This document shows, piece after piece, positions 1 through 64,000 of a DNA stretch of 64,000 bases; position 1 is the first letter of the stretch; the number at the start of each line of letters is the position of its first letter. This DNA comes from an uncultured Acidobacteriota bacterium (GTDB lineage: Bacteria; Acidobacteriota; Blastocatellia; Pyrinomonadales; Pyrinomonadaceae), in NCBI GenBank assembly GCA_902826795.1, contig CADEGD010000003.1:74207-138206 (forward strand). The letters are read 5' to 3'. Below the pieces are notes generated by a model. The model made no database searches. It saw only the letters and a program-made list of their open reading frames with translations, and was not told the origin of the DNA. Both the position numbers and the translations under genes were made by a program.

Positions 1-2
1 GT

Positions 3-1184
3 ACGTGGCCGAGTACGGAGAAGCAGTTGGTGCTGGCGAGGCTGCTGGAAAAGGAACTGACGGCGCTCGGTGTGCAGAAGGTGCGGATATCTGCGGAGGG
101 GATCGTGTACGGGTTCGTGCCGGGGAATCTTGCGGATAATTCGAAGGTACCGACGATCGGGTTCATTGCGCATATGGACACTTCGCCGGCAGTGAGCGGT
201 GCGAACGTCAACGCGATCATCCACAAGAACTATCAGGGCGGCGACATCGTTTTGCCGAACGACAAGACGCAGGTGATCACGGTCGCGCAGAATCCCGACT
301 TGAAGAATCTGATCGGTGACGACATCATCACGGCGGACGGCACGACGCTGCTCGGTTCGGACGACAAGGCCGGTATTGCCGAACTGATGACGATGATCGA
401 CACGCTGAAGAACAATCCGTCGATCAAGCACGGCAACCTCGCCATCGCGTTCACGCCCGACGAGGAGGTAGGCGGCCCGATGGAGAAGTTCGACATCGAA
501 GGCTGGGGCGCAAAGTTTGCCTACACTGTCGACGGCGAACAGCTCGGCGATATCTCGAACGAAACGTGGTCGGCTCGGACGGCGACTGTCACCTTTCGCG
601 GCAAAAGTACGCATCCAGGTACAGCGAAGGGAATAATGATCAACTCAGCCTATGCGGCGGGATACTTCCTCGGTGAGTTTCCGAACGTCGCTAAGGATCG
701 GCCCGAAACGACCGAAGGCCGGGTCGGATTCATTCACCCTTATGTCGGGAATCTCGATGTCGAGACCTCGACCGTGAAGATCCTGCTTCGCAATTTCGAC
801 ATCAATGGGCTTGAGGCGCAGGAAAATTTAGTGAGGAGTTTGGTCGCGACGACTCAGGCGAAATTTCCGGATGTGAAGATCGAATACAAAAGCGAGCTTG
901 GATATCTGAATATGAAGGAAGTCTTGAAAGACTATCCGCAGCTTACCGACTTCGCGATCGAGGCGGCAAAGCGTGCGGGTGTCAACGCCGAGCTCCGGCC
1001 GATACGCGGCGGAACGGACGGTTCGCGGCTCACCGCTCGGGGATTGCCGACGCCGAATCTATTCACAGGCGGCCACAACTTTCACGGCAAGCTTGAGTTC
1101 AACTCGCGCAAGGGTTTGGAGAAATCGACCGAAACGCTTGTCAATCTCGTACAGATTTGGGCCGAGAAGGGAGGCGGCAAATGA
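3..1184 (+). CDS. pepT: peptidase T (tripeptide aminopeptidase), 5' truncated by window edge
   Basis: Zinc-dependent M20-family exopeptidase that removes the N-terminal residue from tripeptides in the cytoplasm. The frame is open to the left edge; the first residues read TWPSTEKQ, the usual PepT N-terminal region, so about 20 residues lie outside the window and a TTG at 27 is not the true start. Counting from that TTG, the metal-binding signature AHMDT puts the ligands at H49 and D51, the bridging aspartate region is GSDDKAG near 111, the catalytic glutamate pair is in DEEVGG near 146, and the C-terminal GGHNFHG supplies the last histidine. Length fits the family. The stop overlaps the ATG of the next small gene (ATGA), which suggests translational coupling. 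Confidence 0.95.
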   Translation, partial: TWPSTEKQLVLARLLEKELTALGVQKVRISAEGIVYGFVPGNLADNSKVPTIGFIAHMDTSPAVSGANVNAIIHKNYQGGDIVLPNDKTQVITVAQNPDLKNLIGDDIITADGTTLLGSDDKAGIAELMTMIDTLKNNPSIKHGNLAIAFTPDEEVGGPMEKFDIEGWGAKFAYTVDGEQLGDISNETWSARTATVTFRGKSTHPGTAKGIMINSAYAAGYFLGEFPNVAKDRPETTEGRVGFIHPYVGNLDVETSTVKILLRNFDINGLEAQENLVRSLVATTQAKFPDVKIEYKSELGYLNMKEVLKDYPQLTDFAIEAAKRAGVNAELRPIRGGTDGSRLTARGLPTPNLFTGGHNFHGKLEFNSRKGLEKSTETLVNLVQIWAEKGGGK

Positions 1185-1354
1185 GCCAGGAAACTCAAGC
1201 AGTAAGGATCGAAACCGGCGAAGAGGTTGCGTTCGAGCTGATGAAATTCATCGCTGAGAAAGAAAATAAGAGCCTAAATCCAGAGGAAATACGCGGCTAT
1301 TATTTAGACCTTTTCGTCGAATGCGCAAAGGCTGTTTACGAGGGAGAAAGATAG
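1181..1354 (+). CDS. small hypothetical protein (57 aa) coupled to pepT
   Basis: Unrecognised acidic protein of 57 residues. The ATG at 1181 overlaps the pepT stop in an ATGA arrangement, so it was chosen over an upstream TTG at 1157 inside pepT. No signal peptide, membrane segment or cysteine pair; mostly predicted helix, with a middle part SLNPEEIRGYYLDLF. The tight coupling suggests co-expression with peptidase T, but no function can be assigned. Confidence 0.6.
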   Translation: MSQETQAVRIETGEEVAFELMKFIAEKENKSLNPEEIRGYYLDLFVECAKAVYEGER

Positions 1355-1400
1355 TAGAACCCGCAGCCCCACCAAGGCAGACGGATACAACCTAAAGAAA

Positions 1401-1985
1401 ATGAAAAAGCTCACAACTATCACATTTTTCGCGCTTTTGTTTGCTGCGTCGGCGTTGGCTCAAGATCCGCCGAAGGCGGTCGTGCAGGCCGCGATGAAGA
1501 AGTTTCCCGGCGTGTCGACCGGTCAAATGCAGCAGATAGTTGCGGCAAAACGCGTGATGTCGATCGCGTTGCCGACGTGGCTGCCGGCTGGGTTCAAGGT
1601 CGAGGAGATCAAGGCTCGCATCGGACGAGCGGTCGCGCTCGAAGATCGCGAGTTCATCATCGTCTATTCGCGGACGCTGCAAAACGGCGACACTCAGCGG
1701 TTCGCTCTCGAAGCCGGATTCGACGGGCTCGGCGGTCTGCCTTACGACGTAACCAAAACTCTGCGCTCTCCGATCGGCGAGATCGACTTGATGTACGAAC
1801 CGAAGGATCTCGACGACGATGGCAAGAAACTAGAGAACTACGTGTACACGGAATGGTATCTGGTCGGGAAGACGAACTTTCATTACATCGGGATGTACGG
1901 TGCGCCTGAGGAAGGCGATCCGGGAATCGCGATGATCTCGATGGCAGATACAGAAAGGATCTTGAAATCGCTAACACGGCTGTAA
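1401..1985 (+). CDS. exported hypothetical protein
   Basis: 194 residues with a clear Sec signal peptide: lysines at 2-3, a hydrophobic core TTITFFALLFAASALA and a likely cleavage site after ALA-Q at about residue 21. The mature part is a soluble mixed alpha/beta sequence with no motif I recognise. It includes a stretch LPTWLPAGFKVEEI like that of small periplasmic proteins. It lies 46 bp after the 57-aa gene in the same direction and may share its transcript. A 209-bp inverted-repeat element follows the stop. Confidence 0.75.
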   Translation: MKKLTTITFFALLFAASALAQDPPKAVVQAAMKKFPGVSTGQMQQIVAAKRVMSIALPTWLPAGFKVEEIKARIGRAVALEDREFIIVYSRTLQNGDTQRFALEAGFDGLGGLPYDVTKTLRSPIGEIDLMYEPKDLDDDGKKLENYVYTEWYLVGKTNFHYIGMYGAPEEGDPGIAMISMADTERILKSLTRL

Positions 1986-2035
1986 ATCAGTAACTAACGG
2001 TTAGGCATGTGAGTCGGTGTTAGTTGGCCCGTCCA

Positions 2036-2244
2036 GTGTGCGTAGCACACGACAATTATGGTAGCTACACGTGAAGCCGCTTCGGCAAAACGTGTAGGCT
2101 GGCAAGGAAGAGATTCGAGCGTGCGGAGCATGCGTCACATTGGTGTCGCGTGTTTCACACGCTCTTCGTTATTTTGGTGCAGTCGTCTACAGGTTCCGCT
2201 CTGCTCCACCTGTAGCTTTCGATATTGTCGTGTGCTCTGCACAC
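2036..2244. repeat. 209-bp inverted-repeat element with hairpin-tipped ends
   Basis: The left end (GTGTGCGTAGCACAC at 2036-2050, then GACAAT, then AGCTACA) is mirrored at the right end. The reverse complement of 2207-2244 reads GTGTGCAGAGCACAC, GACAAT, then AGCTACA. About 29 of 38 positions match between the two ends. Each tip is itself a hairpin (GTGTGC/GCACAC). Inside are two further hairpins, CTACACGT..ACGTGTAG with a GCCGCTTCGGC core, and CTACAGGT..ACCTGTAG. It fills the gap between two convergent genes and holds no credible ORF. It could be a MITE-like or REP-type unit or a two-way transcription stop. Confidence 0.7.
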
Positions 2245-2262
2245 TCGAAGAAACTTCCAGAT

Positions 2263-3837
2263 CTACACGAACGTCTTGAGAAACTTCGGTCTCCTACGTG
2301 CTTTTGTCGCTTGTTCGAACGAGTAAGCAAGCTTGATGAGCGTGTGCTCGGTGAATGCTTTGCCGAAGAACGAGATGCCGATGGGAAGTTCTTTGGCGAA
2401 GCCGGCGGGAACGGTGATGTTTGGGTAACCGGCAACCGCTGCCATTGACGAACTGCTGACGTAGCCGCTGCCGCAATCGCCGCTGACGGTGTCGATCATC
2501 CACGTCGGAGCGTTCGATGGGCCAACGATCGCGTCGAGTTTGTTCTTATCAACCACCTCGTCGATTCCCTCTTCACGAGCGTATTTGCGGCACGTTTCAA
2601 GTGCGTCTTTGTATTCCTTCGTACTCAGATCGCCGAGCTTTCCGGAGTCAGTCATTATCGCTTGGCCGAAGTACTTCAGTTCGCGAGCAGTGTTGTCGTT
2701 GTTGAATTTGATCAGGTCGTCGAGCGTCTTGTGTCGCGATCCGCGAGCCCGCAGGTACTTCTCGACCCCATCCTTAAACTCATATTTCAAGACCATAAAC
2801 TCGGCATCGCCGAACTTATTTCGATTCGGGAACTTCACGTCGATCAGTTCGGCTCCCGCACGCTTCATCGCTTCGAGTGCGGCGTTCGTCACTTTATCGA
2901 CCGTCGCGTTGCGTCCCCAATAATCGCGTGCGACTCCAATGCGTGCTCCGCGAAGGCCGTTGATGTCGATTACGCTGTTGTCGAGATAGTTGACGCGGTT
3001 GGGCCGGGTGCGAGTCACGGCATCTTCCGAATCGGCGGCCGCAAGCACTTCGAGCAACGCGGCTGCGTCGAAGACGCTTCGACACATCGGGCCGGCGGTA
3101 TCTTGCGTTGCCGAGATCGGGATGATGCCGCTTCGCGATACGAGCCCGACGGTCGGTTTCAACCCTACGATACCGTTGATGGAGGAAGGACACAGGATCG
3201 AGCCGTCGGTTTCAGTTCCGATCCCGACAGCGGCAAGATTCGCGGCGATCGCCGCTCCGGTGCCGGAGGAAGATCCACACGGGTTACGGTCGAGGATGTA
3301 TGGATTGCGTGTCTGTCCGCCCCGGCCTGACCAGCCACTGATCGAATCGTTATCTCGGAAGTTCGCCCACTCGCTGAGATTCGTTTTGCCGATGATGACG
3401 GCTCCGGCGTCGCGAAGACGTTTGACGATGAACGCGTCCTGCTTCGGCGTTGGAGCGTCGACAAGTGCGAGGCTGCCGGCGGTCGTCTTCATCTTGTCGG
3501 CGGTGTCGATGTTGTCTTTGACGACGACGGGAATGCCGTGGAGCGGCCCTTTCACCATCCGGTTGCGTCGTTCGCGGTCGCGTTGACGGGCGATAGCGAC
3601 AGCGTCCGGATTCACCTCGATTATCGAATTGATCTGCGGGTCGATCGCGCGAATGCGTGCGAGATACCAATTCGTGATCGACTCGCTCGTCATCTGCTCT
3701 TCAGTCATCAACCCCTGCAGATCAGAGATCGTCATCTCTTCCAGCGTCCGCGCCGCCCGCTGCCCGAACGCACTTCCACCCAACGCCGCTCCCACGCCCG
3801 CAAGTGTAGCCGCACCTAAGAAATCTCGTCTTTTCAT
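2263..3837 (-). CDS. Tat-exported amidase (amidase signature family)
   Basis: Amide hydrolase of the GatA/amidase-signature family, 524 residues from the chosen start. The ATG at 3837 begins MKRRDFLGAATLAGVG, a twin-arginine signal peptide with cleavage near AFG-Q at about residue 25; an upstream in-frame start would add 17 unlikely residues. The Ser-cisSer-Lys triad is visible: the lysine in GIPVVVKDN, the Gly/Ser-rich loop NPCGSSSGTGAA and the second serine in GTETDGSILCPSS. An exported amidase is more likely to act on peptides or environmental amides than on tRNA, so I do not call it gatA. It is convergent with the genes to its left. Confidence 0.93.
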   Translation of the reverse strand: MKRRDFLGAATLAGVGAALGGSAFGQRAARTLEEMTISDLQGLMTEEQMTSESITNWYLARIRAIDPQINSIIEVNPDAVAIARQRDRERRNRMVKGPLHGIPVVVKDNIDTADKMKTTAGSLALVDAPTPKQDAFIVKRLRDAGAVIIGKTNLSEWANFRDNDSISGWSGRGGQTRNPYILDRNPCGSSSGTGAAIAANLAAVGIGTETDGSILCPSSINGIVGLKPTVGLVSRSGIIPISATQDTAGPMCRSVFDAAALLEVLAAADSEDAVTRTRPNRVNYLDNSVIDINGLRGARIGVARDYWGRNATVDKVTNAALEAMKRAGAELIDVKFPNRNKFGDAEFMVLKYEFKDGVEKYLRARGSRHKTLDDLIKFNNDNTARELKYFGQAIMTDSGKLGDLSTKEYKDALETCRKYAREEGIDEVVDKNKLDAIVGPSNAPTWMIDTVSGDCGSGYVSSSSMAAVAGYPNITVPAGFAKELPIGISFFGKAFTEHTLIKLAYSFEQATKARRRPKFLKTFV

Positions 3838-3891
3838 AGCTATAGGAATTCGGTCGGGGTTATTGTACCAATAGGGATTAAAGGACAAAGC

Positions 3892-4227
3892 CTAGGCCAA
3901 AACCTTCTCAAATACTTCCCGGCCAAAATCATTGATGCTTTTGCCTGACCGTTTCGCAGCCGCAGCGATCTTTGCATGAAGATTCGGATCAAATCGAAAC
4001 AAGACCTTACCGGAATGCGGCTTTGTCTTTTCACCAAATTTCTCTGCTAGCTGAAGATGGAAGTCGACCGACTCCTTAAATGCGGCCTTGAGTTCCTTGA
4101 TAGAAGATCCGTGAAAGGACATTACGTGCTTGGGGTCGAGGCCGAGGACGCGGCCGACGAATATCTCGTCGCGATCGTCGAACTCGATCGATGCTTGATA
4201 TTCCTTGTATTCGAGAGTATTGCTCAT
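3892..4227 (-). CDS. HicB-family protein without a HicA partner
   Basis: 111 residues. The N-terminal half has the partial RNase-H-like HicB fold (IEFDDRDEIFVGRVLGL, then a helix KELKAAFKESVDFHLQ). The C-terminal half is a ribbon-helix-helix of the HicB type (GKVLFRFDPNLHAKIA, SGKSINDF). The ATG at 4227 has GGAAGAAG 6 nt upstream and is preferred to a TTG at 4242. HicB normally neutralises the HicA RNase toxin. No HicA-like small basic gene lies on either side; the neighbours are an amidase and a DUF4262 gene. It is therefore an orphan antitoxin-like DNA-binding protein, either a remnant or a stand-alone regulator. Confidence 0.85.
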   Translation of the reverse strand: MSNTLEYKEYQASIEFDDRDEIFVGRVLGLDPKHVMSFHGSSIKELKAAFKESVDFHLQLAEKFGEKTKPHSGKVLFRFDPNLHAKIAAAAKRSGKSINDFGREVFEKVLA

Positions 4228-4280
4228 TTTGGCTTCTTCCAAATATCGTCGAAATATAGGCTTCCGTTAAAACTGAGAGC

Positions 4281-4751
4281 TCAGTGTTCTTTTGGCGATT
4301 TTATGAGAAGCGGACAGTTCCAGCGGAGATCGTCGGGAAAATTCCTCTCCCATGGAAATATTCCCTGTACCGTCGGGTAAACGCACTGGAGCAGTCGAAA
4401 GTTATCACCCTTATAGAACCATCTTGCCCAACCGACAAATTCGCGAAAATGTTCTTGAGGAACTTCGTCAAAGTAGCAAAGAAAGTCATCCAACACACCC
4501 TCATGGAACTCGCATGCCGTGAAAGTCTTTCCTTCCTTGATATCAAAGGCCATGTTGTTGATGAGAACGCGTGCTAGGTCTAGCTTCAAACCAAAAAGGA
4601 TAATTTCCGGATGAGCATAATTCTCGAATAGACCTATCGAGTAGGTGAATCCAGCTCCCTGACTATCCTCATGAACATGAATTATATGCACTCCATGCTC
4701 TCGGACGTCATCAATCGTCTTCTGTTCTAGTTCGTCTTTCGCTTCTCTCAT
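4281..4751 (-). CDS. DUF4262 domain protein
   Basis: 156 residues matching the DUF4262 pattern: an N-terminal helix, then HIIHVHEDSQGAGFTYSIGL, then HPEIILFGL, and a C-terminal LLQCVYPTVQGIFPW. Proteins of this family are small and soluble and have no firmly known function; they are often found near toxin-antitoxin or regulatory genes. The ATG at 4751 with AGGGTGG just upstream is preferred to a GTG at 4757. It runs in the same direction as the HicB-like gene 54 bp downstream. Confidence 0.85.
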   Translation of the reverse strand: MREAKDELEQKTIDDVREHGVHIIHVHEDSQGAGFTYSIGLFENYAHPEIILFGLKLDLARVLINNMAFDIKEGKTFTACEFHEGVLDDFLCYFDEVPQEHFREFVGWARWFYKGDNFRLLQCVYPTVQGIFPWERNFPDDLRWNCPLLIKSPKEH

Positions 4752-4794
4752 GCCCACCCTAACATCAAAATAACACTCCTAACAACTAGTTACT

Positions 4795-5883
4795 TTACTC
4801 GAAGTAGAGACTTCCGTTCAGATCGAGGATCCTTATACGGTCGCTGATCGCCGCAGCTTCCCTCGTCAATTCTCGCAACGGCGCACCGGGCGGTTCGTCG
4901 GAGAGGTTGAGGGTGCCGTAGTGCATGGGGACGAGGTAGCGGGCGCAGGAATCTTGAAATGCTTTGACGGCGTCGGCGGGACTGTTGTGGTTGGGTTCCA
5001 TGAACCAGCGCGGTTCGTAGGCTCCGATGCCGATGACGAAATAGTCGATCTCAGGGAAAAACTCACCGGTCTCGCGATAGTGACGGCCGTAGCCGCTGTC
5101 TCCGCCGAAGTAAATGCTCGTTTCGCTGCCGCGGATCACGAAGCCTCCCCAAAGGCGGTGATTCGAATCGAACAATCCTCGGCGAGACCAATGACGGACG
5201 GGCAGAAAGTAGATCTCGACAGGCGAGTTGCCAAGGTCGAAACGCTGGAACCATCCGGCGGTGCGAACGTCATTCGTCGGCGTTACGAAGTCTCTCAACA
5301 GTTCTTCGCTGCGCATGCCGGCGAGGAACTTCGCATTCGGAAATTTCTTCGCTATCTCGCGGAGCGTCGGCTCGTCCATGTGGTCGCGGTGGTCGTGCGA
5401 CAGCAGGACGTAATCGAGCGTCCTGATCTTTTCGAGCGGCGACGGAAGATCGACGTAGCGTTTGATCAGCGGCGGTGAACCGAAGATCGGATCGGTTAAG
5501 ATCGCAACGCCATTAAGGCGAATGTAGACGCTCGCGTGGCCGAGCCAGATCAGCCCGTTGCGGTCGCTCGCGAGAAACTCGGTCGGGTCGGCGACGTTCG
5601 GCCGCCACGTATCGTTCTCTTTCTCCTCTGCGAACGGGTTCGGGCTTAGCTGCCATCGCAGCAAACGGCTCGGCCGCATCACCATCGGAAACTCGTCGTT
5701 CATGAACCGGCCCTTTTGATCGACAGGGGTTCCGGGCCAGCCCAGCCTGATGGTCTCAAGCCCGGGTTGGCTGACATGCTCGGCAAGCGTCGTCTCGTCG
5801 ATCTCCGTCCAGAAGCCCGCCCCGACAAGTACGAGTAAAAGAACGCCAATGATTATGCTGATACGTTTGAGCCACGCTTTCAT
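4795..5883 (-). CDS. membrane-anchored MBL-fold metallo-hydrolase (UlaG-like)
   Basis: 362 residues. An uncleaved N-terminal anchor (RISIIIGVLLLVLVGAGFW, residues 7-25) is followed by a metallo-beta-lactamase domain. The metal motif LSHDHRDHMD gives H163, H165, D167 and H168; further ligands lie in PVRHWS, FGGDSGYG and PMHYGTL. This layout matches the UlaG / NAPE-PLD-like branch (COG2220), whose members hydrolyse lactones or phosphodiesters; the substrate cannot be read from sequence. It is divergent from the amidohydrolase gene at 6095, with a palindromic repeat between them. Confidence 0.92.
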   Translation of the reverse strand: MKAWLKRISIIIGVLLLVLVGAGFWTEIDETTLAEHVSQPGLETIRLGWPGTPVDQKGRFMNDEFPMVMRPSRLLRWQLSPNPFAEEKENDTWRPNVADPTEFLASDRNGLIWLGHASVYIRLNGVAILTDPIFGSPPLIKRYVDLPSPLEKIRTLDYVLLSHDHRDHMDEPTLREIAKKFPNAKFLAGMRSEELLRDFVTPTNDVRTAGWFQRFDLGNSPVEIYFLPVRHWSRRGLFDSNHRLWGGFVIRGSETSIYFGGDSGYGRHYRETGEFFPEIDYFVIGIGAYEPRWFMEPNHNSPADAVKAFQDSCARYLVPMHYGTLNLSDEPPGAPLRELTREAAAISDRIRILDLNGSLYFE

Positions 5884-5940
5884 TCCCTTAACAGTATCGA
5901 TGTCGATTTGAAGTCTGACAAGATATATTGTGCGGTCTTC

Positions 5941-6010
5941 TTTCGTGCATTTCGTGTTTTTCGTGGAGAAACTCTCCGGAATCTATCCACGAAACGCACG
6001 AAATAAGAAA
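5941..6010. repeat. palindromic intergenic element, CACGAAA-word family
   Basis: The left arm repeats the word TTTCGTG three times (5941-5967, ending TTTTTCGTGGA). The right arm TCCACGAAACGCACGAAAT (5986-6004) mirrors it; the arms are separated by about 18 bp containing CTCCGGA. It sits between two divergent genes. A half copy of the same word (AATCACGAAAACCAC) occurs at about 21096. Confidence 0.7.
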
Positions 6011-6094
6011 CGAACAGCCTTGAAACCCATCGGTTAGCGATGGCGTATAATGCATCTGACCCGATTATCAATTTAGTTCTGGAGAAACCCTTTT

Positions 6095-9403
<3,309 letters not shown>

Positions 9404-9405
9404 AC

Positions 9406-9486
9406 GTACGATCGGCTTTCCAGCCGGTCGCGGTTGCGTAATAGATCTCGATAAGCGAACAGGACAGACTGGAAAGTCTGTCCTAC
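9406..9486. repeat. palindromic element, GGCTTTC/GGAAAG family (also terminator-like)
   Basis: Starts 3 bp after the amidohydrolase stop. The left hairpin core is GGCTTTCCAGCC (9414-9425); the right hairpin GGACAGACT-GGAA-AGTCTGTCC (9462-9483) has a perfect 9-bp stem followed by TACTTTTT. It has the same two-arm design as the element at 43291-43421, with which the right arm shares about 16 of 19 positions. The right arm with its T-run could end transcription of the upstream gene. Confidence 0.75.
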
Positions 9487-9490
9487 TTTT
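9462..9490 (+). terminator. stem-loop with T-run after the amidohydrolase gene
   Basis: Perfect 9-bp stem (9462-9470 with 9475-9483), GGAA loop, then TACTTTTT. It is formed by the right arm of the repeat element described above. Confidence 0.5.
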
Positions 9491-9506
9491 TATGCGATAA
9501 TCCCTT

Positions 9507-11363
9507 ATGAACGGACGCCCGCCGGAGATTCCGCCGCACAAGCTGATAAAGGCACTTCGCGGCTACAACCTGCTTCCGGCGATCGTCTTTTTGCCGACGC
9601 GGCGGAAGTGTGACGAAGCCGCGACCGAGGTTGCGGGCGACAAGTCGCAGCAGACTGACGGCGAGAAGTTCGAACGGCGGCAGCAGATCTTCGACGATTA
9701 CCTCGCTGCGAACCCCGAGGTAAAGACCCACAAACACGCCAAGATACTGGTGAATGCAGGCATCGCCTCGCACCACGCCGGGCACATTCCTGCCTGGAAA
9801 CTGCTGGTCGAGAAGATGATGTCCGCCGGATTGCTGAATGCGATCTTCGCGACCTCGACAGTCGCGGCGGGAGTCGACTTCCCTGCTCGAACGGTCGTGA
9901 TCACCAACGCCGATGCTCGCGGCAACGACGGCTGGCGATCGCTGACGGCTAACGAACTTCAGCAGATGACCGGACGTGCCGGACGCCGGGGCAAGGACAA
10001 CGTCGGTTTTGCCGTGCTGGTACCGGGGCAGTTTCAGAATCCGAAAAAGATCGCGGAACTGCTGAAGACGCAGCCCGACCCGCTCGAGAGCCGATTCCGT
10101 GCCACATACACGACGCTGCTGAACCTGCTCGACGCGTTCAAGAATTTCGAACAGCTTCGCGAGATCGCCGAACGAAGCTTTGCATTCCGCGGGACCGGAC
10201 GCCAGATCGATCAGCTTCGGAAGAATGTGGAGTTTGCGAGCGAGCGGATCAGGACGAGCATCGAGTCGGCCGGCGTGGAGTTGTCGGTGAATGACGTGCT
10301 CGGGTTCGAGCGACTGGCGGAAGCCAAAGGGCGTGTGATCGAACGGCTGCCGGAATCTCGTGTGGAGTTTCGCGGGCAGTGGCTTCGGGACAACGTCGTG
10401 CCCGGGCAGATCGTTACACAAGGCCGCAGCGGTAAGCGGCTGTTCTTCATCCTCCAGATGAATGGCGACGCGATCTCGGCCATTCGAGATGACGGCCAGG
10501 GTTCGACGTTTCCGCTGTCGCGGATCAACAAGGTCTACGGGAACAAGTATCCGGTCCGCGAGCGTGACATCGAACTGGCGTTCTTCGACGTTTACGAGAA
10601 CAAGAATCCGCCGCTCGAAGAGCCCAGGCCGCCCGAAAAGAGCGACGCGGCTGACCCGGCCGTCGAGCTGCTCGATGCGACGATCGAGAAGTTCATCGCC
10701 GAGCCCGAACGCCGCGAACTTTACCTTCAAGTGCTGTGGGAGAACGCGGTCGATGCGGACAAGGTGGACCGGACGCGGCGTGACATCGAGTATCTGCGGT
10801 CGAAGATCTGGTCGCCGTTCGAGCAGCGGGCGAAGGTGCTGGACCACTTCGGCTACCTCGATTTCCGGAAAGAAGTGGTCCCGAACCAAGGTAAATGGCT
10901 CGCCGACCTCCGAGTCGATCGGCCGCTGCTCGTTGGCGAAGCGTTGAACCGCGGCGTCTTTACCGGGATCGACCACACGGTGATGGCGGGCTTGATGGCC
11001 GCCCTCGCCGCCGATGCTGACCGCAACTACGGCGAGCTTTATCTGACTGACGACGTGCTCGACGCGATCACGGACATCGAGGAAGTGATCTATGACGTAT
11101 CGAAGGTCGAATGGAGATTCGGGATCGAGCCGGTCGAGGAAGTGAACCTCACCGCCGCTGCCGCCGCCGAACGCTGGGCCGGCGGTATGCAATGGCCCGA
11201 GCTAGTAAAGCGTACCGGAGCCGAAGAAGGCGACCTGTTTAGGCTGCTCTCACGCACCGGCGAAGCGCTGATGCAGATCGCTCACCTGCGATCTTCTAAT
11301 CCCGAAGCCGCTAGACTCGCAGGCGAAACTGCCGAGATGCTGCTGCGCGATCCGATCAGATAG
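9507..11363 (+). CDS. Ski2/Mtr4-type helicase C-terminal half, no ATP-binding domain
   Basis: 618 residues that begin at the second RecA domain of an SF2 Ski2-like helicase: motif IV PAIVFLPTRR (24-33), motif V FATSTVAAGVDFP (114-126), motif VI QMTGRAGRRG (153-162). A winged-helix/ratchet-like region follows, then a long helical C-terminal domain. Walker A (GxGKT), DExH and SAT motifs are absent, and only 103 bp of repeat sequence separates it from the upstream amidohydrolase, so the first RecA domain is not encoded nearby. The ATG at 9507 has no obvious Shine-Dalgarno. The body shows no frameshifts, so it looks like a maintained protein. Either it works with an ATPase half encoded elsewhere, or it is a truncation that kept its reading frame. 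Confidence 0.8.
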   Translation: MNGRPPEIPPHKLIKALRGYNLLPAIVFLPTRRKCDEAATEVAGDKSQQTDGEKFERRQQIFDDYLAANPEVKTHKHAKILVNAGIASHHAGHIPAWKLLVEKMMSAGLLNAIFATSTVAAGVDFPARTVVITNADARGNDGWRSLTANELQQMTGRAGRRGKDNVGFAVLVPGQFQNPKKIAELLKTQPDPLESRFRATYTTLLNLLDAFKNFEQLREIAERSFAFRGTGRQIDQLRKNVEFASERIRTSIESAGVELSVNDVLGFERLAEAKGRVIERLPESRVEFRGQWLRDNVVPGQIVTQGRSGKRLFFILQMNGDAISAIRDDGQGSTFPLSRINKVYGNKYPVRERDIELAFFDVYENKNPPLEEPRPPEKSDAADPAVELLDATIEKFIAEPERRELYLQVLWENAVDADKVDRTRRDIEYLRSKIWSPFEQRAKVLDHFGYLDFRKEVVPNQGKWLADLRVDRPLLVGEALNRGVFTGIDHTVMAGLMAALAADADRNYGELYLTDDVLDAITDIEEVIYDVSKVEWRFGIEPVEEVNLTAAAAAERWAGGMQWPELVKRTGAEEGDLFRLLSRTGEALMQIAHLRSSNPEAARLAGETAEMLLRDPIR

Positions 11364-11368
11364 GCCTG

Positions 11369-12250
11369 TCAAAGCGGCATTAGCATTTCGTATTGTGCCA
11401 ATGCCTTTTGGAAGCCGCGATTTTCAAAATATTTGACCGCTCCGGCGAGAGATCTATCGATATTTATTACCTGCAACAGATTGCCGTCGTCCGTCCGCGA
11501 TCTCATCTCGGCTAAAAGCCGCGAAGCTATCCCTTTTCCTCGGTAGTGTTCATGCACGCCGAATTGGCCGATCCGCCCGAGCCCGGTCGAAAATGCGTTA
11601 TACCCGACGCACTGGCCGTCGATAAAGGCCCCTAGGGTAGTCGTGTTCGGACCGCTGCGGGTGATCGCGTCGTCCGAATTTTGCCATGAAGGGATACCGA
11701 TTCCGAAAACCTCTAGGGAGCCGATCTCGGACGCCTTCGCCGGACGCACTTCGACATCAGCATCGAGCGCACCGGTGATTGCTAATTCGCCCGGTGCTTC
11801 GAGCAAAAGCAGTTCCCGTTGGATCTCGAAGCCGAAGCCCGTGTACAAATTTACGGCCGGCGAGTTGTCAGTTATCACCTCCAAAAGAAATTGCTCAGCC
11901 CCGCCTTCCCGCAGAATGGGCAACATAAAATCGAACATCGCCCGGCTGGAACCCCGGCGCCGATGGCCGGGGATAACGCCCGTCCCGGCATCGTACACCG
12001 TCGGCTTACCCCGCCAATTGCCAAAGCCGTTTAACGAAAATCCGATCATTTCGCCGTTCAGAAAGCATCCAACCGACCGGCTTAAGTCAACAGCGTTTCG
12101 TACAATATGGCTCCGAAACTTTTCGGCGTCGAAATCGAACGGCCGCGAATAATCCGAAAAAGCCTCGATAAATTTGTCGAGCAATGCATGAACGTAACTA
12201 TCATCCAAAAAGCGGCAGTCAAAGGTGATAGTTTCGTTTCCAGTATGCAT
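11369..12250 (-). CDS. tandem GNAT-domain acetyltransferase
   Basis: 293 residues with two GNAT folds. The first (about 10-150) has the acetyl-CoA loop GHRRRGSSRA (95-104). The second (about 165-290) has HYRGKGIAS (235-243) and a C-terminal YFENRGF. Tandem GNAT proteins usually acetylate small molecules or peptide amines; the substrate is unknown. It is convergent with the helicase gene (5 bp apart) and divergent from ispH, with 66 bp between the two starts. Confidence 0.88.
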   Translation of the reverse strand: MHTGNETITFDCRFLDDSYVHALLDKFIEAFSDYSRPFDFDAEKFRSHIVRNAVDLSRSVGCFLNGEMIGFSLNGFGNWRGKPTVYDAGTGVIPGHRRRGSSRAMFDFMLPILREGGAEQFLLEVITDNSPAVNLYTGFGFEIQRELLLLEAPGELAITGALDADVEVRPAKASEIGSLEVFGIGIPSWQNSDDAITRSGPNTTTLGAFIDGQCVGYNAFSTGLGRIGQFGVHEHYRGKGIASRLLAEMRSRTDDGNLLQVINIDRSLAGAVKYFENRGFQKALAQYEMLMPL

Positions 12251-12316
12251 TTGTTAAAGTTTGTTCAGGCTATTATCGACTTTTCATAACGAAAATCGAA
12301 AACAGCCGCAAATGGA

Positions 12317-13162
12317 ATGCGAGTTTTACTAGCGGACGAATACGGGTTTTGTTTTGGCGTTGAGCGGGCGGTCGATATGGTTGAGGAGGCCGTCGGCGAA
12401 GGCGATACCGTGCGGACGCTCGGGCCGCTGATCCACAATGAGCAAGAAATGGAGCGTCTCGGCCATCAGGGTGTGACGACCATTACGGAGCCGATCCAGA
12501 TCGGGCGCGGCGAGACAGCCGTTATTCGCGCTCACGGTGTTACTCCGCAAGTCCAGAAAGAATTAGAAGACCGCGCCTCGAAGGTTGTCGATGCGACATG
12601 TCCATTCGTGACGCGTGTACAAAAGCTCGCGGCGAGGGCGGCCGAGGCCGATCGCCATGTGATCATTGTAGGGAGCCCCGATCACCCGGAGATGATCGGC
12701 GTTAAGGGATACGCTCCGGAGCACGCGTTTATCATCAAAGATGAATCGGAAGTTGCCTCGCTGCCGCGCTTGAGAAATCCGCTCGTTGTTTCGCAGACTA
12801 CCATCAAGGCTAAGACGTTCTTCGATACGGCCGAGGCGATCAAGACGAAGACCGATGATGAGGTTCAGGTCGTGAACACGATCTGCTCGGCCACGCGAGA
12901 CCGGCAGGAAGCCGCGATGGCGTTGTCGAACATGGTCGACGCGTTTTACGTCATCGGCGGCAGGCATTCGTCGAACAGCATCAAGCTGGTCGGCGTGTGT
13001 AAAGAAAACTGCGAAAAGAGTTTCCTCATCGAGACCGAGGAAGAGATCGATCCCGAAGATCTGAAGGGCGTCGAAACCGTCGGCGTCACCGCTGGAGCCT
13101 CAACGCCCGAATGGCTGATCAAGAAGGTCGTCGCCCGACTCGAATCTATCGAAAACAACTAA
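12317..13162 (+). CDS. ispH: 4-hydroxy-3-methylbut-2-enyl diphosphate reductase
   Basis: Last enzyme of the MEP isoprenoid pathway; it reduces HMBPP to IPP and DMAPP with a [4Fe-4S] cluster. All three cluster cysteines are present: C12 (GFCFGVERA), C95 (VDATCPFV) and C190 (VNTICSATR). The substrate histidines are present at H40 and in SPDHPE, and so is the NSIKL region. 281 residues, normal for the family. It implies that the organism makes isoprenoids by the MEP route. The stop lies 2 bp from the stop of the convergent MscS gene. Confidence 0.97.
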   Translation: MRVLLADEYGFCFGVERAVDMVEEAVGEGDTVRTLGPLIHNEQEMERLGHQGVTTITEPIQIGRGETAVIRAHGVTPQVQKELEDRASKVVDATCPFVTRVQKLAARAAEADRHVIIVGSPDHPEMIGVKGYAPEHAFIIKDESEVASLPRLRNPLVVSQTTIKAKTFFDTAEAIKTKTDDEVQVVNTICSATRDRQEAAMALSNMVDAFYVIGGRHSSNSIKLVGVCKENCEKSFLIETEEEIDPEDLKGVETVGVTAGASTPEWLIKKVVARLESIENN

Positions 13163-13164
13163 CG

Positions 13165-14058
13165 TCAGTTAGCCCGATCCGCGATCCCCGCCGCATCCTG
13201 TACCTGAACCGAAATATTCTGTACCGGTGAGGTAACGCCAGCGCTTTGAAGGGCTTCGATGATCTTCAAGTTAGTATCGGACACCACTCGATTGTAATCA
13301 CTTGGGTGACACGCCGGGGCGATCTGAAGTATCGGCCCGAATCGCGAGATCCGCACGACTTCGAATTCCGGCGCAGGATCTTCAAGTACGCCTTCGACCT
13401 CGGCCAGTTTAAGCTTTAACGTTTTGATCGCCTCGGGAACGTCGACATCATATCCAAGCTGAACCCGGCATTCGGCTTGCCGGAACCTAGTCTCCGAAAA
13501 GTTCTCGATGTTGTCGGAAAAGATCTTGTTGTTACCGACGTAATTGATCACATTGTCTGAAGATTTGATAGTCGTCACGAACATTCCGATCTCGGTAACA
13601 CGCCCTTTTACGCCGCCCGCGGAGATCAGATCGCCGACCTTGAACGGATGGAGAATGACGAGAAAAACGCCCGCGGCAAAGTTTGCCAAAAGTCCGCCCC
13701 ACGCAGCACCGACTGCTAGTCCCGCACCCGCTAGCAGGGCCGCGAACGTGGTCGTCTCGAACCCGAAAAGCCCCAGAATAGCGATCACAAGACCGACGTT
13801 GAGTAACACCGTCAAAGTTGACACGGAGTAGCGGATCAACGTCGGATCTACTTTCTGGGTTCGCAGCGTTTTGTCGACCGCTTTCACGGCGTAACCGATA
13901 AGCAGTCGGCCAAAAAACAAGGCGAGGATCGCACCGCCGATCTTGATCAAAATATCGATCAGCGTCGCTAAAACAACTCCGTTCGTGAGTGTTTCATACC
14001 ACCCGGCGGCTGCGGCAGAAATGTTGGGAGCTTCTTGAAGAATCAAAAGCGTCGTCAT
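13165..14058 (-). CDS. small-conductance mechanosensitive channel (MscS family)
   Basis: 297 residues. Three membrane segments (about 26-50, 68-95, 100-135). The third carries the Gly/Ala-rich pore helix LLAGAGLAVGAAWGGLL. The MscS beta domain follows (HPFKVGDLISAGGVKGRV), then a short C-terminal alpha/beta domain. It would open under membrane tension to release osmolytes. The start ATG at 14058 is preceded by AAGGATT. N-terminal residues 1-20 are not a typical signal peptide. Confidence 0.93.
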   Translation of the reverse strand: MTTLLILQEAPNISAAAAGWYETLTNGVVLATLIDILIKIGGAILALFFGRLLIGYAVKAVDKTLRTQKVDPTLIRYSVSTLTVLLNVGLVIAILGLFGFETTTFAALLAGAGLAVGAAWGGLLANFAAGVFLVILHPFKVGDLISAGGVKGRVTEIGMFVTTIKSSDNVINYVGNNKIFSDNIENFSETRFRQAECRVQLGYDVDVPEAIKTLKLKLAEVEGVLEDPAPEFEVVRISRFGPILQIAPACHPSDYNRVVSDTNLKIIEALQSAGVTSPVQNISVQVQDAAGIADRAN

Positions 14059-14125
14059 ATGAATCCTTTATTCGTGAGGGGGAATCTTATGAGAACTGCC
14101 TGGAGGTGAGTCCTTGTAAAACGAT

Positions 14126-14157
14126 GCGGCCCCGCGAGATCAAATAAACGGGGCCGC
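14126..14157 (-). terminator. rho-independent terminator of the glycine-zipper gene
   Basis: GCGGCCCCG (14126-14134) pairs perfectly with CGGGGCCGC (14149-14157) across a 14-nt loop. On the minus strand the stem is followed by ATCGTTTT. It lies directly downstream of the gene ending at 14175 and separates it from the MscS gene. Confidence 0.75.
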
Positions 14158-14174
14158 AGCAAATATGGTGGGAA

Positions 14175-14891
14175 CTATGGATTTACTTCGGCAAATTTAG
14201 GCAGCGAAACCGCTCGATTCAGATAGACGGTAAACTCCGTACCAGATTCGACCTTCGCTTCTTCACCCTTGGTATATCGTTCGCCGAGGAACCCGCCGCC
14301 GGCTCCGAGAAGGCCGCCGATGAGAGCGCCTTTACCGCCGCCGATCGCCGCACCGAGGATCGCACCGCCAGCCGCGCCTCCGCCGTACCAGATAACTTTG
14401 CGGTGTTTCATCTTGTCGCCGCGGGCTGTGCCTTCATTGTCGCTCTTGGCGTCATCCGCATTTAACTCGGTCAGGGATCCGCTAATTGCACGCTTGGTCC
14501 CGTTCGGCAGTTCTACCTGAACAAAGCTTACGTCGAGCGCTCCCGGCTTGCCTTTGTTGGCGGCCTTCGTCACCGCGTCGACCCGGCCGGTGATCTCGCT
14601 TCCTTCCGGGATAACGACCGCACCGCCCGTAGAATAAACAGGCTCGCGTACTGTGACTATAAATCGGTCGCCGACTTTCGCCGTTTTCGAGCTCAACTCT
14701 TCATTCAACCGGACGCGGATCCGTTTGCCTGAGGCGACGGTGTAGAGCTTCGGTGCCGGAGCGCGTTTCACCACGGTCGCCTTGCGTATAACCGGCCTAC
14801 GCTTCGTCTGGGCCGCCGCATCAATAACCAACCCGGCCCCGAAAACCGCAGCGAGCAGGGGTAAAGCAGAAATCCTTATTAGTTTTTTCAT
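14175..14891 (-). CDS. exported glycine-zipper protein
   Basis: 238 residues from the ATG at 14891, which has a strong GGAGGAAG 4 nt upstream; a longer frame to 14975 is rejected. Signal peptide with cleavage near DAAAQ (about residue 26). The middle is a beta-rich domain similar in style to TrbI/TraB-like or enveloped surface proteins (GKRIRVRLNEELSSKT, PEGSEITGRVD). Near residues 172-205 lies a Gly-rich zipper (AAIGGGKGALIGGLLGAGGG) typical of outer-membrane or membrane-inserting segments. Function unknown. Confidence 0.8.
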   Translation of the reverse strand: MKKLIRISALPLLAAVFGAGLVIDAAAQTKRRPVIRKATVVKRAPAPKLYTVASGKRIRVRLNEELSSKTAKVGDRFIVTVREPVYSTGGAVVIPEGSEITGRVDAVTKAANKGKPGALDVSFVQVELPNGTKRAISGSLTELNADDAKSDNEGTARGDKMKHRKVIWYGGGAAGGAILGAAIGGGKGALIGGLLGAGGGFLGERYTKGEEAKVESGTEFTVYLNRAVSLPKFAEVNP

Positions 14892-15104
14892 TTCTTCCTC
14901 CCAAGATGCCGACGTCCCGGAAACGCGGTTTCGGCAATCGCTTCGACGCGATCCGCTGCCGGCTCGTTGCAACAATTATAGATTCGAAAGCATATCAGTA
15001 TTGTAACCGAAAGCGGTGACCAAGAACATTTTTCTGAAACTCGTGGTATTTTGGGAGTATAGTGTCATTGAAAGCGACAATCTGAATTCACATCCGTTCG
15101 AGTT

Positions 15105-15126
15105 CCCTCAGCTGCCAGGCTGAGGG
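15105..15126. repeat. perfect 8-bp hairpin in the leader of the DUF5658 gene
   Basis: CCCTCAGC (15105-15112), loop TGCCAG, GCTGAGGG (15119-15126). It lies 53 bp before the start of the next gene in a 287-bp gap between divergent genes. It resembles the single-hairpin repeats elsewhere in the window (a short word, a short spacer and its mirror). There is no T-run, so it is unlikely to be a terminator. Confidence 0.5.
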
Positions 15127-15178
15127 TCCACTTCTCACTCAAAGAAGCTCGAGCCGGTATTTCGAAGAGACCGAACGT

Positions 15179-15541
15179 ATGCACTTGTTTCGCGAAGTCT
15201 TCTTACTCTTTTCGCTCAATATTCTTGATGCGATCCTTACGATCATATGGGTGCGCACCGGCGTCGCTTCCGAGGGTAACGCTCTCATGGCACGTGTCAT
15301 GGAAGAGGGTGATCTCGCTTTTCTTGGCGTGAAGATACTGATGGGAACACTTGTCGCCGTGGTGATCTTACGCTGGGGAAATGGCAAACTCGCTAAATAT
15401 GGAGTTGCGCTGGCTCTGGCCGTATATATCAGCGTGATGGGGATTCATTTGCTGACATTCCTGACGGCTATCGATCAGACCTACTCCGTAATTTCGCCGC
15501 GAATGCCTCAGATGCTTCAGTTTGCACGCGCGGCACTGTAG
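15179..15541 (+). CDS. DUF5658 membrane protein
   Basis: 120 residues with about four membrane segments (LFSLNILDAILTIIWV, FLGVKILMGTLVAVVIL, YGVALALAVYISVMGIHLL). The N-terminal LNILDAxxT and the charge pattern EGNALMARVMEEG match the DUF5658 family. Inner-membrane protein of unknown function. The start is the first ATG in the frame; a G+C hairpin lies 53 bp upstream. Confidence 0.8.
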   Translation: MHLFREVFLLFSLNILDAILTIIWVRTGVASEGNALMARVMEEGDLAFLGVKILMGTLVAVVILRWGNGKLAKYGVALALAVYISVMGIHLLTFLTAIDQTYSVISPRMPQMLQFARAAL

Positions 15542-15568
15542 TTCGCTACTTTACATTAGAGCCAGCGA

Positions 15569-15600
15569 CCCGCGTTTCTTTACCGGAAACCGGGCGTTTT
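15569..15600 (+). terminator. possible terminator after the DUF5658 gene
   Basis: CCCG..TTTC (15569-15578) pairs with GAAA..CGGG (15586-15594) and is followed by CGTTTTGC. Interrupted stem, moderate quality. Confidence 0.35.
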
Positions 15601-15699
15601 GCTTTGTCGTATAATAATCGTTACGCAACTTTCCGCGAATTCGTTCGCATCATAACGATTCGTGAGCTTTAGTAGAATTTCATACAGGAAGTAAAGACA

Positions 15700-16884
15700 A
15701 TGGCGGACAAAAACGTTTATCAATTTTCGGCCCGGCAGATCTTGTTGTTTGCCTTCGCGACGGCGATCATCGCGGTCGGTGCCACGGCGATCCTCTACTC
15801 GGTAAGGGATTATGCTGGATCGATCGATCCTTCGAACACGACGTTTGCCGAAAGCACGGCGATCCCCGAGGGAATTTCCGATCCGCAGACGGTCTCGGAC
15901 GAGCAGAACAGCATCGAGGTTTATCGCAATGTTTCGCCGGGTGTTGCGTTCATCAACACTACGTCGGTTCGAGAAGGCGTGTTTGGCACGCAAGAGGGCA
16001 AAGGAAACGGATCAGGGTCTGTGATCGACACCAGCGGGCACATATTAACTAATTACCATGTCGTCGAGGATGCTCAGAAGCTGACCGTAAGCTTCGGCGG
16101 TGACAAGGTTTACGACGCGACGTACGTTGGCGGCGACCCGGACACGGACCTTGCGGTGATCAAGATAACGCCGCCCGCGTCGGGCCTGACGGTGATCTCG
16201 CTTAGCGATTCGGACAAACTGGTGGTCGGACAGAAAGTGCTGGCGATAGGAAATCCCTTTGGACTTGATCGTACTCTGACGACCGGCGTTATCTCAGGCC
16301 TTCAGCGGCCGATCCGTGCCCGCAACAATCGCCCGATCGATGCGGCCATACAGACCGATGCATCGATCAATCCCGGAAATTCGGGCGGCCCGCTACTGGA
16401 TAAATTCGGAAAGATGATCGGCATCAACTCGCAGATCCTTTCGCCTGCTGGCGGATCAGTCGGCGTGGGATTTGCCGTGCCCGTCAACACTGCAAAACGC
16501 GTCATTCCGCAGCTTTTGCAGTATGGCGAGGTACGGCGTCCGAAGCTCGGAGCGTCGCTGCCTAGCGTAGCAGATCTGCGTGAGCAGGGATACCGAATGC
16601 CGGTCGAGGACGGATTACTTGTGCTTCAAGTCGTGCCGAATTCGCCAGCCGCCAGTGCGGGGCTCCGTGGAATCGGCGGCGACGGTACGATAAACGACAT
16701 CATCGTCGGAGCCGACGGCCAGCCGATGAAGAGCCTCGACGATCTTTACCGGTTGCTTGATCGTAAACAATTCGGCGAGACGGTTCAGCTGGACGTGATC
16801 AGGAACGGCACGCGTGTTTCGGTACCGGTCCGGTTAACACCGCTTGCCAACACTTCGGGCAGAACGCGGCGGGCTACGGAATAG
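15700..16884 (+). CDS. HtrA/DegP-type serine protease (S1C) with PDZ domain
   Basis: 394 residues. One N-terminal membrane anchor (about 14-34) followed by a periplasmic trypsin-like protease. The catalytic triad is H120 (TNYHVVEDA), D150 (DPDTDLAVIK) and S228 (NPGNSGGPL). One PDZ domain runs from about 285 to 385 (VVPNSPAASAGLRG). A single PDZ with a membrane anchor resembles DegS or HhoA-like enzymes rather than soluble DegP. Expected role: envelope protein quality control. A rho-independent terminator follows 28 bp after the stop. Confidence 0.94.
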   Translation: MADKNVYQFSARQILLFAFATAIIAVGATAILYSVRDYAGSIDPSNTTFAESTAIPEGISDPQTVSDEQNSIEVYRNVSPGVAFINTTSVREGVFGTQEGKGNGSGSVIDTSGHILTNYHVVEDAQKLTVSFGGDKVYDATYVGGDPDTDLAVIKITPPASGLTVISLSDSDKLVVGQKVLAIGNPFGLDRTLTTGVISGLQRPIRARNNRPIDAAIQTDASINPGNSGGPLLDKFGKMIGINSQILSPAGGSVGVGFAVPVNTAKRVIPQLLQYGEVRRPKLGASLPSVADLREQGYRMPVEDGLLVLQVVPNSPAASAGLRGIGGDGTINDIIVGADGQPMKSLDDLYRLLDRKQFGETVQLDVIRNGTRVSVPVRLTPLANTSGRTRRATE

Positions 16885-16912
16885 ACATCGGCTGTTCGTG
16901 GAAAGCGCAGAC

Positions 16913-16937
16913 GGGCCTCGGGAAGAGGCCCTTTTTT
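16913..16937 (+). terminator. rho-independent terminator of the HtrA-type gene
   Basis: Perfect 7-bp stem GGGCCTC (16913-16919) / GAGGCCC (16925-16931) with a 5-nt loop, then six T. Textbook form. Confidence 0.88.
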
Positions 16938-16975
16938 GCGTTCGATATGAGTTAGCAACGACCAATTTGATCATC

Positions 16976-17206
16976 ATGACGCAGGAAACTAACGATTTTC
17001 TTAACGACGGGTTCGGGTGGAAATGCAGGCACTGTCATCGAGAGTTAAAAAAGAAAGCTGGGCATTCGCGGTTCTATCTTGAGGGCGAGGCTGAGTCAAA
17101 ACAGCCCAGGCTTGCAAACGCGGCTCTGGCGAAATGGGCGGATGCAGCCCGGACTACTTTGACGTGTCCTACGTGCGGGATATCGGAACGGGTGGACCTG
17201 GCGTAA
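16976..17206 (+). CDS. small zinc-ribbon-like hypothetical protein
   Basis: 76 residues from the ATG at 16976 (a longer frame from 16844 overlaps the terminator). Two CxxC knuckles, WKCRHCHRE (C17, C20) and LTCPTCG near the C-terminus, probably bind one zinc. Between them is a hydrophilic segment. No known family recognised. It is convergent with the winged-helix/TolB gene, only 3 bp between stops. Confidence 0.65.
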   Translation: MTQETNDFLNDGFGWKCRHCHRELKKKAGHSRFYLEGEAESKQPRLANAALAKWADAARTTLTCPTCGISERVDLA

Positions 17207-17209
17207 AGA

Positions 17210-19384
17210 TCATTCAAAGTTTGTGATCAGAACGACATCGAAGGCGTAGCCGCCGCGAGCGAGTGCAATGCGGCCGCTGCGGGACCAGTTGAAGTTGAAA
17301 ATATAGCTATCGTTGAAGGATGTGATCTTTTGAGCGGGACCGCCGTCCAAAGGCTGACGCCAGATGTTCGATATGCCGTCACGGTCGTCAATGTACGCGA
17401 ACGAGCGTCCGTCGGACGTCCATTGGAGAACGACCTGACTGCTTTCGCGAACGGCCGAACGCGGCAAGGACGGAAGGCCGATTTGCTTGCCCGTTTTCAG
17501 ATCGATGTAAGCGTGTCGCAATTGCTCCGGCTTGCTGCCATCATCCCAATAGCTGAAGATCAGACGCTTTCCGTCGGGTGAAAACGCGGGCAGATAAGAG
17601 AATGCATCGTTGATTCGCGATTCGGCTCCACTTGCGAGATCTAGCTTCCAAACGCCTCGATGGTTTGCGGACTGATAGACGATGTAGGGTTCCGTCGGCG
17701 ACGCGACAGGGGCCCATTCGCCTGTTCCGTTGGTTATCTGGACCTGCTCACCGCCGTCAATGCTCATTTTATAGAGATGGGGCACGCCGGAGCGTAAACT
17801 CGCAAAAATGATCGATCTGCCGTCGGACGTTACAGTTGGATCTGTATCAATGCTAAGGTCGGTGGTCAGACGCCGCTTCGCGGAGCCATCGGCGTTCATT
17901 ATCCAGAGATCGTCGTTGCCGGTCTCTTTCGAGACATAGACGATCCTTCCATCCGGCGACCAAGTAACGTTTAGACCCTCATATCTTCCGGAAGTAAGCC
18001 GCCGCCATTCGGCGTCGGACGACTCGGCTCCGATAAAAAGATTGCTTTGAAAATCGCCCTGGGTGGTAACTAGCGAACGACCGTCGGCAGTCACGCTTAG
18101 GCCGTAGTATCCGTTGAGATCGTTAGAAATGCGGGTCGCCTCTCCAGTCGAAACATCTAATTGCCAGAGCTGGTTGGGCGTTGCGACTTGATCGGCCGCG
18201 GTCAGGATCAGGTGTTTTCCGCTCGGATGCCATGCGAGAGATCCGACGCCAACGAATCGTCGCTCCGACAGGAATTCGGGCTGACCACCCTCGACGGGTA
18301 TTCGGGCTATGCGGACGTAGCTTTGCCCCTGTTCGCCGACGTCGCCCATCGCGAAAGCGATGGAGCCGCCATCAGGCGACCACGCGGACCCACCGAACCA
18401 TCCTTTTTGATGAGTGCCGATCTTGGAAACCACCCGCTCTCCTGAGCCGTCGGACCGAGCGGCCATCAACAGAGATTCGTTTGCCGAAGCGACGCTTCGC
18501 ACAAATGCTATCTCGCGGTCGTCGGGCGAGATCGACAGCCCGGGCATCACGTCGTTAACGACACGGATCGAAGTTCCTCCGAGGACGGGAATGCGATAGA
18601 TCTCGCCGACGTGGATCTTGTCCCAAACGTTGTAAAAGACGTAGTTGCCGTCGGAAGAAAAATCTAGTCCCTGCAGCGTCACGTCAGCCGGCGGCACGAT
18701 CTGTACCTCGCTGCCGGAGGCGACTTGCTTCACCCATAAGGACTGTTTACCACCGTCGTTTATGACGTAGACGACATACTTCCCATCGGGCGAGATCGCC
18801 GCGTCCTGCGCCTTGCCGGTGGAGGTGAACCGTGTGACGTTCATCGACGGCGACGGCTTTATCGTGCCTATCGGCGGAGGGAGGATCGCGAAATAACCCG
18901 CGACGAGCGTAACGACAATTGCAGCAAATATCCCGGCGGCGATCGCGTACGGCATGTAATTACGTGGCTGCGGATCCGACACTTTCGCTGCTTCGTGTTT
19001 TCCGTTAAAGCTCGGCGGATCAGATTCGAAGACGAGTTCACCGCTCTGCTCGAACACTTCACGGACTGGAGCCACAAATCTGTAGCCTTGTTTCGGGATT
19101 GTCTGAATAAATTGATGGTCCGCCGGGCCTTCGCCGAGTGCTTTTCGAAGGACGGAGATATTGCGGGCGAGGCTTCCCTCTTCGACAAACGTGTCAGGCC
19201 AGATCTCGCGGAGAAGCTCGTCTTTTTCCACGATCCGGCCGCGATTCTCGACGAGCAAAGCAAGAGTCTCAAACGCTTTGTGAGTCAATGGCACGACCTC
19301 GCCATTCTTCAAAAGAAGACGCCGAGTATTATCGAGCCGAAACTCGCCGAACTCGAAAACCTGTCTTGACACGACATCAAACAT
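17210..19384 (-). CDS. membrane-spanning winged-helix regulator with TolB propeller
   Basis: 724 residues from the ATG at 19384 (a TTG at 19393 is less likely). Residues 1-107 form an OmpR/CadC-type winged helix (FEFGEFRLDN, LTHKAFETLALLVEN, QTIPKQGYRFVAPV). A single membrane span lies near 148-170 (AIAAGIFAAIVVTLVAGYF). The rest is a periplasmic WD40/TolB propeller with many SPDG, TSDG and SPDD motifs. This is a one-component regulator that could sense an envelope or extracellular signal and bind DNA on the inner side. Such proteins are common in Acidobacteriota. It is divergent from a damaged exported gene, and two perfect 10-bp direct repeats lie in the gap between them. Confidence 0.9.
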   Translation of the reverse strand: MFDVVSRQVFEFGEFRLDNTRRLLLKNGEVVPLTHKAFETLALLVENRGRIVEKDELLREIWPDTFVEEGSLARNISVLRKALGEGPADHQFIQTIPKQGYRFVAPVREVFEQSGELVFESDPPSFNGKHEAAKVSDPQPRNYMPYAIAAGIFAAIVVTLVAGYFAILPPPIGTIKPSPSMNVTRFTSTGKAQDAAISPDGKYVVYVINDGGKQSLWVKQVASGSEVQIVPPADVTLQGLDFSSDGNYVFYNVWDKIHVGEIYRIPVLGGTSIRVVNDVMPGLSISPDDREIAFVRSVASANESLLMAARSDGSGERVVSKIGTHQKGWFGGSAWSPDGGSIAFAMGDVGEQGQSYVRIARIPVEGGQPEFLSERRFVGVGSLAWHPSGKHLILTAADQVATPNQLWQLDVSTGEATRISNDLNGYYGLSVTADGRSLVTTQGDFQSNLFIGAESSDAEWRRLTSGRYEGLNVTWSPDGRIVYVSKETGNDDLWIMNADGSAKRRLTTDLSIDTDPTVTSDGRSIIFASLRSGVPHLYKMSIDGGEQVQITNGTGEWAPVASPTEPYIVYQSANHRGVWKLDLASGAESRINDAFSYLPAFSPDGKRLIFSYWDDGSKPEQLRHAYIDLKTGKQIGLPSLPRSAVRESSQVVLQWTSDGRSFAYIDDRDGISNIWRQPLDGGPAQKITSFNDSYIFNFNWSRSGRIALARGGYAFDVVLITNFE

Positions 19385-19504
19385 AAATCGCAAGAATCTT
19401 TGATTCCTTCATTATAGACGCCGTTGGACGATCCGACATGACACATTTCTAACGATCGAAACTGCCGCTTTGTTCTTTACGCGGAAAAAAGGGCGGAAAA
19501 ATGT

Positions 19505-19524
19505 GATGTAAGAAGATGTAAGAA
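19505..19524. promoter_or_regulatory. tandem 10-bp direct repeat, possible operator
   Basis: GATGTAAGAA occurs twice in direct succession (19505-19514 and 19515-19524). One helical turn separates the copies, as expected for two subunits of an OmpR/CadC-type winged-helix protein bound side by side. It lies in the 253-bp gap between the winged-helix/TolB gene and the frameshifted exported gene; binding is inferred only from position and spacing. Confidence 0.4.
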
Positions 19525-19637
19525 CTTTTCAGCGTCCGTTTCGGAGTTTGAGAGGACATCGAAGGATCAGAAACGCTAGTCTCCGAACTGTCAGGGCAAA
19601 AGAAGCCCATATTTAATGACAAGGAGAGACATACACA

Positions 19638-20044
19638 ATGCGTTCATTCATACTTTTTGGATTCTTAGCGGCAATACTGGGAATTAGCGCGATCGATACT
19701 TCTGCTCAGGGTAGGACCCTGAGAGTCGACATACCTTTCGATTTTACCGTAGGCAAGACGACACTTCCGGCCGGCCAATACCGAATCGTCCTTCCGGGCA
19801 TAGACGGCCCATCGTCTTTCGGAACGCGGATCGCGAGTTTTTCGCCGTAGCAAGAACGAATTTGGTCAGCTCTGCAAAAGCCGGTATCGAAAGCGGGGTG
19901 GTTTTTATTAAGTCGGGGGATAAACACTTTCTCTATCGGGCTTTCGACGGCCGCGACGTAGGGCAGGAGATCGTACTTTCAAAGCAGTTGGTACGCTCCG
20001 ACATGGCCCGAAGAGAGATAATGTTGAAACCGAGCCGAACCTAG
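19638..20044 (+). pseudogene. exported beta-rich small protein, frameshifted
   Basis: The first frame (19638-19850) starts with RBS AAGGAGA at 19621 and a signal peptide (ILFGFLAAILGISAI, cleavage near TSAQG). It continues as a mature beta-strand domain (TLRVDIPFDFTVGKTTLPAG), then stops. Reading the frame two bases later from 19802 gives a continuous, stop-free tail (IVFRNADREFFAVARTN ... DKHFLYRAFDGRDVGQ, ending MLKPSRT at 20044). Joined, the pieces make an about 135-residue exported protein of a type common in acidobacterial genomes. The shift lies near 19800-19815. There is no slippery heptamer, so it is either a mutation or a base-call error. A terminator follows. Confidence 0.75.
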
Positions 20045-20072
20045 CACGCGCGGAGCATTAGAAGCGAATCGA

Positions 20073-20092
20073 GGGCCGAAGGGCCCTTTTTT
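20073..20092 (+). terminator. rho-independent terminator after the frameshifted gene
   Basis: GGGCC (20073-20077) / GGCCC (20082-20086), loop GAAG, then six T. Confidence 0.75.
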
Positions 20093-20113
20093 GTTGTGAT
20101 AGTCTAGACCTGA

Positions 20114-20974
20114 ATGGAACTTGAGAAAGAACTCGAGATAGCGAAAGACTTGGCAAGGCGGGCCAGCGAGGAAATACTCGAACACTACGGGCGTGAGATC
20201 GTTGCTGAAGAAAAGATGGGCGTTGACCGGCATTATGAGCCAGTGACGGCGGCGGACCGCGCCGCGAGCCGGATAATTGTAGAGGGGCTGGCCGAGGCGT
20301 TTCCCGATGACGGCATCTTGTCCGAAGAGGAAGAAGATGTCGTTGCCGTGCGGCTAGGCCGCGAACGCGTTTGGATAATCGACCCGATCGACGGTACGGC
20401 AGGCTTCGTTCGCAAAGACGGTGATTTCGCGGTCCAGATCGGGCTGGCTAAAGATGGCGAGCCGGTCGTAGGGGTCGTACTGCTTCCCTTTCACGGCATA
20501 ACTTATTACGCAACGGCTGGCGGAGGGTCTTTCAAGGAGTCATCCGCCGGGACAGAGCGATTGCACGCGTCGAATGAAACCGATTATTCGAAAATGTTCA
20601 TGGCGGTTTCCCGAAATCATCCAAGTTCGAAGATCAGGACAGTGTTGAATTCGCTCGGGGTCGCGGGCGAGATGAATCGCGGTTCGGTGGGGCTAAAGAT
20701 CGGCCTGATAGCCGAGCAGAGCTGCGACCTCTACATACATCTTTCACCGCGAACAAAGCTTTGGGACACCTGCGCGCCGCAGATCATACTCGAAGAGGCT
20801 GGCGGCAAGCTGACGGATCTATTCGGCGAACGGTTTCGATATGACATCGAAGACTTGCAAAACCACGGCGGCATCTGCGCCACCAACGGCGCCGCTCACG
20901 AAGAAACGATCGAACGACTTCGACCTATTTTGAATGAGTTTGGAAGACTGAAGTATCGATCGAAGGGAAACTGA
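20114..20974 (+). CDS. inositol-monophosphatase family / CysQ-like phosphatase
   Basis: 286 residues. Mg-dependent phosphatase motifs: EEEE near 71-74, DPIDGTAGFV (metal ligands D90 and D93, plus T95) and LWDTCAPQIILEEAGG near the C-terminus. The family hydrolyses inositol phosphates, 3'-phosphoadenosine 5'-phosphate or related sugar phosphates. The short length and the DGTAGFVRK variant fit CysQ/BPNT-like enzymes, but the exact substrate is not readable. Predicted cytoplasmic. It stands alone and is followed by a palindromic repeat. Confidence 0.88.
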   Translation: MELEKELEIAKDLARRASEEILEHYGREIVAEEKMGVDRHYEPVTAADRAASRIIVEGLAEAFPDDGILSEEEEDVVAVRLGRERVWIIDPIDGTAGFVRKDGDFAVQIGLAKDGEPVVGVVLLPFHGITYYATAGGGSFKESSAGTERLHASNETDYSKMFMAVSRNHPSSKIRTVLNSLGVAGEMNRGSVGLKIGLIAEQSCDLYIHLSPRTKLWDTCAPQIILEEAGGKLTDLFGERFRYDIEDLQNHGGICATNGAAHEETIERLRPILNEFGRLKYRSKGN

Positions 20975-20987
20975 GTCGTCGGGTCCA

Positions 20988-21083
20988 TTAACCGCAGATG
21001 GACGCTGATAAACGCAGATAGGAAGCCATCAATTAAATCGACGCATAAAAATATTTGCGTTCATCTGCGTTGATTTGCGGTTA
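20988..21083. repeat. palindromic intergenic element, CCGCAGAT-word family (copy 1)
   Basis: The left arm is TTAACCGCAGAT, GACGCTGAT, AAACGCAGAT (20988-21020); the right arm reads, in reverse complement, AACCGCAAATCAACGCAGAT then GAACGCAAAT. The same words occur at 32926, 35338 and 44563. Directly after it, a half copy of the CACGAAA/CCACAGA words (about 21092-21130) is attached, so two families adjoin here. Confidence 0.8.
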
Positions 21084-21166
21084 GGCTTCAGAAAAATCAC
21101 GAAAACCACAGAACCAAATCCGAAAACACGGAAGAAAGGTTTGGACAATTCGCATTAGAGAGCGAG

Positions 21167-22756
<1,590 letters not shown>

Positions 22757-22892
22757 TCTTTCGTCTAGGCGTATCCGGGGAGAAACCCTTTCATTTAACC
22801 GATTCCGGATATAACTTGAAAGCAAATCGAGGAACGTTAGGAAGTATCGCACCTTTCGGTCCGATTTACCACGCATTCGGGAGAGTTCTTGA

Positions 22893-23702
22893 TTATTTAA
22901 GGACCGAGCTTCTAACAAGTGCGAAAAACAGGCTGTCCGGCAATAGTTTTCGCGCAAGAAGTATCATTGCAGAGTTGGCCGAGTAACGCATCTTCCAGCT
23001 ATCGTCGGTCACGGCGTCGTAGATAACCTGGGCGACCACTTCCCCGCCGGGCGCGGTTTCGCCGGCCTTCTGCATATTAGGCATCGCCCTGGCGACGAAG
23101 TTGTCATATGCCGTCAGGCCTTCTTTTTTCATTAGATCCATCGATCGGTCATAGAAATCGGTTTTGATCGGACCGGGCTCAACGATCTTCACCTTGATTC
23201 CAAATTCCTTGACTTCATATTGAAGCGATTCGGAGAAGCCTTCGACGGCCCACTTTGTGCCGTGGTAAAGACTGTAAAGAGGAAATGTGATTCGGCCGCC
23301 CATCGAGGCGACATTGACGATAGTTCCACGCTTCTGCTCGCGGAAATATGGCAAGATCTCTCGGCAGACGTTCATCAGGCCGAACACGTTCGTCTGAAAT
23401 TGACGGTCGATCTGTTCCTGAGTCGACGCTTCGAACGGGCCGACCAAACCGTAACCGGCGTTGTTGACGATGGCATCGACGCGACCGAACTTTTCGATAG
23501 CTCCAGCAATCGCGGACTTGATTGAATCGACATCGGTCACATCTAGTCGGAATGTCGCGACATCGGCAATCTTTTGAAGGTCGGCTGCCTTTTCCGGCGA
23601 ACGCATAGTCGCTGCAACCTTCCAGTTTTTTGACTGAAATAGCTTCGCGGTTTCAAGTCCGATTCCCGAGGAAGCTCCGGTAATGAAAACTACTTTATCC
23701 AT
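22893..23702 (-). CDS. short-chain dehydrogenase/reductase (classical SDR)
   Basis: 269 residues with the full classical set: the nucleotide loop TGASSGIG (8-15), NNAG near 83, and catalytic YHGTK (Tyr-x3-Lys) near 150-155. The proline-glycine motif VEPGPIKTDF follows. A basic residue after the second beta strand (TMRSPEK) suggests preference for NADP(H). Substrate unknown. Same strand as the B12 radical SAM gene, which it precedes. A CCACAGAG-type repeat lies directly upstream of its start. Confidence 0.93.
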   Translation of the reverse strand: MDKVVFITGASSGIGLETAKLFQSKNWKVAATMRSPEKAADLQKIADVATFRLDVTDVDSIKSAIAGAIEKFGRVDAIVNNAGYGLVGPFEASTQEQIDRQFQTNVFGLMNVCREILPYFREQKRGTIVNVASMGGRITFPLYSLYHGTKWAVEGFSESLQYEVKEFGIKVKIVEPGPIKTDFYDRSMDLMKKEGLTAYDNFVARAMPNMQKAGETAPGGEVVAQVIYDAVTDDSWKMRYSANSAMILLARKLLPDSLFFALVRSSVLK

Positions 23703-23712
23703 GTCGGGAAAT

Positions 23713-23829
23713 TTACCACAGAGATCACAGAGGACACAGAGAAATGGATAGAAAGTCCGTTTGGTCGATATCCGCCGACCTTTCTTGCTTTCCCTTGTCT
23801 CGGTGTCCTGCGTGATCTCTGTGGTAAAA
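23713..23829. repeat. palindromic intergenic element, CCACAGAG-word family (copy 1)
   Basis: Left arm TTTACCACAGAGATCACAG + AGGACACAGAG (from 23713). The right arm (CTCGGTGTCC, TGCGTGATCTCTGTGGTAAA, ending 23829) is its mirror with changes; 50 bp of unrelated sequence separates them. It fills the gap between the divergent SDR and nuclease genes, so it overlaps both promoter regions. Confidence 0.8.
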
Positions 23830-23835
23830 TCAGGT

Positions 23836-25095
23836 ATGAAATTTCTTCATATCTCGGACGTCCACTTAGGATGTACGAGATATAACCTCCCTGAAAGTCC
23901 GCGAGATTTTTTCGACGCGTGGATCGACGTGCTGCAGCGATATGGTGTTGAAGAACGTGTCGATTTCGTGATCATGTGCGGCGACTTTTTCCACAAACGA
24001 AACGTTCCGCCGGAGACAATGAACTACGCCGTTGCCGGATTGCAGTTGATGAAAGACGCTGGAATTCCGGTGGTGGCAATCGAGGGAAATCACGATCAAA
24101 AGCATAACGACAGCGAATACAGCTGGCTGCGCTCGCTTGCCAACTGGAACCTGCTGCATCTTCTTGAACCGACCAATGCGGACGGCAAGATAGGTTATGA
24201 GAAATGGAACGATGGATGCGGCGGATTTATCGATATTGGACGTGCCCGGATTTTTGGATCGCATTGGTACGGAGCCTCGGCAAATTGGGCAATCCCGATG
24301 CTTACCAGCGCGATCAAGGAGAATCGACGCGAAGGCGCGTTTCATCTGCTGATGTTGCACACCGACGTTGAGGGACATCAAACGCATCCGATCCCGGCAT
24401 TGTCGCTTTCGGCATTGAAGGAGCTGAAATCCGTCACCGACTATGTCGCACTTGGACACACTCACATGCATTACGAGATCGACAACTGGGCATTTAATCC
24501 GGGGTCGATCGAGGTGACCAACATTGCCGAATATCGCGAGAAACGCGGCGTGTTTCTTGTCGAAGTCGCCGAGGACAATTCAATTTCGGCAAAGCACATT
24601 GACGACTATCGATACCGGCCGTTTCAGCGAATTCCATTTAATGTCGATGGTTTCGCAGATGCGAAAGAACTAACGGAAGCCGTACTCCAAACCGTTTCGC
24701 GCGAAGCACATGCGAGCGAAGCGGAAAAACCTCAGCCGATCATCGAGATCATCCTTAAAGGCCAGCTTGGATTTCCAAACTCGGTACTTGAAATGGCTGA
24801 GATCCGTGAGCGGGCGAAGGTGACCACGGGAGCTTTGCACATTCGCATCAAGAATAACTCGGTTCCGGTCGACTACGCCGTCGCGGCTGATATTGAAGAG
24901 GACGCCTCACGGGAGAAACTCGAGCGCCGGGTTGTGGAAGATCTGATCGTCCGCGACAATCGATATAAAACAAATATTACCGATATCTCGGAGGCCGTCA
25001 TCGGCGCAAAACGACTGGCTCTTAGCGATGAGGAGCCAGAAAAGATCGCAGAATTTATAGCTCAAAGATCAGCCACTAATGTCAGAAGCATCTGA
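23836..25095 (+). CDS. SbcD/Mre11-like metallophosphoesterase nuclease
   Basis: 419 residues from the ATG at 23836; upstream extension into the repeat is rejected. Calcineurin-type metal motifs in order: SDVHLG (D8, H10), CGDFFH (D50), GNHDQ (N85, H86), LHTDVEGH and GHTHMH. The C-terminal part (about 260-419) is the capping domain typical of DNA repair exonuclease subunits. The ATPase partner SbcC/Rad50 is not in this window. It overlaps the next gene by 17 bp, so the two are probably translated together. Confidence 0.88.
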   Translation: MKFLHISDVHLGCTRYNLPESPRDFFDAWIDVLQRYGVEERVDFVIMCGDFFHKRNVPPETMNYAVAGLQLMKDAGIPVVAIEGNHDQKHNDSEYSWLRSLANWNLLHLLEPTNADGKIGYEKWNDGCGGFIDIGRARIFGSHWYGASANWAIPMLTSAIKENRREGAFHLLMLHTDVEGHQTHPIPALSLSALKELKSVTDYVALGHTHMHYEIDNWAFNPGSIEVTNIAEYREKRGVFLVEVAEDNSISAKHIDDYRYRPFQRIPFNVDGFADAKELTEAVLQTVSREAHASEAEKPQPIIEIILKGQLGFPNSVLEMAEIRERAKVTTGALHIRIKNNSVPVDYAVAADIEEDASREKLERRVVEDLIVRDNRYKTNITDISEAVIGAKRLALSDEEPEKIAEFIAQRSATNVRSI

Positions 25096-25780
25096 AAAAA
25101 TAGCCGGCATCGAACATCTGCCGATCTTTCCTCTACCGCTCGTGCTGATGCCGTACGAGCTGTTGCCACTTCACATTTTCGAACCGCGATATCGGCAGAT
25201 GTTAAAAGACATCGAGCTCCGTCGAAATCTTTTCGGTGTAAGTTTTTTCGAGGCTCAGGGCGAGTTTGACGAAAAGCCGAAACCGGGCGCGATCGGGTGC
25301 GTTGCGGAGGTTCGACAATCGCAGACGCTCCCGGACGAACGGTCGAACATTGTAACGTTCGGGTTGATCCGGTATCGCGTGCGCGATTACGTCGATATCG
25401 GCACGCCGTATTTTGCCGCCGAAGTAGATTTTTTTGAGGACGACCCCGAGCCTGCGGAGGTTCTCGACCCTATCGCCGACGAGGTTTTCGGCTTTTTTGA
25501 AAGAGTGGCAAAGGCCGCTTTTAAGTTAAGCGGCAACCGAGGGCAGTTTCCGGAAGTGCCGCGGGCCGAGCCGGAGCAGCTTTCGTTTTTAGTTGCGGCG
25601 GCGTTCAATTTGGATAACGAGCTTAAGACGCAGTTCGTCGAAATGACTTCCGCATCCGAACGGCTGATTCGGCTTAAAAGTATTCTCGAACAAGCTGTGG
25701 GCCAAATGGAAAGCAACGCCGAGGTCGTCGGCGTTGCGCAAAAGAATGGTCATTCCAAAAAACCTATAAAGCTCGACTAG
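25079..25780 (+). CDS. LON N-terminal (substrate-binding) domain protein
   Basis: 233 residues made up of the LON protease N-terminal domain alone: LPIFPLPLVLMPYELLPLHI, then FEPRYRQML, then a helical bundle (about 135-210). No ATPase or protease domain. Stand-alone LON-domain proteins are common and poorly characterised; some may recruit substrates to proteases. It overlaps the SbcD-like gene at its start and the convergent hydrolase-like gene at its end (17 bp each). Confidence 0.9.
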   Translation: MSEASEKIAGIEHLPIFPLPLVLMPYELLPLHIFEPRYRQMLKDIELRRNLFGVSFFEAQGEFDEKPKPGAIGCVAEVRQSQTLPDERSNIVTFGLIRYRVRDYVDIGTPYFAAEVDFFEDDPEPAEVLDPIADEVFGFFERVAKAAFKLSGNRGQFPEVPRAEPEQLSFLVAAAFNLDNELKTQFVEMTSASERLIRLKSILEQAVGQMESNAEVVGVAQKNGHSKKPIKLD

Positions 25781-26753
25781 CTACCTGCATCGGCTGCGCG
25801 AATGCGTTTCGGAAAAAGTCGATCACTCGCTGGTCGTAGGACGCGCTGGTTTCAAGCGATGCGTTCAGGATATTCATTCCCGACGGACTGAGGTCAGTTT
25901 TTGAATCCATCTTCACCGAATTCGGAAAGCATTTACTCAGCCTCGACGTAGATTCCTGAAATTCCGCCGCGTCACCTCCAGCGAGTAAGAGCACGTTTCG
26001 GTTTTGAAGCTGCCTGGCCATGTCGCAGGCTGAACCCCGTTTGTAACAGCCATCGTAAAAGTAAGCATACGTGCCGAGTTGACCGAGCTTTTCGGTTACG
26101 CTCCTCGCAAAGGGAAATCGCTGTCCGATTGCCGACGAAAGAACGGCGTCCGAATCAGCCGGAATAGAATCGAGGGCAATGGCCTTAACGTCAGGATGGC
26201 CTGCGGTCGCAAGTGCAGAAAGAGCTCCCATTTCGAGCCCGTAAATGCCAACGCCGCCGCCGATCAACTGAAATTGTCCGTCAGCCGTTTTCAATCCTTT
26301 TACATACTCGACAGTTGCCGAAAGATCGTCAGACTCGCATCCGCCGAAGGTACACTTTTGCTCGCTGGCACCGTTTCCGTGGCCTCGAAGATCGGGCATA
26401 AGAACCGTAAAATTCGTGCCTTCGTTAAGCTTCACACCGAGATCGAGCAGATGCGACCGATTGGCTCCGTATCGGTGAAGCAGGATCACCGCAGGCATAT
26501 TCGGCTCACCGCGAAGAAGCCAGCCTTTCTGAGCGCTGCCATCCTTGCCCTGCCACGTCTCTTCGGTAACTTGAGCGCCGCGAGAGCTCAACATCCCGTA
26601 TTTCTCCGGCGTTACGAGATATCCGGTATCGACTGGGCGCGAGGCTTCGTGCACGAGCCAAACACCGGCGACAGCTATGGAGATCAGCAGTAGCAGCACG
26701 ACGGGGAGCAGGAGGCGAATAAAACTTTTTGTAAGACGGGTAACTTTTGCCAT
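25764..26753 (-). CDS. membrane-anchored alpha/beta-hydrolase-fold protein lacking the nucleophile
   Basis: 330 residues from the ATG at 26753 (MAKVTRLTKS). An anchor lies at 13-35 (RLLLPVVLLLLISIAVAGVW). The fold is clear: strand and oxyanion region PAVILLHRYGANRS, then VLMPDLRGHGNG. At the nucleophile elbow it reads GIYGLEMGAL, so the expected Gly-x-Ser-x-Gly serine is E174. No convincing acid or His loop is visible near the end. It is therefore likely a pseudo-enzyme or uses another chemistry. Cysteines at CTFGGCE, CYKRGSACD and SKCFP could form disulfides outside the membrane. Confidence 0.85.
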   Translation of the reverse strand: MAKVTRLTKSFIRLLLPVVLLLLISIAVAGVWLVHEASRPVDTGYLVTPEKYGMLSSRGAQVTEETWQGKDGSAQKGWLLRGEPNMPAVILLHRYGANRSHLLDLGVKLNEGTNFTVLMPDLRGHGNGASEQKCTFGGCESDDLSATVEYVKGLKTADGQFQLIGGGVGIYGLEMGALSALATAGHPDVKAIALDSIPADSDAVLSSAIGQRFPFARSVTEKLGQLGTYAYFYDGCYKRGSACDMARQLQNRNVLLLAGGDAAEFQESTSRLSKCFPNSVKMDSKTDLSPSGMNILNASLETSASYDQRVIDFFRNAFAQPMQVASRAL

Positions 26754-26891
26754 GGTGGAACTTGAACGGGTCAAGGTTTGATGCAACGAAGAATCGTGTG
26801 CGGGATTCTTATGAAAACAAGCGGGTAAGAAAAGGCTTCAGGCGAGCCAGCTAAAATGCTACCATAATCGCCAGTTTTGAGGAAGATTTTT

Positions 26892-28766
26892 GTGAAATCA
26901 TTCAAATTGCACTATTCGCTGATTCTGTTGGTTTTATCGGCGTTTACCACCGTCGTTTCTGCGCAAACCGCTACGGTTTCGACCGGCGGTGCCCGAGGTT
27001 CGGCCGTGTCCGCCAATTTCATGCGGCTAAACGACGTGAGAGAGGGCATGCGCGGTACCGCGAGGACGGTTTTTCGCGGCAGCGTTCCTGAGGAATTCAA
27101 CGTCGAGATACTCGGCGTCGTGCCCGGCGGGATCGGACCGAAGCAGGACATGATCGTCGGCCGGATCAGCGGCGGCGGTGCAGAACGGACGGCGGTATTT
27201 GCCGGCATGTCGGGATCTCCGGTTTACATCGACGGCAAGCTGGTCGGGGCGATCTCGTACAGCTTCCCATTCTCGAAAGAGGCGATATGCGGCATCACGC
27301 CGATCGAGCAGATGGTGGGTATGTTCGAGCACCGTTTGCCTGCCAAAACTGTTGCCCGCGAGCCGCGATCTTTCTCGTTTGCTGAACTCGCGTCGACCGA
27401 TCTTTTCTCGAGCCTTACGAAGCCTGCAACAAATGGAATCGTCAGCGGAGTTTCGCAAGGCTCGCCGATGATGGCTGTCGCGGGGCAGAGTTTTCAAAGG
27501 ATCGCAACGCCGATGACCTTTACCGGATTTTCGCAGCAGACGCTGTCGATGTTTTCGCCGCAGTTGATGCAATCGGGTCTGCTGCCTGTTGCGGCCGCTG
27601 GCGGAGCGGCTTCTATATCGCCGATGAAGGCCGCGAATGCTGAGACGCTCATTGGCGGAACGTCCGTTTCGATGCAGTTGACCCGCGGCGACTACAGTAT
27701 GGCGGCAGCCGGAACAGTTACGCTGCGAGACGGCGACAAGATCTATGCGTTTGGACATCCGTTTCTTAATCTCGGCTCGTCCGATCTGCCGATGTCTGAG
27801 TCGCACGTCGTCACGGTGATACCAAACGTCAACAACTCGTTCAAGCTCGCCGTGCCCGACGCGATGGTAGGCTCGATGACACAGGACCTTGCAACGGGCG
27901 TGTTCGGCAAGCTCGGAAAAGCTCCGGCGATGATCCCCGTTCGGCTGAACATCCAGACCAGCCGAGGAGCGACGGAAGCGGTCAATTTCGAAGTAGCCCG
28001 CGATGAATTTTTAACGCCGCTGCTGCTCAACATGGCGATCTATAATGCCGTCACGGCAAACGAACGCGGACTCGGCGATACGACGGTCGACATCAAGGGC
28101 ACCGTTAAGCTAAAGGGCCAGCAGCCGCTTACGATCCAGCGTAAATTTGCCGGCGGACAGGCACAGTTGATGGCGTCAGGTTCGGTCGTAGCTCCGGTAG
28201 GCGTCTTATTGAGAAGCCGTTTCGACGACCTGACGATCGACGGCATTACTGTCGATATCGCTTCGACTGACGGAACTCAGATCGGTCTTCTCGACCGGCT
28301 ATCGGTCGATCGTCATCAAGTTGAAGCCGGTGAAACGATCGAGATCCAGGCTTTTGCGAGAACGGTCGCGGGGAAGACGTTCGTTCAGCGAATTCCAGTT
28401 ACGATCCCGAAAGATACGCCGGCGGGCAGCTTTAAGATCATCATCGGCGACGGCAGCCAGGTACAGAAAGAATCCGCATCGCAGCATTTTGTTCCCGCTA
28501 CGCTTGCAGATCTGGTCGCAACCATCAATGGCTTGAAGACCAGCGATCGGCTTTATGCGGTCGGCACAAGGACGAGTCCGGGAGCCGTGATCGGTTCGAG
28601 CGAGATGCCAAACCTGCCGCCTTCGATGATCGCTACTCTCAACAGCGACCGGACGACCGGCGTGATCAAACCGACTGTTCAGACCGTAGTCTTTGAGAAG
28701 ATTCTTCCGCCGTCCGAGATGATTATCACGGGTCAGCAGACGGTTTCGATAGAGATTGTTAGGTAA
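26892..28766 (+). CDS. exported SpoIVB-type (S55) serine protease-like protein
   Basis: 624 residues. A GTG at 26892 with GAGGAAG 6 nt upstream is a better start than a TTG at 26877. Signal peptide SLILLVLSAFTTVVSA. The S55 region carries the catalytic-serine motif FAGMSGSPVYIDG (S108), VGAISYSF, and the FGHPFLNLGSS motif near 290, which is typical of the family. The C-terminal 300 residues are beta-rich. SpoIVB acts in Bacillus sporulation, but this Gram-negative setting has no sporulation genes; acidobacterial S55 paralogues are probably envelope proteases or scaffolds. A TTG-started gene follows 20 bp later. Confidence 0.85.
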   Translation: MKSFKLHYSLILLVLSAFTTVVSAQTATVSTGGARGSAVSANFMRLNDVREGMRGTARTVFRGSVPEEFNVEILGVVPGGIGPKQDMIVGRISGGGAERTAVFAGMSGSPVYIDGKLVGAISYSFPFSKEAICGITPIEQMVGMFEHRLPAKTVAREPRSFSFAELASTDLFSSLTKPATNGIVSGVSQGSPMMAVAGQSFQRIATPMTFTGFSQQTLSMFSPQLMQSGLLPVAAAGGAASISPMKAANAETLIGGTSVSMQLTRGDYSMAAAGTVTLRDGDKIYAFGHPFLNLGSSDLPMSESHVVTVIPNVNNSFKLAVPDAMVGSMTQDLATGVFGKLGKAPAMIPVRLNIQTSRGATEAVNFEVARDEFLTPLLLNMAIYNAVTANERGLGDTTVDIKGTVKLKGQQPLTIQRKFAGGQAQLMASGSVVAPVGVLLRSRFDDLTIDGITVDIASTDGTQIGLLDRLSVDRHQVEAGETIEIQAFARTVAGKTFVQRIPVTIPKDTPAGSFKIIIGDGSQVQKESASQHFVPATLADLVATINGLKTSDRLYAVGTRTSPGAVIGSSEMPNLPPSMIATLNSDRTTGVIKPTVQTVVFEKILPPSEMIITGQQTVSIEIVR

Positions 28767-28786
28767 ACATTACAGAGACCTGCATT

Positions 28787-29350
28787 TTGATAAACTGGAA
28801 TGTGAATACTATAAACAACCTGCTCAATGCCGCTAGTTTTGCTGCCAAGTATCACACGGGGCAAACACGCAAAGGTGAACGCGGTGAACCCTACATCAAT
28901 CATCCGTTAGAAGTCGCGAACCTGATCGCCAACGTCGGCGGTATCGACGACATCGACATTCTGATGGCGGCGATCTTGCACGACACGGTCGAAGACTGTG
29001 GCGTGACGCGTGACGAGATAGCTTCGCTTTTCGGCGAGACCGTTGCGAGCTATGTGCTTGAGGTGACAGACGACAAATCTCTACCGAAAGCCGAGCGGAA
29101 ACGGCTCCAGATTGAACACGCTCCGCATCTTTCGACCGGTGCGAAGATCGTGAAGCTTGCCGACAAGATCAGCAACATAACCGACATTACTAACAGCCCT
29201 CCGGCCGACTGGACGATCGAACGCCGACGTGAATATGTCGAATGGGGCAGTTCGGTCGTTGCGGGCCTTCGCGGCGTAAATGCAAAACTCGAAGCACATT
29301 TTGATTCGCTGGTCACCAGAGCCAGATCGGCAGTCGAGCAGGCCGCTTGA
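28787..29350 (+). CDS. small SpoT-like HD-domain (p)ppGpp hydrolase
   Basis: 187 residues comprising only the HD hydrolase domain: the metal set is H (NHPLEVA), HD (ILHDTVEDCG) and D (KLADKISN). There is no synthetase, TGS or ACT domain, so it matches the MESH1/small alarmone hydrolase type, which would lower (p)ppGpp. No ATG fits the start: TTG at 28787 or GTG at 28802 are the options, both with weak RBS. It may be co-transcribed with the S55 gene 20 bp upstream. Confidence 0.85.
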   Translation: MINWNVNTINNLLNAASFAAKYHTGQTRKGERGEPYINHPLEVANLIANVGGIDDIDILMAAILHDTVEDCGVTRDEIASLFGETVASYVLEVTDDKSLPKAERKRLQIEHAPHLSTGAKIVKLADKISNITDITNSPPADWTIERRREYVEWGSSVVAGLRGVNAKLEAHFDSLVTRARSAVEQAA

Positions 29351-29653
29351 GTCCTATATCGCATCGCGATCTTGAACCCGTTGACTCGCGACCGTGGAAC
29401 AAAGTGGGCTACAAACCCTGTAGGAGTGGGCAGTTTGCTGTTCCGCTCCATTTCGAGGAGTGTGGTTTTGCGCCATTTGGAACAAGAATCTGAGACCTAC
29501 ATCAACTGCTGAGCCCGTTTCGTCGATCTGTTTTCCACAACCCGTTTCCTTTTTTGATGGAAAGTAAGGGCGACTAGTTTTTCAAAGACCCCCATGCGGG
29601 CACGAGCCCGGCCGATCATAGTCGCACAGACGCAACAGAATGTCAACAACATT
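29351..29653. other. 303-bp gene-free stretch between convergent genes
   Basis: No credible protein gene. It holds a candidate structured RNA (29394-29556), a T-rich hairpin TTTCC..GGAAA (about 29545-29562) and a hairpin CGGGC-ACGA-GCCCG (about 29597-29610). Confidence 0.6.
29394..29556 (+). ncRNA. candidate structured RNA, long irregular hairpin (6S-like shape)
   Basis: Nested pairings in order from outside: GTGGAA (29394) with TTCCAC (29533); GGGCT (29406) with AGCCC (29512); GTAGG (29420) with CCTAC (29496); GTTC (29440) with GAAC (29480); CGCTCC (29444) with GGAGTG (29457). Large internal bubbles lie between them, and a TTTTTT run ends at 29556. A TTGACT at 29381 could be a -35 element. 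A long rod with a big bubble and about 150-160 nt resembles 6S RNA. I cannot confirm the conserved bubble sequence, so it stays a candidate. Confidence 0.3.
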
Positions 29654-30103
29654 TCATGGCTTCAAGGCTGACTCACCTTCTACCCAAACCTCGCCGTCGG
29701 CGTAGACTTCTTTTTTCCAAATAGGGACCGTGCGTTTGAGTTCTTTGATGAGCCATTCGCAGGCGGTGAACGCGGCTCTGCGATGGGGTGCGGACACGGA
29801 AATGACGACGCTCGTTTCACCAATCTCAAGTTTGCCGAGCCGATGGACTATCCCGACGTTTGAGATCTCGAATTCTGCTTTCGCTTGCTCGACAAGCTTC
29901 TGCATTTCCCTGACCGCCATCGGTTCGTAGGCTTCGTAGACAAGGTAGTCGGTTTCGCGTGTTTCTCCGGTTTGCTTGTCCTTCGTGAACCGTCTTGCAT
30001 AGCCATCCAGCGTCACGGTTGCACCACACTCCGACGGCACCACGCGTCTCGCGACGGAAGTGATGTCGATGGGATCGGTCGTTAATTCTGTAAAGTCAGA
30101 CAT
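29654..30103 (-). CDS. moaE: molybdopterin synthase catalytic subunit MoaE
   Basis: Inserts the dithiolene sulfurs into cPMP with MoaD. 149 residues with the family signature: GATVTLDGYARRFT near the N-terminus, VYEAYEPMAVREM, VGIVHRLGKLEIGE, and the active-site region SAPHRRAAFTACEWLIKELK and PIWKKE. Its partner moaD lies 1.4 kb away on the same strand, separated by a hydroxylase gene. A small ACAGGAT-word repeat sits between moaE and that gene. Confidence 0.95.
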   Translation of the reverse strand: MSDFTELTTDPIDITSVARRVVPSECGATVTLDGYARRFTKDKQTGETRETDYLVYEAYEPMAVREMQKLVEQAKAEFEISNVGIVHRLGKLEIGETSVVISVSAPHRRAAFTACEWLIKELKRTVPIWKKEVYADGEVWVEGESALKP

Positions 30104-30111
30104 TATTCAAA

Positions 30112-30186
30112 CAGGATATACAGGACGAACAGGATTTATGAAATTTTATAGATTTCGTCAGCTTCATCATATTTATCCTGTCTAAA
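30112..30186. repeat. palindromic intergenic element, ACAGGA-word family
   Basis: Left arm AACAGGATATACAGGACGAA + CAGGATTTAT (30112-30139); right arm ATATTTATCCTGTCTAA mirrors its first word. It fills the gap between moaE and the hydroxylase gene. The right arm is short, so the copy may be partial. Confidence 0.6.
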
Positions 30187-31332
30187 TTAACTTGTGGATT
30201 CGGGCTCCCTTGCCGCAGAGGCTTTTCTTCCGAACGGATATGTCATCTGAGCGAAAAAGCCGCTCGCCGGGACTTCTGCGTCGTCGACTCCGTATCGCTC
30301 CGGCCATTTTGACCGCGGGAAATAATAAGTGCCGAAGAGCTTGTCGAGAAAGGGCAGATGGACGGCAAAATTCTTGTCGGCGTAGGTTAGATCGGCGGTG
30401 TGATGCCAGTGGTGGAAGCGAGGCGTCGCAAATAGCCACTGGAGCGGGCCGAACTCGAAGCGGAAGTTGGAGTGGATAAACGTCGCGTGGAAACTCACGA
30501 ACACGATATATACGAACAGCGGCCCTTCGGCAAAACCGAGCAGATAGATCGGGAGGTATGAGAGGGCTCGTGTAACGGCGATGTCAAACAAATGCAGCCG
30601 AGAGCCGGCGAGCCAATCCATCGACTGCGCCGAATGATGAACCGCGTGAAATCGCCAGAGAAACTTGAACGAGTGAAACGCCCGATGCACCCAATATTGG
30701 GTGAGGTCGGCGATCAGCACTATTCCGAGAAACTGCAAGACAACATTCTGGGCGGAAACAAACTCGCGGAATGCCGGGACGGTCGCCCAGGTGAAGAACT
30801 TCATCGCAGGCTTGAGCGTAACGATCGTGATGAACTGGACGAATAGATGACTGACGAAGAAGTACGCGAGGTCCGTCTTCCAATATTCGCGAAAGATCGC
30901 TTGCTCGCGGCGGAGCGGAAACAGCTGCTCGATCGGGACGAAGATCGCCGAGAACGCGAGTATGTTAAGCAAGAACCAATCGAGACCGAGGAAAGGCCCG
31001 TTGCGAAGCTCGCCGTCGATGGGAACCCAAGATCCGCCGAACATCACTGCGATCAGCGTAAGCAGTATCCCGATCCCGCCTATCGAACGTGACCGACGAA
31101 GATAGATGCTGATGCCGCCGAGCAGAAACGCACTCACTAATATCAGCAGCAATAATGCCCGTACATACGGTACCGGATACATCGCCCGGAGCTCCGGCAT
31201 CGTAAGTAGTTCGGGGTAGTGAAAACAAAGAACCGCCAGCAGCCCAACCGCCCCCAGCACCGTCGACAGCACACCGCTTATCCAGCCAGTGCCGAAGTGC
31301 TTTGGGTGCTCGTCAATCGGACATTCCGTCAT
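30187..31332 (-). CDS. sterol desaturase / fatty acid hydroxylase family membrane protein
   Basis: 381 residues from the ATG at 31332. About six to seven membrane segments in the first 230 residues. The di-iron histidine clusters follow: HRAFHS, FHAVHHSAQ and, near the end, FHHWHHTAD. The family hydroxylates or desaturates lipids at the inner membrane. The long N-terminal membrane extension is unusual against about 250-300 residues for the core family. It separates moaE from moaD and has no obvious link to molybdopterin. A GTGACAAGTGG-type repeat lies in front of it. Confidence 0.88.
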   Translation of the reverse strand: MTECPIDEHPKHFGTGWISGVLSTVLGAVGLLAVLCFHYPELLTMPELRAMYPVPYVRALLLLILVSAFLLGGISIYLRRSRSIGGIGILLTLIAVMFGGSWVPIDGELRNGPFLGLDWFLLNILAFSAIFVPIEQLFPLRREQAIFREYWKTDLAYFFVSHLFVQFITIVTLKPAMKFFTWATVPAFREFVSAQNVVLQFLGIVLIADLTQYWVHRAFHSFKFLWRFHAVHHSAQSMDWLAGSRLHLFDIAVTRALSYLPIYLLGFAEGPLFVYIVFVSFHATFIHSNFRFEFGPLQWLFATPRFHHWHHTADLTYADKNFAVHLPFLDKLFGTYYFPRSKWPERYGVDDAEVPASGFFAQMTYPFGRKASAAREPESTS

Positions 31333-31413
31333 TCTCAGGGAATGAGTATAGCGGGAAGGCTGGTAATGTGTCTTGCTCCTTCGACCTGTCTGTGCGTGAG
31401 CCACTTTTATTAA

Positions 31414-31490
31414 CTTCAGTGGGTAGTGACAAGTGGTTAGTCAAAAGTGAAGAAAACTATCCACTTGTCACTACCCACTATCCACTGAAG
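31414..31490. repeat. palindromic intergenic element, GTAGTGACAAGTGG-word family
   Basis: Left arm CTTCAGTGGGTAGTGACAAG + TGGTTAGT (31414-31441). The right arm ACTATCCACTTGTCACTACC + CACTATCCACTGAAG (31456-31490) mirrors it nearly perfectly over about 28 bp. The loop is about 14 bp. It is located between the hydroxylase and moaD. It is the only copy of this word in the window. Confidence 0.8.
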
Positions 31491-31502
31491 TAAATTTCGA
31501 GG

Positions 31503-31742
31503 TTATCCGCCGGATACCGCGGTGAAGAGGGCGAGTTCGTCGCCGTCGTTAAGGACGGTGTTGGCGTCGGCGTATTCTTCGTTGATCGCGATGAGGAGTT
31601 TGTGGTTTGCGAGTGCCGGATGCTGTCGGGAAAGTTGGTTGATGATAGAGCCGGCTGTGGTCGGTTCTTCGGCTGTAAGCTCAAGCTCTCGCACGCCGAT
31701 GATGTCGGCCGTAACCCCAAAAAAAAGGACATTGACTTTCAT
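31503..31742 (-). CDS. moaD: molybdopterin synthase sulfur carrier MoaD
   Basis: 79 residues, ubiquitin-like fold (MKVNVLFFGVTADIIG, LNDGDELALFTAVSGG) ending in the double glycine that is thiocarboxylated. Length and the FPPVxGG-like tail fit MoaD rather than ThiS. The gene lies 39 bp downstream of thiG on the same strand, so the molybdopterin and thiazole sulfur-transfer genes are mixed here. Confidence 0.92.
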   Translation of the reverse strand: MKVNVLFFGVTADIIGVRELELTAEEPTTAGSIINQLSRQHPALANHKLLIAINEEYADANTVLNDGDELALFTAVSGG

Positions 31743-31781
31743 CCGAGATGAGCCCTTACTGACGTGCGGGCTACTGACACA

Positions 31782-32552
31782 CTACCTTATAGCTCCTGCA
31801 ATCGGACTCGATGCGGATGCGTAAAGGCGTTTGGGCATTCTTCCTGATAAATATCCGAGGCGGCCGGCTTGGACGGCGAGTTTCATGGCGGTGGCCATAT
31901 GTGCCGCGTTGCCGGCTTCGGCGATGGCAGTGTTCATCAGGATTGCGTCGGCGCCGAGTTCCATGGCGATCGCGGCGTCTGACGGCACCCCTACTCCGGC
32001 ATCGACGATGATCGTTGCGTCTGGAAGTTGTTCGCGCATGATGCGAAGGTTCGACGGATTCTGCACGCCCATGCCCGAACCGATCGGGGCGGCAAGCGGC
32101 ATCACGGCCGGGCAGCCGGCGTCGAGCAGCTTCTTCGCCATTATCAGATCGTCCGTAAAATACGGCAGCACAATGAAGCCTTCGGCGACGAGAACTTTTG
32201 CCGCTTCGAGTGTTTTTTCATTGTCAGGAAGCAGCGTAACGGGATCGCCGATCACTTCAAGCTTGATCCATTCTGTATCGAGGGCTTCGCGGGCGAGTCG
32301 TGCCGTGCGGACGGCGTGGTCCGCGTCGTAGCAGCCCGCCGTATTCGGCAATATCTGCATCGACGGGTTGAGGTGGTCGAGAAACGATTCGGTCTTTCGG
32401 TCGAGCGGCACGCGGTTGACGGCGACCGTGACCATCTCCGCACCCGACACTGTGTGCGCCGCCTTCATCTCGTCGAGCGAACGATATTTGCCTGTGCCGA
32501 TGATCAGGCGGGATGTGAATTCTTTCCCTGCGAGTGTGAACTTGTCTGACAT
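31782..32552 (-). CDS. thiG: thiazole synthase ThiG
   Basis: 256 residues. Forms the thiazole ring of thiamin from 1-deoxy-xylulose phosphate, ThiS thiocarboxylate and dehydroglycine. TIM-barrel motifs: [12 protein letters not shown], the Schiff-base lysine in [38 protein letters not shown] and [10 protein letters not shown]. It lies downstream of thiS with a 125-bp gap holding a palindromic repeat. No TPP riboswitch motif was seen upstream of thiS. Confidence 0.97.
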
Positions 32553-32594
32553 CTTGTAGTTAGATTTTCACGCAAAGTGCATGAGAAAACAATT

Positions 32595-32670
32595 AGCCAC
32601 AGAGACACAGAGGACACGGAGACGATGAAGATCGCGACTAACCTCAGTGAACTCTGTGTTCTCTGTGGCT
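32595..32670. repeat. palindromic intergenic element, CCACAGAG-word family (copy 2)
   Basis: Left arm AGCCACAGAGACACAGAG + GACACGGAGA; right arm CTCAGTGAACTCTGTGTTCT + CTGTGGCT, its mirror. Same words as 23713-23829, but only 76 bp long. It sits between thiG and thiS. Confidence 0.8.
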
Positions 32671-32677
32671 CACCTGC

Positions 32678-32878
32678 TTAACCGCCGCCGACGAAATGCA
32701 CAACCTCTATCTTGTCGTTGTTAGACACTTCGGTCGTTTCCCAGTCCGGTTTTCGGATAACTTGCTTGTTAAGTTCGATGGCGACGCGTTGCTTCGGAAG
32801 ATCGAGCGCGTCAAGCAGCGCGGCGAGGGTTGAGACGTCCTTAAGTTCGCGAGACTCGCCGTTGATGAAGATCGTCAT
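32678..32878 (-). CDS. thiS: sulfur carrier protein ThiS
   Basis: 66 residues. Ubiquitin-like thiamin sulfur carrier: MTIFINGESREL, then LAALLDALDLPKQRVAIELN, ending EVVHFVGGG with the required Gly-Gly. It is the first gene of the minus-strand thiS-thiG-moaD run, flanked on both sides by palindromic repeats. Confidence 0.94.
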   Translation of the reverse strand: MTIFINGESRELKDVSTLAALLDALDLPKQRVAIELNKQVIRKPDWETTEVSNNDKIEVVHFVGGG

Positions 32879-32925
32879 ACGGCGATTTTCTCGCAGCGAT
32901 CGAGGAAAGGCAATACCTAGAAAGG

Positions 32926-33000
32926 TTACCGCAGATGAACGCGGATCGTGTCGTCATCGACCGTATTATAATCAGCGTTTATCTGCGTCCACCTGCGGTG
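32926..33000. repeat. palindromic intergenic element, CCGCAGAT-word family (copy 2)
   Basis: Left arm TTACCGCAGATGAACGCGGA; right arm ATCAGCGTTTATCTGCGTCC + ACCTGCGGTG, its mirror with one extra word. It lies directly in front of thiS and after the stop of the upstream gene at 33009. Confidence 0.82.
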
Positions 33001-33008
33001 AGACTTCT

Positions 33009-33842
33009 TTAGCCGTGAGCGACGATCCGGCGAAATTCTACTTCTTCGCCTTCGGCAGTTGCTCGAACGAGGAGGGCCGCTCGGCCTTCGGTGAACGATG
33101 GAAACTGTAGATTTACCTTTGCGATGCCGTTAGCATCAGTGCGGGCGTGGAAGATCATCGGGCGGAAACTTGAGCCAACGATCTTGACCATGACCTGAGC
33201 ATCAGCAAGGACCTTGCGCTGTGAACCGCGAGCGACCATAAACGTGACCGACTTGTGTTCTCCCCCGCGAAATCTGGCATCGCCGAGCAGTTCGATCGTT
33301 AGCTTGCTGTTTTCCGGCCGTTCTTTGCCGCCCATCTCGCTCACGATCTCGACCGCTTCGTCGGGCAAGAGTATCTCGTCTTCGATCACGGCGTAGGTAT
33401 CAAGGTCGAGGTCGATCGGCTTGGTGACGGCAGCCGGATCTCCGTCGGGGATCGGCATCGGGATCGGCGGTACGTCGAGTTCCAACGCGTCGGACGTGAT
33501 TGATGGCAAGGTAACGGGTATTTCCGCGACTGCCGCTTCGGCAATTGACGCCGCCTTCGCGACTGGTGCACCCTGAGTCATCCTGATCAGGTCATCGATA
33601 CGACCATTCTTGACCGCAGCACAGATCAACCGATGCTGTTTGTTAAGACGCTCGGCGAGAACTTCTTCGTCGACCGATTCATCCGCAACAAGGTCGTCGT
33701 AAGGAGTTCGCTTGCTCGCAAGTATAGTTCCGCGGTCGTAGATCAAGGACATGATCATCGGACGCGCGAGACCTTTATCTTCGGTCTGCACGTGATAAGT
33801 CTTTCCTTCGAACTCTACGTCGGTATTAAATCCAGTGATCAC
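33009..33842 (-). CDS. hypothetical protein with N-terminal FNTDVE region
   Basis: 277 residues if the GTG at 33842 (VITGFNTDVEFEG) is the start; the frame is open to 33920 but the extra part looks random. The N-terminal 90 residues (YHVQTEDKGLARPMIMSL, KRTPYDDL, LNKQHRLICAAVKNGRIDDL) look like a conserved soluble module. A Pro-rich acidic linker follows (about 100-165). The C-terminal half is an Ig-like beta domain (AQVMVKIVGSSFRPMIFHA). No signal peptide. Function unknown; I believe similar proteins occur in related acidobacteria but cannot show it here. Confidence 0.7.
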   Translation of the reverse strand: MITGFNTDVEFEGKTYHVQTEDKGLARPMIMSLIYDRGTILASKRTPYDDLVADESVDEEVLAERLNKQHRLICAAVKNGRIDDLIRMTQGAPVAKAASIAEAAVAEIPVTLPSITSDALELDVPPIPMPIPDGDPAAVTKPIDLDLDTYAVIEDEILLPDEAVEIVSEMGGKERPENSKLTIELLGDARFRGGEHKSVTFMVARGSQRKVLADAQVMVKIVGSSFRPMIFHARTDANGIAKVNLQFPSFTEGRAALLVRATAEGEEVEFRRIVAHG

Positions 33843-34029
33843 GTTGGTGTAATTTGAAAAGGGGCTAGCGAAACTTATGCAGGGTCGGGACGAGTTGTTC
33901 CGCCATCTCAAACTTAGCACACGCTGACAAAACGGGTCAATGGATTTTCGGCTCAGAGCTCCGTATTTTCGGGCATTCCAGCGTTCGAAAAGCGATCAGT
34001 CGTGATAGTGGTTCCAAAATCTGACTGCC

Positions 34030-34058
34030 TTGACACTCCATAATCCTTAACTTACGAT
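34030..34058 (+). promoter_or_regulatory. sigma-70 promoter of the nuo operon
   Basis: A perfect TTGACA (34030-34035), a 17-bp spacer and TACGAT (34053-34058, four of six). Transcription would start near 34065, leaving an about 85-nt leader before nuoA that contains a stem-loop. Confidence 0.7.
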
Positions 34059-34081
34059 AAACGTTGTTCCGACAACCAGTT

Positions 34082-34125
34082 CAGTACGCTTTGTTGCGGC
34101 TCGTCTTTTCGGGATGAGCGTACTG
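34082..34125. repeat. inverted repeat in the nuo leader
   Basis: CAGTACGCT (34082-34090) mirrors AGCGTACTG (34117-34125), with an inner CTCGTC / GATGAG pairing across TTTTCGG. If transcription starts near 34065 this forms a leader stem-loop ending 24 nt before the nuoA start and just upstream of the AGGAG site at 34133. It could be another palindromic repeat or a regulatory leader. Confidence 0.55.
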
Positions 34126-34149
34126 GAACCGCAGGAGCCAAACGCCTAA

Positions 34150-34659
34150 ATGTCATCGTTCAACATAATGGATTACGCGCCGATCGGGATCATGTTTCTG
34201 GTCGCGATGGGGTTTGCCGTCAGCCAGCTTTTAGTGACCCAACTGATCGGCCCGCGAAAGCGCACGGCGACCAAGCTGATGCCGTACGAATGCGGAAAAG
34301 ATCCGGTCGGCGGTGCACGCGATCGATTCTCGGTCAAGTTTTACACTGTGGCGGTGATCTTTCTGCTGTTCGATATCGAAGTCCTCTTCATGATCCCTTT
34401 TGCGGTCGCCTTCAAGAGTCTTTTGGGGCTTGAGCAATTAAGCGGCGTCGCCTATGGAACGATCGCTCTGATCGAGATACTGGTATTCATCTCCACTTTG
34501 GTGATTGGTTACATTTACGTTTGGCGTAAGGGCACGTTCGATTGGGGATTGCAGGCGCGAGCGGAAGCTCGGGCGGAAGCGAAGTCGCAAGCGGTGAAAT
34601 CTCGGCGGGAGCGTAAGCGTCCGCTTCCGGTCAAAACCGCATCACCGGCAGAAGCGTAG
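34150..34659 (+). CDS. nuoA: NADH-quinone oxidoreductase subunit A
   Basis: Membrane subunit of complex I with three helices (about 8-32, 70-95, 105-125) and the signature [20 protein letters not shown]. 169 residues against about 120-150 usual; the extra about 40 are a C-terminal tail rich in Arg, Ala and Glu ([19 protein letters not shown]) that would lie at the membrane surface. AGGAG lies 12 nt before the ATG. First gene of a 22-gene run. Confidence 0.96.
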
Positions 34660-34682
34660 GCTTTTTTTGCATCCAAGTTTCT

Positions 34683-35330
34683 ATGGGTTTAGAAAATCAA
34701 GTATTCGAATCGTTGCCGGACGTTGTTACCGTCAAGCTGGACGCCGTAGTGAACTGGGCGCGTAAAAGTAGTCTGTGGCCGGCGACATTCGGGCTTGCGT
34801 GCTGCGCGATCGAGATGATGAACACGGTCTCAGCCCGCAACGACCTTTCAAGGTTCGGGGCGGAGACGTTTCGGGCTTCGCCGCGACAGGCCGACGTGAT
34901 GATCGTGTCGGGCCGTGTGTCGCGAAAGATGGCTCCTGTACTTCGGCGAATCTACGATCAAATGCCTGAGCCCAAATGGGTTATTTCGATGGGAGCGTGT
35001 GCTACGTCGGGCGGTGTGTTCGACAATTACGCGATCGTTCAGGGCGTAGATAAAGTGGTTCCGGTTGATGTTTACGTTCCCGGATGCCCGCCTCGGCCGG
35101 AAATGCTCGTTCACGCGATCATGATGCTTCAGGAAAAGATCATGAACGAGTCGGTCAAGGACAGGCCGGACACGTTTGAAACCGAATCGCGTGTATCGAT
35201 CGTGCCGGGAACGTTGCCGGTTACCGAGGGCACCGCTCTCGAACGCGAGACAGAGATCGAGGTAGCACAGAACCAGACTGCTCGGCCATACACAGTTCCA
35301 TCGCGGCATGAGCGGAGACGTTCTTCGTAG
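34683..35330 (+). CDS. nuoB: NADH-quinone oxidoreductase subunit B
   Basis: Carries iron-sulfur cluster N2 next to the quinone site. Ligands are C40 and C41 ([10 protein letters not shown]), C106 (GACATSGG) and C135 (VPGCPPRPE). 215 residues; the last about 55 form a variable hydrophilic tail beyond the core. It follows nuoA by 23 bp. A CCGCAGAT-family repeat separates it from nuoC. Confidence 0.97.
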
Positions 35331-35337
35331 ATTGTTT

Positions 35338-35403
35338 TAACCGCAGATTTACGCAGATAAGAACTTCAGAATGAATCTGCGTTCATCCGCGTCCATCTGC
35401 GGC
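35338..35403. repeat. palindromic intergenic element, CCGCAGAT-word family (copy 3), nuoB-nuoC
   Basis: Left arm TAACCGCAGATTTACGCAGA + TAAGAAC; right arm ATGAATCTGCGTTCATCCGC + GTCCATCTGCGG, its mirror with an extra word. It starts 7 bp after the nuoB stop and ends 14 bp before the nuoC start. Confidence 0.82.
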
Positions 35404-35417
35404 TCGTCCAAATCTTT

Positions 35418-35897
35418 ATGACTGAAAAGCTTCACGGCTTTGTCGAAAAACTGAAAGAGCGAGATGCTTCGTGGGTTGAGAATGTGGTCGAGGCCTTGGG
35501 CGAAGTGACCGTACATGTTCCGCGTGTAGGAATCCTCGAAGCATGCTATTTCCTCCGTGACGAGCATGATTTCGACCTGCTTGCCGACCTCTGCGGCGGC
35601 GACCGCGGGCCGGAAGAAGATCCGCGGTTCGAGGTAAACTATCACCTGTTCTCGACGGTTCACTACCAGCGTTTACGTTTGAAAGTGCTGCTCTCCGAAG
35701 ACGATCCGAAGGTCGACTCCGTTACCGATGTCTGGCGGACCGCCGATTGGCACGAGCGCGAAACCTACGACCTGCTCGGCGTGAAATTCGAAGGCCACGA
35801 AGACCTTCGCCGCATTCTGCTGCCGAGCGATTTCGACGGACACGCACTGAGAAAGGATTACCCGCTGCGCGGCTACGAGCCGTATAGCATGAACTAA
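35418..35897 (+). CDS. nuoC: NADH-quinone oxidoreductase subunit C
   Basis: 159 residues, peripheral-arm subunit with no cofactor. The 30-kDa signature is present: VNYHLFSTVHYQRLRLKVLL, then the family box DWHERETYDLLGVKFEGH and LRRILLPSDFDGHALRKDYP. Separate from nuoD, not fused as in E. coli. Three bases separate it from nuoD. Confidence 0.96.
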   Translation: MTEKLHGFVEKLKERDASWVENVVEALGEVTVHVPRVGILEACYFLRDEHDFDLLADLCGGDRGPEEDPRFEVNYHLFSTVHYQRLRLKVLLSEDDPKVDSVTDVWRTADWHERETYDLLGVKFEGHEDLRRILLPSDFDGHALRKDYPLRGYEPYSMN

Positions 35898-35900
35898 CGC

Positions 35901-37121
35901 ATGGCAACTGCAGTCGAAAATCTTCAAACCGGCGTTGATGTGATGGATTCGGCCCTCGAGTCGCAGATGACACTTTCGATGGGTCCGCAGCACCCGTCGA
36001 CTCACGGCGTACTTCGGCTTGACCTGCGGCTTGACGGCGAGCTTGTGATCAAGGCCATCCCGGACATCGGCTATCTCCATACGGGAATGGAGAAGTTGTT
36101 TGAGTATAAGAAGTATCAGCAAGGTATTGTCATCACCGACCGGATGGATTATCTCAATCCGCTCGGCAATAACCTCGCGTATGTGATGGCGGCGGAGAAG
36201 CTGCTCGGGCTGGAGATTCCGGAACGGGCGCAGGTCATCCGCGTGCTGATGTGTGAGCTGCAGCGGATCGCGTCGCACATGGTCTGGTTTGGGACGTCGT
36301 GTCTCGATATGGGCGCGATGACGCCGTTCTGGTTCACGTTCAAGGAACGCGAGAAGATCCTGAACATCATCGAATCTGCATCGGGCGGCCGCATGACGCC
36401 GAGCTACTTCCGCATCGGCGGGCTGATGATGGACCTGCCGGCGGGGTTTGAGAATCGGGTGAAGCAATTCCTCGAGGGCTTCCCGGACGCGTTGAATACG
36501 TTCGACACGCTCATTACCGGTAATACGATCTGGCAGAGCAGAACGCAGGGCATCGGCGTAATTTCGAAGGAAGACGCGATCGACTGGGGGTTGACCGGTC
36601 CGTCGCTCCGCGGAAGCGGCGTCGGGCTTGACCTGCGTCGTGCGAATCCTTACACAGGTTACGAGACTTACGATTTTGACGTCCCGGTCGAGAATGACGG
36701 CGATGTGTGGTCTCGCTTTCTCGTGCGTATGCGCGAACTTCGCGAATCGCACAAGATCGTCAAACAGGCTCTGGAAAGACTGAAGCCGGGACCGATAAAA
36801 GCCGACGCTCCGAAGGTCGTACTTCCTGATCGCGACGATATGCGAAAGCATATGGACTCGCTTATCCACCACTTCCTGATCGTCGCTGAAGGATTCAACG
36901 TTCCTGCGGGCGAGGTATATCACGCGATCGAAGCTTCGAAGGGCGAACTCGGCGTGTATATGAAATCGAACGGCGGCCCGAAACCTGAACGCGTCCACTT
37001 CCGCGGGCCTTCGTTCGTGAATCTCTCCGCCCTGCCTGTCATGGCGGAAGGCGAGATGATCGCAGACGTCGTTGCAATTATTGGAAGCCTCGATATCGTG
37101 CTGGGTGAAATTGATCGATAA
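35901..37121 (+). CDS. nuoD: NADH-quinone oxidoreductase subunit D
   Basis: 406 residues; 49-kDa subunit that forms the quinone cavity with NuoB. Family motifs MGPQHPSTHGVLRL, HTGMEKLFEYKKYQQG, MDYLNPLGNNLAY, RGSGVGLDLRR and C-terminal SFVNLSALPVMAEGEMIAD / SLDIVLGEIDR are present. Normal length and ends exactly at the expected DIVLGEIDR. A coiled-coil gene starts 4 bp later. Confidence 0.97.
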   Translation: MATAVENLQTGVDVMDSALESQMTLSMGPQHPSTHGVLRLDLRLDGELVIKAIPDIGYLHTGMEKLFEYKKYQQGIVITDRMDYLNPLGNNLAYVMAAEKLLGLEIPERAQVIRVLMCELQRIASHMVWFGTSCLDMGAMTPFWFTFKEREKILNIIESASGGRMTPSYFRIGGLMMDLPAGFENRVKQFLEGFPDALNTFDTLITGNTIWQSRTQGIGVISKEDAIDWGLTGPSLRGSGVGLDLRRANPYTGYETYDFDVPVENDGDVWSRFLVRMRELRESHKIVKQALERLKPGPIKADAPKVVLPDRDDMRKHMDSLIHHFLIVAEGFNVPAGEVYHAIEASKGELGVYMKSNGGPKPERVHFRGPSFVNLSALPVMAEGEMIADVVAIIGSLDIVLGEIDR

Positions 37122-37125
37122 CTTG

Positions 37126-37476
37126 ATGACTGAAGAAAGAGAAAAAGAGCTGTTCGATACGCTGTCAACCCTTGTGTATGGAGTAACCGGATTGACGTCC
37201 GATGTTCGTGACATAAAGATCGTCCTGGACAAGCATTCGCAGATTCTCGACCGCCATTCGCAAATTCTCGACCGCCACTCGAACATTCTCGACGGGCACT
37301 CACAGATCCTTGAGAGCCACTCCGAAATGCACAGCGATCACACGTCCAAGTTGAATCTGCTCGTCTCGAAGGTTGATAGCATTGCCGAGCAGGTCATGGA
37401 GAATGATAAGCAACTTTCCGCTCGCATCGCCGCTGTGGAAAGTGCCGTGGAGAATCTGGGAGGCGAGATCCATTAG
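37126..37476 (+). CDS. heptad-repeat coiled-coil protein inside the nuo operon
   Basis: 116 residues from the ATG at 37126, 4 bp after nuoD. Residues 37-71 are five tandem 7-residue units (HSQILDR, HSQILDR, HSNILDG, HSQILES, HSEMHSD), giving a continuous heptad coil with Ile and Leu at the core. It continues into a second helical stretch (LVSKVDSIAEQV, ARIAAVESAVENL). The stop shares one base with the GTG start of nuoE. No signal peptide and no metal motif apart from the regular histidines. It does not match any complex I subunit I know; it may be an accessory or assembly factor, or a simple-repeat passenger. Confidence 0.75.
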   Translation: MTEEREKELFDTLSTLVYGVTGLTSDVRDIKIVLDKHSQILDRHSQILDRHSNILDGHSQILESHSEMHSDHTSKLNLLVSKVDSIAEQVMENDKQLSARIAAVESAVENLGGEIH

Positions 37477-38006
37477 TGGCAACTGCGACACCTACAAGTT
37501 TCACTGATCAAGTGGCCGTCTCGGACGAGGTGGCGGAGTTTTCGCCGGCGGTCGTTGAGGAAATGCGGTCGCATTTGACGAAGTATCCCGCGGACCGGAC
37601 GCGGTCAGCACTGATCCCGCTTTTATTCGTCATTCAGCGTGAGCGCGGATGGGTCGACAATGCAGGCGTGAACTTCCTTGCGAAATTTTTGGACCTCGAA
37701 GTGACAGATGTGTGGGAAACGGCGACGTTTTACACGATGTTCAATCTTCGCCCGGTCGGACGCCATCACATCCAGATCTGCAAGACGCTGTCGTGCAGGA
37801 TCATGGGCGAGCCCGAGATAACCGATCACATCTGCTCGAAACTCGGCATTCATCCCGGAGAGACGACCGAGGATGGCCGGTTTACGGTAACCATGGTTGA
37901 ATGCCTCGGAAGCTGCGGCACGGCGCCAATGATGCAGATCGGCTTTGATTACTACGAAAATCTGACGAAGGAATCAGTCGACAAGATCCTCGAAGATTGT
38001 AATTAG
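37476..38006 (+). CDS. nuoE: NADH-quinone oxidoreductase subunit E
   Basis: 176 residues, 24-kDa thioredoxin-like subunit with the N1a [2Fe-2S] cluster: C102, C107 (CKTLSC), C143 and C147 (ECLGSCGTAPMM). The start is a GTG at 37476 overlapping the upstream stop (TAGTG), an example of coupling. A GCGGAC-type palindrome lies between it and nuoF. Confidence 0.96.
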   Translation: MATATPTSFTDQVAVSDEVAEFSPAVVEEMRSHLTKYPADRTRSALIPLLFVIQRERGWVDNAGVNFLAKFLDLEVTDVWETATFYTMFNLRPVGRHHIQICKTLSCRIMGEPEITDHICSKLGIHPGETTEDGRFTVTMVECLGSCGTAPMMQIGFDYYENLTKESVDKILEDCN

Positions 38007-38007
38007 G

Positions 38008-38101
38008 GGAACGCGGACGCCCTCGTCCGCGTTGGACGCCATACGACAAAACGTTTCAATTGCCCGTTGGGGCACACTCGCGGACGAGGCGTCTGCGTTC
38101 C
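38008..38101. repeat. palindromic intergenic element, GGAACGCGGAC family, nuoE-nuoF
   Basis: Left arm GGAACGCGGACGCCCTCGTC + CGCG is mirrored by CGCGGACGAGGCGTCTGCGT + TCC (reverse complement GGAACGCAGACGCCTCGTCC). Each arm is itself a hairpin. It starts 2 bp after the nuoE stop and ends 6 bp before the nuoF start. Related to the units at 51372-51431 and 53647-53666. Confidence 0.82.
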
Positions 38102-38107
38102 GGTTTT

Positions 38108-39424
38108 ATGAAAATTAAGGCAATCGGTTGCGAACCTTTATCGCTGAAAATGGTGTTCGTCGAGAACGGGCACCGGCTTTCGGTGTATCGCGATCACGGC
38201 GGCTACAAGAGTTTGCAGAAGGCGGTCGGGATGGCTCCAGCGGACGTGATCGAGGAAGTGAAGGCTTCGGCTCTTCGCGGACGCGGCGGTGCCGGTTTCC
38301 CTACAGGAATGAAATGGTCGTTCGTTCCAAAGGATTCACCGAAAGCGAAATACGTCGTTTGCAACGCGGATGAGTCCGAGCCCGGCAGCTTTAAGGATCG
38401 TTACCTGATGGAGCGCGATCCGCACGCCTTGATCGAAGGAATGACCATCGCGGGTTGGGCACTTGGCTCTAACACCGGATACGTTTACGGCCGCGGCGAA
38501 TACCGATATCTGCTCGACATCATGGACGTGGCGATCGCCGAAGCTCGCGAGGCCGGAATGCTTGGCAAGAACATCTTCGGCTCAGGCTTTGATTACGATC
38601 TGCACACGCACACCGGAGCCGGAGCATATATCTGCGGCGAAGAAACGGCGTTGCTCAGCTCGCTCGAAGGCTATCGCGGACATCCGCGAATGAAGCCGCC
38701 CTTCCCTGCCGTTGAGGGCTTGTATGCCAGCCCGACGGTCGTAAACAACGTAGAAACGTTTACATCGGTACCGCAGATCATCGAGATGGGCGGCATCGCG
38801 TGGCGCGATCTCGGTACAGAGAAATCGGGCGGAACAAAACTGTGGTCGATCAGCGGACACGTTAAGAAGCCGGGCGTCTATGAACTTCCGATGGGCTACG
38901 CCGATATGGAAAAGTTCATTATGGAAGACTGCGGCGGAATGCTTCGCGACGACAAGAAGCTGAAAGCGGTCATCCCCGGCGGATCGAGCGTTTACGTAAT
39001 GAACGCGGGCCAGATCATCGGCCAGAACGTAACGCTTGATTACGAGGGCCTTGTCGCCGCGGGTTCTTCACTTGGAACGGGCGGAATGATCGTGATGGAT
39101 GAGACCGTTGACATCGTCGAATCGACCAAGAACTTGTCCGAGTTCTACAAGCACGAGTCGTGCGGGTGGTGTACGCCTTGCCGTGAGGGCACGGACTGGC
39201 TCGTCAAGATTTTCGACCGCATCACATCAGGCGGCGGAAGGCCGGAAGACGTTCAGTTAATGCTCGATATTGCGGACAACATCGAGGGCAAATCGTTTTG
39301 CCCGCTAGGCGATGCGGCCGCCTGGCCAGTACAGAGCGCGATCAAGCAGTTTCCAGATGACTTTAAGAAGTGGATAGTTAACGGCGCCGCGAGTAACGGC
39401 CACGTTGTCGAGGCAAACATGTAA
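38108..39424 (+). CDS. nuoF: NADH-quinone oxidoreductase subunit F
   Basis: 438 residues from the ATG at 38108. Binds NADH and FMN (GRGGAGFPTGMKW, NADESEPGSFKDR) and cluster N3 (SCGWCTPCREG, plus Cys in SFCPLGDAA). It receives electrons from NADH. The ATG follows the palindromic element closely; the frame extends into it by 16 residues but that part is repeat sequence. Confidence 0.97.
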   Translation: MKIKAIGCEPLSLKMVFVENGHRLSVYRDHGGYKSLQKAVGMAPADVIEEVKASALRGRGGAGFPTGMKWSFVPKDSPKAKYVVCNADESEPGSFKDRYLMERDPHALIEGMTIAGWALGSNTGYVYGRGEYRYLLDIMDVAIAEAREAGMLGKNIFGSGFDYDLHTHTGAGAYICGEETALLSSLEGYRGHPRMKPPFPAVEGLYASPTVVNNVETFTSVPQIIEMGGIAWRDLGTEKSGGTKLWSISGHVKKPGVYELPMGYADMEKFIMEDCGGMLRDDKKLKAVIPGGSSVYVMNAGQIIGQNVTLDYEGLVAAGSSLGTGGMIVMDETVDIVESTKNLSEFYKHESCGWCTPCREGTDWLVKIFDRITSGGGRPEDVQLMLDIADNIEGKSFCPLGDAAAWPVQSAIKQFPDDFKKWIVNGAASNGHVVEANM

Positions 39425-39449
39425 AAGGGATTGAGAACGGAGGGTAGGT

Positions 39450-40721
39450 ATGAGGCTGATCGGTCGTTTCCTCGTTTCGTTAGCAGTACTGATCTTTGTC
39501 AATTCGTTTATTACCCTGACCGTATCCGGTCAGTTGGTGACGTCGACGCGGGTCGCGACGATGACGGCGGCTGACTTTAACAAGCGGATGAACACCGCTC
39601 ACCGTAATGTGGGACTGGAACCGCTCCGTGGGCCTCTGCACCTGTATAAGGTCACGTACCAGTCGGTCGATGTGAAAGGACGCAGCGCGGTACTTTCCGG
39701 GCTCGTTGCACTTCCGGCTCAAGGTGCTCCGAACGGTTTGATCGTTTTTAACCACGGGACGATGGCTGACCAGAAAACCGTGCCGTCGGCATATCGTGGT
39801 GAAACTAAGGCGGGCGAGACACAAAATGCCTTGCTCGCGTTCGGTTCGGGCGGATACGCGATCACCATGCCGGATTACATCGGCCAGGGCGTCCACCGAG
39901 CGAACGCTCACCCCTATCCCGCAAGTGTGGTCAACGCTCGAGCAGGCGTGGATATGATCAAGGCCGCACGCGAGGTTGCACGGCGAAACCGAGTAGCGGT
40001 CGGCGAGCAGCTCTATGTCTCGGGATATTCGGAGGGCGGCGGAGTCGCGATGGGGCAGACTCGGTTGCTCGAACAGTCGAACGACCCGATGCATCGCGTC
40101 ACGGCAGCGGCTCCTGCAGCCGGACCCTATGATCTCTCGGGTACGACGGTGGATTTCATGGCCGAGCGGCCGACCGATCAGATCGGATTCGTTCTGCGAA
40201 CTTATTTGCTGGGATTCGGAATATACTCGCTGCACAAGAACCAAGGCATCAAGACGGGCGATTACTTCAAAACGTCGATGGCTTTGACAATCAACCTAGC
40301 CTATGGCGGTGGCGTTTCCGATGAGAATGTGATCAAACGGGTCGGCGTAACCGGAGCTTTGATGAGAGCGAAAAACGATCTGTATAACGTGATCACAGAT
40401 AAGTTCAAGCGAGTCTTTGAGACGAGAGATTTCTCAGATCCGTTCCTGCGGCAGCTTCGCGACAACGATACGTACGATTGGTCGCCGCGAACGAGAATGC
40501 TGTTGATCGCTTTGGTAAACGACACCATCGTGACGCCAAAGAATACTCAGGTCGCGATGCGAACGATGAGACGAAACGGGGTCAGCCGCGACACGCTGCG
40601 GCAATCGATCATTCAGGACACGAGCCTGAACCACGCGACGGCAATGCCGGAATCACTCCTGCGAGCAAGGTTGTTTTTCGACCGCGGATTTCAGGGTGTT
40701 CGCGTAACAGAAGATAATTAG
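39450..40721 (+). CDS. exported secretory-lipase-like alpha/beta hydrolase within the nuo operon
   Basis: 423 residues with a signal peptide (LVSLAVLIFVNSFITLTVSG). An alpha/beta-hydrolase of the fungal secretory lipase (LIP) or bacterial esterase type: LIVFNHGTMADQK oxyanion region, nucleophile elbow SGYSEGGG (Ser near 195), and a late acid/His region (LLIALVNDTIVTPKN, TSLNHATAMP). It would act in the periplasm or outside on esters. It lies 25 bp after nuoF and 36 bp before the THX gene, in the same direction, and has no known role in complex I. Confidence 0.85.
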   Translation: MRLIGRFLVSLAVLIFVNSFITLTVSGQLVTSTRVATMTAADFNKRMNTAHRNVGLEPLRGPLHLYKVTYQSVDVKGRSAVLSGLVALPAQGAPNGLIVFNHGTMADQKTVPSAYRGETKAGETQNALLAFGSGGYAITMPDYIGQGVHRANAHPYPASVVNARAGVDMIKAAREVARRNRVAVGEQLYVSGYSEGGGVAMGQTRLLEQSNDPMHRVTAAAPAAGPYDLSGTTVDFMAERPTDQIGFVLRTYLLGFGIYSLHKNQGIKTGDYFKTSMALTINLAYGGGVSDENVIKRVGVTGALMRAKNDLYNVITDKFKRVFETRDFSDPFLRQLRDNDTYDWSPRTRMLLIALVNDTIVTPKNTQVAMRTMRRNGVSRDTLRQSIIQDTSLNHATAMPESLLRARLFFDRGFQGVRVTEDN

Positions 40722-40757
40722 TTAGTATCTAGAGTTTAATTTTGAGAGGTAAATACT

Positions 40758-40874
40758 ATGGGAAAAGGCGATAAGCGCACACGCCGCGGAAAGATCTTTG
40801 CGGGTTCATACGGAAAATCACGTCCTAAGAGCATCAAGAAGAACACGCCCGCAGGTGCAGACAAGAAGGATTAA
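40758..40874 (+). CDS. 30S ribosomal protein THX
   Basis: 38 residues beginning MGKGDKRTRRGKIFAGSYGK, the near-invariant THX/bTHX N-terminus, and ending in a Lys-rich tail. THX sits in the head of the 30S subunit and stabilises the rRNA. Known from Thermus, Bacteroidota and plastids; its presence here is a useful lineage hint. RBS GAGAGG at 40744. It sits between the secretory-lipase and nuoG genes, an unrelated place for a ribosomal protein. Confidence 0.92.
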   Translation: MGKGDKRTRRGKIFAGSYGKSRPKSIKKNTPAGADKKD

Positions 40875-40910
40875 CGATAAGCGGGGAGCTAGTCGATCGG
40901 GACGGTCTTA

Positions 40911-40999
40911 ATTTCTTCCGATTCTTCTTGTTCGTCTTGTTCCGTGGTAAAAAAAAAGAAACCACAGAACAAGACGAACAGGAAGAATGAAGACGAATA
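40911..40999. repeat. palindromic intergenic element, TTCTTGTTCGTC family, THX-nuoG
   Basis: The left arm (TTTCTTCCGATTCTTCTTGT, TCGTCTTGTTCCGTGGT) is mirrored by the right arm (ACCACAGAACAAGACGAACA, GGAAGAATGAAGACGAAT), with nine or more A in the loop. The tips also carry a CCACAGA word like that of the 23713 family. Confidence 0.78.
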
Positions 41000-41044
41000 A
41001 GATGTCGCATCGGACGAGATAAGATCCGGACAAAACAGCGTTTG

Positions 41045-43288
41045 ATGTTAAAAGAACCTATAAAGGTCACCATTAACGGAGCAGAGATCGAAGCCGAAAA
41101 AGGCGCGGTCCTGATCGATGTTTGCCGCGATAACGCGGAGAACATTCCGTCGTTCTGTTACTACAAAGACCTCGCTCCGCAGGCTTCATGCCGCATGTGT
41201 CTGGTTCGCATCGACAAGATGCCGAAGCTGCAAACGTCGTGCACGATCAAGGTAACGGACGGAATGGTGGTGACGACCCAGAGCCCTGAGATCGAGAAAG
41301 CTCAGCGCTCGATGGGCGAATTTCTACTTACGAATCATCCGCTCGATTGCCCGGTCTGCGACCGCGGCGGCGAGTGTGAACTGCAGGAAGTCATCTTCGA
41401 TTGGGGTGATGTCGAGGAGCGGTTCAAGGAAGAAAAGAACAAGGCTCCCGAAAAATATCTCTCGCCGATCGTCGCTAACGATCCGCAGCGATGCATCTTG
41501 TGCAAACGATGCACGCGCGTCTGCGACGAGTGGATGGGTGAAGATGCGATCGAGGCCGGAAACCGAGGTGCGAACACCGTCATCGGTACATACGGCGGTT
41601 GGCTGAACTGCTCGCAGTGCGGAAACTGTATCGAGGTTTGCCCGACCGGAACGCTGCTCGACGGAGTTTACCGTCACGCGACGCGTCCGTGGGAGCTCGA
41701 CCAGACGATCACAACGGATGTCTACTCGTCGGACGGCATGCAGCTTTCGATCGGTTCACGCGCAGGTGAAGTCCATCGCATCGTTGCTCGCGATCGATAC
41801 GTGAACGGACTTAACGGCGAGTTTCTCGACGTAAAAGCTCGTTTTGCACACGAGTTCATCAACCACCCTGACCGCATCAAGACCCCGCTGATCCGCTATT
41901 CGAAGGGCGGTAAACTCATTCCCGCGACGTGGGACGCTGCGATAAAATACGTTGCCCATAAGCTTTCAGCTTATGGGTCGGAGACTGCCGTCGTTGCGAG
42001 TCCGCGTTTGACGAACGAGTCGATTGCCGCTCTTGGCTTTTTCGCTCGCGATGCGGTGAAAACCGAGAAGGTCGGCGTTGCGGATCGACAAAGCATGGCC
42101 GCGTTCTTCGAGAACTTGAGCTCACCGCTCGCGACGCACAAAGATATTCGATACGCCAGCACGATCGTCTTGATCGGGGGCGATCCGGAAGAGGAGCAAA
42201 CATACACAGCGAAACAGATCCGCCAGGCCGTTCGCAACGGCGGTGCGAAACTGATCGTTGTGAACGAAACGCCTATCAGGCTTACTACCAAAGCGAGCAT
42301 TTTCATTCACGCCAATCATGGTTCCGTTGATGCTTTCGCACTGACAGTATTAGACGCCAGCAACGATTCGTTTGCCGCCGAGAAACTCGGAGTCGATGCC
42401 GGTTTACTTGGCGACGTTCGCGACGCGGTCTTCGAGACAAAAGGGGATGTGATCATCGTCTGCGGATCGGACCTTTCGTCTGACGCTCAAGCAGTCATCG
42501 CAGCGACCGCGGGAAGCCTCGCAGGCGATGGACGCCGCGTGTTACTTCATCCGCTTCCGCTCTACAACAACTCGGTCGGAGCGATCGACATCCTCGGCGG
42601 CGGCAGTGAGAGAGATGCTTTGCGATCTGCAAAGGCGGCATACGTAGTTGGGAGCTTGCAAGATGCATCGCTGCTCGCCGGTAAGGAATTTGTCGTTGTG
42701 CAGGAACTGTTTGAGACCGAGACGACCGTGCATGCCGACGTAGTTTTCCCGGCTGCCTCTTTCGCCGAGGTCGACGGAACGTTCACGAATAACGCAGGGA
42801 ATGTGCAGCGCGTCCGTAAGGCCATCGAGCCCTTGAATCAATCGAAGCCTGACTGGATGATCACGCGTGCGATCGCTGCGGAGATTGGCGTCGATCTCGG
42901 ATTCGAGCCGTCGGCAACTTCGGCATTCAAAGCAGTTGCCGATGCCGTTCCTGCTTATGAAGGCTTGCGTTATCCGGCATTAAAAGACGAATCGAGTCCG
43001 GTTCAGGCTAAATACGAGATCGCTTCGCGTGATGTCTCGGGTGCAGTGGACTCGCTTCGAAGGTCGGTTGATGCCATTCAGCCGGCAGACAAGATCAATG
43101 AAACACCTAAGGTCGGGCACAAATTGCACCGCCTGACGACGATGACGAGCAAGACGCCGCAGTTTCACCTGCTGGCAAACGGAAATCCGAAACCGGATAA
43201 TCTGCTCGTATCGCCGCTTGTGCAGATCGAACCGAGCGGAGCGAAGAGAGAGATGGCGGCGGCCGTCGGCGTTGGGGATCGAGAGTAA
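41045..43288 (+). CDS. nuoG: NADH-quinone oxidoreductase subunit G
   Basis: 747 residues from the ATG at 41045. N-terminal ferredoxin domain (C in PSFCYY, SCRMC, TSC) and the HPLDCPVC region with a His ligand. Two [4Fe-4S] sites follow: CILCKRCTRVC and CSQCGNCIEVC. A molybdopterin-oxidoreductase-like part (about 220-690) has no molybdenum role in complex I. Residues 304-313 (AHKLSAYGSE) are encoded by a perfect 10-bp hairpin, a probable repeat within the coding sequence. The last about 60 residues are poorly conserved. Confidence 0.96.
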   Translation: MLKEPIKVTINGAEIEAEKGAVLIDVCRDNAENIPSFCYYKDLAPQASCRMCLVRIDKMPKLQTSCTIKVTDGMVVTTQSPEIEKAQRSMGEFLLTNHPLDCPVCDRGGECELQEVIFDWGDVEERFKEEKNKAPEKYLSPIVANDPQRCILCKRCTRVCDEWMGEDAIEAGNRGANTVIGTYGGWLNCSQCGNCIEVCPTGTLLDGVYRHATRPWELDQTITTDVYSSDGMQLSIGSRAGEVHRIVARDRYVNGLNGEFLDVKARFAHEFINHPDRIKTPLIRYSKGGKLIPATWDAAIKYVAHKLSAYGSETAVVASPRLTNESIAALGFFARDAVKTEKVGVADRQSMAAFFENLSSPLATHKDIRYASTIVLIGGDPEEEQTYTAKQIRQAVRNGGAKLIVVNETPIRLTTKASIFIHANHGSVDAFALTVLDASNDSFAAEKLGVDAGLLGDVRDAVFETKGDVIIVCGSDLSSDAQAVIAATAGSLAGDGRRVLLHPLPLYNNSVGAIDILGGGSERDALRSAKAAYVVGSLQDASLLAGKEFVVVQELFETETTVHADVVFPAASFAEVDGTFTNNAGNVQRVRKAIEPLNQSKPDWMITRAIAAEIGVDLGFEPSATSAFKAVADAVPAYEGLRYPALKDESSPVQAKYEIASRDVSGAVDSLRRSVDAIQPADKINETPKVGHKLHRLTTMTSKTPQFHLLANGNPKPDNLLVSPLVQIEPSGAKREMAAAVGVGDRE
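41955..41977. repeat. perfect 10-bp hairpin inside nuoG
   Basis: CCCATAAGCT (41955-41964), loop TTC, AGCTTATGGG (41968-41977). It is a REP-like unit like AAGCTTTAGCTT at 49744, but in coding sequence and in frame. It encodes HKLSAYG. Confidence 0.7.
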
Positions 43289-43290
43289 CC

Positions 43291-43421
43291 GTAAGACAGG
43301 CTTTCTAGCCTGTCTTCGGTGAGGTTTAGATTCCTTATTCATAAACGTCGGCGGACGAGCCGGCCTAGGTAGATTTCGAGTGCTTGTGGTAACCGGAACA
43401 CGCTGGAAAGCCTGTTCTACG
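43291..43421. repeat. palindromic intergenic element, GGCTTTC/GGAAAG family, nuoG-nuoH
   Basis: Left hairpin AAGACAGGCT-TTCT-AGCCTGTCTT (43293-43316, 10-bp stem); right hairpin AACACGCT-GGAA-AGCCTGTT (about 43397-43416) followed by CTAC. The middle (about 80 bp) has no obvious symmetry. It has the same architecture as the element after the amidohydrolase gene (9406-9486). Confidence 0.78.
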
Positions 43422-43430
43422 ACCTGATTT

Positions 43431-44555
43431 ATGGAAGCTGTTCTTAAAACTGCTTTTCCTTTTATTGTTTTTTCGGCTGGGATACTTGCCGCGTTTCAGG
43501 GCGTGCTGATGATCGTCGCGTATACGGTACTTGCCGAGCGTAAGGTCCTCGGCTGGATGCAGGGCCGTGTCGGGCCGAACCGCGTCGGGCCGTGGGGTGT
43601 TTTGCAGCCGTTCGCCGACCTCTTTAAGTTCATCCTCAAAGAGGATTTGATCCCTGACAAGTCAACGAAGTTTGTTTATTTTCTCGCGCCGCTCGTTGCC
43701 TTGAGCTGCGCCCTGCTGCCGATCGTCGTTTACCCGTTCGGACCCCGGATCGCAGATCCGCTAGGATGGCTGGTGCCGTATGTCGCAGACTGGCCTACGC
43801 TTGGGCCAGCAGTCGCGTGGATCGCCGAACAGGCCATCAACATGCCGCTGACGATCGCCAGGATCGATGTCGGCGTCTTGTTCGTCCTTGGGATAACATC
43901 CGTCGGCGTTTTCGGTATCGCGTTGGCCGGCTGGTCGTCGAACAGCAAATATTCGCTCATGGGCGGGCTGCGTTCGTCGGCTCAGATGATCTCGTATGAA
44001 CTGGCAATGGGCGCTTCTGTGATCGGCGTGGTAATGCTTGCCGGTACGCTGGATCTCAACGGCATCATCGAAGCTCAGATCCGTTCGCCGTTCAAATGGT
44101 TCATTATTCCCCAGTTCCTTGGCTTTGTGGTTTTCTTGATCGCGGCTTTCGCGGAAACGAATCGCGTGCCGTTCGACCTTCCGGAAGCTGAGACCGAACT
44201 GGTCGCAGGATTCCATACGGAATACTCCGCATTGAAATTCGCCCTGTTTTTTATGGCCGAGTACGTGAATATGTTCACGGTCTCGGTGATGTGTGTAACG
44301 TTGTTCTTGGGCGGCTGGTACGTTCCGGGCTTGGGCAAGATCCTTCAGCCGGGCTCGATTCCGTATGCGCTGGTCAGCCACGTGGCGTTCATTGGGAAGA
44401 TCTGTTTCTTCTTATTCTTGTACATCTGGGTTCGCGGTACACTTCCGCGTTTCCGCTTTGACCAGTTGATGAACTTTGGATGGAAGTTTTTGCTTCCGCT
44501 CGGCATCGCAAATATTATTTTGACGATCGTAGTTGTGTACTTTTTGAATAGCTAG
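43431..44555 (+). CDS. nuoH: NADH-quinone oxidoreductase subunit H
   Basis: 374 residues, eight or more membrane segments; forms part of the quinone channel. Family signatures: RKVLGWMQGRVGPNRVGPWG, GWSSNSKYSLMGGLRS, FAETNRVPFDLPEAE and ELVAGFHTEYSALKF. Complete. In most operons nuoI follows directly; here a repeat and then nuoJ follow. Confidence 0.97.
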   Translation: MEAVLKTAFPFIVFSAGILAAFQGVLMIVAYTVLAERKVLGWMQGRVGPNRVGPWGVLQPFADLFKFILKEDLIPDKSTKFVYFLAPLVALSCALLPIVVYPFGPRIADPLGWLVPYVADWPTLGPAVAWIAEQAINMPLTIARIDVGVLFVLGITSVGVFGIALAGWSSNSKYSLMGGLRSSAQMISYELAMGASVIGVVMLAGTLDLNGIIEAQIRSPFKWFIIPQFLGFVVFLIAAFAETNRVPFDLPEAETELVAGFHTEYSALKFALFFMAEYVNMFTVSVMCVTLFLGGWYVPGLGKILQPGSIPYALVSHVAFIGKICFFLFLYIWVRGTLPRFRFDQLMNFGWKFLLPLGIANIILTIVVVYFLNS

Positions 44556-44562
44556 GAATTTC

Positions 44563-44638
44563 AACCGCAGATGAACGCAGATAAACACAGATCTTTCTTG
44601 GCTTCGAATCGGCGTCCATTTGCGTTTATCTGCGGCTG
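44563..44638. repeat. palindromic intergenic element, CCGCAGAT-word family (copy 4), nuoH-nuoJ
   Basis: Left arm AACCGCAGATGAACGCAGAT + AAACACAGAT; right arm CATTTGCGTTTATCTGCGGC, its mirror. It occupies the 91-bp gap where nuoI would normally lie. Confidence 0.85.
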
Positions 44639-44646
44639 ATTCTCTT

Positions 44647-45231
44647 ATGGCCTCTGACGTTTTCTTTTTTATTTTCGCCGGCTTCGCGATCGCGTGCGCG
44701 ATCTCGATGGTGTATCACAAGAATCCTCTGTACAGCGCGATTTCGCTTGTCGGCGTTTTCATCGCGCTGTCTTGCCTTTACGTCACGCTGGCGGCACCGT
44801 TCATCGCGGCCGTGCAGATACTGATCTATGCCGGCGCGATCATGGTACTCGTAGTGTTCGTGATCATGCTTCTGAATCTTGACGAAGATCGACGCGATAA
44901 CCGACTCGGCTTTCTGTACGCTCTCGGCGGTGGACTGGGCCTGATACTTTTAGCTCAGACATTTTTCGTGTTCTATGCAGTAATGCGGGCTCCGCAACAG
45001 GCTGTGAATACGGCCGAAACTGCCGGCAAGACGATGAGCATAGGCCAGGCCATGTATACGGAATATCTGCTGCCGGTGGAGATCGTCGGGATCTTGCTCT
45101 TAATGGCGATCATCGGCGGCGTTGTGATGTCGCGTAGGCTGAATCAGGAACAGATCGAGGCCGTTGTCGACAAGGAACTCGAACTTCGCGGTCAGGACGA
45201 AGACAAAGACGATTACAGGATCGCATTTTAG
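44647..45231 (+). CDS. nuoJ: NADH-quinone oxidoreductase subunit J
   Basis: 194 residues from the ATG at 44647, five membrane segments. Typical N-terminal pattern [20 protein letters not shown] and the [20 protein letters not shown] helix with the pi-bulge region. Longer hydrophilic C-terminus than average ([18 protein letters not shown]). One base separates its stop from the nuoK start. Confidence 0.95.
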
Positions 45232-45232
45232 T

Positions 45233-45538
45233 ATGGAACCGAGCTTGGCCAGCTATCTGGCGTTATCAGGGATCTTGTTCACGATCGGCGCGGTCGGCGT
45301 TATCTATAAACGCAACGCGATCGGCATGTTCATGTGTATCGAGCTGATGCTCAATTCCGTGAATCTGACGTTCGTCGCCTTTTCGCGATACTACGCCGAC
45401 ACCACCGGCCAGCTTTTCGTATTCATGGTAATGGCCGTCGCCGCATGCGAAGCCGCCGTTGGGCTCGGCATCATCATCGCATTCTTCCGAAACCGCATCT
45501 CCGTCGACGTGGACGACGCGAGTTTGTTGAAGAACTAG
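45233..45538 (+). CDS. nuoK: NADH-quinone oxidoreductase subunit K
   Basis: 101 residues, three membrane helices. Conserved glutamates in [14 protein letters not shown] and [11 protein letters not shown] are present, both needed for proton translocation. The ATG at 45233 was chosen; longer frames run back into nuoJ. A PPIase gene starts 17 bp downstream. Confidence 0.96.
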
Positions 45539-45555
45539 TTTCTTATTGTGGAGCG

Positions 45556-46863
45556 ATGATATCGCGGTCGCTTAAATGTTGTTTGACAGGCTTGCTCGCG
45601 CTCGGAGCTGCATCCGGGATTTACGGGCAAACCAAAGAGGCGTGCATACCGCCGTCCGCATCGACTTTTCAATCGATCAGCCGCGCGGAAATCGAGTCGC
45701 TCTTGGCTGATATTGCGGTAACAAACCCGACGGTCCTGAATAAAATTAGAGAAGATCCCGACCTTAAACGGACCCAGATTGATACTTTGAAAGAGTTGCT
45801 CGCGTTTGCAAGTGCGGCAGTCCAGGATGGCCTCGCCGCAAAAGCCGTCAATTGCCGTGAGCTGGGATACACTCGCGATGAAACTATCGCGGCTCAGTAT
45901 GACAAGCAAAAGAACAAAGGCAAGGTCGGACCGCCCTTCGGGTTTGTCACCGACGCGGCAGTCGCGGCTTATTGGAATGGTACGTCGGCAAAGCCCCTGA
46001 ATTCCAAGGTCCGAGAAGATCGGGAGGCCGGATTCAAAAGCTTTCTTGAAACAAAGCTGGCTGTTCGTGATGAGGACAACCCGGCGGCGAAGGATCGGCA
46101 GGTTTCCGAACCCGAGATCGAGCGAGCTCGTGAGTTTTATGCGAAAATTCGCATTTACGCGGACGAATACGCCGCACGATCGGCAGTGCTGCCTGCGACA
46201 TTTAAGGATAAAGTGCAGCTACAGGTAAGGTTGCAGCAGGCGCAGTTTCTTGCAAGGCAGTATTCCGCTGCGGTTGCTGCGAAAACGGTGATCACGGATG
46301 AAGAGATCGCGGCATACATCCGGATCAGACCGGATCTCGATCCGACGGCAAAAAGATCAAAGGCTGAAGAGATACTAGGGCGGGCAATGAACGGCGAGGA
46401 TTTCGCCAAGTTGGCCGATGAATTTTCAGATGATCCGGGCACGACGAATAAAGGTGGGCTATATGTTGAAGTTCGACCGGGACAAATGATCGAAGCGTTT
46501 GAAAAAGCCGCTTTGTCGTTGGAGCCGGGCAAGGTGAATCCGGAATTGACCCAAACGGATTACGGTTACCACATTATCAAGCTTGAGAAGAGAAGCTTTG
46601 GCGGCTTGACGTACGATGTCCGCCACATTTTGATATCGACCGGTTATAAGGATCCCGACAATCCTACAGCGAGAGAAGTGCCGATCAATGAATACGTTCG
46701 GTCAAGGATCGAGGAAGAGAAGAGTAGAAAGTTGATTGATCGAATAGTGGTGGAAAATGCGATCTCAGTTCCTGACGATTTCGAGATACCGCCGGCGGTC
46801 AAGCCGCCATCAACGACTGGCAGTAAACCTAAAGTAAGAAAAGCGGTGCGAAAGCGTCGTTGA
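45556..46863 (+). CDS. exported parvulin-type peptidyl-prolyl isomerase in the nuo operon
   Basis: 435 residues from the ATG at 45556 with a signal peptide (CCLTGLLALGAASGIYG). Middle helical SurA-like region, then a PpiC-type parvulin domain (about 245-345; AMNGEDFAKLADEFSDDPGT, GLYVEVRPGQMIEAFEKAA, TDYGYHIIKLEKR). The C-terminal end is very basic (KPKVRKAVRKRR). Expected to fold outer-membrane or exported proteins in the periplasm. Insertion between nuoK and a nucleotidyltransferase gene is unusual. Confidence 0.88.
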   Translation: MISRSLKCCLTGLLALGAASGIYGQTKEACIPPSASTFQSISRAEIESLLADIAVTNPTVLNKIREDPDLKRTQIDTLKELLAFASAAVQDGLAAKAVNCRELGYTRDETIAAQYDKQKNKGKVGPPFGFVTDAAVAAYWNGTSAKPLNSKVREDREAGFKSFLETKLAVRDEDNPAAKDRQVSEPEIERAREFYAKIRIYADEYAARSAVLPATFKDKVQLQVRLQQAQFLARQYSAAVAAKTVITDEEIAAYIRIRPDLDPTAKRSKAEEILGRAMNGEDFAKLADEFSDDPGTTNKGGLYVEVRPGQMIEAFEKAALSLEPGKVNPELTQTDYGYHIIKLEKRSFGGLTYDVRHILISTGYKDPDNPTAREVPINEYVRSRIEEEKSRKLIDRIVVENAISVPDDFEIPPAVKPPSTTGSKPKVRKAVRKRR

Positions 46864-46888
46864 GAATGCAACTAACGGGCAGAAAATT

Positions 46889-47521
46889 GTGCTAAACGCT
46901 GACGTTTTGACATTTCACGAGTTTGTAATGCATGAAGCTCTGCCATTGTCTACGATCCAGGGCTCTGTCCTCGAGTTTCTCCAAGGACGAAAAGATGTCG
47001 TTTTGTTCGGGGCGCAAGCAGTAAACGCCTATGTCAGTGAACCTAGAGCCACTCAGGATGTAGATATTATGTCCACGCGAGCTCAGGATGTTGGGGAAGA
47101 ACTCCGACAGCATTTAAGCAATGTTTTCCACATCGCTGTTCGAGTTCGAGAAGTCGCAGGTGGCAAAGGCCTAAGGGTGTATCAGGTACGAAAGGAAGGA
47201 AATCGTCATCTGGTTGATATTCGTCCGGTAGATAGTTTTCCAGAAACGCGTATATTCGAGGATATCCAAGTCGTTTCGCCAGAGGAACTTATAGCAAGCA
47301 AAGTCACGTCTCACATTTCCCGATATGGGAAGGCAAAGGGGTGGACAGACAGGCGTGATCTAACGCTCTTACTCCTAGAGTTTCCTGAACTCAAGACGGC
47401 GACTGGGGCAGTTAGGTCTTTACTAGAGGAGCGAAATGCTGACGCTGCGGTAATCGAGTTGTGGAAAGAACTCGTTTCGACTGACCTGAATATTGAAGCA
47501 GACGACGATCTGAGTTTCTAG
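46889..47521 (+). CDS. AbiEii-like nucleotidyltransferase-fold protein
   Basis: 210 residues. Nucleotidyltransferase core: VLFGAQAVNAYVS followed by RATQDVDIM, giving the paired acidic residues D-V-D. A C-terminal helical part follows. Similar to the AbiEii/AbiGii toxin fold or to uncharacterised MNT-like proteins; no antitoxin partner is adjacent. The start is a GTG at 46889; an ATG at 46928 is an alternative. Only 1 bp separates its stop from nuoL, suggesting coupling with nuoL. Confidence 0.7.
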   Translation: MLNADVLTFHEFVMHEALPLSTIQGSVLEFLQGRKDVVLFGAQAVNAYVSEPRATQDVDIMSTRAQDVGEELRQHLSNVFHIAVRVREVAGGKGLRVYQVRKEGNRHLVDIRPVDSFPETRIFEDIQVVSPEELIASKVTSHISRYGKAKGWTDRRDLTLLLLEFPELKTATGAVRSLLEERNADAAVIELWKELVSTDLNIEADDDLSF

Positions 47522-47522
47522 A

Positions 47523-49730
47523 ATGATCGAGAACAATCTCTTAAGCATAATCATCTTCGCTCCACTCGCGGGGGCGGTGATCAACTGGCTGATCGGTGGA
47601 CGGCTGAAGAATGAGCTGTTCAGTTCGGTAGTCGCCTGCGGGTCGATCGCCGTGTCGGCTTTGGTTGCGTTTTACATCGCATTCGTCGCTGACGGTGGTG
47701 CCCTTTTCATCAACAAGCCGATACTCGATCAAATCTGGACGTGGATAAACGTCGGCGGATTTCGCGCCGACTTCGCTCTCGGCATGGACCGGTTGAGCGG
47801 GATCTACGCGTGCTTTGTCACTTTCATCGGTCTGCTGATCCACATCTTCGCGACCGGTTACATGCACGGCGACAGCGGATTTTACCGCTTCTTCGCGTAT
47901 TTGAATCTCTTCATGTTCGCGATGCTAACGCTCGTACTCGCGGACAACTATCTTTTGATGTTTGTCGGTTGGGAAGGCGTCGGGCTGTGCTCGTACCTGC
48001 TGATCGGCTATTACATCAAGAAGGACGAGGCTCGAAAGGCTGCCAAGAAGGCGTTCGTGATGAACCGCATCGGAGATTGGGGCGTGCTGATGGGGATTTT
48101 TCTCGTCTTTACCCTGACCGGATCGATCTCGTTCTTCGACAAGACCGTCGGCGGCGAACAGGTTACGAGCGTGTTCACCTACGTTGTGAATACGATGTCG
48201 GCTGATCCGTTCACTTGGGGAGCGATCGTCGCGGGGGGACTGACTTCGATTGGCGTACTGATGTTCATCGGCGCGACCGGTAAGTCGGCTCAGATCCCAC
48301 TGCTAACATGGCTGCCGGACGCGATGGCCGGCCCGACTCCGGTTTCCGCTCTTATCCACGCGGCGACGATGGTTACGGCTGGTGTCTATCTAGTTGTTCG
48401 CTCGAATGCGATCTATCAATTTGCACCGACGGCAATGTGGATCATTGCGGTCATCGGTGCGGCAACTGCCCTGTTCGCGGCTACGATCGCCATCGCACAG
48501 AACGACATCAAGAAAGTTCTAGCTTATTCCACCGTCTCGCAGCTTGGCTTCATGTTCCTCGCCGCGGGCGTCGGAGCGTTTGTGGTGGCGATCTTCCACG
48601 TGATGACGCACGCTTTTTTCAAGGCGTTGTTGTTCCTCGGCTCCGGCTCGGTCATTCACGGAATGCATCACGAGCAGGACATGCGAAAGATGGGAAATCT
48701 TCGCAAATACATGCCGATCACGTTCATCACGATGGCGGCGGGCTGGCTTGCGATCTGCGGTATTCCGATCTTCGCGGGGTTCTTTTCAAAAGACGAGATC
48801 TTGTACAAGACCTTTGCAGCCGACAACTATTTCCCGGGCGGATTGAAGTTTCCGGGCGAGGAAATTCTTTGGGGCGTTGCGACGGTGACGGCGATCCTGA
48901 CCGCGATCTACATGACACGGATGATGGTCATGACGTTCTGGGGCAAGGAGCGCTTTCACGACGCGTTGCCTGGCGAGGAACATCACGACGATCATCATGC
49001 CGACGACGCTCATCACGCTGATGCGCACGCCGACGATGACGAGGAAGAACATCATCACGCTCTGCCGCACGACTTCAAACCGCACGAATCGCCGTGGGTG
49101 ATGACCGTGCCGTTGATCGTGCTCGCGGTGTTGTCGACTTTCGGAGGACTCGTTGGCGTGCCTTACGCGATGAGTTCGATCTTCGGGGCGGGCGATGTAA
49201 ACGCATTTGAGCATACGCTCGATCCGGTTATCGCGGAAAAAGGCGAACACGGAACCTCGGAGATAAAAGAGGTCAAACACTTCTTTGCATCGGCCGCAAA
49301 GCCTGAGGCCGGTGCGGCTCCCGCTCACGATTCACACTCGCCGGAAGTCTTGTTCAAAGAGCGTGTACTTGCTGCCCTTTCGACAGTGCTTGCATTGGTC
49401 GGGATCGGTATCGGCTTCTTGCTGTTTTACAAGACGCCGCTTCGAACGATGCCGAAGATCCTCGAAGAAAAGTGGCGGCTCGACGAGTTTTACAACGGTT
49501 ACATCGTGGACCCGATCACGAAGCTTTCGACTGTCGGCCTTTGGAAAGGATTTGATATCGGCTTTATCGACGGCATAGTCAACGGCATTGGCCACGCAGT
49601 CGCCGAATTTGGTAACGTCGCCCGTCGGCTTCAGGTCGGATTCGTGCGTAGCTACGCGGCGATGATCCTGCTCGGCGCCCTGGCTGTCGTAGGATATTTT
49701 ATTTATTACGGTTTGAAATTGGTTGGTTAG
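47523..49730 (+). CDS. nuoL: NADH-quinone oxidoreductase subunit L
   Basis: 735 residues; antiporter-like subunit with the long lateral helix. Conserved core: FVGWEGVGLCSYLLIGYYI, KAFVMNRIGDWG, LLTWLPDAMAGPTPVSALIHAATMVTAG (Lys and His sites), and HVMTHAFFKALLFLGSGSVIHGMHHEQDMRKMG. Residues about 487-525 hold an unusual loop very rich in His and Asp (EEHHDDHHADDAHH, then HADDDEEEHHHALPHD). This could bind metal ions or be a flexible surface loop. The remainder, including the C-terminal transverse helix, is normal. Confidence 0.97.
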   Translation: MIENNLLSIIIFAPLAGAVINWLIGGRLKNELFSSVVACGSIAVSALVAFYIAFVADGGALFINKPILDQIWTWINVGGFRADFALGMDRLSGIYACFVTFIGLLIHIFATGYMHGDSGFYRFFAYLNLFMFAMLTLVLADNYLLMFVGWEGVGLCSYLLIGYYIKKDEARKAAKKAFVMNRIGDWGVLMGIFLVFTLTGSISFFDKTVGGEQVTSVFTYVVNTMSADPFTWGAIVAGGLTSIGVLMFIGATGKSAQIPLLTWLPDAMAGPTPVSALIHAATMVTAGVYLVVRSNAIYQFAPTAMWIIAVIGAATALFAATIAIAQNDIKKVLAYSTVSQLGFMFLAAGVGAFVVAIFHVMTHAFFKALLFLGSGSVIHGMHHEQDMRKMGNLRKYMPITFITMAAGWLAICGIPIFAGFFSKDEILYKTFAADNYFPGGLKFPGEEILWGVATVTAILTAIYMTRMMVMTFWGKERFHDALPGEEHHDDHHADDAHHADAHADDDEEEHHHALPHDFKPHESPWVMTVPLIVLAVLSTFGGLVGVPYAMSSIFGAGDVNAFEHTLDPVIAEKGEHGTSEIKEVKHFFASAAKPEAGAAPAHDSHSPEVLFKERVLAALSTVLALVGIGIGFLLFYKTPLRTMPKILEEKWRLDEFYNGYIVDPITKLSTVGLWKGFDIGFIDGIVNGIGHAVAEFGNVARRLQVGFVRSYAAMILLGALAVVGYFIYYGLKLVG

Positions 49731-49733
49731 TTT

Positions 49734-49791
49734 AGAGTGCAAGCTTTAGCTTGTCTCTATGCGAAGCAGAACGAGCTAAAGCTTGCACTCT
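49734..49791. repeat. palindromic intergenic element, GCAAGCTTTAGCTT family, nuoL-nuoM
   Basis: AGAGTGCAAGCTTTAGCT (49734-49751) is a perfect inverted match to AGCTAAAGCTTGCACTCT (49774-49791). The core AAGCTTTAGCTT forms a hairpin of its own, like the one inside nuoG. Confidence 0.8.
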
Positions 49792-49801
49792 GAACACGCA
49801 T

Positions 49802-51418
49802 ATGGAATTTTTTTCTCAAAACCTGTTGACCATATTGCTCCTGTTGCCGGTTTTCGGTGCGGTCGGGATCGTCCTGCATCAGATGTTCTGGAAGCAGGAG
49901 GAGCAACTGAAGTGGCTGACGTTTGGGATCACGCTCGTGAACTTCGTGATCTCGATCCCGCTGATCTTTGGTACGAAGACGGCTGGCTTCTCGTTCGAGG
50001 TCAATAAGGTTTGGATCGCGGCGATCAACTCGAATTATCACATCGCGGTCGACGGCCTGAGCTTGTGGCTAGTGATCTTGACGACGTTCATCATGCCAAT
50101 CGCGGTGCTGTCGACGTGGAACGCCGTCGAAAAACGTCCGACCGCGTTTTACGCATTTCTGCTCCTGCTTGAAGCAGCGATGATCGGCGTTTTCGTGTCG
50201 CTCGATCTGCTAGTTTTCTATCTTTTCTTTGAAGCGTCACTTGTGCCGATGTTCTTCCTGATCGGCATCTGGGGCGGCGAAAATCGTATTTACGCGGCGG
50301 TCAAATTCTTTATCTTTACCGCACTCGGCAGTTTGCTGATGCTCGCGGCGATTATCGGGCTTTATTACATGCACGCCGAGCAGACTGGTATCGGGACGTT
50401 CGATTTCGTTACGATGATGCGTTCCCTCGAACTCGGCCAGCTTGCCATAGCTGGGACCGCCGGAACGCTTATGTTCTGGGCTTTTGCCCTCGCGTTCTCG
50501 ATCAAAGTTCCGCTGTTCCCGTTCCACACGTGGCTTCCCGACGCGCACACTGAAGCTCCGACTGCCGGCTCGGTGATTTTGGCGGCGGTTCTTCTCAAGA
50601 TGGGAACTTACGGGCTGATGCGGTTCAACTTCGCCTTGTTCCCCGATCAAAGCCGTGAGTGGGCTTGGCTGTTCATTGTGCTTGCGATCGTCGGCATCAT
50701 CTACGGAGCGTTGGTGGCGATGGTGCAGCCGGATGTAAAACGCCTCGTCGCGTATTCGTCCGTCGCTCATATGGGCTTTGTGATCCTCGGCATGTTTTCG
50801 TTCACTGAATGGGGCATGCAGGGAGCGTTGTATCAGATGCTGAACCACGGCGTCTCAACCGGAGCTCTATTCCTGTTGGTCGGGTTCATTTACGAACGGC
50901 GACATACACGAGCGATCTCTGACTTCGGCGGGCTGGCGAACGTGATGCCCCTATACGCCACGATCTTTGTTATTACCGCTATGTCGTCGGTCGGCCTGCC
51001 ATTCCTGAACGGGTTCGTCGGCGAATTTCTGATCATGTTGGGAATGTGGAAATCGACGATCCTTGGTGTGACTGCAACTACCAATTGGAACTACGTCGCC
51101 ACCATGCTTGCCGGGACCGGCGTCATCTTTGCGGCTGTTTATCTGCTTTGGATGATCCAACGGGTATTCTTTGGTAAGGTCACTAACGATAAGAACAAGA
51201 AACTGACGGACCTTAGTACACGCGAAATAGGTTTGATCGCTCCGCTAATGTTTCTGATGGTATTTATGGGCGTGTACCCACGGCCGTTTCTCGACGCCGC
51301 GAAAGATTCCGTGAACGCAATTCAAAAGCGGGTTATGCATCAAGCCGGTGGAGACGTCGACCATGCAGAGCGGAATGCGGACCTTAGTCCGCAAACAGCC
51401 GTTAAAGATGCGAACTGA
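49802..51418 (+). CDS. nuoM: NADH-quinone oxidoreductase subunit M
   Basis: 538 residues from the ATG at 49802; about 14 membrane segments. Antiporter-like signatures: FYLFFEASLVPMFFLIGIWG, FHTWLPDAHTEAPTAGSVILA, KRLVAYSSVAHMGFVILG. The last 15 or so residues (ERNADLSPQTAVKDAN) are encoded within a palindromic repeat, so the C-terminus has been replaced or extended by repeat sequence. Confidence 0.97.
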   Translation: MEFFSQNLLTILLLLPVFGAVGIVLHQMFWKQEEQLKWLTFGITLVNFVISIPLIFGTKTAGFSFEVNKVWIAAINSNYHIAVDGLSLWLVILTTFIMPIAVLSTWNAVEKRPTAFYAFLLLLEAAMIGVFVSLDLLVFYLFFEASLVPMFFLIGIWGGENRIYAAVKFFIFTALGSLLMLAAIIGLYYMHAEQTGIGTFDFVTMMRSLELGQLAIAGTAGTLMFWAFALAFSIKVPLFPFHTWLPDAHTEAPTAGSVILAAVLLKMGTYGLMRFNFALFPDQSREWAWLFIVLAIVGIIYGALVAMVQPDVKRLVAYSSVAHMGFVILGMFSFTEWGMQGALYQMLNHGVSTGALFLLVGFIYERRHTRAISDFGGLANVMPLYATIFVITAMSSVGLPFLNGFVGEFLIMLGMWKSTILGVTATTNWNYVATMLAGTGVIFAAVYLLWMIQRVFFGKVTNDKNKKLTDLSTREIGLIAPLMFLMVFMGVYPRPFLDAAKDSVNAIQKRVMHQAGGDVDHAERNADLSPQTAVKDAN

Positions 51419-51431
51419 AGTTCGCGTTCCT
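51372..51431. repeat. palindromic element, GGAACGCGGAC family, overlapping the nuoM 3' end
   Basis: GGAATGCGGACCTTAGTCCG + CA at the left is mirrored by GCGAACTGAAGTTCGCGTTC + C at the right. Both arms are small hairpins. The first 47 bp lie inside nuoM; the rest fills the gap to nuoN. Confidence 0.78.
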
Positions 51432-51435
51432 AATA

Positions 51436-52980
51436 ATGAACACGTTTTTTCTTACAGAGTTGGTGACTCCGGACCCGAACGTCCGAATAATTCTTCCGGA
51501 ACTTGTAGTTGCCGCGGCCGGCATCATTGTGATGCTTTACGACAGCTTTTTTCCGAAGGACCGCGTCACCTCCGGCATCATCTCGCTCGTCGGCCTGGCG
51601 GTTTCCGCCTTTCTGCTCGTAGGCCTTTGGTCGTCTGAACCTCTCGGCTCTACGTCGTGGAATGGGATGATCGCGCACGACAATCTGCGGCTCGGATTCT
51701 CGATCGTATTTCTGATCGTGACGGCGATGACCGTCCTGATCTCGACGGTTTGGGTAGAGCGAGAAGACGTCCCCGTCGGCGAATATAATGCTCTGCTATT
51801 GTTCGCGACGTTCGGGATGATGCTGATGGCATCCGGCAATGACCTGGTCGTCATTTTCCTGGGCCTTGAAACACTCTCGATAGCGACTTATGTAATGGCC
51901 GGGCTTCGTCGGGGCGACCTGAAATCAAACGAATCGGCCATGAAGTATTTTATTCTCGGCTCATTCGCTTCGGCATTCCTGCTCTACGGAATGGCTTTGA
52001 TCTATGGCGCGACTGGCTCGACGAATCTGACCGTGATCGCTGAGAAGGTCGTCAACCCGAACTTCCCTGCTCTGCTGCTGATCGGCGGAGCAATGATGGT
52101 AGTCGGCTTCGGGTTCAAAGTCGCCGCAGCTCCGTTTCATGTTTGGACGCCCGACGTTTATGAAGGCGCTCCGGCGCCGGTTACAGGATTTATGGCTGCA
52201 GGGCCAAAGGCTGCGGCCTTCGCTTCGTTCATACGCGTATTCGTGCTTGGATTTCCATTCATTGCCGGTGTCGCTGCGTCAAACTACCTTCACGAAACGT
52301 GGATGACCGTGCTCGCGGTGATGGCCATGCTTTCGATGACGGTTGGTAACGTGGCGGCGATCATGCAGAACAACGTGAAGCGAATGCTCGCGTATTCTTC
52401 GATAGCCCACGCGGGATACGCGCTCGTCGGATTTCTCGGTGCGGGAGCCGCAAACCGAGGCTCTTCGCAAGACGCCGCTATCGCTTCGGTGGCGTTTTAT
52501 ATGCTGACGTATGCGGTCACTAATCTAGGAGCGTTTGCTGTGATCTCGCTGCTCGCTCAGAAAAACGATCGCCGTTCGGATTTCGAAGACTTTAACGGAA
52601 TCGGCTTCAAATCGCCGGTCTTGTCATTCACGCTTTCGTTATTTATGCTGTCGCTGCTCGGCCTTCCGCTCACCGCCGGATTCATGGGCAAGATCCTCGT
52701 CTTCCGCCCCGCCCTCGAAGCAGGTTCGACGCTTCTAGTCGTGCTTGTTATTGTAGCGGTGATCAACACCGCAATTTCTGCTTACTACTATTTGCGCATG
52801 ATCGTTGTGATGTTCTTTAAGGAACGCGTCACGGAGTGGGTCGAGCCGAAAATGCCAATCGGTCTCGCCGTAGCCTTGCTTGTCGCGGTCGTCGGCGTGT
52901 TGTATCTCGGGTTGTTCGCGGGCGGCGTGATCGAAAAATTCTCGCAGTCACGCTCCGGGTACGAAGCTCAGTTAAAGTAA
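51436..52980 (+). CDS. nuoN: NADH-quinone oxidoreductase subunit N
   Basis: 514 residues, about 14 membrane helices; third antiporter-like subunit. Conserved FLGLETLSIATYVMAG, KYFILGSFASAFLLYGMALI, KVAAAPFHVWTPDVYEGAPAPVTGF and KRMLAYSSIAHAGYALVGFL are present. Complete. Last complex I gene; a CAT-fold gene follows 9 bp later in the same direction. Confidence 0.97.
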   Translation: MNTFFLTELVTPDPNVRIILPELVVAAAGIIVMLYDSFFPKDRVTSGIISLVGLAVSAFLLVGLWSSEPLGSTSWNGMIAHDNLRLGFSIVFLIVTAMTVLISTVWVEREDVPVGEYNALLLFATFGMMLMASGNDLVVIFLGLETLSIATYVMAGLRRGDLKSNESAMKYFILGSFASAFLLYGMALIYGATGSTNLTVIAEKVVNPNFPALLLIGGAMMVVGFGFKVAAAPFHVWTPDVYEGAPAPVTGFMAAGPKAAAFASFIRVFVLGFPFIAGVAASNYLHETWMTVLAVMAMLSMTVGNVAAIMQNNVKRMLAYSSIAHAGYALVGFLGAGAANRGSSQDAAIASVAFYMLTYAVTNLGAFAVISLLAQKNDRRSDFEDFNGIGFKSPVLSFTLSLFMLSLLGLPLTAGFMGKILVFRPALEAGSTLLVVLVIVAVINTAISAYYYLRMIVVMFFKERVTEWVEPKMPIGLAVALLVAVVGVLYLGLFAGGVIEKFSQSRSGYEAQLK

Positions 52981-52989
52981 GTTAGCTTG

Positions 52990-53631
52990 ATGTATCATGA
53001 GATAAACCTTGAAAAATGGGAGCGCCGGTCGACGTTCGAATTTTTCAAGGAGTATAAGGATCCTTTCTTCAACATGGCCGCGAACCTCGATGTTACGCGG
53101 CTTTATCGTTTCTGTAAGGACTGCGAGATTCCGTTTTCAATCGCGTGTCTCTTCTTCTCGCTCGCAACCGCAAACGAGATCCGCGAATTCAGGCTCCGCA
53201 TGATCGATGAACGAGTTGTTGAGTTCGATCAGGTCGAAGCAACTCAAACCATCCTAAACGACGACAACACGTTCTCGTTTTGCTACTTTCCGATGAAGGA
53301 GACTTTAGAAGATTTCGTTCAGACGGCCATCGAATCACGCAAGAAATATCGGACATTGAAAACCTTTGATGTAGAGTCCGAGCGGATCGATCTGATCTAT
53401 TACTCGATCATTCCGTGGGTGTCGTTCACGAGCTTCAAACACGCAGGTTCGGGCGACAACCGGCAGACGGTTCCGCGAATGGTTTTCGGGAAGATGTTTG
53501 ATGAAGCTGGCGGTCGTCGACTAATACCGTTCTCAGTCGAGGCTCACCACGCTTTGATGGATGGCTATCACGTCGGCCTATACTTCAACCTCTTTCAAGA
53601 AAAATTAGATTCAATCGAGGATGGAGTTTGA
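52990..53631 (+). CDS. chloramphenicol-acetyltransferase-fold protein
   Basis: 213 residues with the CAT trimer fold: SIIPWVSFTSFKHA and the active-site box VEAHHALMDGYHVG (His and Asp of HHxxxDG, near 188-194). Catalytic histidine and structural aspartate are both there. It could acetylate chloramphenicol or, more likely in this setting, a small-molecule hydroxyl in metabolism. No mobile element is nearby. It heads a tightly packed group of four genes (overlap 11 bp, adjacent, overlap 4 bp). Confidence 0.88.
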   Translation: MYHEINLEKWERRSTFEFFKEYKDPFFNMAANLDVTRLYRFCKDCEIPFSIACLFFSLATANEIREFRLRMIDERVVEFDQVEATQTILNDDNTFSFCYFPMKETLEDFVQTAIESRKKYRTLKTFDVESERIDLIYYSIIPWVSFTSFKHAGSGDNRQTVPRMVFGKMFDEAGGRRLIPFSVEAHHALMDGYHVGLYFNLFQEKLDSIEDGV

Positions 53632-54124
53632 TCCGCCGGCGTGCGAGCGGACTGAAGTTCGCGTTCATGAGATGATCGACATCGAATCACTCAAAGTTGA
53701 CCTGGGCGAACTGTGGATACCTGCAATCTACGGTGAAAAGGTGCGCCCGCTGAGAACTCGGAGCGTTCAGATGTCGATCCCAGAACGCGAGAATTCACCC
53801 GAGATCTCACATACGCTGCTCGGTATCGAGATGAAGGTCGGAAAACTCCGTATTGCCACGCCCGACCTTGCGACCGCGAGATATTTGCGTGTCTTCGCGA
53901 GGCTCGGCTGCTCGGAAGTTGCGGTCCCCTACGACATTTCAAAGATCTCAGGCATTGCCGACTTGCTCGAAACCGGTTGGCAGCGGATGAATTTGATGCT
54001 TGAAGGCACTACGAAACGCTACCGCAACCGCGTGATCAAGACCGCCCGAAGTGAAGTCGCCGATCTCGGAGCCGGTGAGATGATGCCGGAGTTTAACACT
54101 AGAACTAAGCAAAGGAGTGACTGA
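53621..54124 (+). CDS. hypothetical protein (167 aa) in the CAT/GATase group
   Basis: No family recognised. Overlaps the CAT-fold gene by 11 bp (ATG inside its last codons). Mixed alpha/beta with a run ATARYLRVFARLGCSEVAV and SEVADLGAGE near the end; no signal peptide or membrane segment. Residues near 10-16 (ERTEVRV) are encoded by a GCGGAC/GTTCGC repeat hairpin at 53647-53662, so the N-terminus may be shaped by the repeat, and a later start (MIDIESLKVDLGEL, ATG near 53672) is possible. Confidence 0.6.
   Translation: MEFDPPACERTEVRVHEMIDIESLKVDLGELWIPAIYGEKVRPLRTRSVQMSIPERENSPEISHTLLGIEMKVGKLRIATPDLATARYLRVFARLGCSEVAVPYDISKISGIADLLETGWQRMNLMLEGTTKRYRNRVIKTARSEVADLGAGEMMPEFNTRTKQRSD
53647..53666. 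repeat. single hairpin unit of the GGAACGCGGAC family in coding sequence
   Basis: GCGGACTGAAGTTCGC pairs with itself (two wobbles or mismatches) and shares the 16-nt string ACTGAAGTTCGCGTTC exactly with the right arm of the nuoM element (51414-51429). Confidence 0.6.
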
Positions 54125-54331
54125 ATGCCTTACTTCGACGACGATGGCAACGAGATCGATATGACAAATATCGCGATCCCGCGTTTGTGCAAGAGCTGCC
54201 AAAAGCTGGACGACCCGCACGAGGAGATTCTCTGCAACCTAAACCGGCTCGATCAAAAAGATGATAACGGCTTTAAGTGCTACGCTTATGTAAGCATGTA
54301 TGGTGAGCTCGACGCTGTTATAATAGAATGA
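54125..54331 (+). CDS. small hypothetical protein with Cys pair (68 aa)
   Basis: 68 residues immediately after the previous stop. CKSCQKLDDPHEEILCNLN suggests a zinc knuckle (Cys-x2-Cys, later Cys), plus a second cysteine in FKCYAY. Starts MPYFDDDGNEIDM. Acidic, no membrane segment. Function unknown. The stop overlaps the start of the GATase gene (ATGA). Confidence 0.65.
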   Translation: MPYFDDDGNEIDMTNIAIPRLCKSCQKLDDPHEEILCNLNRLDQKDDNGFKCYAYVSMYGELDAVIIE

Positions 54332-55281
54332 AGAAGGCGGTCATATGGTCCGCTGATGTGTCAATGATGTTGGATGCAGTAGTAAAACCGGACGTTAAGG
54401 AAGATCTTCCCTTTCCTTACAACAAGCAGGCGTTCTGCAGGTATGAACCGATCGAGAAGCGAATAGATAACGCGCGCGTGTTGATCGTAAACACGCTGCT
54501 GCGATACGAATCGGACATGTCGGACGTTGCGCGGACGGAGTTAAATGGCTCGGCGGAATCGCGTCTAAGATTTGAGAACAAAGTTTCGGGCATGGCCTGC
54601 AATAACATTGCACAGAATGTTATCCGCCTCGTCCGGCAACCGAAGACGCTCACGGTCCATTTATCGGAGTTAGCCGAAGCAGCCCGCGATTTTCGGCCCG
54701 ACGCGATCGTGATGAGCGGCACCTATAGCGATTTCGACTATTACAACCCCGATCACCTAGCGAAGTTTGAAAGCTTCATTAAAAGCACTAAGATTCCCGT
54801 GCTTGCGATCTGCGGCTCGCACCAACTGGTTGCCCAGTCGTTCGGATCAAGACTTATTACCCTGGACGATAAGGAGCTGTCAGAAAAGCGGTCCGATCGC
54901 GTCGTCGAATATCAGTATAAGCTCGTCAAGATAACCGATACTTCCGATCCGATCTTTGAAGGGATTCAGGATGCTGCGTCAGGCGTTTGGCAAGATTACA
55001 CAAGGGAAGACGACATCTTGCGCGTCTGGCAAAACCACGGAGTTCAGGTCGAAGGAACACCACAAGGTTTCGAGCTGCTCGCAACGTCTTACCTCTGTAA
55101 GAACCAAATGATGGTAAAGCGGTCGGGCGGTCAGCTTATCTACTGCGTGCAGTTTCATCTCGAAAAGTCGTTCGAAGATTGGTCAAAGAATCCGACCCGC
55201 TGGGAACACCCAAACGAATCCCGCGACGGCAGAATACTCTTTGAAAACTTTCTCCAGCTCGCTCTTGCTCACAAATATTAG
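54328..55281 (+). CDS. class I glutamine-amidotransferase-fold protein
   Basis: 317 residues; the GATase1 domain occupies about 45-310. The nucleophile is C162 in LAICGSHQLVAQS; the catalytic His is in CVQFHLEKSFEDW (usual QFHPE), followed by Glu. Typically such enzymes remove ammonia from glutamine for a partner synthetase, or hydrolyse gamma-glutamyl compounds. No synthetase is adjacent. It ends the 22-gene run; a strong terminator follows 22 bp later. Confidence 0.85.
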   Translation: MKKAVIWSADVSMMLDAVVKPDVKEDLPFPYNKQAFCRYEPIEKRIDNARVLIVNTLLRYESDMSDVARTELNGSAESRLRFENKVSGMACNNIAQNVIRLVRQPKTLTVHLSELAEAARDFRPDAIVMSGTYSDFDYYNPDHLAKFESFIKSTKIPVLAICGSHQLVAQSFGSRLITLDDKELSEKRSDRVVEYQYKLVKITDTSDPIFEGIQDAASGVWQDYTREDDILRVWQNHGVQVEGTPQGFELLATSYLCKNQMMVKRSGGQLIYCVQFHLEKSFEDWSKNPTRWEHPNESRDGRILFENFLQLALAHKY

Positions 55282-55303
55282 AGCGATATTTTCTACAAAA
55301 ATT

Positions 55304-55334
55304 AAGGCCCGGCGATCGTCTCGTCGGGCCTTTT
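55304..55334. terminator. bidirectional terminator between the nuo run and the pilin operon
   Basis: AAGGCCCG (55304-55311) pairs perfectly with CGGGCCTT (55325-55332); a T-run follows on the plus strand (CTTTTCC) and an AAT/TTAAT tail on the minus strand. It separates convergent genes. Confidence 0.8.
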
Positions 55335-55337
55335 CCG

Positions 55338-58334
55338 TTAGTTGTTGGTTCGTTCAAATCCAGTCGTTTGAACATACTGGAAGTAGGGAGTTCCGGGCGG
55401 AATTCGATTGGGATCGAGGAAAGTGCTGTCGAACACCCAGTTTCGTCGCGGGGGGCTATAAACGGTCGTACAACATTTGAAGGCCCCGTTGTTGTTCCTG
55501 GAGTTATATAAATTGATCAGCGATCCTGTGTAGTCCAAACGATCACCGCCCCAATCCTCAAGAAACCGCTTGAAGTTGTGAACGCCGCCATTAAGGCGAC
55601 TATCGCCTCCACCTTGGTTCGGGGTAGCTGCAGCACTCGTGATCGTGTCTCCCGCGATCATCGCGAACCGCATCTGCGTAGTTCCCGCCGACCTGGACCC
55701 CAAATCCCATGGGAATCGAAAACTGAGCGTATCATTCCAACTGTTGGAGAGAATCGTTACCGAATCACCGACCACCGAAGCGGGAATGTGGGTCTGCGTG
55801 TTAAAAGGTAGGTATTGATCGTAAGTGGAGCTTCCCGTGGCGGGCACGGTTCCAATACCGGTCGCATTGTAGTTCCCCTGTACATAAACCCCATTCTCCG
55901 ATGCGAGCGTAAATCCACGAGTATTCGAAGCCGTCGCACTATCGTATATTCCCGGCAGCGTTGTTCCGTTGATCAGTCGCACGCCGCGTCGAAAATACTT
56001 ATGATTCGCAACTGCGACCCTGGCGGCATACTCGGCATTGTCAGCGTACCGCTCGGTCTCACAGTCAACAATGCTCACGTTACACGTCTTCCTTTCAAGA
56101 ATTCCGTTTCCGGCGCTTCCAATGATCAGATCAAGATCTTCACCCGGCTGCAAAATCGTGTCGTTGCCCGGCGCGGCACCGTAAACGTCTTCCATGTCCA
56201 GTTCGCCGTCGAAGTCGTAATCGCCGCGGCGATCCGAAACGTAAACTACCCATCCCTCCTTATTTGGAATGTCGGTGTCACGAAGTCCATTGCCGCTATT
56301 CTTTGACGCAAAGTCGGTCGTTGTTGGAAACAGTCCGTTGAAGTCACCCCGAAGGAAGCGCCGAAGATTTGCAACATCGATATCGATCATGCTCATCACG
56401 CCCTCACGCGGTAATTTCTGGAAGTTATCGAAATTAGCGTTCGTGTAGTACGTGGTGTTCTTTGCGTCGTAATAGAGGCCTTCGCGCGTATCGAACATCG
56501 TAATCGGGAACGGCAATACAGCGTCACCAGAGCTGGTGAGTCGCAGATGGCCAAATCGTTCTATGTTACTCACTCCAGACGGCTGGGTATTTGCTGTAGC
56601 GCATGGTGTAGTACAGGTATTAACGCTGCCGCCCGAAAAGGACAACGTCGCTCCGGTGTAAAGCCTGACATAGTTCCATGGCGAGGTCCAAGTAATAACT
56701 GTCGGGTTGGGTGTTGGCGGGTTGGGAAGAGCTGTGCCCCCCCGAATAGCGAACCGTTGCAGTTTGATAATAGATCGGCTGTCCGTTCCGGTCGAAGCCG
56801 TTTGCGGTGCGGCGAGCGTTAGATTGGCGGTCGAAGGCGGCGTTGAAACATAAGGCAACGCGAGGTTGAGATCGATCGGCGCTTGTTCAGTGATCCCAAG
56901 ACTGAGGATATCTTCGGTAATATCCTTTGTTTCAATCGCAAGGGTAGTCGCGTTAGTCGCAACCGTTTCAATCTTGATCCACACCTCACGACCGCCACCG
57001 GTGAAGAATCTTTCGCCATTTAGACGCGAAGCCTTGTAGTTGAACCCAGAATCCAAAAGGCCCAGTTTCATACCAAGAGGTTCATACCCGCGTGACCGGT
57101 CCGTTAGTACCGGGTCTGCCGTGTTGATAGGATTACTGCCGTCATCATTCGGCACGCGGTGACCGTCAAGACGGATCCCGCATCTACCCGACACAGCTCC
57201 TCCCCCGTTTTTCGCACAGCCGGGAAGACGGTCCTTGGAATCGGCCAAGCTGATGCGGATACCGGTTTTGTTCGCAAATCGCTCCGCTTGCATCACCATG
57301 TTATCGGCCGTTGCCGCGCTGACAGGTTCTACGACATTGGCATTGTTATTCAAGTCGCCGCCGTCGCTGCCCGTCGGCTCCTTCTTCCCTCGCCTGATAA
57401 GCTCGATCAGGTCAACATTCGCACCCACTCGAACCGGAAGCCTCAGTTCGCCGACTTCGCTTCGCAAATTTCCGTCAAATCGGGTCGTGATCGTAGACCA
57501 ATTGGAGTTAATGGAGCTCGACGGAAGCTGTGGGTCTGCCCAGGGAGCCGAGGCAAAAACGTTCGGCGTACCATTCAATACGCTCCCCTCGCTTGGAAGA
57601 AGCTGCTTGTAAACGCCCGACGCGTTCTTGATCTGAATGTTGGACGTTGTGATGTTTACGGTGTCTCCGTTACGTTTTGATTGCGTCACGATATGACCCG
57701 CAGCCGTCACTCTCGAGTCAAAATATGCACCGTTTGAACTCGGATGCAAAAAAAAGTGCCGATTCGAGTGAACACGTCCGCCAAAACCGAACTGAGGTCC
57801 GTTAAATAGCTCGAGGTCATCTTCGTAAAAAACACCGAACTGGAAGATGGGGATTCGATTATTGATGATGTTACGCGTCAACTGTACCTGCGTTTGCGTC
57901 ACCGTGTCGGTCGCTGTTGTACGGATGCGCCAGTTATCCCTCAGAGCGTAAAGTCCTGCATAGTCGCCACCTGGAATCGTAAGGGCTTGACTTTGCGAGG
58001 TCTGATCAACCTCTTGCACAAATGTGTATTGTCCACCGACCGTCGTCGACAATCCCGGTACCGGTGCTGCCTCAACGTTTGACTCATCCGTGGTGGTCGC
58101 AGTCAGCCGAGTTTCAAAGATCTTGTTAAAGTTCCTCGTCATCATCTCAAGGCTGCCCTGAGCGGCGTAGAATGTTCGGCCTTCGGAGGCTTCGTTACCC
58201 GCAGCGGCCGCCTCAGTCGAGGTTCTCGTTAATGCGAGTGCGACGAACGCTCCAACGAGAGCAAGCACGAATAGAGCAATCACTACGGCGGAGCCTTTTT
58301 CGCCAATCCTTTTATTTTCGTTTTGATCGAACAT
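55338..58334 (-). CDS. very large PilX-like minor pilin (998 aa)
   Basis: N-terminal short leader and one hydrophobic helix (GSAVVIALFVLALVGAFVALA, about residues 14-34) as in PilX-type minor pilins, preceded by KRIGEKG. Everything after is an exported beta-rich ectodomain, about six times a normal pilin. Near residues 700-712 the loop DYDFDGELDMED matches an EF-hand or dockerin-like calcium loop, as seen in PilY1-type tip proteins. The Shine-Dalgarno GAGGTAAC lies close to the ATG. Last gene of the minor-pilin operon; no separate pilY1 is present, so this protein may serve as the tip adhesin. Confidence 0.78.
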   Translation of the reverse strand: MFDQNENKRIGEKGSAVVIALFVLALVGAFVALALTRTSTEAAAAGNEASEGRTFYAAQGSLEMMTRNFNKIFETRLTATTTDESNVEAAPVPGLSTTVGGQYTFVQEVDQTSQSQALTIPGGDYAGLYALRDNWRIRTTATDTVTQTQVQLTRNIINNRIPIFQFGVFYEDDLELFNGPQFGFGGRVHSNRHFFLHPSSNGAYFDSRVTAAGHIVTQSKRNGDTVNITTSNIQIKNASGVYKQLLPSEGSVLNGTPNVFASAPWADPQLPSSSINSNWSTITTRFDGNLRSEVGELRLPVRVGANVDLIELIRRGKKEPTGSDGGDLNNNANVVEPVSAATADNMVMQAERFANKTGIRISLADSKDRLPGCAKNGGGAVSGRCGIRLDGHRVPNDDGSNPINTADPVLTDRSRGYEPLGMKLGLLDSGFNYKASRLNGERFFTGGGREVWIKIETVATNATTLAIETKDITEDILSLGITEQAPIDLNLALPYVSTPPSTANLTLAAPQTASTGTDSRSIIKLQRFAIRGGTALPNPPTPNPTVITWTSPWNYVRLYTGATLSFSGGSVNTCTTPCATANTQPSGVSNIERFGHLRLTSSGDAVLPFPITMFDTREGLYYDAKNTTYYTNANFDNFQKLPREGVMSMIDIDVANLRRFLRGDFNGLFPTTTDFASKNSGNGLRDTDIPNKEGWVVYVSDRRGDYDFDGELDMEDVYGAAPGNDTILQPGEDLDLIIGSAGNGILERKTCNVSIVDCETERYADNAEYAARVAVANHKYFRRGVRLINGTTLPGIYDSATASNTRGFTLASENGVYVQGNYNATGIGTVPATGSSTYDQYLPFNTQTHIPASVVGDSVTILSNSWNDTLSFRFPWDLGSRSAGTTQMRFAMIAGDTITSAAATPNQGGGDSRLNGGVHNFKRFLEDWGGDRLDYTGSLINLYNSRNNNGAFKCCTTVYSPPRRNWVFDSTFLDPNRIPPGTPYFQYVQTTGFERTNN

Positions 58335-58351
58335 TATTGTTACCTCAAGAT

Positions 58352-59434
58352 CTAGTTTGCGTCGTACCCAATGTTTCGGGTCGAAAAAGTCGAGACGAGA
58401 GACGTGCGGTAAGGTTGACCGCTCGGCGTCAAATCGTTGCTTCGCGCCTGAATCGAAAACCGGACCTGGCGGACGGCCTGCATATTGGCTTCTTCGTCGT
58501 CGGCGTTACCGACGATTCCATCCACACCTGCGCTAGGGTTATCGTTGATGGTCCCGTTATCCATAACGTACTGGATCTGAAAATCTTCGACGTTGTAAAC
58601 GAGCGGCTCATCAATAAAAGGCACCGCCGGTGTTGCCGGGTTGTTGCCGAATTTTCTTCGGGTAAGCGTACCGTCCGCCGTCACGAAGTAAGTAACCATT
58701 AATACCCGATGAAGACTTGCCGGTACCGTGATACCACGCAACGGGCCAGATGTGCCGGTTTGGTTGATGTTGAGCGGGTCGCCATTGGCGAACTGTATTT
58801 TGTCGGTGCCGCTTAACGCAGTGACCATTCCAAGCGTAGAGCCCGTGTTGCCGTTAATGACATACAGATCGTATCTGCGGCATACGGAGTTGTTACTTCC
58901 GGACAGGGGCACGATCTCGTCTATACCCGTTCCCGTGGTTGTTGCGGCATTAATGCTCAAAGGAGTTGAGACCTGAGCAGGCCCAGTGCCAACGGGATTA
59001 AAGGTGGAGTCTTTGAACATGAAAGTCACCTGGTCGGTACGAACGCCCGGAGTGGTATTTATCGTGTTCAGCGTGATATTGTTACCGGCCATTATCGGAG
59101 GAACGATATCGCGGGTGGTGTCGAAGTCATTTGGGATACCAATTAGACTGGTGATCCTGTTGTCGGGAAGTACAACCGCGCTCTCAAGCGGATACCCGAA
59201 GCCTGCGTTGTAGGTGTCCCGGCCCAGCAGATTCATCGAAACGCGAAGAGTCTTTGAGAGTTCGACCTCCTGACTGACTGTCGTACGGCTGCCGCGGGCA
59301 ACGTTCAAGGCACCCCAGATCATGCCCGTTACAATGAGGAATAGGGTCATTGCAATGACCATTTCCATCAAAGTAAAACCTGCTTCGCCTGTGGGCGATT
59401 TGGCGTTTTTCACAGTTAAATTGATCTTTCTCAT
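58352..59434 (-). CDS. PilW-like minor pilin
   Basis: 360 residues. Prepilin signature GEAGFTLMEMVIAMTLFLIV (cleavage after Gly, Glu at +5), then a long periplasmic beta domain. Name by position and N-terminal type: PilW family (prepilin-type N-terminal methylation). GAGGAA Shine-Dalgarno before the ATG. 12 bp after pilV. Confidence 0.85.
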   Translation of the reverse strand: MRKINLTVKNAKSPTGEAGFTLMEMVIAMTLFLIVTGMIWGALNVARGSRTTVSQEVELSKTLRVSMNLLGRDTYNAGFGYPLESAVVLPDNRITSLIGIPNDFDTTRDIVPPIMAGNNITLNTINTTPGVRTDQVTFMFKDSTFNPVGTGPAQVSTPLSINAATTTGTGIDEIVPLSGSNNSVCRRYDLYVINGNTGSTLGMVTALSGTDKIQFANGDPLNINQTGTSGPLRGITVPASLHRVLMVTYFVTADGTLTRRKFGNNPATPAVPFIDEPLVYNVEDFQIQYVMDNGTINDNPSAGVDGIVGNADDEEANMQAVRQVRFSIQARSNDLTPSGQPYRTSLVSTFSTRNIGYDAN

Positions 59435-59446
59435 CGAAGGTTCCTC

Positions 59447-60013
59447 TTAGTTCGTAGCCGCGTAGTCCGTCAAGACCGTTCGGATCGTTTCTTCTCGCTG
59501 AGCCGAGCCCACAAAATATCTGACGGTGACATCAACTCTGCGCATGCGTGTTTCCCAGATACCCGGAGTCGGGCAGATAGCGGACGGCCGATCAGGATCG
59601 CAGAGGTCCGTGATCACTATTTCTCTCGTATATCCAACGTTCGCTGCCCCTGTGTCATCTATAGTTCCAATCACCTCGTCGGGGCCTGCGCTCGCAACAA
59701 CCTGCTGGAAACCGGCGACAAAAACACCCTGCGGTAACCCAGTTACGGGGTGTAAATTTGAACCGACGTTGCCGATAGCATCCCATCCCAAACGAGTTGG
59801 GTCAGTTTCCTTGGCGGCCATGATCGATTCCATGGCTGTCGCCGCAACGTGACGCGCAATGATCTGCTGCTGTTGGCCGCGCGACTGGAGAATACCTGCG
59901 GAAAGTGCTGATAAGTAACCCAAGATCCCGATCAAAAAGATCACAAGGGCCACCATCACATCGATATATGAAAACCCGGCTTCACTGCTTTTTCCTTTAT
60001 CTTTTGATCTCAT
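59447..60013 (-). CDS. PilV-like minor pilin, Asp at +5
   Basis: 188 residues from the ATG at 60013 (a far longer frame into the upstream gene is rejected), with GAGG upstream. Prepilin-like segment SEAGFSYIDVMVALVIF; the residue expected to be Glu at +5 is Asp, which is unusual, although the rest of the helix is typical. Ectodomain includes two conserved Cys (DLCDPDRPSAICP). It follows the FimT-like gene by 4 bp. Confidence 0.82.
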   Translation of the reverse strand: MRSKDKGKSSEAGFSYIDVMVALVIFLIGILGYLSALSAGILQSRGQQQQIIARHVAATAMESIMAAKETDPTRLGWDAIGNVGSNLHPVTGLPQGVFVAGFQQVVASAGPDEVIGTIDDTGAANVGYTREIVITDLCDPDRPSAICPTPGIWETRMRRVDVTVRYFVGSAQREETIRTVLTDYAATN

Positions 60014-60017
60014 AAGC

Positions 60018-60671
60018 TTACCTCGCTGCCCAACTCGTTCCGTTGTATCTCCAGAAGCGAACCGCACCGCTGCCGCCATAAAGCGTAATGCCCCGAACCT
60101 GACTAGGGGCCGAGGTAGTATTGCCGCCGCCGGGCGGGAATATGAACACCGTCGCACTTACGGGAACGTTTCCGGCAGTAACCACGCTTCCATCGCTGCG
60201 AAACCTGATCGCCCAAACATTGTGTCCAACCACGGGTGTGGAACCATCCATGTGGCCGAGCGAGTCGACAGCAAATACGGCAGCTGGGTAGTTGGGCGGA
60301 TTGGGACGAAGTATCCCGTCCGGATTCACATCCATGCGAAGCACACCGGAACTTTCGAGCGGAATGCGCTTGATAAGCTTATCGCTGGCCACGCCGCCAC
60401 CTTCAATGATCCGGACAGAGCTGTCGGTAGCGTCGATCTCAAACCTGATTGTCCGCCGCTCATTTAGAGCCGTCTGAGCGGCCTCTCGCATTAAGTCCAT
60501 TATGCGAATGGCCTGCTCTTCAGACTTGTAGAGCGCACGGTTGCTATAGATGTAAGGCAATGAAATGGCGCTCATTATGCCGATAATGGCGAGCACCACA
60601 AGCAATTCGGCGACCGAGAATCCTCGAATTTTGGCGTTTTTGTCGTAAACGGATGATTGAATTGTCCACAT
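60018..60671 (-). CDS. FimT/GspH-type pseudopilin
   Basis: 217 residues. Type IV prepilin N-terminus RGFSVAELLVVLAIIGIMSA (Glu at +5) and a GspH/FimT ectodomain (AAQTALNERRTIRFEIDATD). It starts the minor-pilin operon fimT-pilV-pilW-pilX. Minor pseudopilins initiate pilus assembly at the inner membrane. A strong promoter lies 93-121 bp upstream of the ATG. Confidence 0.88.
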   Translation of the reverse strand: MWTIQSSVYDKNAKIRGFSVAELLVVLAIIGIMSAISLPYIYSNRALYKSEEQAIRIMDLMREAAQTALNERRTIRFEIDATDSSVRIIEGGGVASDKLIKRIPLESSGVLRMDVNPDGILRPNPPNYPAAVFAVDSLGHMDGSTPVVGHNVWAIRFRSDGSVVTAGNVPVSATVFIFPPGGGNTTSAPSQVRGITLYGGSGAVRFWRYNGTSWAAR

Positions 60672-60763
60672 ATGTGCAGATGGTAGGACTGAAAGCAGAA
60701 GAAGAATGGAGGCGACCGTGTGCGGTAGGGATCGAGCCTGACGCCGCAGAATTCGACGGTCTA

Positions 60764-60792
60764 TTTATACCATTCGACCAGAATAGTGTCAA
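60764..60792 (-). promoter_or_regulatory. sigma-70 promoter of the minor-pilin operon
   Basis: On the minus strand TTGACA (60787-60792, perfect), a 17-bp spacer and TATAAA (60764-60769, five of six). Transcription would start near 60757, giving an 86-nt leader. Confidence 0.85.
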
Positions 60793-60891
60793 ACATTTTA
60801 TCTAATGAACAATAATGTTAAACATTTACGGACGCACTAGGGAGCGAGTGCCTTCTAGGAAGAAATTGCGATTACCTACCGATATCCGGAA

Positions 60892-62010
60892 TTAGAAGCA
60901 GTTTTCCGGGACATTTTCGAGGGTGTTTATCATTAGCCGGTCTACAACGGCATTAAAGTCGCCGCCGGATTCCTCAAAAACCCTAAGTTGTTCGTCGGCT
61001 GAGGTGCCGCGTTCGAGGATAGAGTGGATGTGTTCGATCTCTTTCCGGGATCCCAACGGATCAACGACCTCGTCAACAAAGTCCAAAAGCTCACGGATAA
61101 GATCTTTAACGGGAACCTCTTTCTGCTTGCCGAGATCCAGCAGCATTCCGTCAAGCCCGTACCGGATCGCCCGCCACTTGTTCTCTTGGATCAGCCTTCG
61201 ATGATAGAGACGGAAGCCGAGATTTTTTTCGATGAGAAGATTGAGTTTTGCAACGATCGCCTGAAAGAGAGCCGTCACCGCGATCGTGTCGTCGACGCGC
61301 GTGGGGATGTCGCAGATCCTAAACTCTAGCGTGGGAAACTTTGCGTGCGGCCGAACGTCCCACCAGATCTTGGTGCCATCCTCTATGCAGTGCATTTTTA
61401 CAAGCAGATCGACATATGACTGGTACTGCTGATAAGACTCGAAATGGTCGGGAATGTCGGTGCGGGGAAATTTCTTAAAGACCTCGCTGCGATAAGATTT
61501 TAGTCCTGTGTTAAATCCTAGCCAGAACGGCGAACTGGTCGTCATCGCAAGAATGTGCGGGAGAAAATACCGGGCGGCATTCATGATATGAATGCGCCGA
61601 TCAAGATCTGCGATGCCGACATGTACGTGAAGGCCGAAGATCAAAAGGCTTCGAGCCACCATCTGGAGTTCGTCAACAAGCAGCTTGTACCGGTCGCCCT
61701 CATAGATCTCTTGTTCGGACCATTTCGAGAACGGATGCGTCGATGCGGCGACTATCGCCATCCCTTTCTTACGAGCGAGTGTCGAGATGATACACCTCAG
61801 CTTGGTCAAGTCTTCACGCGCTTCGTGAACATTCGCACATACGCCGGTTCCTACCTCGATCATCGACTGGATCATCTCAGGCTTGATCTTCTCGCCAAGC
61901 AAAAGCTTTCCTTCATCAAGGATCTCGGATACATGCGACCTCAGCTCACGGCTTTCCGGATCTACGATCTGAAACTCTTCTTCGATGCCGAGTGTAAATT
62001 GTTCAAACAT
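60892..62010 (-). CDS. YbdK-type carboxylate-amine ligase (GCS2 family)
   Basis: 372 residues from the ATG at 62010 with AAGGAA upstream. Glutamate-cysteine-ligase-2 fold: TLGIEEEFQIVDPES near the N-terminus (Glu-rich metal loop), LHVHVGI, and WWDVRPHAKFPTLEFRICD. E. coli YbdK has weak gamma-glutamylcysteine synthetase activity; the physiological substrate of most members is unknown. It lies 10 bp downstream of the LysR-type gene, so the two are probably co-transcribed. Confidence 0.9.
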   Translation of the reverse strand: MFEQFTLGIEEEFQIVDPESRELRSHVSEILDEGKLLLGEKIKPEMIQSMIEVGTGVCANVHEAREDLTKLRCIISTLARKKGMAIVAASTHPFSKWSEQEIYEGDRYKLLVDELQMVARSLLIFGLHVHVGIADLDRRIHIMNAARYFLPHILAMTTSSPFWLGFNTGLKSYRSEVFKKFPRTDIPDHFESYQQYQSYVDLLVKMHCIEDGTKIWWDVRPHAKFPTLEFRICDIPTRVDDTIAVTALFQAIVAKLNLLIEKNLGFRLYHRRLIQENKWRAIRYGLDGMLLDLGKQKEVPVKDLIRELLDFVDEVVDPLGSRKEIEHIHSILERGTSADEQLRVFEESGGDFNAVVDRLMINTLENVPENCF

Positions 62011-62020
62011 AGGGGATTCC

Positions 62021-62902
62021 TTATTTGCCAAGTTCTTTTGCGATCCTGAGAAATTCCTGCGATGCGTGAGAGAGAACTGAGTTTTTGCGATAAACAATGT
62101 TCAGCTTGCGTTCGAGCTTCATCTCTTTTACCGACAGGCCGACCAGTTGCCTGGTCGCGATCTCCGATTTAGCCGAAAGCTTTGGAACGAGTGCAACGCC
62201 GATGCCGGTCTCGACCATTCGTTTGATCGCCTCAAGCGATGGCAACTCGACCGAGATGTTCAGTCGCGTGTCATACTTTGCAAAAGTCTCGATAACTTTT
62301 TGACGATAGGGTGATGGTGCATTATGTGCGATGAAGGTCTCTGACGCAAGATCTTTGATAGAAACTGATGAGCGACCGGCTAGTTGATGTTCCGGCGAAA
62401 CGATCAGCTGCAGCTCGTCGTTAAGGACCGATACGGATCGTAGCGTCGCGTCAGACGGTTTGAACGAGATGACACCCAACTCAACTTCCCTTGCGGTAAT
62501 CTGATCCGGGATGCGGCTTGCGGCTCCTCGTTGAACTTCTATCTTTATAGTTGGGTGCTGACGTCTGTATTCTTCGATAACCGGCAGAAGATAAAAGACC
62601 GTGTGTTCGTTAGCGCTGATGGTCACCTTCCCGTGTTGAAGGCTCTTCATTTCCCGAAGTGCGGTATTGGCCGCGTGACGCAGATTCAGCATCTGCCGAG
62701 CGTATTCGACCAGAACCTCGCCTGACGACGTGAGCGTGCCGTCTTTTGAAGAGCGGTCAAACAGCTTTTCTCCGATCTCTAGTTCCAGCCTGCGGATGGC
62801 TTGGCTAACAGCAGGCTGAGTTCGGCCGAGCACCTCAGCGGCTCTTGAAAAGCTCTTTTCCCGCGCCACCGCGATAAGAACCTCAAGCTGATTTATATCC
62901 AT
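62021..62902 (-). CDS. LysR-family transcriptional regulator
   Basis: 293 residues: an N-terminal winged HTH (MDINQLEVLIAVAREKSFSR, LGRTQPAVSQAIRRLE) and a C-terminal two-lobed effector domain. It is divergent from leuA with a 189-bp shared region and is followed by the YbdK gene. Usual behaviour would be autoregulation and control of a neighbouring gene, so leuA and the ligase are candidates. The binding site and effector are not readable. A/T-rich region near 62903-62930 could hold the operator. Confidence 0.9.
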   Translation of the reverse strand: MDINQLEVLIAVAREKSFSRAAEVLGRTQPAVSQAIRRLELEIGEKLFDRSSKDGTLTSSGEVLVEYARQMLNLRHAANTALREMKSLQHGKVTISANEHTVFYLLPVIEEYRRQHPTIKIEVQRGAASRIPDQITAREVELGVISFKPSDATLRSVSVLNDELQLIVSPEHQLAGRSSVSIKDLASETFIAHNAPSPYRQKVIETFAKYDTRLNISVELPSLEAIKRMVETGIGVALVPKLSAKSEIATRQLVGLSVKEMKLERKLNIVYRKNSVLSHASQEFLRIAKELGK

Positions 62903-63014
62903 ATAACAATTATAAATACAACCGCCGGAATTATCATCCCTCGTTTATACAATAATAGGAGGGTCACCTCATAAGCATATCAACTTTTGTTATGTTCTGA
63001 GTTGTTACATAACC

Positions 63015-63043
63015 TTGACTTTTATCTATCCCAATTCTACCAT
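63015..63043 (+). promoter_or_regulatory. sigma-70 promoter of leuA
   Basis: TTGACT (63015-63020, five of six), a 17-bp spacer and TACCAT (63038-63043, four of six), 49 bp before the leuA start and within the gap shared with the divergent LysR gene. Confidence 0.65.
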
Positions 63044-63091
63044 TCGAGAAAAGGCGAGATATAGACTGACTTGCCTGGGGGTTTGATAAGG

Positions 63092-64000
63092 ATGCAGAAC
63101 GAAAAGATCACAATCTTCGACACCACTTTGCGAGACGGCGAACAGTCGCCGGGATGCTCGATGTATCTCGACGAGAAAGTGGAAATGGCCAGGCAGCTTG
63201 AACGGCTCGGCGTAGACGTAATAGAGGCAGGCTTTCCGATCGCCTCGGAAGGCGACTTTGCTGCCGTCAAGGCTGTGTCGAGCGAAGTGACAAATGCAAC
63301 CGTTGCTGCCCTCGGGCGGGCGATGGAAGCGGATGTCGCGAAGGCGGGTGAAGCTCTCGAAAAGGCGAGACACTCGCGTATTCATACCTTCATCGCAACG
63401 AGTGATATCCATCTCGAATACAAGCTAAAGAAAACCCGCAACGAGGTTTTCGAGATGACCCGCAGGGCCGTCAAGCAAGCTTCCGGACTTGCCGACGAGG
63501 TTGAATTCTCTGCAGAAGACGCCACGCGGACCGATATTGATTTTCTGTGCGAGATCCTGGATGCTGCCGTCGACTCGGGAGCGAGCGTGTTGAATATCCC
63601 TGACACCGTCGGCTACATGCTCCCGAATGAATACGCGGCGGTGATCGCATCGGTCAAAGAACGTGTCGTCAGAGATCGCGATGTTACCATCAGCGTACAC
63701 TGCCACAACGATCTTGGCCTCGCAGTTGCCGGAACACTGGCAGCTCTTGAGGCTGGTGCTCGACAGGTTGAGTGTACGATCAACGGGATCGGCGAGCGGG
63801 CCGGAAACGCGGCCCTTGAGGAAGTAATCATGGCCGTTAACGTTCGCTCGGAAAAACTTCCCTTCATTCACAACATAGACGCCACGCTGCTCTATCCGAC
63901 AAGCCAACTTCTTTCTTCATTTATCAGCTTTGGTGTCCAGCCGAACAAGGCGATCGTGGGGCGCAATGCGTTTGCGCATGAGGCGGGGATTCATCAGCAT
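63092..64000 (+). CDS. leuA: 2-isopropylmalate synthase, 3' truncated by window edge
   Basis: First committed step of leucine synthesis: condenses acetyl-CoA with 2-ketoisovalerate. The 303 visible residues run to the right edge without a stop and cover the catalytic barrel: [16 protein letters not shown] at the N-terminus, [33 protein letters not shown] (the metal His pair), and [27 protein letters not shown] ends the window. The regulatory C-terminal leucine domain is outside the window. The ATG at 63092 is preceded by ATAAGG; a typical RBS is weak. Confidence 0.96.

What the first reader, a model, noticed from the sequence alone, without database searches (positions are those of the whole stretch)
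9507..11363. Ski2-type helicase that lacks its ATP-binding domain
618 uninterrupted residues begin at motif IV, with motifs V and VI intact, and continue through the C-terminal domains; Walker A, DExH and SAT are missing and no room upstream could encode them. A maintained half helicase could pair with a separately encoded first RecA domain or act as an RNA-binding or regulatory factor.
Basis: partly seen in the sequence, partly recalled or inferred. Interest (0 to 1): 0.55.

Follow-up and report, generated by a model that had tools for sequence, protein, structure and literature searches.

The report
RNA helicase split into two genes
This bacterium, and many of its relatives, encode the two halves of one RNA-unwinding motor as two separate genes, in some species apparently on different chromosomes, so the working enzyme most likely has to be assembled from two proteins.

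Summary
Confirmed, and explained. The ORF at 9507-11363 is an intact 618-aa protein that starts at the RecA1/RecA2 hinge of an Mtr4/Ski2/HelY-type helicase (RecA2, arch/KOW, DSHCT). The missing ATP-binding half exists: a stand-alone ~294-aa RecA1 protein (APTGSGKT, DEAH, SAT) on another contig of the same genome. In 101 good-quality genomes of the class, both halves occur in 78, the N-half alone in 2, the C-half alone in 0, neither in 21. Relatives show every arrangement: one fused ORF (including cultured Pyrinomonas methylaliphatogenes), adjacent genes with TTGA/ATGA overlaps, and unlinked genes, with one half on each of two contigs in three two-contig genomes. In Nitrospirota the pair is split with the gene order inverted (C before N, 53 of 53). 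Both halves keep their catalytic motifs and evolve under strong purifying selection (dN/dS about 0.03-0.09 in the genus). Most likely the two proteins form a two-subunit ATP-dependent RNA helicase; physical association and activity are inferred, not shown. Nine searches of an open-access library found no description of it. Split genes are a known kind; a recurrently split, dispersed Ski2-type motor in free-living bacteria appears to be a new variant.

The parts
9507..11363 (+). C-half of the split helicase (RecA2 + arch/KOW segment + DSHCT), 618 aa
9498..9500 (+). in-frame TAA stop just upstream of the ATG; rules out an N-terminal extension
   Evidence: sequence
9576..9614 (+). start of RecA2, conserved PAIVFLPTRRKCD (motif IV region)
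   Evidence: invariant P24 A25 I26 F28 R32 R33 C35 D36
9846..9884 (+). motif V FATSTVAAGVDFP
9963..9992 (+). motif VI QMTGRAGRRG (arginine-finger motif)
10203..10799 (+). arch/KOW-like segment (helices and a small beta barrel), missing from the compact ~420-450-aa C-halves of many congeners
10872..11357 (+). DSHCT domain
   Evidence: aa 456-617, E 3.6e-24

Best explanation
The window gene encodes one subunit of a two-subunit Mtr4/Ski2/HelY-type RNA helicase. The ancestral single-chain motor was cut at the flexible, arginine-rich linker between its two RecA domains. RecA1 (Walker A, DEAH, SAT) is now made by a separate gene elsewhere in the genome (G000:C58:15274-16158, minus strand, about 294 aa from its first ATG). 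RecA2 with the arch, ratchet and DSHCT parts is made by the window gene. The two proteins most likely meet through the normal RecA1-RecA2 face. ATP binds to the N-half and is completed by the arginine finger of motif VI in the C-half, giving an ATP-dependent 3'-to-5' RNA unwinding motor acting on structured or ribosome-bound RNA. Shown: both genes, their co-occurrence, motif conservation, purifying selection, and the fused and adjacent orthologues. Inferred: association in trans, ATPase and helicase activity, substrate and direction (from the Mtr4/Ski2/HelY family), and that the fused form is ancestral.
For: (1) Own genome: one C-half copy. PF00270 finds 10 places, one of them a 332-aa frame that is a Ski2-type RecA1 and nothing else; phmmer places it on Dob1/Mtr4 RecA1, and the C-half on the following RecA2. 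PF00271 finds 8 matches in 7 ORFs; 6 of the 7 also carry DEAD, and only the window ORF does not. (2) Co-occurrence in the class, 162 genomes: both 113, N only 6, C only 6, neither 37 (two C hits, G037 and G045, dropped as other helicases and counted under neither); in the 101 good-quality genomes 78/2/0/21. (3) Arrangements: fused ORFs, including Pyrinomonas methylaliphatogenes L127, 908 aa; adjacent genes with overlaps (TTGA in G058, G072, G099, G138; ATGA in G134, G153); unlinked genes, with N on contig C1 and C on C2 of three two-contig genomes, G046, G050 and G054. (4) Nitrospirota, 198 genomes: C 56, N 54; 53 split pairs, all C-then-N on one strand, 51 with 249-507 bp between match edges. 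(5) Motifs: 105 of 105 N parts keep APTG[SA]GKT, DE[AV]H and SAT; 102 of 106 C parts match both the motif V and the motif VI pattern. (6) dN/dS in the genus 0.030-0.087 (N) and 0.037-0.091 (C); fused pairs 0.13-0.19. (7) N and C trees each recover Pyrinomonadaceae, its clade 1, f3, f8 and Nitrospira as single groups. (8) The fused orthologue models as a whole Mtr4/Ski2 fold with a disordered linker at 279-289, where the split falls.
Against: No complex was modelled or measured, and no expression data were seen. Inside the window's genus the N and C distances correlate only modestly (Pearson 0.61, 11 genomes), and the C tree does not keep these 11 together. Distance correlations are not corrected for the species tree. 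Four C parts miss the strict motif V or VI pattern (G144, G065, G066, G093). Nitrospira moscoviensis N-half reads DESQ and SAS (L162). Co-occurrence has exceptions in draft genomes (N only in G001 and G087 among the good ones; C only in G201 and G316 of the Nitrospirota). One other own-genome ORF (L037, 681 aa held of an 835-aa frame) also has DEAD without a Pfam RecA2. Gene neighbourhoods gave no functional hint.
Confidence: 0.86

Rival explanations
1. The C-half has lost its motor role and acts alone as an RNA-binding or scaffold protein (arch plus DSHCT), while the N-half is an independent ATPase.
For: The halves are unlinked in the window's genus and evolve at somewhat different rates there. 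Some C-halves have dropped the arch segment, so architecture is flexible.
Against: Motifs V and VI are nearly invariant in C-halves and Walker A/DEAH/SAT in N-halves, and each set is useful only together with the other. The two genes are present or absent together.
Confidence: 0.08
2. The halves are rejoined after transcription or translation (split intein, trans-splicing, or readthrough/frameshift in the adjacent cases), so a single-chain helicase still results.
For: In G126, G129, G147 and G151 a single in-frame stop separates the two open frames, so readthrough is conceivable there.
Against: The N-half ends some 10-30 aa after the RecA1 fold in an arginine-rich tail and the C-half starts at the RecA2 edge, which leaves no room for intein halves (intein sizes recalled). 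In Nitrospirota the order is inverted, so readthrough cannot join them. In the window genus the genes are on different contigs or tens to hundreds of kb apart. Trans-splicing was not tested.
Confidence: 0.04
3. The window gene is a decaying remnant of a helicase gene.
For: It lacks the ATP-binding half. One low-quality relative (G023) has it broken into three frames.
Against: dN/dS about 0.04-0.09, intact frames in nearly all congeners, conserved motifs, and a conserved partner.
Confidence: 0.02

Closest known systems
Mtr4/Ski2 (eukaryotic exosome helicases)
   Same: RecA1, RecA2, arch/KOW and DSHCT in the same order; the best sequence and fold matches of the halves and of the fused orthologue are Mtr4/Dob1 and Ski2.
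   Different: The chains matched in those structures carry both RecA domains; here they are two genes.
Bacterial HelY (Actinomycetota; ribosome-associated RNA helicase in Streptomyces, PMC7157823, passages read)
   Same: HelY-like genes of Nonomuraea (952-aa single frame) and Microbacterium (next to tatA/tatC) match both half profiles.
   Different: HelY is one chain (Nonomuraea); the Microbacterium copy is broken over three frames in that record. That these are HelY, and the link of tatA/tatC to helY, is recalled.
Split 'large helicase-related protein' and split reverse gyrase of Nanoarchaeota (PMC3655853, passages incl. Table 1 read)
   Same: A helicase encoded by two separate genes; the large-helicase split sites differ between two species, so that gene was split more than once.
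   Different: Different helicase family and tiny genomes of host-dependent archaea; the passages I read do not say whether the cut lies between the RecA domains. Here: multi-megabase bacterial genomes in two phyla, cut at the RecA1/RecA2 hinge.

Membership tests
Mtr4/Ski2/HelY-type SF2 helicase (as a two-gene pair) | RecA1 with Walker A, DExH and SAT | tested here: met
   Met by the N-half partner; absent from the window ORF itself
Mtr4/Ski2/HelY-type SF2 helicase (as a two-gene pair) | RecA2 with motifs IV, V, VI | tested here: met
Mtr4/Ski2/HelY-type SF2 helicase (as a two-gene pair) | C-terminal DSHCT domain | tested here: met
   PF08148 E 3.6e-24
Mtr4/Ski2/HelY-type SF2 helicase (as a two-gene pair) | arch/KOW insertion | tested here: met
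   Helices plus small beta barrel in the window C-half model and Mtr4/Ski2 fold matches; absent from compact congeners
Mtr4/Ski2/HelY-type SF2 helicase (single-chain form) | both RecA domains in one polypeptide | tested here: not met
   Window ORF has only RecA2; the partner is on contig C58
Mtr4/Ski2/HelY-type SF2 helicase | ATP-dependent 3'-5' RNA unwinding | not testable with these tools
   Needs biochemistry
Hel308-type DNA helicase | NCBIfam Hel308-type models above curated cut-off | tested here: not met
   P0001 82.9 bits against a cut-off of 1216 (NF001308) and 70.1 against 1200 (Hel308), P0002 81.2 against 1200; neither half alone could reach a full-length cut-off

The most novel reading that the evidence does not exclude
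Cutting an SF2 motor at the RecA1/RecA2 hinge is a tolerated and repeatedly used evolutionary move in free-living bacteria: fission, dispersal (even to two replicons), gene-order inversion and probably re-fusion have all happened to the same helicase. The two-subunit form may be regulated by assembly, with the N-half acting as a detachable ATPase clamp, which would make it a natural split-helicase switch.
Probability: 0.35. Interest if true: 0.8.

Novelty: new variant of a known kind. Interest (0 to 1): 0.66.

Why it matters
SF1/SF2 helicases are generally understood as single chains in which two tethered RecA domains open and close on ATP. A natural motor with the two domains on separate proteins would test whether the tether is needed at all, and would offer a ready-made system for measuring RecA1-RecA2 affinity, ATP-driven closure and RNA-driven assembly. 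The fused, adjacent and dispersed series within one bacterial family would be a clear record of how a multidomain enzyme becomes a heteromer. It also warns annotators: each half alone looks like a truncated gene.

Tried and rejected
Pseudogene or assembly break: rejected by intact frames across the genus, low dN/dS and the partner gene. Split intein: no room at either terminus. Readthrough as the general explanation: possible only where a single in-frame stop lies between the frames (G126, G129, G147, G151) and impossible for inverted or unlinked pairs. G137, G102 and G076 were first called dispersed, but their halves lie near contig ends, so G137 was recoded as fused for the state counts and the other two are doubtful. 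G151: one search printed a 949-aa frame, while direct ORF scanning found an in-frame TGA; I count it as adjacent. In the phylum sample around a fused deltaproteobacterial genome (198 genomes) 52 have a C match; frames are about 690-1050 aa except G816 (619) and G714 (347), both of which run towards a contig end; so no split was seen there. Gene neighbourhoods of the N-half and of the Nitrospira moscoviensis pair gave no functional hint. The number of fissions is not settled: 3 state changes on the 97-row tree and on each half's own tree, 4 when two actinobacterial HelY-like rows are added and the deltaproteobacterial rows move next to Pyrinomonadaceae; if only fissions were allowed I count about 6 by eye on that tree. 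AU tests reject one clade for all fused rows (p 1.45e-68) and for the Pyrinomonadaceae fused rows (p 1.81e-95), but the groups were chosen after seeing the tree and the tree is a quick search with long branches. Of 119 genomes or loci with both halves, 22 (congeners kept out to thin the genus, and partial ones) were left out of the tree. Literature: nine searches gave no report of this split; the library is open-access only.

Full report
OBSERVATION. The ORF at 9507-11363 (+) is real: 618 aa, ATG, no internal stop. An in-frame TAA at 9498-9500 sits two codons upstream of the ATG, and the previous gene ends at 9403, so no N-terminal RecA1 domain can be hidden there. Pfam reports Helicase_C (aa 104-162) and DSHCT (aa 456-617) and no DEAD domain. 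phmmer against the PDB aligns residues 11-217 with Mtr4 306-515, so the protein starts at the RecA2 edge. The AlphaFold2 model of the C-half (34 sequences, mean pLDDT 83.5, pTM 0.55) finds Mtr4 and Ski2 first in the PDB.

THE MISSING HALF. A PF00270 search of the window's own genome (4.15 Mb, 98 contigs, 99.6% complete) gives 10 places. One, on contig C58, lies in a 332-aa frame. From its first ATG it is about 294 aa (L035:1282-2166, minus strand; C58:15274-16158): basic N-terminus, APTGSGKT, DEAH, SAT, then RPVELRAAYLSPGLQLYPLF and a short arginine-rich tail. Its best PDB match is Dob1/Mtr4, query residues 65-278 on RecA1. The complementary search with PF00271 gives 8 matches in 7 ORFs; comparing frames, six carry DEAD too and the window ORF alone does not. 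Each half is present once. One other ORF (L037) also shows DEAD without a Pfam RecA2, so the pairing is not perfectly exclusive on domain grounds, but the C58 protein is the only one that reads as a Ski2-type RecA1 alone.

CO-OCCURRENCE. In 60 relatives strong C-half matches occur in 41 and strong N-half matches in 40, both in 38; C is missing in G001 and G016, N in G023, G024 and G028 (the weak hits G037, G040 and G045 are dropped). In the class sample of 162 genomes: both 113, N only 6, C only 6, neither 37, after dropping two weak C hits (G037, G045). Among the 101 genomes at least 90% complete and at most 5% contaminated: both 78, N only 2 (G001, G087), C only 0, neither 21.

ARRANGEMENTS. 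I fetched the regions and scanned the ORFs. The 97 rows used for the tree were fused 20 (three of them deltaproteobacterial), adjacent 32, same contig within a few kb 6, dispersed 27 and inverted (Nitrospira) 12; of the dispersed, G137 is probably fused and G102 and G076 are doubtful because of contig ends. Fused forms include Pyrinomonas methylaliphatogenes K22 (L127, 908 aa). Adjacent pairs often overlap: TTGA in G058, G072, G099 and G138, ATGA in G134 and G153; in G126, G129, G147 and G151 the two open frames are separated by one in-frame stop. In the window's genus the halves are unlinked: in the 2-contig genome G026 they lie about 325 kb apart on opposite strands. In three two-contig 3.7-Mb genomes (G046, G050, G054) N is on the large contig and C on the small one. 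From recall the sizes fit Chloracidobacterium thermophilum with its two chromosomes; no call named them.

NITROSPIROTA. The named scan found the same two halves in Nitrospira, including complete N. moscoviensis, but with the C-half gene first and the N-half gene second on the same strand. In a phylum sample of 198 genomes the C-half occurs in 56, the N-half in 54, both in 54; one (G350) is a fused 746-aa form, and all 53 split pairs run C then N, 51 of them 249-507 bp apart between match edges and two 7.5 and 25.6 kb apart. Inverted order excludes a sequencing slip, a frameshift or readthrough. In a further phylum sample around a fused deltaproteobacterial genome, 52 of 198 have a match and none is demonstrably split. 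In the Acidobacteriota sample 42 of 396 match; 35 are of the window's class and the other 7 are 669-850-aa frames matched only over RecA2.

SELECTION AND MOTIFS. 105 of 105 N parts that span the domain keep APTG[SA]GKT, DE[AV]H and SAT. 102 of 106 C parts match both motif patterns; G144, G065, G066 and G093 miss one. Nei-Gojobori dN/dS for nine N and nine C comparisons among congeners is 0.030-0.087 and 0.037-0.091, and about 0.06 for the extra C pair G000-G028; three f3 pairs give 0.030-0.122, two fused pairs 0.13-0.19, and two adjacent pairs 0.087-0.35, the highest from a very close pair, G126-G129. Several dS values are saturated. Separate N and C trees each recover Pyrinomonadaceae, its clade 1, the fused group, f3, f8 and Nitrospira as single groups. 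N and C distances correlate (0.94 overall, 0.97 in dispersed genomes), but only 0.61 among 11 congeners, and without correction for species relatedness.

WHERE IT SPLITS. The fused Pyrinomonas protein (11 sequences, mean pLDDT 83.1, pTM 0.72) folds as a whole Mtr4/Ski2 helicase with a disordered stretch at 279-289, between RecA1 and RecA2. Deltaproteobacterial fused forms L155 and L157 have a short arginine-rich linker there (L159 does not), fused Pyrinomonadaceae often a longer arginine/glycine-rich one, and most split N-halves end in an arginine-rich tail. I read the tail as the old linker, left on the N-half when a stop and a new start arose downstream.

HISTORY. Fused and split states need 3 changes on the 97-row tree and on both single-half trees and 4 with actinobacterial HelY-like rows added. 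All fused rows as one clade are rejected, as are the Pyrinomonadaceae fused rows; both tests used quick trees and groups named after the tree was seen. So the gene was cut or rejoined several times; which changes are fissions and which re-fusions is open.

FUNCTION. Fold and sequence place the pair with Mtr4/Ski2 and with actinobacterial HelY: the Nonomuraea 952-aa frame matches both profiles, and the Microbacterium copy lies next to tatA/tatC. In Streptomyces HelY is ribosome-associated and WblC-controlled, and its loss gives a marginal, twofold tetracycline sensitivity (PMC7157823, passages read). A role in RNA unwinding on or near ribosomes or in decay is therefore likely, but inferred.

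NOVELTY. Split genes including a large helicase-related protein and reverse gyrase are known in Nanoarchaeota (PMC3655853, passages read). Nine searches of the open-access library found no account of this split (search listings seen); the one 'split helicase' paper concerns an insertion site in Clostridium plasmids (PMC4824171, passages read). I call it a new variant of a known kind.

Noticed in passing
L016-L030, L082-L085 (congeners); window 10203-10799: Many C-halves of the window's genus are compact (about 420-450 aa) and lack the ~200-aa arch/KOW segment that the window copy keeps; two size classes in one genus.
   Followed up: partly
L162:7949-9010: The Nitrospira moscoviensis N-half reads DESQ and SAS where the Acidobacteriota relatives read DEAH/DEVH and SAT, and carries an N-terminal extension of about 100 aa; f3 N-halves also have an N-terminal extension.
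   Followed up: no
L037:1-2043 (contig C88 of the window's genome): A long ORF (681 aa held of an 835-aa frame) with a Pfam DEAD match but no Pfam RecA2 domain; identity unknown.
   Followed up: partly
L239 (G151), L215 (G126), L218 (G129), L236 (G147): Open frames of the two helicase halves separated by a single in-frame stop codon; possible readthrough or recent fission.
   Followed up: partly
L013 (G023): C-half broken over three frames in a low-quality genome.
   Followed up: no
L265:2137-5790: A HelY-like gene next to tatA/tatC on a Microbacterium plasmid record is broken over three frames and not annotated.
   Followed up: no
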